Shown: positions 1 to 23,665 of the stretch, piece by piece
Numbering within the stretch: the first letter of the stretch is position 1
Layout of the letters: each line of letters opens with the position of its first letter
IMG/VR virus record: IMGVR_UViG_3300034684_000114
Location: 1-23,665 of that record
Source of the DNA: a virus
Reading direction: 5' to 3' (one strand)
DNA: 23,665 nt
Made by a program: the position numbers and the translations under genes
The notes under the pieces: model-generated
Database searches by the model: none
Told to the model about the DNA's origin: nothing
Seen by the model: only the letters and a program-made list of their open reading frames with translations

Positions 1-2
1 AC

Positions 3-107
3 ATACAAATAGATGTTAATTTGCTGCAATTTTCTTTCACCCATTGGGTGAAAGAATGGTTTTGGCTTAACGATTATAAATACTTGCTTAAAGGGTTATA
101 TGAGTAG
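3..107 (+). CDS. Possible C-terminal end of a convergent gene entering from the left (partial)
   Basis: One plus-strand frame is open from the window edge to a TAG at 105-107 and translates to a tryptophan- and tyrosine-rich tail (for example THWVKEWFWLNDYKYLLKG). It would overlap the last codons of the minus-strand gene ending at 88. The composition looks protein-like, but 34 codons open to an edge can occur by chance, and a minus-strand frame here is also open. The region outside the window would settle it. Confidence 0.2.
   Translation: MQIDVNLLQFSFTHWVKEWFWLNDYKYLLKGLYE
32..56. repeat. Perfect 11-bp inverted repeat with 3-nt loop
   Basis: TTCTTTCACCC and GGGTGAAAGAA are separated by ATT. 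The hairpin lies about 30 nt beyond the stop of the leftward operon's last visible gene. Neither strand has a U-tract directly after the stem, so it is not a textbook intrinsic terminator. It could be a protein-binding palindrome or an mRNA 3' stem, or it may lie inside a convergent reading frame. Confidence 0.6.
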
Positions 108-1101
108 ATTGCACGTAGAATCTAGGACTATACTTGCCACCGTAACATAATAGCGCCCTTCTGAATAATGCCTGATCCTCGATTTCACTGCGCACGCCAT
201 CTGTATCAAACAGCAAAACGAATTTCTTAAGATAGGTAATAAACGCTGTATAATAGTCACTGCTACTGTCGGTTCCTGCAAGAATCTGAGCGCCCTCGGG
301 CAGTACGACTGCATCTTTATTCTGTTCTTCGAATTCCGAAATCTGTCTACCGTATTCCTCTGTAAGTCCAGAAAATGAAAGCAGTGCTCCGGTCTGTCCA
401 TCCATGAAAGTATTTTCTGATTCAGCCACAGCCTTTTTCCACTCGGGATCTATACTCATTAGAATCGACTTTATTGATTCCTCAACAACCTGCGTTTCAG
501 TAAACACTGACATTGCGCTCTGTCTATAATTGCGACGAAGAAGTCTGCTCATATAATCATCGCATTTCAGAGCTTCTCCTTCTTCTATCAACCGGTTTAC
601 AGATCGAATCATATTGAAGAATATATCCAGCTGCAGGTTCAGCGTAGGCTTTACAAGATTTGAAACCAAACGAAGCCACCTATTCAGTTCAACTTCTTTA
701 GTAAAAGTATCATCATCATTTGCGTACTTAATCAGAAAGGCATACTCAGCATACAGGACAACCTGTTCCTCGTTAGTAAGGGCGCGGGCATCAGAAGTTC
801 CAATCAATCGAAGGAAGGATCGCGTCTCTTCAAGATAAGTTTTATCGTATTCATCACCAGTAGCAAATGAGATTGAACCTGTCTGTTCTTGGCGTTTTGA
901 AAGGACATTAAGAAGTTTATTAAGCTTTCTAAATGCATCTATGCTCAATACTGATTTTTCAGAATCTATTCCATACACATGTTGGAAACCATCCTTAAAT
1001 AGGCGGGATGTAAAAACGTAATCCTGTTCTTTAAGAAAGAATTTTGCTGATTCGTTCTGTAAATCAGCTATCGTCTTTAGTTTTACGAAGGTGTCGCTCA
1101 C
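88..1101 (-). CDS. Unknown 337-aa protein, last visible gene of the defence operon
   Basis: I do not recognise this protein with confidence. The start is GTG at 1101, preceded by GGAGGGG six bases upstream and lying 16 nt after the helicase stop, so it is co-transcribed with the restriction genes. It is soluble-looking and largely helical, with no signal peptide or membrane segment and no obvious nuclease or ATPase motif. The C-terminal sequence FRRALLCYGGKYSPRF resembles a segment I associate with DUF262 (GmrSD-like) proteins, which usually continue further. The protein may therefore be a shortened DUF262-type relative or a dedicated accessory subunit. The DUF262 N-terminal nucleotide-binding motif is not visible. 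The gene is certain as a CDS; its function is open. Confidence 0.85.
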   Translation of the reverse strand: MSDTFVKLKTIADLQNESAKFFLKEQDYVFTSRLFKDGFQHVYGIDSEKSVLSIDAFRKLNKLLNVLSKRQEQTGSISFATGDEYDKTYLEETRSFLRLIGTSDARALTNEEQVVLYAEYAFLIKYANDDDTFTKEVELNRWLRLVSNLVKPTLNLQLDIFFNMIRSVNRLIEEGEALKCDDYMSRLLRRNYRQSAMSVFTETQVVEESIKSILMSIDPEWKKAVAESENTFMDGQTGALLSFSGLTEEYGRQISEFEEQNKDAVVLPEGAQILAGTDSSSDYYTAFITYLKKFVLLFDTDGVRSEIEDQALFRRALLCYGGKYSPRFYVQSTHITL

Positions 1102-1117
1102 GTCTTACCCCTCCAAT

Positions 1118-4096
1118 CTATTCTTCAACTTTCAGGAAGCCCTGCTCAAAAGCTCCCGGGAACTGAAATCTTTTCTCTTTATTACCAAGGCCAGCAAACT
1201 TAACAACGACAATAGCGCCATCAATTCCTATCACATGACCCTCGCCAAATGCCTTATGAGAGACAATCGTTCCAGCTTTGATCTTGCTGGTATCAACCTT
1301 AATGACGGCTTTCTTAGCTGGCATTGATACCGGTGTCGGAGGTACATAAGCCGGATGATAAGTTGATCCGCTTGAATAGGACGGTTTTGACGGCTGAGCT
1401 ATCGATGTTCTCTTCGCCTCATACTTTGCCGGTTTCTCGGCAACTTTTAATACAGGCTCATCGTCCTCGTCTTCATCTTCATCATCCAAGTAACTGCTAA
1501 TATTAGTAAAAATTGGTCTCTCTGGAACGTCGTCATCCCTTGGCGATTCTGCCTGCATGGAAGACGAAAGCTGTCCGGCCATAGCATCATAATCGGCACG
1601 AGAAATAACAGTGCTATACAAACCAACATTCTCACCCGTATGTCTATCGATTCCGGTATAAATCAAGCTTGCATCTTCATAACGTTTGAACTTGTATACG
1701 GCATCGTTCATTAGTGCTTCATTGAATACATTTAACGAAACCAGCAGCTCAAAATCCTTTACATCCAATCCAGTGACTTTCTTAAACAGATCGGGCTCTA
1801 ACTGTGTAATGACGTCCTGCAAGCTGTACTCTCGATAGTCGGTCAGATACATGAACACAGGCACTCGGGTAGCAAACTTGATCAGCTTTTCCTGAATCAT
1901 CTTACGTTTTGACTTATATTCCTTTTCAGCCTCAGTAAGCTCTTTCTTTTCTTTCTTTGTTAATTCCTTGCCTTCCTTTTTGGCTTTCTTTACTGCATTA
2001 GACTTATTAATGATTGTCTCAATATCAGCATTCAAGCTACGGAATCCCTCAATGCGCATCAAGGCATCCATTGCCTCCGGGCTGGCAAGAAGTCGTGAAA
2101 GGGTATCATTATCTACGTTAACCAGAAGCGCGCTTTCCCAACGTTTCGCAAGAAGAGTAGCGGAGGTACCTGCCATAGCGATATCAAGAATTTCTGCTGC
2201 ATTGACCTGTCGCATAGCGCTTCCGTCATACGCCAATACCGGCAAGAAACTAATGAATTCTCCGACTTTCTTTTCGGGATTGCTTTCTGCAACATTCAGT
2301 CGGCAACTATAATCGGATATCTGACGAAGGGCACGATCCAGAGCAAAATCGAATACATAGCATTCATTTTTAATAATCTCTTTTTTCCCTTTATCCGTCA
2401 TCACTTCCCACGGACTTTGTACACGGAATGCTGTCTGGAAATAAGTCTCTGGACTTGACAGGTTACGTAGCATAAAAACACCCGTCCAAGGCCTGATGGT
2501 AACACCGGTCGTTAGCTTACCACATGAAAGCGTGATTGTTTTCGAGTTTAAAGGATCTTCCATTGAACGACGAACTGGTTCCAGTGCGGCTACACCAATA
2601 CCAGCTGCAGTACCCGCACAAACATTCACCTTATAATCGTGATAAAAAGCATTTTGCTTCTGAGCAAGTAAATTAGCCATTGCTTGACAAGACGCCACAT
2701 TAGGTAAGAACCAAAGCGTGTGTGATAAGACATTAAGAAGTCTGGTGTCTGAATAAGGCATAGGCGGTTTTTCAGCACCGAGCTTCAGTTCATCAACGGA
2801 AGTCTCCAAATATGAGCCACGTATCAGATCGAGCCATTTCTGGACATAATCCTCGAATACAAAGTGAGCATCTTTTCCTTTACCTTCTGCGGAAAAGAAT
2901 ACATTAAGATCAAACTCATCAAACTCACCCTGCTTAGCAATTTGCTGGATACTCTCCGGTATTTTATACGTCATCATGACCATCCGAGGCAAAGCAGCAT
3001 ATGGATTTTCACCTTCACCAGACCAGTTTGCCTTTGCTCGCTGTTCATCAGAATATGTCCAGTTATATATCTGTTCTTCGATGAATTCGCCAGAATTCAG
3101 TGCACGAAACGGTGTACCTGACAGAAAAAGATAGTATGTTGTAGTGATTGGCAGCCAAGTCTCATCGTATGCGTTACCTGCATCATAGGTACTAAGGTCT
3201 TCGTCATATGAATCTTCTTCGTCCTGTTCAAAGAGTTTCTTAGCATTATCTTTCCATGCGCCAAAATGATACTCATCAAAAATAACAAGATCCCAGTTCG
3301 TAGAATGCACCCATTCGTTATTTGCCTTAATTCCGCCGGTTTCCTTATTTACTCCAAGAAAATCTTGAAATGAACCAAAGCAAACGATAGGTCTATCCTT
3401 ATCTGCTTCTTTGTACTGCTGATCTGTTGACTTACCACCAATCTTCTCCGGGCGCGTAATAAACTGCCAACCTTCAAAGTCAACATGGCTCATCAGATCC
3501 TCTCTCCAAGCTGTCTGTACAGCAGGCTTAAATGTCAGAATCAAAACGCGTTTAAACCCCATCTTCTTAGCAAGTTCATAAGAAGCAAAAGTTTTTCCAA
3601 AACGCATCTTTGCATTCCAAAGGAACTTCGGTGTACGCCCGCTATTTTCCTCGTAAGCGGATTTATAGTAGGCCATTGTACGATTCACAGCATCTTCTTG
3701 CTCGGGACGCATTTTAAATGTCTGTGTACGATTTTCAATATTTTCAGTTCCAGTCTTAATTGCAGTGACAGCGGCCTTAACATCGTTTACACTGCAACGG
3801 AACCATTCATTTCTATCTTCCCCAGCATTTAATTGTTTAAATCCTCTTTTTTTTAGTTGATCATGTACATCATGATCCGTAAAACAGCTGCCATCATTTT
3901 TCATGGCTGACCAATAAGCCAGAATGCGATATGGAACAGCCGCAGTATGCACTTGCTCTTTCACACGAGTCTCAACATCGCGCTCAGTATAGCCGACCTT
4001 AACGTAGCCTTTGTGTGAAGCTACGCCTTCAAATTCATAAACATAAATTGATGGATGAGAATCAGGTCTCTGAGGGAAAAACACCATATCAGGCAT
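1118..4096 (-). CDS. GIY-YIG-like (T5orf172) / DEAD-family helicase fusion, restriction subunit
   Basis: This 992-aa protein is probably the cleaving and translocating subunit of the restriction system. Residues 17-48 (IYVYEFEG, then GYVKVGYT and a following R) match the T5orf172/GIY-YIG nuclease fold. A superfamily 2 helicase follows: Q-motif-like MRPEQEDAV at 129-137, Walker A AKMRFGKT at 162-169, DEYH at 274-277, SGTPF at 326-330 and a motif VI-like AFRVQSP near 555. A Lys/Glu-rich probable coiled coil lies near 700-735 and an acidic run (DDEDEDEDDE) near 870. The last 50 residues, with HKAFGEGHV, VVKF and FQFPGAF, resemble an SH3/Tudor-like barrel. The ATG overlaps the upstream stop by 8 nt and has GGAGGTGA upstream, so translation is coupled to the EVE-like gene. 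Assignment to restriction is inferred from domains and neighbours. Confidence 0.9.
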   Translation of the reverse strand: MPDMVFFPQRPDSHPSIYVYEFEGVASHKGYVKVGYTERDVETRVKEQVHTAAVPYRILAYWSAMKNDGSCFTDHDVHDQLKKRGFKQLNAGEDRNEWFRCSVNDVKAAVTAIKTGTENIENRTQTFKMRPEQEDAVNRTMAYYKSAYEENSGRTPKFLWNAKMRFGKTFASYELAKKMGFKRVLILTFKPAVQTAWREDLMSHVDFEGWQFITRPEKIGGKSTDQQYKEADKDRPIVCFGSFQDFLGVNKETGGIKANNEWVHSTNWDLVIFDEYHFGAWKDNAKKLFEQDEEDSYDEDLSTYDAGNAYDETWLPITTTYYLFLSGTPFRALNSGEFIEEQIYNWTYSDEQRAKANWSGEGENPYAALPRMVMMTYKIPESIQQIAKQGEFDEFDLNVFFSAEGKGKDAHFVFEDYVQKWLDLIRGSYLETSVDELKLGAEKPPMPYSDTRLLNVLSHTLWFLPNVASCQAMANLLAQKQNAFYHDYKVNVCAGTAAGIGVAALEPVRRSMEDPLNSKTITLSCGKLTTGVTIRPWTGVFMLRNLSSPETYFQTAFRVQSPWEVMTDKGKKEIIKNECYVFDFALDRALRQISDYSCRLNVAESNPEKKVGEFISFLPVLAYDGSAMRQVNAAEILDIAMAGTSATLLAKRWESALLVNVDNDTLSRLLASPEAMDALMRIEGFRSLNADIETIINKSNAVKKAKKEGKELTKKEKKELTEAEKEYKSKRKMIQEKLIKFATRVPVFMYLTDYREYSLQDVITQLEPDLFKKVTGLDVKDFELLVSLNVFNEALMNDAVYKFKRYEDASLIYTGIDRHTGENVGLYSTVISRADYDAMAGQLSSSMQAESPRDDDVPERPIFTNISSYLDDEDEDEDDEPVLKVAEKPAKYEAKRTSIAQPSKPSYSSGSTYHPAYVPPTPVSMPAKKAVIKVDTSKIKAGTIVSHKAFGEGHVIGIDGAIVVVKFAGLGNKEKRFQFPGAFEQGFLKVEE

Positions 4097-4532
4097 TTGT
4101 CGTCACCTCCTCTTTATCAAATATTTCGGACTCTTTTTCATTTATATACTGTTGTAAGCGTCTATCCGTTCTTGCTTGTATCTGAACCTGACCAAGCCCA
4201 TGCTCACGTAGATCTTCAAGTTTAAAAGTTCCATTAGGATATTCAGTTATCAGTTTCATCTGAATATACTTTTCCTTTTTTGAAAAATAGTTATTCGATT
4301 TTTTAGCTGGAATAGCATATTCATTTTCCGATAGTAATTTCTCATCCACTGAATCACTCACGACCTCGCATTTGAACTTTATTTCGCTATGCGGGCTCCC
4401 AATATAGATATAAGCAATATCACCCTTACGAATCGTGAATGAGTTCTTCCATACGACAAGATTTTGCTTCTTAAAATGCTCAATAATGTCATATACTTTA
4501 ACACTGCATGGAATAATCCAATGTTCTGCCAT
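4089..4532 (-). CDS. EVE/PUA-like domain protein
   Basis: This 147-aa protein looks like a single EVE-type PUA fold: the N-terminal WIIPCSVKVYDIIEHF and then KGDIAYIYIGSP are the expected strand-loop patterns. In that family the fold binds modified bases in DNA or RNA and often sits beside methylases and restriction enzymes. I chose the ATG at 4532 because the fold begins there and GAGGTGA lies five bases upstream. An upstream ATG at 4550, overlapping the methylase stop as ATGAGTGA, would add six residues. The gene sits between the NPPY methylase and the nuclease-helicase. A plausible role is reading the methylated state and steering the nuclease, which is inference from position. Confidence 0.75.
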   Translation of the reverse strand: MAEHWIIPCSVKVYDIIEHFKKQNLVVWKNSFTIRKGDIAYIYIGSPHSEIKFKCEVVSDSVDEKLLSENEYAIPAKKSNNYFSKKEKYIQMKLITEYPNGTFKLEDLREHGLGQVQIQARTDRRLQQYINEKESEIFDKEEVTTNA

Positions 4533-4542
4533 GTTGCTCACC

Positions 4543-6069
4543 TCACTCATCGCCACCTACCGCAGAAATTCTTGAATCTATATATTCCCATTCTTCATTG
4601 GAAATCGACCACATTTTTTTCAGCATCTCGTCTGTGTATTCGCCCGTATAAGTACCAAGATCAGGAACGAAGCAATAATTTTTCTTTGTTACATCCTGAG
4701 ATACCACCGTTTGAAGCAAAAGGAAGCGAACTAACTTTGTAAAGATATATGATCGATATGACAAAACTTCATTTTCGCTATCAAAAGCACCCAAAACGAT
4801 AAATGATTCTGTACAGCACTCGCCGGGCTTAGCAATGCGTGTGTTTCCTTCATAGTAGAAACCTACCGGCTTTGTGAAATCAGTCTGACCCGCTATTGGT
4901 GCCTTAGGTGCCAATAGCTTCCATTTATCAAGATAGCCTCTGCTATCATCTACATCTTCTCTTCTTGCATATTTCAATCCTATTCTCTGAATGAACCAGC
5001 AAGGCACTCCCTTTTCTTGAGGATCATAATTTGTTGGTAAACCAAATGGCTTACGAGAAGAAACCCGATCATTCAGAAATGATTTGTATTTTGACGTAAC
5101 CTTTTTCACTATATCTACCGAAAGATTCTGCCGAATAAAAGTATCGTATTCATCGAGATATCTCACAGCGACTGATGGCCTATCCGGATTGAAATTTGTT
5201 ACTTCACAAGCGCCTTTATTATCTCTATCCCAAAGGAAATAGCAGGCACCTCCCGCCAAATCCACGCCCGGAAATACATCCTTAAAATTCTCATAATCTA
5301 CCAACTTTCGGATGCGTCTATCTGATAACATTTCCTGCCTAAACTCATTTAGTCCCTTTCCTCCGGTAAACCATCTTGAAGGAATGATCATTGTCAAATA
5401 GCGAGGGTTTAATTTCTTTGCCTGCTCTACAAAATGTTGATAAATAGGTTTTGCACTTTTTCCATTTCCGCTATCACTAAGCTGATAAGGCGGGTTTCCA
5501 ATTATTACATCAAATTTCATTTTGAATATTTCCTCCGGATGCGTTGTGTGAATAAGCTCATAAGCATGAGTTTCAAGATCATCTCCGCGCTTTTCTTTGC
5601 CGTATTCCGACTCTGATGCACCGCAGAATACACATCTTCCATTCTGAAACCGATGCTGTATTATTTTAAATCGAATATTCCCATCAACTGTGTCAAAATG
5701 GGTTACTGCATAATTCCCATTTGCAGTTTTTGAGCAGTACAAGCTTCTTCTTGACAGAAGCGCTGTAAGCTCTGTAATTGAGATTCCATAAAGCTGCTTC
5801 TTAAAAATATGATCTGTTCGCTCCTGAAGATCTGGATAAAGAGGTTCCAGTCCTTTAAGCAGCCGCTTAGCAATTTCTCTAAGAAAAACTCCGCTTTTAC
5901 AACCAGGATCAAGAAATGTTGCATTTGGATCTTCAAACAATTCCTGCGGAAGCATGTCTAACATAGCATTTGCAACTTCTGGAGGCGTGAAGACCTCATC
6001 GTTTGACAGATTTGCTATGCATGACAGAACGTCCGGATTGTAAATTGTGTTAAACAAATTATTCGCCAT
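4543..6069 (-). CDS. Eco57I-like N6-adenine DNA methyltransferase
   Basis: This 508-aa protein should transfer methyl groups from AdoMet to adenine in DNA. The motif X-like [13 protein letters not shown] is at 25-37, the AdoMet-binding motif FLDPGCKSG at 52-60 (Lys where Gly is usual), and catalytic NPPY at 192-195 within [18 protein letters not shown] pair at 146-149 lies in an insert before the catalytic motif. The C-terminal half, without clear motifs, is probably the target-recognition region. I chose ATG at 6069: AGGAGGG lies nine bases upstream and the start overlaps the preceding methylase-like gene by 11 nt. The coupling suggests that the two proteins work as a pair. It could also be read as the modification half of a type I/ISP-like or BREX-like system. 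Confidence 0.92.
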
Positions 6070-6796
6070 GATCTTGCACCCTCCTATAATTTGCAATGTA
6101 GGAGGTCAAGAACTCTCCTTCATCACTCGGTTTTTCTTCTGGTAGGAAGTCGAGCAAATTCATCTGTCCGACTTCGTTTTCTACACTTTTTCTCTTCTTT
6201 TTTTTAGCGCCCGGATCGGGCTCATACTCTCCAGCAAGCAGTTTGTCGAATCGGTAGTCCTTCCGCTGCATATTATTTCCGGTTACAAACGCCCACTCTG
6301 AAAAAACAATCGGCTCAGCTGTATCATTTCCGTTTTCATCGACCTCTTTCATACTGAGGGCATTGCCGCACACAATATTTCTACTAAGAATAAATCTCAC
6401 TGCTTCTTGACAGTCTTCATTGACTTCTTTCTTGCATATTTCTGTATATTCCTTGTCCCAGATCTCATACAATCGATTCCGGCATGTAATAACATTATCA
6501 ATGAGAAGATCAACTCCATATATACTGGCTACCGCTATTACCGATTGCTTCTCAAATTCAAGAGGTAGAGGTTTTTTCCTTCTTGGCGGTATGGCTCTTT
6601 TTTTGGCTGCTTCCAGCTTCCTACGAAGAATTTCGCTAAGAAAATTACCATCGCCACAGGCTGGTTCCAGAAACCGACTGTCAACCCTCTCCGTCTCTGG
6701 TTTCACCATATTCAGCATCGCGTTCACTTCGCGCTCAGCAGTAAATACTTCACCGTGATCCGCGACTCGTTGCCGAGATTTTACTTGTTTTGCCAT
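6059..6796 (-). CDS. Methyltransferase-fold subunit lacking NPPY
   Basis: This 245-aa protein has the AdoMet half of an N6-adenine methylase: [15 protein letters not shown] near 14-28, motif [12 protein letters not shown] at 42-52, an acidic motif II (YGVD) near 93-96, and NIVCGNAL at 140-147. Where DVIVGNPPY would be expected it has [16 protein letters not shown] (about 170-185), so the catalytic Asn-Pro-Pro-Tyr is absent. A Lys-rich stretch (KKKKRK) follows near 198-203. It is short for a complete M subunit. The next gene overlaps by 11 nt and does carry NPPY. I infer a split or regulatory methylase partner that may bind AdoMet or a DNA target rather than catalyse. Confidence 0.88.
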
Positions 6797-6853
6797 AGGC
6801 CATCCTATCCTTCCAATTCTATCCTATCAAAACGGGTGTCCTATAATATGGAC

Positions 6854-9151
6854 TCAATCCGCTTCAGATATCATTCTCTTAAAGTGTTGCCCGTGCCCCA
6901 TCACGTCAAATATCGTGCGGAACACATCCCTGTACTGATCACAGTCTATACTCTCATCCACAAAATGCATGCCATCATTAAATGCATCCGACCTGTTGAT
7001 GTAAGAGAGCATCGCCTGCGCCAGATGATACTTTGTATAATCTGGAACTCCGCCACCAGCGTCTTCAGTTATTTTTTTCTTAACAGCTTCCAGAACGGTC
7101 GTGCTCAACACATTGTTATCGACTGCACATAGCTGGATGAAGTAATATTCAAGAATCCTCCTGATCACGTTCATCAACGGGATCGGGGAATCCAGTGTCT
7201 CGTACTCACGCCAAAGCGCATTATAGGAATTCTGTACCGGGTTGTAATTCCGGTCTTTCTCAGAAACCTTAGTGGCCTCTTTGACACATTTTTCTACTGT
7301 CGATACGTTATTCTTCTTGTTTACCTTAAAGAAGGAAACATACCGGTAATGGCTCACCTGGTTATACGTGATCTCCCTGTGGAAGAAAGCATTATGCGTC
7401 AGTATAAACAGCTGCTGGATATACTTTCCTTCGTATTCAGTACCGTTCCCTCTGACGGCTGCGCCGCTTACGTTATTGCTGCAAACCCCGATCATTTCAC
7501 GCACAAGAGCGCTTACTATGAACAGGGCACTGGAGTCCATGCTGGAAACAGGATCGTCTATAATTACAATCTTATCCTTCCCAGAATCCGTCTCTGATTG
7601 GCTTCCTCGTACAACGTGATAAAAGTATAGGAACGCAATGAAGTTTCTCTCACCTTCGCTGAGGTGATCAGCCACCCGTCCGTCTTCACGAATAACCTCA
7701 TAGGTTCCTTTCACGCCCTCTTTTTCATGAAGAGTAAAGCCCTCAAATCCTGAATCTTTCAGATGTGCATTGATGCTATCAACCGTGGCAGCTGTATTTA
7801 TCACACTGGCATTGAGCGTGTTGATCTCGCCGGATAGCTTTCTATACTCTCCCTGAAGTGTTTTGACCCTACCATCCAGTCTCTTTGCTTCCGCTTCAAT
7901 ATCTGCCTTGCTCTTTTTATAAGCCGCAACATCATCTTTTAGCAGGAAGGCGATCTCCTCCCACACCATGTTGAAGCATTCCAGTTGCTTATCAGGTTTT
8001 GTGTCAACTATTTCGTTGTTGCCCTGAATAGTTTTGTTAATCTCGGTAATCGCATCGTCAAGCTCTGCAATAATGGTATCTGTATCCTTTAACTCAACCA
8101 GCTCACCCGGAGTTGTGCGCTTCTTAGCTATCAGCTGCTCGTTTTCAGTAATAAGAGTTTCGAGCTGAGCAACCAGCTTTTCATAATCTGCCGTCTCCAC
8201 CTTTGGAAATACAACTGAGAGATTATTATTAAACAGCTCTATCATCGCTGCCATCTTTGCAGTGTATTCCGTCTCCAGTGTTTCCAACGCATCAAGTGCT
8301 TTCTGGTAGCCCTCATCAAAAGCCTGTGCTATATCTGTTTCAAAGGTCTCTGGCAGCTTTCCTTGGCAGAATGGACACTTTCCTTCAGTGTGGCCAACAT
8401 AGTCTGCATGACCTTTCTTAACCCACTCCGTAGCATTCAGCGCCTTCATGAATTTTGCAAATTGCGTTTCACTACGGCTTGTAACTTCTTCGCCAAGGTA
8501 GCTGGCTCCGGAAAGGTCATATTCGCCTTCAAGATCCGTCGACTTCTTAAATAACGGATACTTTCGGGCATCCGGATCATAAGCGATATCGTATAGTTTC
8601 TGGATGTCCTCTTTCTTATGCTCAACAGCGGCATGATGGCCGGATAAAACCTCATCTGCGAACTGCAGCTTCTTTTTCTTCCCGTTCTGAGTCTGATCAA
8701 AACTCTTTCTAAGGTCATCAGTCGTGTTCCAACACGTAGTTTCGAATGCATCTCGAAGAGGCTTCAACTCGCCGCTTTTCTTATCACGATCTTCGGCGGC
8801 CTGCTTCCCGTCGGCAACTACGGTTTTTCTTTCTTCCGTCTTATCATCGATCTGTTTTCTGGTCTCAGCATTTTCTTCGCTTAATGTGAATACGCCTTTC
8901 AAGTCTCCATAGTCTGCGAGATTTCGTGTTATGAAATCCTGATCGTAGACAAGGATTGTATAATCCGCTGGGTTGACGCCTGTCGCCCAGTCAAGGCACT
9001 CCGGGTGCCTAAATGCGTTAGCAAGTGTGCTCTTGCCAGCTCCATTCTTTCCGAAAAAGAAATTTACATATGTCGGATCTACCGTCTCTCCATGAAAGGT
9101 GGCAGTATCAAGTTTTATCAGTTTTATTAAAGACGTCATCTTGTCAGTCAT
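6854..9151 (-). CDS. RloC/PrrC-like AAA_13 ATPase, candidate anticodon nuclease
   Basis: This 765-aa protein has an ABC/SMC-type head split by a coiled coil. Walker A GKNGAGKST is at 34-42, the zinc-hook CPFC at 259-262, coiled-coil segments flank the hook, the signature LSEGER is at 497-502, Walker B VIIDDP at 529-534, and the switch His is in ILTHN (H586). RloC proteins share this zinc hook with a PrrC-like anticodon-nuclease C-terminus. Here the C-terminus has R664-X3-E668 (RRILE) and later H709 and H729, candidates for the Arg-Glu-His triad. In that family DNA damage or failed restriction triggers tRNA cleavage and growth arrest. Linkage to restriction genes fits. The ATG at 9151 has AAAGGAGG upstream. 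Catalytic assignment is by pattern only, and a plain AAA_13 ATPase is the alternative. Confidence 0.85.
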   Translation of the reverse strand: MTDKMTSLIKLIKLDTATFHGETVDPTYVNFFFGKNGAGKSTLANAFRHPECLDWATGVNPADYTILVYDQDFITRNLADYGDLKGVFTLSEENAETRKQIDDKTEERKTVVADGKQAAEDRDKKSGELKPLRDAFETTCWNTTDDLRKSFDQTQNGKKKKLQFADEVLSGHHAAVEHKKEDIQKLYDIAYDPDARKYPLFKKSTDLEGEYDLSGASYLGEEVTSRSETQFAKFMKALNATEWVKKGHADYVGHTEGKCPFCQGKLPETFETDIAQAFDEGYQKALDALETLETEYTAKMAAMIELFNNNLSVVFPKVETADYEKLVAQLETLITENEQLIAKKRTTPGELVELKDTDTIIAELDDAITEINKTIQGNNEIVDTKPDKQLECFNMVWEEIAFLLKDDVAAYKKSKADIEAEAKRLDGRVKTLQGEYRKLSGEINTLNASVINTAATVDSINAHLKDSGFEGFTLHEKEGVKGTYEVIREDGRVADHLSEGERNFIAFLYFYHVVRGSQSETDSGKDKIVIIDDPVSSMDSSALFIVSALVREMIGVCSNNVSGAAVRGNGTEYEGKYIQQLFILTHNAFFHREITYNQVSHYRYVSFFKVNKKNNVSTVEKCVKEATKVSEKDRNYNPVQNSYNALWREYETLDSPIPLMNVIRRILEYYFIQLCAVDNNVLSTTVLEAVKKKITEDAGGGVPDYTKYHLAQAMLSYINRSDAFNDGMHFVDESIDCDQYRDVFRTIFDVMGHGQHFKRMISEAD

Positions 9152-9189
9152 ACTATGTCGCCTCCTTTCATCTAATTGGGCTCAATCGG

Positions 9190-9402
9190 TCAATCCGAGA
9201 TTTTTCCGTCCCGGAGCCACGCATCCACTTCAGAAATCTTGAATTTATATCGCTTGCCAGCCTTGTAGAACGGCAGCTTGCCGTCCTTGATCCAGTTCCT
9301 GACTGTATCAGTGCTGACGCTAAGATGATCTGCAATATCTTCAAGGTTTACCCATTTTTCTGGCATTGCTTCTGATGTAGTGTTTTCTATTTCGTTACTC
9401 AT
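9190..9402 (-). CDS. Excisionase-like HTH DNA-binding protein (70 aa)
   Basis: Residues 16-67 form a MerR/excisionase-type winged HTH (HTH_17): VNLEDIADHLSVSTDTVRNW, then GKLPFYKAGKRYKF and a final EVDAWL. Such small proteins act as excisionases or local transcription regulators. The start is the ATG at 9402, which has GGAGG six bases upstream; longer in-frame starts lack a ribosome site and would overlap the previous gene. It lies third in the operon, 16 nt after the stop of the 216-aa gene and 38 nt before the RloC-like gene. Because no integrase is visible, autoregulation of the operon is a reasonable guess, perhaps at the inverted repeat around its promoter. Confidence 0.88.
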   Translation of the reverse strand: MSNEIENTTSEAMPEKWVNLEDIADHLSVSTDTVRNWIKDGKLPFYKAGKRYKFKISEVDAWLRDGKISD

Positions 9403-9418
9403 GGTTTCCTCCATCATC

Positions 9419-10069
9419 TCAGTGTGAATCACCAGTGCTAAATACAGGTATCTGGACTCCGGCCTCAAGCAGTTCCTGTATCAGGTCACAACGTTTGATC
9501 GCCCAATGAGTCCTGTTCATTTCATTCAGCTTATCGTCGCCTACAAGCTGGAGCTCTTCGAGAAGCTCATTCAGCCTCCACTGTGGAACATCCAATTTGT
9601 AACCGCAGTAATAAGCCTTCACATAGTTATCGTATATCTTTATATCGGGCACAAACCCGTAGATCACTTTTTGACTCTCATCAGCTTTACCATATTGACT
9701 ATTTTCTGCCATAAAAAGCGAAGGCATTGTTTTTATCTGGGCTCTGTTCTCCTCAGTCATCGGAGCAAATTTGTCCATCGTCTCTTTTGTCATGCACTCG
9801 TTCAGGGAACGATTACGCGGTATCTTGACATAAGGTCTGTCGAACTCTTCTCCGCCAAGGACAAATATGTTGTAATACTCCCGATCAACCTTCGGCGGAA
9901 TATAGAAATTTCCTCCGAAATAAGGCATTGCAGCCATCTGCTGTGTAACCTGCATGTTGATGGTTCCATAGTTCGGAATCATCACTGCATCGTTTCCACC
10001 CTGAATATACTGAGGCTGACCGTTTGCCGGAAGCTTTGCTGCAGATATTACTTGGATTTCATCACTCAT
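9419..10069 (-). CDS. Unknown 216-aa protein with N-terminal IPNYGTIN motif
   Basis: I do not recognise the family. ATG at 10069 has GAGGAGGTGG upstream and overlaps the previous gene's stop by 8 nt (ATGAGTGA), so the two are coupled. Residues 20-40 contain YIQGG and IPNYGTIN (31-38), nearly the same as the last part of the preceding protein. After a low-complexity linker, the body begins near residue 50 (YFGGNFYIPPKVDREY) and ends with a helical region. No membrane segment or catalytic motif is visible. The shared motif suggests that it assembles with the neighbour. The function is unknown. Confidence 0.85.
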   Translation of the reverse strand: MSDEIQVISAAKLPANGQPQYIQGGNDAVMIPNYGTINMQVTQQMAAMPYFGGNFYIPPKVDREYYNIFVLGGEEFDRPYVKIPRNRSLNECMTKETMDKFAPMTEENRAQIKTMPSLFMAENSQYGKADESQKVIYGFVPDIKIYDNYVKAYYCGYKLDVPQWRLNELLEELQLVGDDKLNEMNRTHWAIKRCDLIQELLEAGVQIPVFSTGDSH

Positions 10070-10994
10070 TGGAACCACCTCCTCGTTTGCCAAGATCAAG
10101 GTTAATAGTTCCGTAGTTAGGGATGACTGTACTACCAGCGCCTGATTGCTGAATAATCAGCGGATTGTAAATATTCTGTGTGGTAGGAGGAGTCGTCTTC
10201 TCTTTGTCTTCATCTCCGAAATCAAATGTTTCATCTTCTTGGTCTTCATCTCCGAAGTCAAACACCTGATCCTCGTCTTTCTCACTGGTAGAGGTTTTTC
10301 CTGACCTTTCGCATTTAAGAGTGTATACATCCATTTCGGAAGTGATGTTTCTGCCCATACCACCGGTGTACGTTCTTGGAGCCCGCCCATTCTCAGGGCA
10401 CCACTCATCATAGGTGCTGCGTCCTACGCTATTGTCTTTTCTGTACACAACTACATAATGCCAAACTCCAAGCAGAAATGCTGGAAGGCACACTTTTCGA
10501 AGACCGCCCAGTGCGGCCTTTTTTATTTTGCCTCCATCTTCACTGACATAGAATTCTTCATCTTTACCAATACTGTCATCCTGCTGAATCAGATCAAGAA
10601 GTGCTTTTACAAGGCGGACGTCCTTCTGAACCTCTGTGCCTGTTTCAAGGAAATCGTCCACAAAAATAGACATGGCATTAAGCGCATCCGGGAATCTCTC
10701 CCTCACGCGCTTATCAAAAGTATCTATTTCAGGTGTGTCACCGAACGGTAAATACTGTCCGGTTGATGTTTTGCATGACTTAAAGTCGTTTGTCTTTCCC
10801 TTAAGGGCTCCTTCTCTCGGTTCCTGATACTCAGGATTGATCACTTTGATCAGCCCCATCAAGACTTCCGGATCTGAGAGGCCATCCCTCTCGCCCTTAT
10901 AATGCTGCCTCGCTTTGACACGCTGCTTCAGTGCCTGAAGAACCAGGACAAAGAAGGTGCCGCCACAAAGCCGTGGTTTTTCATCTGTTGTCAC
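10062..10994 (-). CDS. Unknown 310-aa protein, first gene of the defence operon, C-terminal IPNYGTIN motif
   Basis: I do not recognise the family. A GTG start at 10994 is preferred because GGAGAG lies seven bases upstream; a TTG at 11009 would add five residues. The first 220 residues are a mixed helical domain without known catalytic motifs. Residues 245-268 are two 12-residue acidic repeats beginning FDFGDED, followed by a Pro/Thr/Gln/Asn linker. The C-terminal motif IPNYGTIN is at 291-298 in a Gly/Ser/Gln-rich context. The architecture of domain, acidic linker and short polar motif suits a scaffold or sensor that recruits the next protein. It is the promoter-proximal gene of the operon. 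Confidence 0.82.
   Translation of the reverse strand: MTTDEKPRLCGGTFFVLVLQALKQRVKARQHYKGERDGLSDPEVLMGLIKVINPEYQEPREGALKGKTNDFKSCKTSTGQYLPFGDTPEIDTFDKRVRERFPDALNAMSIFVDDFLETGTEVQKDVRLVKALLDLIQQDDSIGKDEEFYVSEDGGKIKKAALGGLRKVCLPAFLLGVWHYVVVYRKDNSVGRSTYDEWCPENGRAPRTYTGGMGRNITSEMDVYTLKCERSGKTSTSEKDEDQVFDFGDEDQEDETFDFGDEDKEKTTPPTTQNIYNPLIIQQSGAGSTVIPNYGTINLDLGKRGGGSNE
10191..10262 (-). repeat. Tandem 36-bp coding repeat (2 units)
   Basis: Two adjacent units encode FDFGDEDQEDET and FDFGDEDKEKTT. The DNA is also close to identical over the first seven codons. This produces an acidic linker between the folded part and the C-terminal motif of the 310-aa protein, and could vary in copy number by slippage. 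Confidence 0.85.
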
Positions 10995-11168
10995 TGTTTT
11001 TCTCTCCAAATTTTCAAGTCGAACCTTAAGAACCTTACGAACTATAGCAGCCGACCTACCGAACGATTGGATGGCTCTTGTGAAGTAGTCACAGGGGCTA
11101 ATTGGCTTCTGGCATCGGCTCGATATATAGGTTCCGTGGTTCGTGGTAATTCCAAGTGTTTCCCACTA
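10995..11168 (-). promoter_or_regulatory. Long 5' leader of the defence operon
   Basis: About 170 nt separate the predicted transcription start (near 11168) from the GTG start at 10994. The leader RNA can form several stems, including AGCCGA with TCGGCT and TGTGA with TCACA around a CUACU loop. No open frame or known riboswitch was recognised. A leader this long suggests post-transcriptional control, but the folding is by eye only. Confidence 0.4.
11136..11148 (-). repeat. 13-nt repeat, copy in the defence leader
   Basis: The minus strand reads TACCACGAACCAC about 20 nt downstream of the predicted start of the leftward transcript. An identical copy in plus-strand orientation is at 11804-11816. 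On the plus strand the site is GTGGT-TC-GTGGT plus A, an internal direct repeat that could bind a dimer. Confidence 0.6.
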
Positions 11169-11174
11169 ATTCCT

Positions 11175-11203
11175 ATTATATCGAAATAGTCAGTAAAAAT
11201 CAA
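11175..11203 (-). promoter_or_regulatory. Sigma-A promoter of the leftward defence operon
   Basis: On the minus strand the -35 is TTGATT (11203-11198), the spacer is 17 bp and the -10 is a perfect TATAAT (11180-11175). The next leftward gene begins at 10994. This is the best vegetative promoter match in the intergenic region and points to housekeeping expression of the operon, modulated by the surrounding inverted repeat. Confidence 0.75.
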
Positions 11204-11218
11204 TCTGCAAATACTGAC
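11189..11218. promoter_or_regulatory. Candidate operator: 7-bp inverted repeat around the -35
   Basis: GTCAGTA (11189-11195) and TACTGAC (11212-11218) form a perfect dyad with 16 bp between the arms. The -35 hexamer lies inside it and one arm lies in the promoter spacer, where a bound protein would block polymerase. The binder is unknown; the operon's own HTH protein or a phage repressor are candidates. Confidence 0.5.
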
Positions 11219-11289
11219 AAACGATGAACGACCTATGAATTTTCCCCCTGCGATTGCTCACAAACAGCAAATCACAGGAGGAAAAATTT

Positions 11290-11796
11290 ATGTCAAAAGA
11301 AGTAAAGCAGTATTTCATCTACATCCGTAGCACCGGTGAGAAGGTTCCGGTCACAAAGGAGCAGCACGATTCCTTCTATAGAGAAGCGTCCCGCATCCGT
11401 GACAAGGAACAGAACCACGGCAGATGCATGTGCCCTTACCGCTTCATCTGGAAGTGTGACGGCGATTGCGTCGGCTGCGAGTATCACGCGGCGGGTGACA
11501 CCCTTTCTCTGGATGTGCCTAACCCGGACGGCAACGGCAGCATGTACGATTACATCCCGGACGAGAGTCCTTCTATGGAAGATGTGATTGCTGACCGTCA
11601 GCTTCTTGAGCAGCTCTTCGCTCGTCTCCGTGAACTTGATCCCGAAGCGGATACCATTATCCAGCTTTGGCAGGATCACCCGGAAGGCATCTCCGACAGA
11701 GCCATCGCAAGAGAACTCGGTCGTCCGCAGAAGACCTTCGCGGATCAGATGAAAAAATACCGTACTGATTTAAGAAGAATCAGAGACGGCAAGTAA
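11290..11796 (+). CDS. Sigma-like HTH regulator with Cys-rich N-terminal segment
   Basis: This 168-aa protein opens the rightward module. ATG at 11290 has a strong AGGAGGAAAAATTT ribosome site. A Cys-rich part (C46, C48, C56, C60, C63 in the pattern CMC, CDGDCVGC) may bind a metal. The C-terminal half resembles a sigma-70 region 4 / ECF-type HTH: RLRELDPEADTI, then GISDRAIARELGRPQKTF at about 135-152, then KKYRTDLRR. Proteins of this type are common regulators in phages and conjugative elements of Clostridia. There is no region 2, so it is unlikely to be a complete sigma factor. A strong terminator follows 25 nt after the stop, so it forms its own transcription unit. Confidence 0.85.
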   Translation: MSKEVKQYFIYIRSTGEKVPVTKEQHDSFYREASRIRDKEQNHGRCMCPYRFIWKCDGDCVGCEYHAAGDTLSLDVPNPDGNGSMYDYIPDESPSMEDVIADRQLLEQLFARLRELDPEADTIIQLWQDHPEGISDRAIARELGRPQKTFADQMKKYRTDLRRIRDGK

Positions 11797-11803
11797 TATC
11801 CCA

Positions 11804-11816
11804 TACCACGAACCAC
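11804..11816 (+). repeat. 13-nt repeat, copy 3' of the sigma-like gene
   Basis: TACCACGAACCAC starts eight bases after the sigma-like stop codon and just before the terminator. It is identical, in inverted genomic orientation, to the copy in the defence leader at 11136-11148, so both transcripts would carry the same sequence in sense. Confidence 0.6.
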
Positions 11817-11821
11817 AGCAT

Positions 11822-11872
11822 TTCCGGCCACTGTCCCACTTCAGGATGGCGGTCGGAAGTTTTTTTATTTTT
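11822..11872 (+). terminator. Intrinsic terminator of the sigma-like gene
   Basis: TTCCGGCC (11822-11829) pairs with GGTCGGAA (11851-11858) with one G-U. An inner CTGTCC/GGATGG stem lies inside it, and a long T-tract (11860-11872) follows. This is a textbook Rho-independent terminator that isolates the regulator from the replication genes. Confidence 0.88.
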
Positions 11873-11875
11873 CCT

Positions 11876-11947
11876 CCGCTCAAAATGACTGCTCATCTCC
11901 AGTGGAACTTGAAGGACAGAGAGAAACGCCTTCAGAAAGCGAGGTGA
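11876..11947 (+). ncRNA. Repeated leader element, copy 1 (candidate cis-regulatory RNA)
   Basis: CCGCTCAAA (11876-11884), six variable bases, then TCATCTCCAGTGG (11893-11905) recur at 16426-16455. In this copy TCATCTC can pair with GAGGTGA (11941-11947), the ribosome site of the small gene starting at 11953, so it could shut that site. Candidate RNA motifs have been described upstream of DUF2800 genes in Firmicutes; whether this is one of them I cannot tell without a covariance search. Confidence 0.45.
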
Positions 11948-11952
11948 ACAGT

Positions 11953-12162
11953 ATGTACCGCAGTTACGCAAACACTGGCGGGAACGTCAACGAGGAGATC
12001 AAACTTCTGAACTCCATCAGCCACGTATCCGCCCGACTGGCAAGAAACCTCTCAATTCTTGCCGCAACCAGCAAATCCGAGGAAGGAGGAAAAACAAATG
12101 TCAAAGATGGCAGATATGGCACAGACCATAGAAGACCTGCACAGAGCCGCTGCTGCTATTAA
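11953..12162 (+). CDS. Small hypothetical protein (69 aa)
   Basis: ATG at 11953 has GAGGTGA six bases upstream. The N-terminal part (MYRSYANTGG, then EIKLLNSISHVSARLARNLS) looks like a short amphipathic helix protein. The last 21 codons overlap the next gene in another frame and become Arg/Cys-rich, so only the first 45-50 residues look naturally constrained. It lies first after the sigma-like gene's terminator. The function is unknown; it could also serve as a leader coupling translation to the next gene. Confidence 0.55.
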   Translation: MYRSYANTGGNVNEEIKLLNSISHVSARLARNLSILAATSKSEEGGKTNVKDGRYGTDHRRPAQSRCCY

Positions 12163-12430
12163 CGACGCAGCCGAATGGCTGGCACAGCAGTTTTCTGGTC
12201 AGGATGAATCTAAGCAGCAGAGTTCTAAAAGTGCTGCCAAGAAGGATGAAAAACCTGAACTGAAGCTTGAGGATGTGAGGCCGGTTCTCGCTAACCTCTC
12301 CCGCGCAGGCCATACCGCAGAAGTCAGAGAACTGCTCCAGAAATACGGAGCCGCAAGGCTCTCTGCCGTAGATCCGGCAAACTACGAAGCCCTGCTCAAG
12401 GACGCGGAGGTAATCGGAAATGGCAGCTAA
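12098..12430 (+). CDS. Small phage protein upstream of DUF2800 (110 aa)
   Basis: ATG at 12098 follows GGAAGGAGGAAAAACAA, a strong ribosome site. The protein has an N-terminal helix (TIEDLHRAAAAINDAAEWLAQ), a Ser/Lys/Gln linker and a C-terminal helical part, LEDVRPVLANLSRAGHTAEV then LLQKYGAARLSAV. This last part resembles the family of small phage proteins that precede DUF2800 and are often misnamed after rRNA biogenesis factors. Its stop overlaps the next start by 11 nt. A role in replication or recombination is suggested only by its neighbours. Confidence 0.8.
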   Translation: MSKMADMAQTIEDLHRAAAAINDAAEWLAQQFSGQDESKQQSSKSAAKKDEKPELKLEDVRPVLANLSRAGHTAEVRELLQKYGAARLSAVDPANYEALLKDAEVIGNGS

Positions 12431-13559
12431 ACAGCACGCGATCCTCTCCGCATCAAGCTCTGACCGCTGGCTCCACTGCCCGCCTTCCGCAAGGCTCTCT
12501 GAATCCTATGAGGATAAAGGAAGTGACTACGCTGCTGAAGGCACCGACGCCCACTCGCTTGCCGAGTACAAGCTAAAAAAAGCGCTTGGGCTCCCGGCAG
12601 AAGACCCGACCGAAAACCTCTCCTGGTATTCCGAAGAGATGGAGGACTGCACCACCGGCTATGCCGAATACGTGCTGGAACAGGTCGAGGCCGCAAAGAA
12701 GACCTGCGCTGATCCGGTTGTCCTGATTGAGCAGCGAGTGGACTTCTCCCGCTGGGTAGAACAGGGCTTCGGAACCGCCGACTGCATCATCATTGCGGAC
12801 GGTACGCTCCGGGTGATCGACTACAAGCATGGCTTAGGCGTTCTGGTATCAGCAGACGAGAATCCGCAGATGGAATGCTACGCCCTCGGTGCCTTGGAGC
12901 TCTTCGATGATATCTACGACATCGAAAAGGTCAGCATGACCATCTACCAGCCGAGACGCCAGAACGTCAGCACCTACGAGATCAGCAAAGATGACCTGTA
13001 CCGCTGGGCGGACGAAGTACTGAAACCCACTGCGGAGCTTGCCTTCGCCGGAGACGGGAACTTCCTCTGCGGTGAATGGTGCGGCTTCTGCAAGGCCAAG
13101 AACGAGTGCCGTGCCAGAGCCGAAGCTAACCTGAAATTGGCGCAGTACGATTTTAAGCTCCCGCCGCTGCTTTCAGATACCGAGGTTGAGGTCATCCTCT
13201 CCAAGGTGGACGAGCTTGTGAGCTGGGCATCCGATATCAAGGAATACGCCCTTCAGCAGGCGCTCTCCGGTAAGGAATGGGACGGCTTCAAGTTAGTCGA
13301 AGGCCGCTCCAACAGGAAATACGGCAACGAGGCCGCAGTCATTCAGGCGGTCGAGAATGCGGGCTTTGACCCTTATGAGAAAAAACTGCTCGGCATCACA
13401 GCCATGCAGAAGCTCCTCGGCAAGTCCCGCTTCGATGAACTCCTGACGGCTTACATCGAGAAGCCACAGGGCAAACCCACACTTGTGCCGGAGTCAGATA
13501 AGCGCCCGGCCATGAATACAGCAAAAAATGATTTTATGGAGGAAAAAGATTATGAGTAA
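12420..13559 (+). CDS. DUF2800 family PD-(D/E)XK nuclease with Fe-S-type cysteines
   Basis: This 379-aa protein resembles Cas4/RecB-type nucleases. GTDAH (41-45) supplies the conserved His, GTADCII gives Asp121, then IDYKHG (D134, K136) and Q150 in NPQMECYALG complete a RecB-like active site. C20 together with C221, C224 and C230 (CGFC, then C) fits the four-cysteine pattern that holds an iron-sulfur cluster in Cas4 and AddB. In phages the gene sits with DUF2815 and a family A polymerase, which suggests end resection or recombination in replication. Its ATG overlaps the previous gene and its stop overlaps the next start. Confidence 0.93.
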   Translation: MAAKQHAILSASSSDRWLHCPPSARLSESYEDKGSDYAAEGTDAHSLAEYKLKKALGLPAEDPTENLSWYSEEMEDCTTGYAEYVLEQVEAAKKTCADPVVLIEQRVDFSRWVEQGFGTADCIIIADGTLRVIDYKHGLGVLVSADENPQMECYALGALELFDDIYDIEKVSMTIYQPRRQNVSTYEISKDDLYRWADEVLKPTAELAFAGDGNFLCGEWCGFCKAKNECRARAEANLKLAQYDFKLPPLLSDTEVEVILSKVDELVSWASDIKEYALQQALSGKEWDGFKLVEGRSNRKYGNEAAVIQAVENAGFDPYEKKLLGITAMQKLLGKSRFDELLTAYIEKPQGKPTLVPESDKRPAMNTAKNDFMEEKDYE

Positions 13560-14118
13560 GAAAATGACAAATCCCATGAAGGTTATCACCGGTGTTGACA
13601 CTCGCTGGAGCTATGCAAACGTCTGGGAGCCGAAGTCCATCAACGGCGGTGCTCCCAAGTACAGCGTGAGCCTCATCATTCCGAAGTCCGACACCAAGAC
13701 AATCGAGAAGATCAAGGCTGCCATCGAAGCTGCCTACAAGGAGGGCGAGGCCAAGCTCAAGGGCAACGGCAAGTCCGTCCCTGCTCTCTCTGTCCTGAAG
13801 ACCCCTCTCCGCGACGGCGATGCAGAGCGTCCTGACGATGAGGCATATAAGAATGCCTACTTCGTGAATGCCAACGCCACCACGGCTCCTGGTATCGTCG
13901 ATGCCGATCTTAACCCGATCCTGACCCGCTCCGAGGTTTACTCCGGTGTGTACGGCAGAGCCAGCATCACCTTCTATGCCTTCAACTCTTCCGGTAACAA
14001 GGGTATCGCCTGCGGGCTCAACAACCTGCAGAAGATGCGTGACGGTGAGCCTCTTGGCGGCAAGGCAAGTGCTGAGTCCGACTTCGCCACTGATGACGAC
14101 GAAGATTTCCTGAACTAA
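13552..14118 (+). CDS. DUF2815 family protein, probable ssDNA-binding protein
   Basis: This 188-aa protein has the conserved DUF2815 features: an N-terminal NPMKVITGVDTRWSYANVWE, then PKYSVSLIIPKSD, a middle with a decorated loop, and an acidic C-terminal tail (DFATDDDEDFLN) like that of SSB-type proteins. The fold is expected to be OB-like and to coat single-stranded DNA during phage replication. ATG at 13552 has GGAGGAAAAAGATT upstream and overlaps the DUF2800 stop by 8 nt. The pairing with DUF2800 supports a joint recombination/replication role. Confidence 0.92.
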   Translation: MSKKMTNPMKVITGVDTRWSYANVWEPKSINGGAPKYSVSLIIPKSDTKTIEKIKAAIEAAYKEGEAKLKGNGKSVPALSVLKTPLRDGDAERPDDEAYKNAYFVNANATTAPGIVDADLNPILTRSEVYSGVYGRASITFYAFNSSGNKGIACGLNNLQKMRDGEPLGGKASAESDFATDDDEDFLN

Positions 14119-14131
14119 GGGAGGTGCGACC

Positions 14132-14371
14132 ATGACAACTCTTCAGACAATCTTGGTAACTATCCTCATCGCTACATGGCTGGTATTCAGCATCGTCTTC
14201 CTCATCACGGCGATCCAGAGTTTTCTCAACGACCGCAAGCGTGAAAAGCGCGAGGTGGAATCCGCTGAACGCGACCGCAAGTATGCCGAGGAACGTAACC
14301 AGCGCGAGAAAGAACATGCCGCCCGCGAGGTTGAGTACCACGAGCAGCGTATGAAATCTCTCGAACAGTAA
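14132..14371 (+). CDS. Small membrane-anchored coiled-coil protein (79 aa)
   Basis: The N-terminal 27 residues are one hydrophobic membrane helix (LVTILIATWLVFSIVFLITA). The rest is a highly charged, probable coiled coil rich in Arg, Lys and Glu (DRKREKREVESAERDRKYAE). ATG at 14132 has GGGAGGTG upstream. It lies 13 nt after DUF2815. Codon use and ribosome site support a real gene. It might tether replication proteins to the membrane, but no family was recognised. Confidence 0.8.
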   Translation: MTTLQTILVTILIATWLVFSIVFLITAIQSFLNDRKREKREVESAERDRKYAEERNQREKEHAAREVEYHEQRMKSLEQ

Positions 14372-14379
14372 AGTAGCGG

Positions 14380-14415
14380 CAGGCGGCAGGGAGCAATCTC
14401 TGCCGTCTGTTTGAA
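14380..14415 (+). terminator. Long hairpin between membrane protein and polymerase genes
   Basis: CAGGCGGCAGGG (14380-14391) pairs with CTCTGCCGTCTG (14398-14409), a 12-bp stem with two G-U pairs and an AGCAAT loop. Only a short T-stretch (TTTGAATT) follows, so it may be a weak terminator or a processing or stability stem just before the polymerase ribosome site. Confidence 0.5.
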
Positions 14416-14429
14416 TTGAGGTGATCCTA

Positions 14430-16418
14430 TTGAAAAACATATCCATAGATATCGAGACGTTTTCCGATATCGATCTGAACAAATGCGGCGTATACAAGTA
14501 CGCAGAATCTCCGAACTTTGAGATCCTGCTCTTCGGCTACGCGGTCGATGGCAGCGAGGTACAGGTCGTTGATCTTGCCTGCGGAGAAGAAATCCCTGCG
14601 GACATCATAGATGCCCTGACCGACGATGACATTACCAAGTGGGCGTTCAATGCAAATTTTGAACGCGTCTGCCTGTCCCGGTATCTTTCCGATCTCGGTA
14701 TCAGTCTTGACCCCTTCCATGATAACCATCCGCTTTCAACAGAGTGCGCCCGCTTCCTGAACCCGGAAGGCTGGAAGTGCTCTATGGTCTGGGCGGCTAC
14801 GATGGGACTGCCGCTTTCCCTGAAAGGCGTCGGTCAGGTGCTGAAGCTCGAAGATCAGAAGATGGACGAGGGCAAGGCTCTCATCAAATACTTCTCTGTG
14901 CGCTGCGCTCCCACGAAGGCCAACGGCGATCGCACCCGTAACCTGCCATCCGATGATTCTGAGAAGTGGGCAACCTTCAAGAAATACAACAAAAGAGACG
15001 TAGAAGTCGAAATGGCGATTCAGCAGCGTCTCACGAATTACCCGGTTCCGGACTTCGTCTGGGACGAATACCACATCGACCAGGAGATCAATGATCGCGG
15101 CGTCCGACTGGACATGGATCTGGTGGAAGAAGCCATCGACATGGACTCCCGTTCCCGAAAGGAACTCACTGCGGCCATGCAGGAACTGACCGAGCTCGAA
15201 AACCCGAACAGCGTACAGCAAATGAAGCAGTGGCTTTCCGATAACGGTCTCGAAACCGACAGCCTTGGCAAGAAGGTCGTGGCCGAACTCATAAAGACCG
15301 CCCCGCCGGAGCTGCAGACCGTACTGGAACTTCGTCAGCAGCTTGCCAAGTCCTCCGTCCGGAAATATCAGACGATGGAACGTGCTGTCTGCGATGACGG
15401 CAGAGCTCGCGGCATGTTCATGTTTTACGGAGCCAACCGCACCGGACGCTGGGCAGGAAGGCTGATCCAGTTGCAGAACCTTCCGCAAAACCATCTGGAG
15501 GATCTGGCCGAAGCCCGCGCTCTTGTGAAGTCCGGCGACTTTGAATCCGTAAAGCTACTATATGAAGATGTCCCGGACACGCTCTCCCAGTTAATCCGGA
15601 CTGCATTTATCCCCGCTGACGGGAACCAGTTCTATGTTTCCGACTTCAGTGCCATCGAGGCCAGAGTCATTGCATGGTATGCCGGTGAACAATGGCGGCA
15701 GGAGGTTTTCGAGAACGGTGGCGACATTTATTGCGCCAGCGCATCTCAGATGTTCCACGTTCCTGTCGAGAAACACGGCGTAAACGGTCACCTTCGCCAG
15801 AAAGGCAAGATCGCAGAACTCGCGCTCGGCTATGGCGGCTCGGTCGGTGCACTCAAGGCAATGGGTGCTATCGAGATGGGCTTGTCAGAAGATGAGCTTC
15901 CTCCGCTGGTCGAGGCTTGGCGGCAGACGAATCCCCACATCGTGAAATTCTGGTGGGATGTCGACCGGGCGGTCATGCAGGCGGTCAAGCATAAACAGAC
16001 GACCAGCTGCTACGGGCTGACCTTCTCCTGCAGATCCGGGATGCTCTTTATCACGCTTCCGTCCGGCAGGAACCTCGCCTATGTTAAACCCAAGATCGGC
16101 ACGAACAAGTTCGGCGGTGACTGCATCACCTATGAGGGTGTCGGCTCCACGAAGAAATGGGAACGGCTCGACTCATATGGCCCGAAATTTGTAGAAAACA
16201 TTGTGCAGGCCACCTCCCGCGACATTCTCTGCTATGCCATGAAGACGCTCCGCTGCTGCTCCATTGTCATGCACATCCATGATGAGCTGGTCATTGAAGC
16301 TGATCCACGAATGTCGCTTGACGCTCTCTGTGAACAGATGGGAAGGACTCCGCCTTGGACGCCCGGCTTAAAGCTCCGCGCCGACGGTTACACCTGCCCC
16401 TTCTACAAAAAAGATTAA
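14430..16418 (+). CDS. Phage DNA polymerase, family A, with proofreading domain
   Basis: This 662-aa replicative polymerase carries both activities. The 3'-5' exonuclease has DIETFSD (residues 7-13), FNANFE and YNKRDVEVE. The polymerase has motif A DFSAIEAR with the metal Asp at 405, motif B RQKGKIAELALGYGG from 456, and motif C HIHDELV with Asp at 618. No 5'-3' exonuclease domain is present, as usual for phages. I chose TTG at 14430 because GAGGTGA lies five bases before it; the GTG at 14421 would be part of that ribosome site. It works with the DUF2815 and PrimPol-VapE proteins nearby. Confidence 0.95.
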   Translation: MKNISIDIETFSDIDLNKCGVYKYAESPNFEILLFGYAVDGSEVQVVDLACGEEIPADIIDALTDDDITKWAFNANFERVCLSRYLSDLGISLDPFHDNHPLSTECARFLNPEGWKCSMVWAATMGLPLSLKGVGQVLKLEDQKMDEGKALIKYFSVRCAPTKANGDRTRNLPSDDSEKWATFKKYNKRDVEVEMAIQQRLTNYPVPDFVWDEYHIDQEINDRGVRLDMDLVEEAIDMDSRSRKELTAAMQELTELENPNSVQQMKQWLSDNGLETDSLGKKVVAELIKTAPPELQTVLELRQQLAKSSVRKYQTMERAVCDDGRARGMFMFYGANRTGRWAGRLIQLQNLPQNHLEDLAEARALVKSGDFESVKLLYEDVPDTLSQLIRTAFIPADGNQFYVSDFSAIEARVIAWYAGEQWRQEVFENGGDIYCASASQMFHVPVEKHGVNGHLRQKGKIAELALGYGGSVGALKAMGAIEMGLSEDELPPLVEAWRQTNPHIVKFWWDVDRAVMQAVKHKQTTSCYGLTFSCRSGMLFITLPSGRNLAYVKPKIGTNKFGGDCITYEGVGSTKKWERLDSYGPKFVENIVQATSRDILCYAMKTLRCCSIVMHIHDELVIEADPRMSLDALCEQMGRTPPWTPGLKLRADGYTCPFYKKD

Positions 16419-16425
16419 ATATCAT

Positions 16426-16480
16426 CCGCTCAAATCAGGCGTTCATCTCCAGTGGGAATTAGAGGTGGACGCCTTTTTCT
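16426..16480 (+). terminator. Repeated element copy 2 folding into a terminator after the polymerase
   Basis: The copy has CCGCTCAAA (16426-16434) and TCATCTCCAGTGG (16443-16455). Here GGCGTTCATCTC (16438-16449) pairs with GAGGTGGACGCC (16462-16473), a 12-bp stem with U-G pairs, and TTTTTCT follows. It therefore works as an intrinsic terminator, while the shared core with copy 1 at 11876 suggests a common ancestral RNA element. Confidence 0.75.
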
Positions 16481-16508
16481 ATGTCTGCCCGGAAAGGAGG
16501 ACTCCACA

Positions 16509-16931
16509 GTGAGTAACGATTATCGAAACAGTGAAGGCTATGCCGATCCTACGGCAGGAGAAGCTCTCTCCCGGATTCTTGCTAATGAGAGACAGTCCCT
16601 TCGCGCTTTCCGGCCTATCGTCTACATCTGCTCGCCTTACTCTGGCGATGTGGAAGCGAACGTAGCTGCAGCAAGACGCTATAGCAGGTTTGCCGTGGAC
16701 AAGGGCTACATTCCCATCGCGCCACATCTGCTTTATCCGCAGTTTCTGAACGATGACGACGAGCAGGAACGAGAGCTCGGACTTTTCTTCGGGAATGCCC
16801 TGATGAGCAAGTGTGCCGAGGTCTGGGTATTCGGAAGCCGCATCTCAGCCGGGATGGAAGCAGAAATCAAACGCGCCAAGTGGAAAGATTACCGCTTGCG
16901 CTATTTCACAGAAGAATGTCAGGAGGACTAA
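16509..16931 (+). CDS. DUF4406-like / deoxyribosyltransferase-like protein (140 aa)
   Basis: The core IVYICSPYSGD, then AAARRYSRFAVDKGYIPIAPHLL and a late EVWVFG plus ISAGMEAEI, matches the Rossmann-like nucleoside 2-deoxyribosyltransferase superfamily in its small phage form (DUF4406/DUF7768). Members may act on nucleotides, but the phage versions are uncharacterised. A GTG start at 16509 is chosen because AAAGGAGGACTCC lies just upstream; longer frames have no ribosome site. It is the first gene after the polymerase terminator, so it may start a new transcript. Confidence 0.85.
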   Translation: MSNDYRNSEGYADPTAGEALSRILANERQSLRAFRPIVYICSPYSGDVEANVAAARRYSRFAVDKGYIPIAPHLLYPQFLNDDDEQERELGLFFGNALMSKCAEVWVFGSRISAGMEAEIKRAKWKDYRLRYFTEECQED

Positions 16932-16935
16932 CGAT

Positions 16936-17265
16936 ATGTATGAAGTTAAAGAAAACCGCAGAACGCTCGGTGACGGCACAGAGATCACCACTTATACCCG
17001 CGACGTCGTAAGCTGCAACATTCTGGAGGTCGAAGCCGGTACCAACGGATACCAGGGCGGCGATTCCGGTCATGGCGGACGCACATACTTCCGCATCAAG
17101 GATGAAGGCTCCACGGACATGAATATCCAGACCCGTTCTGACCGCTACGGCGGCAGCGAAGTCGAGGTCATCCTTGGCGGCGACTGCGAACTGGAGACCA
17201 TGATCCGCGCACTGAAGTTCATCACCAAGGTGCTCGAGGAGGAATCGCGGGAGGTGTATGACTGA
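16936..17265 (+). CDS. Small phage hypothetical protein (109 aa)
   Basis: I do not recognise a named function. The protein is mostly beta, with a Gly-rich loop (GTNGYQGGDSGHGGRTYF) followed by strands (FRIKDEGSTDMNIQ, EVEVILGGDCELE) and a C-terminal helix (TMIRALKFITKVLEE). ATG at 16936 has AGGAGG 10 nt upstream, and its stop overlaps the next gene's start (TGATG), so it is translated together with the primase-helicase. It may be an accessory of that protein. Confidence 0.85.
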   Translation: MYEVKENRRTLGDGTEITTYTRDVVSCNILEVEAGTNGYQGGDSGHGGRTYFRIKDEGSTDMNIQTRSDRYGGSEVEVILGGDCELETMIRALKFITKVLEEESREVYD

Positions 17266-19634
17266 TGAAATACGCCACCGCCAACAGCCGCAAGGCTGTG
17301 AAATGGAAAAACGGCGATACCACGATGGAGGCCTTAAAGGCCAGATTCCAGAACACCGTCCGCACCACCGAAACCATCGAGGAATACCGCAAGATGTCCA
17401 AAGCCCAGCAGGCGGATATCAAGGACATCGGCGGTTTTGTGGGTGGGCACCTTCGTAACGGTCGCCGCAAGAAAGGCTACGTCCTCTGCCGCTCCATGCT
17501 GACTCTCGATATGGACTATGGCGAGCCGGATGTCTGGGATACCACGATCAGCAAGCTGTCGTACCAGTGCCTCTGCCATTCCACGCATAAGCATACACCG
17601 GAGAATCCGAGACTGCGTCTTGTGATCCCGCTCTCCCGTGAGATCAGCGAAGCCGAATACGAGCCTGTCGCCAGAATGTTTGCAAAAGAAGTCGGCATCG
17701 ACATGTTCGATGACAGCACCTATGAAGCCAACCGCCTGATGTACTGGCCTTCGACTTCCGTCAACGGTGAGTATGTTTTCAAAGAAAAAGACGGCATCGC
17801 CCTGAACCCGGACGACTATCTTGCCAAATATGATGCATGGCAGGACTCCAGCACATGGCCTGTATCCTCCCGTGAATCCTGCGTGGAAGACCACGGTGCC
17901 AGCAAGCAGGCTGATCCGCTTGCCAAGCCGGGAGTCATCGGTGCTTTCTGCCGTGCTTATCCGATCTCGGCCGTTATCCCGGAGCTTCTTTCTGATATCT
18001 ATGCGCCGACAGACGACGACTGCCGCTATGACTATATCCCGGCGGACAGCCCTGCCGGAGCTGTTTCCTATGGAGACAAGTTCCTGTATTCACACCATTC
18101 TTCAGACCCGGCCTGCAAAAAACTCTGTAATGCCTTTGACCTGGTACGCATTCACCGCTTCCGGGATCTCGACAAGGATGTGCTGGACGAGTCTACGCCC
18201 TCAAAGATGCCTTCCTATAAGGCCATGATGGATTTTGCTTCCGGCTGTGACAAGGTGAAGATCCTGCTGCTGAATGAGAAGCAGGCGCAGGCTGGTGAGG
18301 ACTTTGCTTCTCCTGATGAAGACGGCGGTGATGACTGGAAAGCCAAACTACAATACCAGTCCCGTAGCACTGTTCTCCAGAACAGCGTATGGAATGAAAT
18401 GCTGATCCTAAACAATGACCCGGACTTCGCGGGCTTTGCTTTTAATGAGATGGCTAACCGCATTCAGGTTACCGGTGAAGTTCCGTGGGATCGCCCTGCA
18501 GACAATAAATTCTGGCGCGATGCCGATACAGCGCAGCTTAAGGCTCTGATCGACGTCCGCTATGTCGCATTCTCCGACAGAAACCACAACGTCAGCTTTA
18601 CCAAGGTCGCTGATGACCGCCGCTTCCATCCGGTCAGGAACTATCTGAACAGCCTGCCGGAATGGGATCAGACCCCGCGCCTCGATGAACTCTTCATCAA
18701 GTGCCTGCAGGCGGATGACTCGAAATATGTCCGGGCAGTTACAAGGAAGACCTTAGTGGCCGCCGTGACCCGTATCTACCATCCCGGCACCAAGTTCGAT
18801 ACCGTTCCCGTTCTCGACGGAGCTCAGGGTATCGGCAAAAGTACCATGTGGAAGGCACTGGCTGGTGATGAATACTTCTCCGACGCGCTTTCCCTTACGG
18901 ATATGGACGACAAGTCCGGTGCCGAGAAACTGCAGGGCTTCTGGATCATCGAGATCGGCGAGCTGGCTGGTATGAAGAAGGCCGACATCGAGAAGGTCAA
19001 ATCCTTCCTTTCAACCTCGGACGACAAGTACCGCCCCAGCTACGGCAAGGTGGTCGAAAGTCACCCGAGGCAGTGTGTCGTGGTCGCTACGGTTAATGGC
19101 GAGCACGGATATCTCCGTGATATCACCGGGAACCGCCGCTTCTGGATCGTGAAGTGCCGCCAGACAGAGAAATCGGTCAGGTGGAAAATCACGTCCGAGG
19201 TACGTGACCAGATATGGGCGGAGGCCAAGTATTACTACGAGCAAGGCGAAAAGCTGTATCTCGAGGGTGACCTTCTTGAAGAAGCTGAAGAAGCCCAGCG
19301 CAGCGCTATGGAATCCGACGAGCGTCAGGGTCTTGTTGAACAATACCTGTCAAAGCTCCTGCCGGAAAACTGGTCGGAAATGGATCTGTATCAGCGTCGC
19401 AACTTCCTTGATGGTGACGACATCACTTCGAATTCCGGCACCGTGCAGCGCATGGAAGTAAGCAATGCGGAAATCTGGTGTGAGTGCTTTGGCAGAAACA
19501 TCGCTGATCTGAAGCCCTCCGACTCCTATGCCATCGCCGCTCTTATGACACAGGTCGATGGCTGGAAGCGCACCACTAAAAGATCCAGTCAACCGCTTTA
19601 TGGCCGTCAGCGGCTCTATGAACGCGAGAAATAA
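17265..19634 (+). CDS. PrimPol-VapE type primase-helicase (789 aa)
   Basis: The protein joins a primase domain to a hexameric helicase. The N-terminal part has the archaeo-eukaryotic primase pattern: D82-M-D84 in LTLDMDYG, S106-T-H108 in CHSTHKH, and a later RLMYWPS. The C-terminal virulence-associated E domain has Walker A GAQGIGKST (519-527), Walker B WIIEIGE with Glu at about 563, and an arginine-rich sensor region DITGNRRFWIV. It probably primes and unwinds DNA at the phage origin and hands over to the family A polymerase upstream. The start overlaps the previous stop. The C-terminal region after about 690 is the usual VapE tail. Confidence 0.93.
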   Translation: MKYATANSRKAVKWKNGDTTMEALKARFQNTVRTTETIEEYRKMSKAQQADIKDIGGFVGGHLRNGRRKKGYVLCRSMLTLDMDYGEPDVWDTTISKLSYQCLCHSTHKHTPENPRLRLVIPLSREISEAEYEPVARMFAKEVGIDMFDDSTYEANRLMYWPSTSVNGEYVFKEKDGIALNPDDYLAKYDAWQDSSTWPVSSRESCVEDHGASKQADPLAKPGVIGAFCRAYPISAVIPELLSDIYAPTDDDCRYDYIPADSPAGAVSYGDKFLYSHHSSDPACKKLCNAFDLVRIHRFRDLDKDVLDESTPSKMPSYKAMMDFASGCDKVKILLLNEKQAQAGEDFASPDEDGGDDWKAKLQYQSRSTVLQNSVWNEMLILNNDPDFAGFAFNEMANRIQVTGEVPWDRPADNKFWRDADTAQLKALIDVRYVAFSDRNHNVSFTKVADDRRFHPVRNYLNSLPEWDQTPRLDELFIKCLQADDSKYVRAVTRKTLVAAVTRIYHPGTKFDTVPVLDGAQGIGKSTMWKALAGDEYFSDALSLTDMDDKSGAEKLQGFWIIEIGELAGMKKADIEKVKSFLSTSDDKYRPSYGKVVESHPRQCVVVATVNGEHGYLRDITGNRRFWIVKCRQTEKSVRWKITSEVRDQIWAEAKYYYEQGEKLYLEGDLLEEAEEAQRSAMESDERQGLVEQYLSKLLPENWSEMDLYQRRNFLDGDDITSNSGTVQRMEVSNAEIWCECFGRNIADLKPSDSYAIAALMTQVDGWKRTTKRSSQPLYGRQRLYEREK

Positions 19635-19802
19635 ATGGACAACCTCATGGACAAGGACAACTTTTCCCCTTTATTTAATTCAGGAAAACAGAATAAGGGA
19701 GCCACAAAGGCACCTGCGAACACGCGCGTAGGTAAATATAGGAAAAAGCTGTCCTTTTGTCCCCTTTGTCCAGTCAAAGGAGATGATTCGAGATGCAGAT
19801 AG
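19635..19802 (+). other. Repeat-rich gap between primase-helicase and VRR-NUC; possible 55-aa ORF
   Basis: Three GGACAA units (19637, 19649, 19655) on the left face three GTCC-containing inverse units (19750-19771) on the right; TGGACAAGGACAA at 19648-19660 is nearly the inverse of 19757-19772. This may be a binding array, an origin element or a large RNA stem. The same stretch also holds an in-frame ATG at 19635 running 55 codons to TAG at 19800 with a CPLC motif. It lacks a good ribosome site, so I rate the peptide as doubtful. Confidence 0.5.
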
Positions 19803-20080
19803 ATGAGAAGACGATCGAGAAAAAGCTTGTAAATACAGTGAAATCAATGGGTGGCATAGCACCCAAGTTTGTCTCTCCCGGCTTTGACGGGATGCCGGAC
19901 AGGCTTGTCCTTCTTCCGGGAGGGATCATTGCTTTTGCCGAACTCAAAGCGCCGGGAAAGAAACCCCGCCCTCTTCAAGAGGCAAGACACCGGCTCCTTC
20001 GGAAGCTGGGATTCAAGGTTTACGTTATCGACAGCACAGAACAGATTGGAGGGATGCTGAATGAACTTCATACCACATGA
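19793..20080 (+). CDS. VRR-NUC domain nuclease (95 aa)
   Basis: This is the stand-alone phage form of the VRR-NUC fold: FDGMPDRLVLLPGG with the catalytic Asp at 36, AFAELKAPG with Glu50 and Lys52, and Gln62 in the following helix. Such small nucleases are thought to cut branched DNA (Holliday-junction resolvase-like). ATG at 19793 has AAAGGAG 14 nt upstream. The next gene starts inside its last 20 bases, so nuclease and helicase are made together, a pairing typical of phage replication modules. Confidence 0.93.
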   Translation: MQIDEKTIEKKLVNTVKSMGGIAPKFVSPGFDGMPDRLVLLPGGIIAFAELKAPGKKPRPLQEARHRLLRKLGFKVYVIDSTEQIGGMLNELHTT

Positions 20081-21407
20081 TTATCAGGCTTATGCCATTC
20101 GCTATATCGAAAAGCATCCCGTCGCGGCCGTCCTGCTGGACATGGGTCTTGGAAAAACGGTCATCAGCCTGACTGCCGTGTTCGACCTCCTGTTTGACAG
20201 CTTCGAGGTCAGCCGGGTGCTGGTCGTGGCACCGCTTCGAGTAGCAAGAGATACATGGCCTGCGGAAATCCAGAAATGGAGCCACCTTACGGGTCTGACT
20301 TATGCAGTCGCAGTCGGGACAGCCAAGGAGCGCCGTGCGGCTCTGATGCAGAATGCAGATATCACCATTATCAACCGTGAAAACCTGCAGTGGCTGATCG
20401 ACGAGTCCGGTTTCCTGTTCGAATATGACATGGTCATTATCGATGAGCTCTCTTCCTTCAAAAACCACAAGTCAAAGCGCTTCAAATCGCTGATGAAGGT
20501 AAGACCGAGGCTCCGTCGCATTATTGGCCTGACCGGCACCCCTTCTTCCAACGGACTTATGGATCTATGGGCAGAATTCAAGGTGCTGGATATGGGAGCA
20601 CGGCTCGGTCGCTTCATTACCCAGTACCGGACAAACTACTTCATGCCGGATAAGCGAAATGGCGAGATCATCTACTCCTATAAGCCCCTGCCTTATGCAG
20701 AGGACGCCATTTACCGGAAAATCTCGGATATCACGATTTCCATGAAGTCGACCGATCACCTGAAGATGCCCGAACTGGTTACTTCGCAATATGAAGTCCA
20801 GTTATCCGAAGCCGAGCGAGACCGATATGAGAATTTAAAGCAGGAGTTAATCCTGCAGCTGCCGGATGGCGAAATAACCGCCGCCAATGCTGCCGCGCTG
20901 ACAGGGAAGCTCTCCCAACTTGCGAACGGTGCCATTTATTCCGATACCGGCGAGATCATGGAGTTCCATGACCGGAAGCTGGACGCTTTGGAGGATATTA
21001 TCGAGGCCGCAAATGAAAAGCCGCTTCTGGTGGCCTACTGGTTCAGACACGATCTGGCCCGGATCAAGAATCGCTTCAATGTCCGGGAGATCAAGACAAG
21101 CCGCGACATTGCTGACTGGAATGCGGGAAAGATTCCTGTAGCAGTCATCCATCCTGCCTCAGCCGGACACGGCCTAAACCTGCAGGCAGGCGGTTCCACT
21201 CTCGTCTGGTTCGGGCTCACATGGTCGTTGGAATTATACCAGCAGACAAATGCAAGGCTCTGGCGGCAGGGACAAACCTCCGGAACCGTGGTGATCCAGC
21301 ACATCATCACGAAAGGTACCATCGACGAGCGCATCTTGAAAGCGCTGTCCAAGAAGGAAATGACACAGGCCGCTCTGATCGATGCGGTCAAAGCTGAGGT
21401 GGTGTAA
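20061..21407 (+). CDS. SNF2-like DEAD/DEAH helicase (448 aa)
   Basis: It is a superfamily 2 translocase: HDYQ (6-9) as Q-motif, DMGLGKT with the Walker A Lys at 32, VIIDELSSFK with DELS at 128-131, GLTGTPSSN, and the C-terminal GHGLNLQAGG and QTNARLWRQGQ arginine-finger motif. The size and motifs match the phage SNF2-type helicase usually next to VRR-NUC. It probably remodels replication intermediates or protein-DNA complexes. ATG at 20061 has GGAGGGATG upstream and overlaps the VRR-NUC gene. Confidence 0.95.
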   Translation: MNFIPHDYQAYAIRYIEKHPVAAVLLDMGLGKTVISLTAVFDLLFDSFEVSRVLVVAPLRVARDTWPAEIQKWSHLTGLTYAVAVGTAKERRAALMQNADITIINRENLQWLIDESGFLFEYDMVIIDELSSFKNHKSKRFKSLMKVRPRLRRIIGLTGTPSSNGLMDLWAEFKVLDMGARLGRFITQYRTNYFMPDKRNGEIIYSYKPLPYAEDAIYRKISDITISMKSTDHLKMPELVTSQYEVQLSEAERDRYENLKQELILQLPDGEITAANAAALTGKLSQLANGAIYSDTGEIMEFHDRKLDALEDIIEAANEKPLLVAYWFRHDLARIKNRFNVREIKTSRDIADWNAGKIPVAVIHPASAGHGLNLQAGGSTLVWFGLTWSLELYQQTNARLWRQGQTSGTVVIQHIITKGTIDERILKALSKKEMTQAALIDAVKAEVV

Positions 21408-21631
21408 TGACCACCCCGTATGAAAACCTCGCCAATGCAATCGTGCTTCAGGCTGTCAAAGATTATCGGGATGCCCTGAAACGCCTGAAGAAGAAACCGC
21501 AGAACAAAGCTGCAATGGCTGATGCGATGGAATGCGAGCGCTTCTTCCGCTCCCCCTGGTACCGGGAGCTCACGAGCGTGGACGGCGAGTACTTAATAGA
21601 AAAATTACGAGAGGAGGCGAAACGCCTATGA
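21407..21631 (+). CDS. Small phage hypothetical protein (74 aa)
   Basis: Mostly helical, charged protein with a conserved-looking core: ANAIVLQAVKDYRDALKRLK, then AMADAMECERFFRSPWYRELT, and a final GEYLIEKLREEA. Small genes of this kind commonly lie between the phage helicase and DUF1492. ATG at 21407 shares its A with the helicase stop (TAATG), and its own stop overlaps the next start. The function is unknown. Confidence 0.85.
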   Translation: MTTPYENLANAIVLQAVKDYRDALKRLKKKPQNKAAMADAMECERFFRSPWYRELTSVDGEYLIEKLREEAKRL

Positions 21632-22056
21632 CTGTTAAAGAATATCTTCATCAGGCGTACCGGCTGGATCAGAGGATCAAGTCCGATACGCTGGAAGCCC
21701 AGAACCTCCGGGAGATGGCAGGCAGCGTGTCCGGCCTTCGCTACGACGTTGACCGTGTGCAGACTTCCAAGAATACCGACGCACCGTTCGTCCGTGCGCT
21801 GGAACGCCTGTGGGAACTGGAGAATAAAGTAGCTGACGAGCTGGCTCTGCTCTCTGACCTGAAGAAACAGATCCGGGAAGTCATCGAGACGGTTCCGGAT
21901 ACCGACGAGCGCATGGTCTTGAAGTACCGGTACATTCATAACATGACATGGGAGCAGATTGGCAACGAGCTCTTTGCCGACCGCACCACTGTCTACCGCT
22001 GGCACGGCTCCGCCCTGCAGCATGTCCAGATGCCGGAGCACCCGATTGAGATCTGA
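21628..22056 (+). CDS. DUF1492 family phage regulator, sigma-like HTH (142 aa)
   Basis: An N-terminal coiled-coil-like region (KEYLHQAYRLDQRIKSDTLE onward) is followed by a C-terminal HTH: MVLKYRYIHNMTWEQIGNEL then RTTVYRWHGSAL, as in sigma region 4. DUF1492 and the related ArpU proteins are thought to switch on late phage genes. ATG at 21628 has GAGGAGG upstream and overlaps the previous stop by 4 nt. It lies directly before the intergenic region with phased TGCA repeats and the HNH-terminase genes, which would be its likely targets. Confidence 0.9.
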   Translation: MTVKEYLHQAYRLDQRIKSDTLEAQNLREMAGSVSGLRYDVDRVQTSKNTDAPFVRALERLWELENKVADELALLSDLKKQIREVIETVPDTDERMVLKYRYIHNMTWEQIGNELFADRTTVYRWHGSALQHVQMPEHPIEI

Positions 22057-22198
22057 GCCTGCACGTTTTACCACACTTTGCAACACAATGCACAGTCCCA
22101 TACATGATAGTATTACAATAGCGAAAAGCGAAAATCCAAGAAGCCTTGAGGGAGCGATCCTGCAGGGCTTTTGTTATGCAAGGAAGGAGGCGGCGGCC
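22057..22198 (+). promoter_or_regulatory. Candidate late control region
   Basis: TGCA occurs at 22060, 22079 and 22089, spacings of 19 and 10 bp, that is about two and one DNA turns. A -10-like TACAAT lies at 22114-22119 without a good -35, as expected for an activator-dependent promoter. Further on, AAGCCT (22141-22146) pairs with GGGCTT (22165-22170) around an inner GGA/TCC stem, followed by TTTG, a weak terminator or attenuator. The role is inferred from its position between DUF1492 and HNH. Confidence 0.45.
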
Positions 22199-22546
22199 AT
22201 GCCAAGGAAACCCAAGAGGCCGTGCCGCTATCCCGGATGCCCGAACCTGACTGACGGTGTCTACTGCGAGGAGCACGCCAAGATCATGGAACAGCACTAC
22301 GAGAAGTTCCAGCGCGGCTACTCTCCCGGCAAGAGGTACGGCAGGGCTTGGAAACGAATCCGTGATCGGTACGTCCACAAGCATCCGCTGTGTGAGCAGT
22401 GCCTGAAGGAAGGACGCTACGTGGCGGTCGAGGAAGTCCACCACATCATTCCTCTCTCCGAGGGAGGAACGAACGACGAAAGTAATCTCATGAGTCTATG
22501 TCGTTCGTGTCATGAAAAGATACATCGAGATCGAGGAGACCGCTGA
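22199..22546 (+). CDS. Phage HNH endonuclease (115 aa)
   Basis: The HNH core is VEEVHHIIPLSEGG, NDESNLMSLC and HEKIH, with supporting cysteine pairs CEQC and CRSC for zinc. A further Cys-rich N-terminus (CRYPGC, YCEEH) may hold a second metal. In cos-type phages an HNH protein next to the terminase helps the terminase cut DNA during packaging, and this gene sits just upstream of the small terminase. ATG at 22199 has GGAAGGAGG upstream. The longer in-frame extension lacks a ribosome site and reads as non-coding control DNA. Confidence 0.95.
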   Translation: MPRKPKRPCRYPGCPNLTDGVYCEEHAKIMEQHYEKFQRGYSPGKRYGRAWKRIRDRYVHKHPLCEQCLKEGRYVAVEEVHHIIPLSEGGTNDESNLMSLCRSCHEKIHRDRGDR

Positions 22547-22570
22547 TAAACTTCGCGGTCTTTTCTTTTG
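22537..22570 (+). terminator. Intrinsic terminator overlapping the HNH stop
   Basis: AGACCGC (22537-22543) pairs with GCGGTCT (22555-22561), followed by TTTTCTTTT. The left arm encodes the last HNH residues and the stop codon lies in the loop. Confidence 0.75.
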
Positions 22571-22584
22571 CGCGAGAAATTTTG

Positions 22585-22642
22585 TGACCGGTAGGGGCGG
22601 GTCAAATCTCTACGGGCGAATGCCCCGGAAAACGGCGCCCCC
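22585..22642. other. Candidate cos/pac region
   Basis: A GC-rich stretch between the HNH and small terminase genes holds GGGGC (22594-22598) facing GCCCC (22622-22626), with a second GGCGCCCC at 22634, around a GTCAAATCTCTAC core. Sequence of this type is, from memory, common upstream of terminase genes in Firmicute phages with an HNH gene. The position fits a packaging start, but no cut site can be proved from sequence. Confidence 0.35.
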
Positions 22643-22698
22643 TCTTCCGTGCAAAAAAAGCGAAATCAAACGGGTAATAAGGGAGGCGGTGAAAAATC

Positions 22699-23250
22699 AT
22701 GCCAACAAAATCAAATAACACCGGCGGGCGCGGCGGCAGACGTCCCGGTGCCGGACGTAAGAAAAGCCCCGTCCGTGAGAAATATGAAAACGGAAATCCG
22801 GGCGGCAGGGATCTCACCGTGCTGGACATCCCGGATGTCGAAGGCGAGGAAATGCCGACCCCGCACGACTTCCTATCTGCCAAGCAGCACGATGGCACCA
22901 CGCTGGAAGCCGGTGAAATCTACAGAGAAACATGGGAATGGCTGGACAAGATCGGCGTAGCCAAGGCGGTATCTCCTCAGCTTCTGGAGCGATACGCGAT
23001 GTGCTCTGCAAGATGGATTCAGTGTGAAGATATGACCACTCGGCTCGGATACCTGAGCAAACATCCGACGACTGGGAAGCCTATCCCTTCTCCCTTCATC
23101 AATATCGGCATCAATTACATGAATCAGGCAAGCCGCCTGTGGAACGAGATCTTCCAGATCGTAAAAGAGAACTGCGCTACGGAATACAGCGGCCTCAATC
23201 CACAGGACGACGTGATGGAGAGGCTTCTAAGAGCCAGAAAGGGAATGTAA
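22699..23250 (+). CDS. Phage terminase small subunit, P27 family
   Basis: This 183-aa protein begins with a basic Gly/Arg segment (GGRGGRRPGAGRKKSPVREK), typical of small terminases, followed by PTPHDFLSAKQHDG and the P27-type helical body (YRETWEWLDKIGVA, ERYAMCSARWIQCEDM, NYMNQASRLWNEIFQIVKEN). It recognises phage DNA and loads the large terminase. ATG at 22699 follows GGGAGGCGG. The large terminase is expected downstream of the window, after the ParB-domain gene. Confidence 0.92.
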   Translation: MPTKSNNTGGRGGRRPGAGRKKSPVREKYENGNPGGRDLTVLDIPDVEGEEMPTPHDFLSAKQHDGTTLEAGEIYRETWEWLDKIGVAKAVSPQLLERYAMCSARWIQCEDMTTRLGYLSKHPTTGKPIPSPFINIGINYMNQASRLWNEIFQIVKENCATEYSGLNPQDDVMERLLRARKGM

Positions 23251-23665
23251 ATGAATACACAAAGATTCGAACAGGTACCTATAGATAAGCTGGTGCCTTA
23301 TGCCCGGAATGCCCGGACACATAGTAAAGAACAGATTCTTCAGCTGCGCTCGTCCCTGCGCGAGTTCGGTTTTGTGAGCCCTGCGGTCATCGATGCGGAT
23401 TACAACATCCTCGTCGGCCACGGCAGAATTGAAGCTGCCCGCGCAGAAGGCTATGAAACCGTGCCCTGCGTCTTTGCCGAGAACCTGACGGACGCTCAGA
23501 AGCGTGCATACATCCTCGCGGACAATCAGCTGGCGCTGAACGCAGGCTGGGATGAGGAAATGCTGTCGGTCGAATTATCTGACCTGCAGGATCAGTCCTT
23601 TGACCTATCTCTCCTCGGCTTTGACGCCGGTGAGCTGGATAAGCTGCTCGGCACCGGGAATGAAA
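23251..23665 (+). CDS. ParB-domain protein, N-terminal part (probable phage DNA methylase)
   Basis: 138 codons are visible before the window ends. The N-terminus is a ParB/Srx-like domain: VPIDKLVPYARNARTH, LRSSLREFGFVSPAVI, LVGHGRIEAARAEGY, then AYILADNQLAL. In phages this domain next to the small terminase is usually fused to an N4/N6 DNA methylase, so a methylase is expected after the cut. The ATG follows the terminase stop directly (TAAATG), which implies coupling. If it is a methylase, the element carries a second modification activity besides the left operon. Confidence 0.9.
   Translation, partial: MNTQRFEQVPIDKLVPYARNARTHSKEQILQLRSSLREFGFVSPAVIDADYNILVGHGRIEAARAEGYETVPCVFAENLTDAQKRAYILADNQLALNAGWDEEMLSVELSDLQDQSFDLSLLGFDAGELDKLLGTGNE

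Follow-up and report, generated by a model that had tools for sequence, protein, structure and literature searches.

A small amyloid-like patch very probably links neighbouring proteins of a gut-bacterial prophage defence island

Two proteins encoded side by side in the defence island of a gut-bacterial prophage, here called A and B, are very probably held together by a small amyloid-like patch. A carries a short motif near its C-terminus, and B carries nearly the same motif near its N-terminus. Across 57 homologous A/B pairs, the two tags match within a locus and differ between loci. Pairing of A and B through matched motifs is well supported by these sequence comparisons. A and B probably form one signalling module that assembles via a short homotypic motif, following the logic of the HET-S/NWD2 and bacterial amyloid signalling (BASS) systems. 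The window analysed here is an entire IMG/VR virus record (IMGVR_UViG_3300034684_000114; 23,665 nucleotides).

The Operon and Its Genomic Setting

The minus strand of the window carries a defence-like operon that consists of A, B, an excisionase-like HTH gene, an AAA_13 ATPase, and a restriction-modification (R-M) block (Table 1). Two methyltransferase-like genes open this block; the next three encode a 155-aa protein, a T5orf172-helicase, and a 337-aa protein. The plus strand holds phage replication genes, as judged from the translated ORFs. The overlap between the A and B genes likely couples their translation. Among the 51 homologous loci with enough downstream DNA, an HTH_17 gene follows A-B in 45 and an RloC-like ATPase gene in 43. 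The HTH gene was also considered as a MADS component, an assignment that was rejected because the MAD1 equivalog scored 54.6 bits against a cut-off of 80.

The operon stands head-to-head with a conserved, regulatory-looking phage gene (window positions 11254-11796). At the equivalent site in four relatives (L049, L050, L053, and L059), A-B is followed by varying R-M or helicase cargo. Because the cargo at this site differs among relatives, the site looks like a prophage defence hotspot.

Table 1. Features of the A-B operon and its downstream genes in the window.
Feature	Coordinates	Strand	Basis or detail
Protein A, 310 aa	10062..10994	-	GTG start at 10994 with GGAG upstream; helical domain ~1-231, disordered tail 232-310 ending in motif
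C-terminal pairing motif of A, QSGAGSTVIPNYGTINLDL	10092..10148	-	Tail/head comparison
A stop / B start overlap, 8 nt, ATGAGTGA	10062..10069	-	Sequence
Protein B, 216 aa	9419..10069	-	Disordered head 1-53 with motif; folded domain ~61-212
N-terminal pairing motif of B, QGGNDAVMIPNYGTINMQV	9947..10003	-	Tail/head comparison
Small excisionase/MerR-like HTH_17 protein	9190..9402	-	Profile match
AAA_13 RloC-like zinc-hook ABC ATPase (PADLOC PDC-S06)	6854..9151	-	C259/C262 hook; R664/E668/H709
Adenine-MTase-like protein	6059..6796	-	Weak MmeI/MAD2-like match
Eco57I-family DNA methyltransferase, cargo R-M module	4543..6096	-	Profile match
155-aa protein in R-M module, without family	4089..4556	-	
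T5orf172 (GIY-YIG) + ResIII helicase, probable restriction subunit	1118..4096	-	
337-aa protein without family, operon end	88..1101	-	

The Shared Motif within the Window

The octamer IPNYGTIN is encoded twice on the minus strand, at 10101-10124 (residues 291-298 of A in its 310-aa reading) and at 9956-9979 (residues 31-38 of B). A sequence-only reading of the window had named these same residues, which proved exact on re-reading, and had described a Gln/Gly/Asn-rich context for both copies, which agrees with the Asn/Gln/Gly/Ile-rich composition found here. The octamer sits within a longer match of about 19 residues, QSGAGSTVIPNYGTINLDL in A and QGGNDAVMIPNYGTINMQV in B. This motif belongs to an IPNYGT class, in which an [IV]Q[IV]G-like RHIM core was looked for and is absent.

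From composition, 6e-6 exact shared 8-mers are expected between A and B. The local alignment score of the two proteins is 58, compared with 32.7 +/- 4.9 for whole-protein shuffles, and the top score among 5,000 such shuffles was 64, above that of the window pair. The window pair alone is of moderate significance only, and the weight of the argument rests on homologues. Between the two genes, synonymous differences affect five to six of the eight octamer codons (ATCCCTAACTACGGAACTATTAAC vs ATTCCGAACTATGGAACCATCAAC), which rules out a recent DNA duplication or gene conversion.

Motif Placement and Domain Structure

AlphaFold2 models built with family alignments divide each protein into a folded and a disordered part. 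Residues 1-231 of A are folded with high confidence, and residues 232-310 are disordered. In B, residues 1-53 are disordered and residues from about 61 to 212 are folded. Thus, both motifs are predicted to sit in disordered tails, outside the folded domains; the sequence-only reading had named burial of both motifs in folded cores as the result that would speak against it, and structure prediction placed each motif in a tail instead.

Neither A nor B matched a family among the Pfam, NCBIfam, PADLOC, and PHROG models, and a PDB sequence search returned nothing for either protein. Foldseek found no structural match for A. For B, it gave a weak resemblance to the Lon N-domain (E 0.02), which is not relied on. 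One A relative has a weak HamA match. The A-domain has no recognisable catalytic site, and a search for a transmembrane helix found none (maximum 19-residue Kyte-Doolittle hydropathy 1.45).

Co-variation of the Two Motifs across Homologues

Homologues were gathered from IMG/VR, GTDB genomes, phages, and plasmids, and the loci come mostly from related prophages. Where a locus holds both domains, B is almost always the next gene downstream of A. The tail of A was compared with the head of B within and between loci. For the 14 pairs whose A-domains are less than 50% identical, the cognate mean score is 57.8 vs a non-cognate mean of 32.1 (sd 10.7), and none of 20,000 permutations reached the cognate score sum. 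The outcome is the same with 29 pairs at <70% and 42 pairs at <90% A-domain identity. Some non-cognate B outscored the cognate B in 5 of the 14 divergent pairs, since motif classes recur between loci. The partial correlation between A-tail and B-head similarity is 0.64 when both domain identities are controlled. Co-variation in homologues, the check proposed by the sequence-only reading, is thus strongly positive in both the permutations and the partial correlation.

Matched motif classes are exemplified by L024 (FNQSGSGVNIGQATNV in A, FEQSGQGTNIGLAQNV in B), L056 (NQYGEKNIHIDRVETLN, NQYGEKNVHIDHADNIH), L047 (NVHYGTGDIYSDIETLTIN, NVHTGSGDIYSNIGSVTVN), L063 (ITQYANKIYNIEHVENLN, LQQNADRIYNIEQANSVN), and L042 (QYGNNGTQIGHVENY, QYGNDSTQIAYVQHY). 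An xQ[IV][GA] RHIM-like core is present in 10 of the 57 relatives. Comparison of L042 with L039 is especially direct. Their A-domains are 86% identical, their ATPases 95%, and their B-domains 55%, whereas the motifs are wholly different in both partners; on this sequence evidence, the two loci represent a natural concerted motif swap. Homologous pairs with a missing or unrelated motif, the other outcome that the sequence-only reading had set against itself, were not what the comparison returned: matched motifs are kept, and even the weakest pair (L115; score 32) has Q-x-G-type motifs on both sides.

Where paired motifs share a residue, the codon is also shared in 274 of 635 cases (0.43), vs 0.42 expected if codon choice were independent. 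Codon use is no closer than expected; therefore, selection acts on the peptide and the motif is not copied DNA.

The Domains in Other Architectures

The motif behaves as a connector between separate polypeptides. Among the separate proteins, one motif HMM matches 54 of 63 for A and 55 of 62 for B, and most of the others carry different motif classes. The same HMM matches none of the 17 proteins in which the domains are fused to other domains (0/9 fused A, 0/8 fused B). Therefore, the connector serves only parts that are made as separate chains.

In relatives, the A-domain is joined to NLRs by both routes. The complete proteins checked (L058, L062, L108, and L111) fuse it to NACHT plus SNaCT14 and the shorter L066 protein to NACHT alone, each without the motif. 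More broadly, NACHT proteins of L058, L062, L066, and L108-L111, most of them NACHT-SNaCT14, begin with it. In L050, L053, L105, and L106, A is a separate protein, and the gene directly after it encodes a NACHT-SNaCT14 NLR whose own N-terminal motif matches, as in the L106 pair (VNNYGTVQNQKFISIETMNGDI in A, VDNHANVGNQTIINIQNMTGNI in the NLR). The L105 NLR was recognised by a 945-aa sequence that begins like the L050 protein. Cognate scores of A with the NLR (45-52) exceed the non-cognate means (24-35) but not always the non-cognate maximum.

An A-like domain also starts ABC-3C CTD11 proteins (hhalign probability 97%, E 5e-11), where it may serve as an adaptor; the zinc-cysteine region that follows it looks like an HNH-type region. 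In L078 (1489-3045), the A-domain is fused to a C-terminal region of about 300 aa that has neither a Pfam match nor the motif. The B-domain is found, without the motif, at the N-terminus of proteins that end in TIR, PC-TIR, or FRG effectors. Fusions to TIR_2, CAP12-PCTIR_TIR, and FRG occur in various bacteria and phages (L151-L156, L026, and L027).

Other proteins share in the motif pairing. An unrelated N-terminal family, A', replaces A upstream of B and has its own matched C-terminal motif (L137:4143-4796 and L028:5363-5926). A' also starts ABC-3C-like proteins (L157 and L158). Third proteins with the locus motif at their N-terminus are encoded in two loci, a DUF6650 protein at L050:12689-13210 and a 204-aa protein at L139:7974-8588, which suggests branched pathways.

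The A and B genes are rare and mobile. An even draw of 399 genomes from the Bacillota-type phylum of L033 contained 6 with a B-domain and 13 with an A-domain match, of which seven are strong. The nearest A relatives (74-79% identical; L031-L034) lie on MAG contigs assigned to Lachnospiraceae and to Prevotella; binning errors probably explain the Prevotella assignments.

The RloC-like ATPase

The ATPase encoded downstream of A-B is an AAA_13 ABC ATPase with a conserved zinc-hook CxxC (C259/C262). Its residues R664/E668/H709 have spacing identical to that of the RloC triad R692/E696/H737 (PMC2610378). The triad histidine is lost in many ATPase relatives. Because of the zinc hook and the triad spacing, a translation-disabling output of the window locus through this ATPase is plausible. 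However, A-B occurs without the ATPase in L022, L049, and L060. Therefore, A-B cannot depend on the ATPase in general.

Proposed Mechanism and Alternatives

A change in the receptor-side protein would expose or cluster its motif. The exposed motif would then template the same, probably cross-beta, fold in the tail of its partner and thereby cluster the partner's domain. Such a module would act in prophage-encoded defence together with the RloC-like ACNase/ATPase and the R-M enzymes. B is placed on the receptor or regulatory side because it occupies the position that the NLR has in related loci and, elsewhere, is fused to TIR, PC-TIR, and FRG; this direction is the least certain step. A, with its effector-like C-terminal motif, would form the output side on its architecture only. 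The reverse, in which A senses and the effector side is formed by B or the downstream RloC-like ACNase, is a possible if somewhat doubtful arrangement. It would suit the presence of the B-domain in effector-bearing polypeptides and the RloC-type triad retained by the window ATPase, and the A-domain could act on the input side in ABC-3C proteins, where it lies ahead of CTD11 and of what looks like an HNH region. However, effectors of HET-S and BASS systems carry the motif at the C-terminus and receptors at the N-terminus (PMC7889193), in agreement with the roles given here to A and B. Additionally, the A-domain takes the N-terminal place in NACHT proteins, where effectors usually stand.

The amyloid-like nature of the patch is drawn from analogy, and a homotypic but non-amyloid beta zipper, formed as a discrete heterodimer or a short beta-arch pair in a stable stoichiometric A-B complex, is an unlikely substitute for it. 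Co-variation, selection, and exclusivity show pairing rather than fibrils, and overlapping genes suit a stoichiometric complex. However, same-sequence Asn/Gly/Gln/Ile-rich 19-24-mers in disordered tails resemble known amyloid signalling motifs, which are also matched by the many sequence classes, the RHIM-like members, and the use with NACHT NLRs. It is very improbable that both motifs instead dock on a third protein common to them, either the HTH protein or the RloC-like ATPase, with each motif tracking that partner. The two genes do follow A-B in most loci (43 and 45 of 51, respectively), but matched motifs persist without either gene in L022, L060, and L064 and without the ATPase in L049 and L119, so that docking to the ATPase was rejected. 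Moreover, the L042 and L039 ATPases are 95% identical, yet the motifs of the two loci are completely different. A functionless match, left by chance or by ancestral duplication in low-complexity tails, has a negligible probability. Low-complexity tails lift the background, as seen in the best of the 5,000 shuffles, but locus-specific matching in deeply diverged pairs, concerted swaps, and fully randomised synonymous codons argue against it, and permutations over homologous pairs refute it statistically.

Relation to Known Systems

In HET-S and BASS systems, the receptor carries the motif at its N-terminus and the effector at its C-terminus, the genes are adjacent, and motif classes match within loci (PMC7889193; PMC8086366). 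Aggregation is reported for a BASS3 RHIM-like peptide, and amyloid predictors reportedly do not discriminate such motifs (PMC8086366). A-B resembles BASS1-10, with their BELL effectors and NLR receptors (Dyrka et al., 2020, reviewed in PMC7889193), in its adjacent or overlapping genes and in the short Asn/Gln/Gly-rich motif that is C-terminal in one product and N-terminal in its neighbour. As in BASS, the motif classes vary yet match within a locus, the motif lies in a disordered tail, and it is absent from domain fusions. Unlike BASS, the window operon encodes no NACHT/NB-ARC NLR and has the unrelated B-domain, which contains no Pfam domain, in its place. The A-domain shows no obvious transmembrane helix or BELL character, and the hosts are Bacillota and their prophages, whereas BASS is reported mostly in filamentous actino- and cyanobacteria. 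A-B thus appears, from its sequences, to work like a BASS system, but it cannot be counted as one, since the locus has no NLR partner, which is a defining feature of BASS.

The fungal HET-S/NWD2 and RHIM-like PP-motif (HELLP/PNT1) systems likewise join a receptor N-terminus to an effector C-terminus through a homotypic motif of about 21 residues, and a RHIM-like QIG/QIA core occurs in some relatives of A-B. However, the domains differ on both sides, and the IPNYGT class lacks the RHIM core. Clade 14 bNACHT proteins (NACHT + SNaCT), to which Pfam SNaCT14 presumably corresponds, have been described without a discernible effector (PMC12169576). The A-domain is N-terminal in some NACHT-SNaCT14 proteins and motif-paired with others, whereas the window has B in place of any NACHT or SNaCT14 protein. 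The link to NLR-type amyloid signalling drawn by the sequence-only reading therefore holds for relatives of A, although no NLR is found in the window. That reading had also proposed assembly of A and B through the shared motif as sensor and effector; matched, co-varying motifs outside the folded domains bear out the assembly, and we infer its amyloid nature and the two roles.

Two further families are similar in part. The downstream AAA_13 protein resembles RloC/PrrC anticodon nucleases in its zinc-hook CxxC and triad spacing but differs in that the histidine is not conserved in many relatives; no description of an RloC/PrrC linkage to a motif-paired A-B module was found. ABC-3C/Lamassu effectors with CTD11 have an N-terminal region homologous to the A-domain. 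Unlike them, A has neither CTD11 nor a C-terminal docking CTD, and the window ATPase is RloC-like, not LmuB-like.

Implications

No report of the A/B pairing was found in the open literature, where the motifs may overlap with those left unclassified in the original BASS study. Nor did the open literature yield a version from Bacillota prophages that dispenses with the NLR and has B in its receptor-side place. The balance of the evidence tips modestly towards an NLR-independent bacterial amyloid signalosome on prophages, in which an exchangeable motif would wire A or A' to a NACHT protein or a B-domain, and a third protein with the same motif would create branched pathways in some loci.

Whether bacterial signalling amyloids exist in NLR-independent pathways has been posed as a question in a review (PMC7889193). 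For such amyloids, the present locus and its relatives offer a candidate that is concrete and testable, in Bacillota and not in filamentous multicellular bacteria. The natural swaps, in which the same domains carry a different motif in both partners, provide ready-made specificity experiments. The A-domain may provide the N-terminal function that has been missing from clade 14 bNACHT proteins. The B-domain, for its part, looks like a regulatory module without a name that TIR, PC-TIR, and FRG defence proteins have in common.
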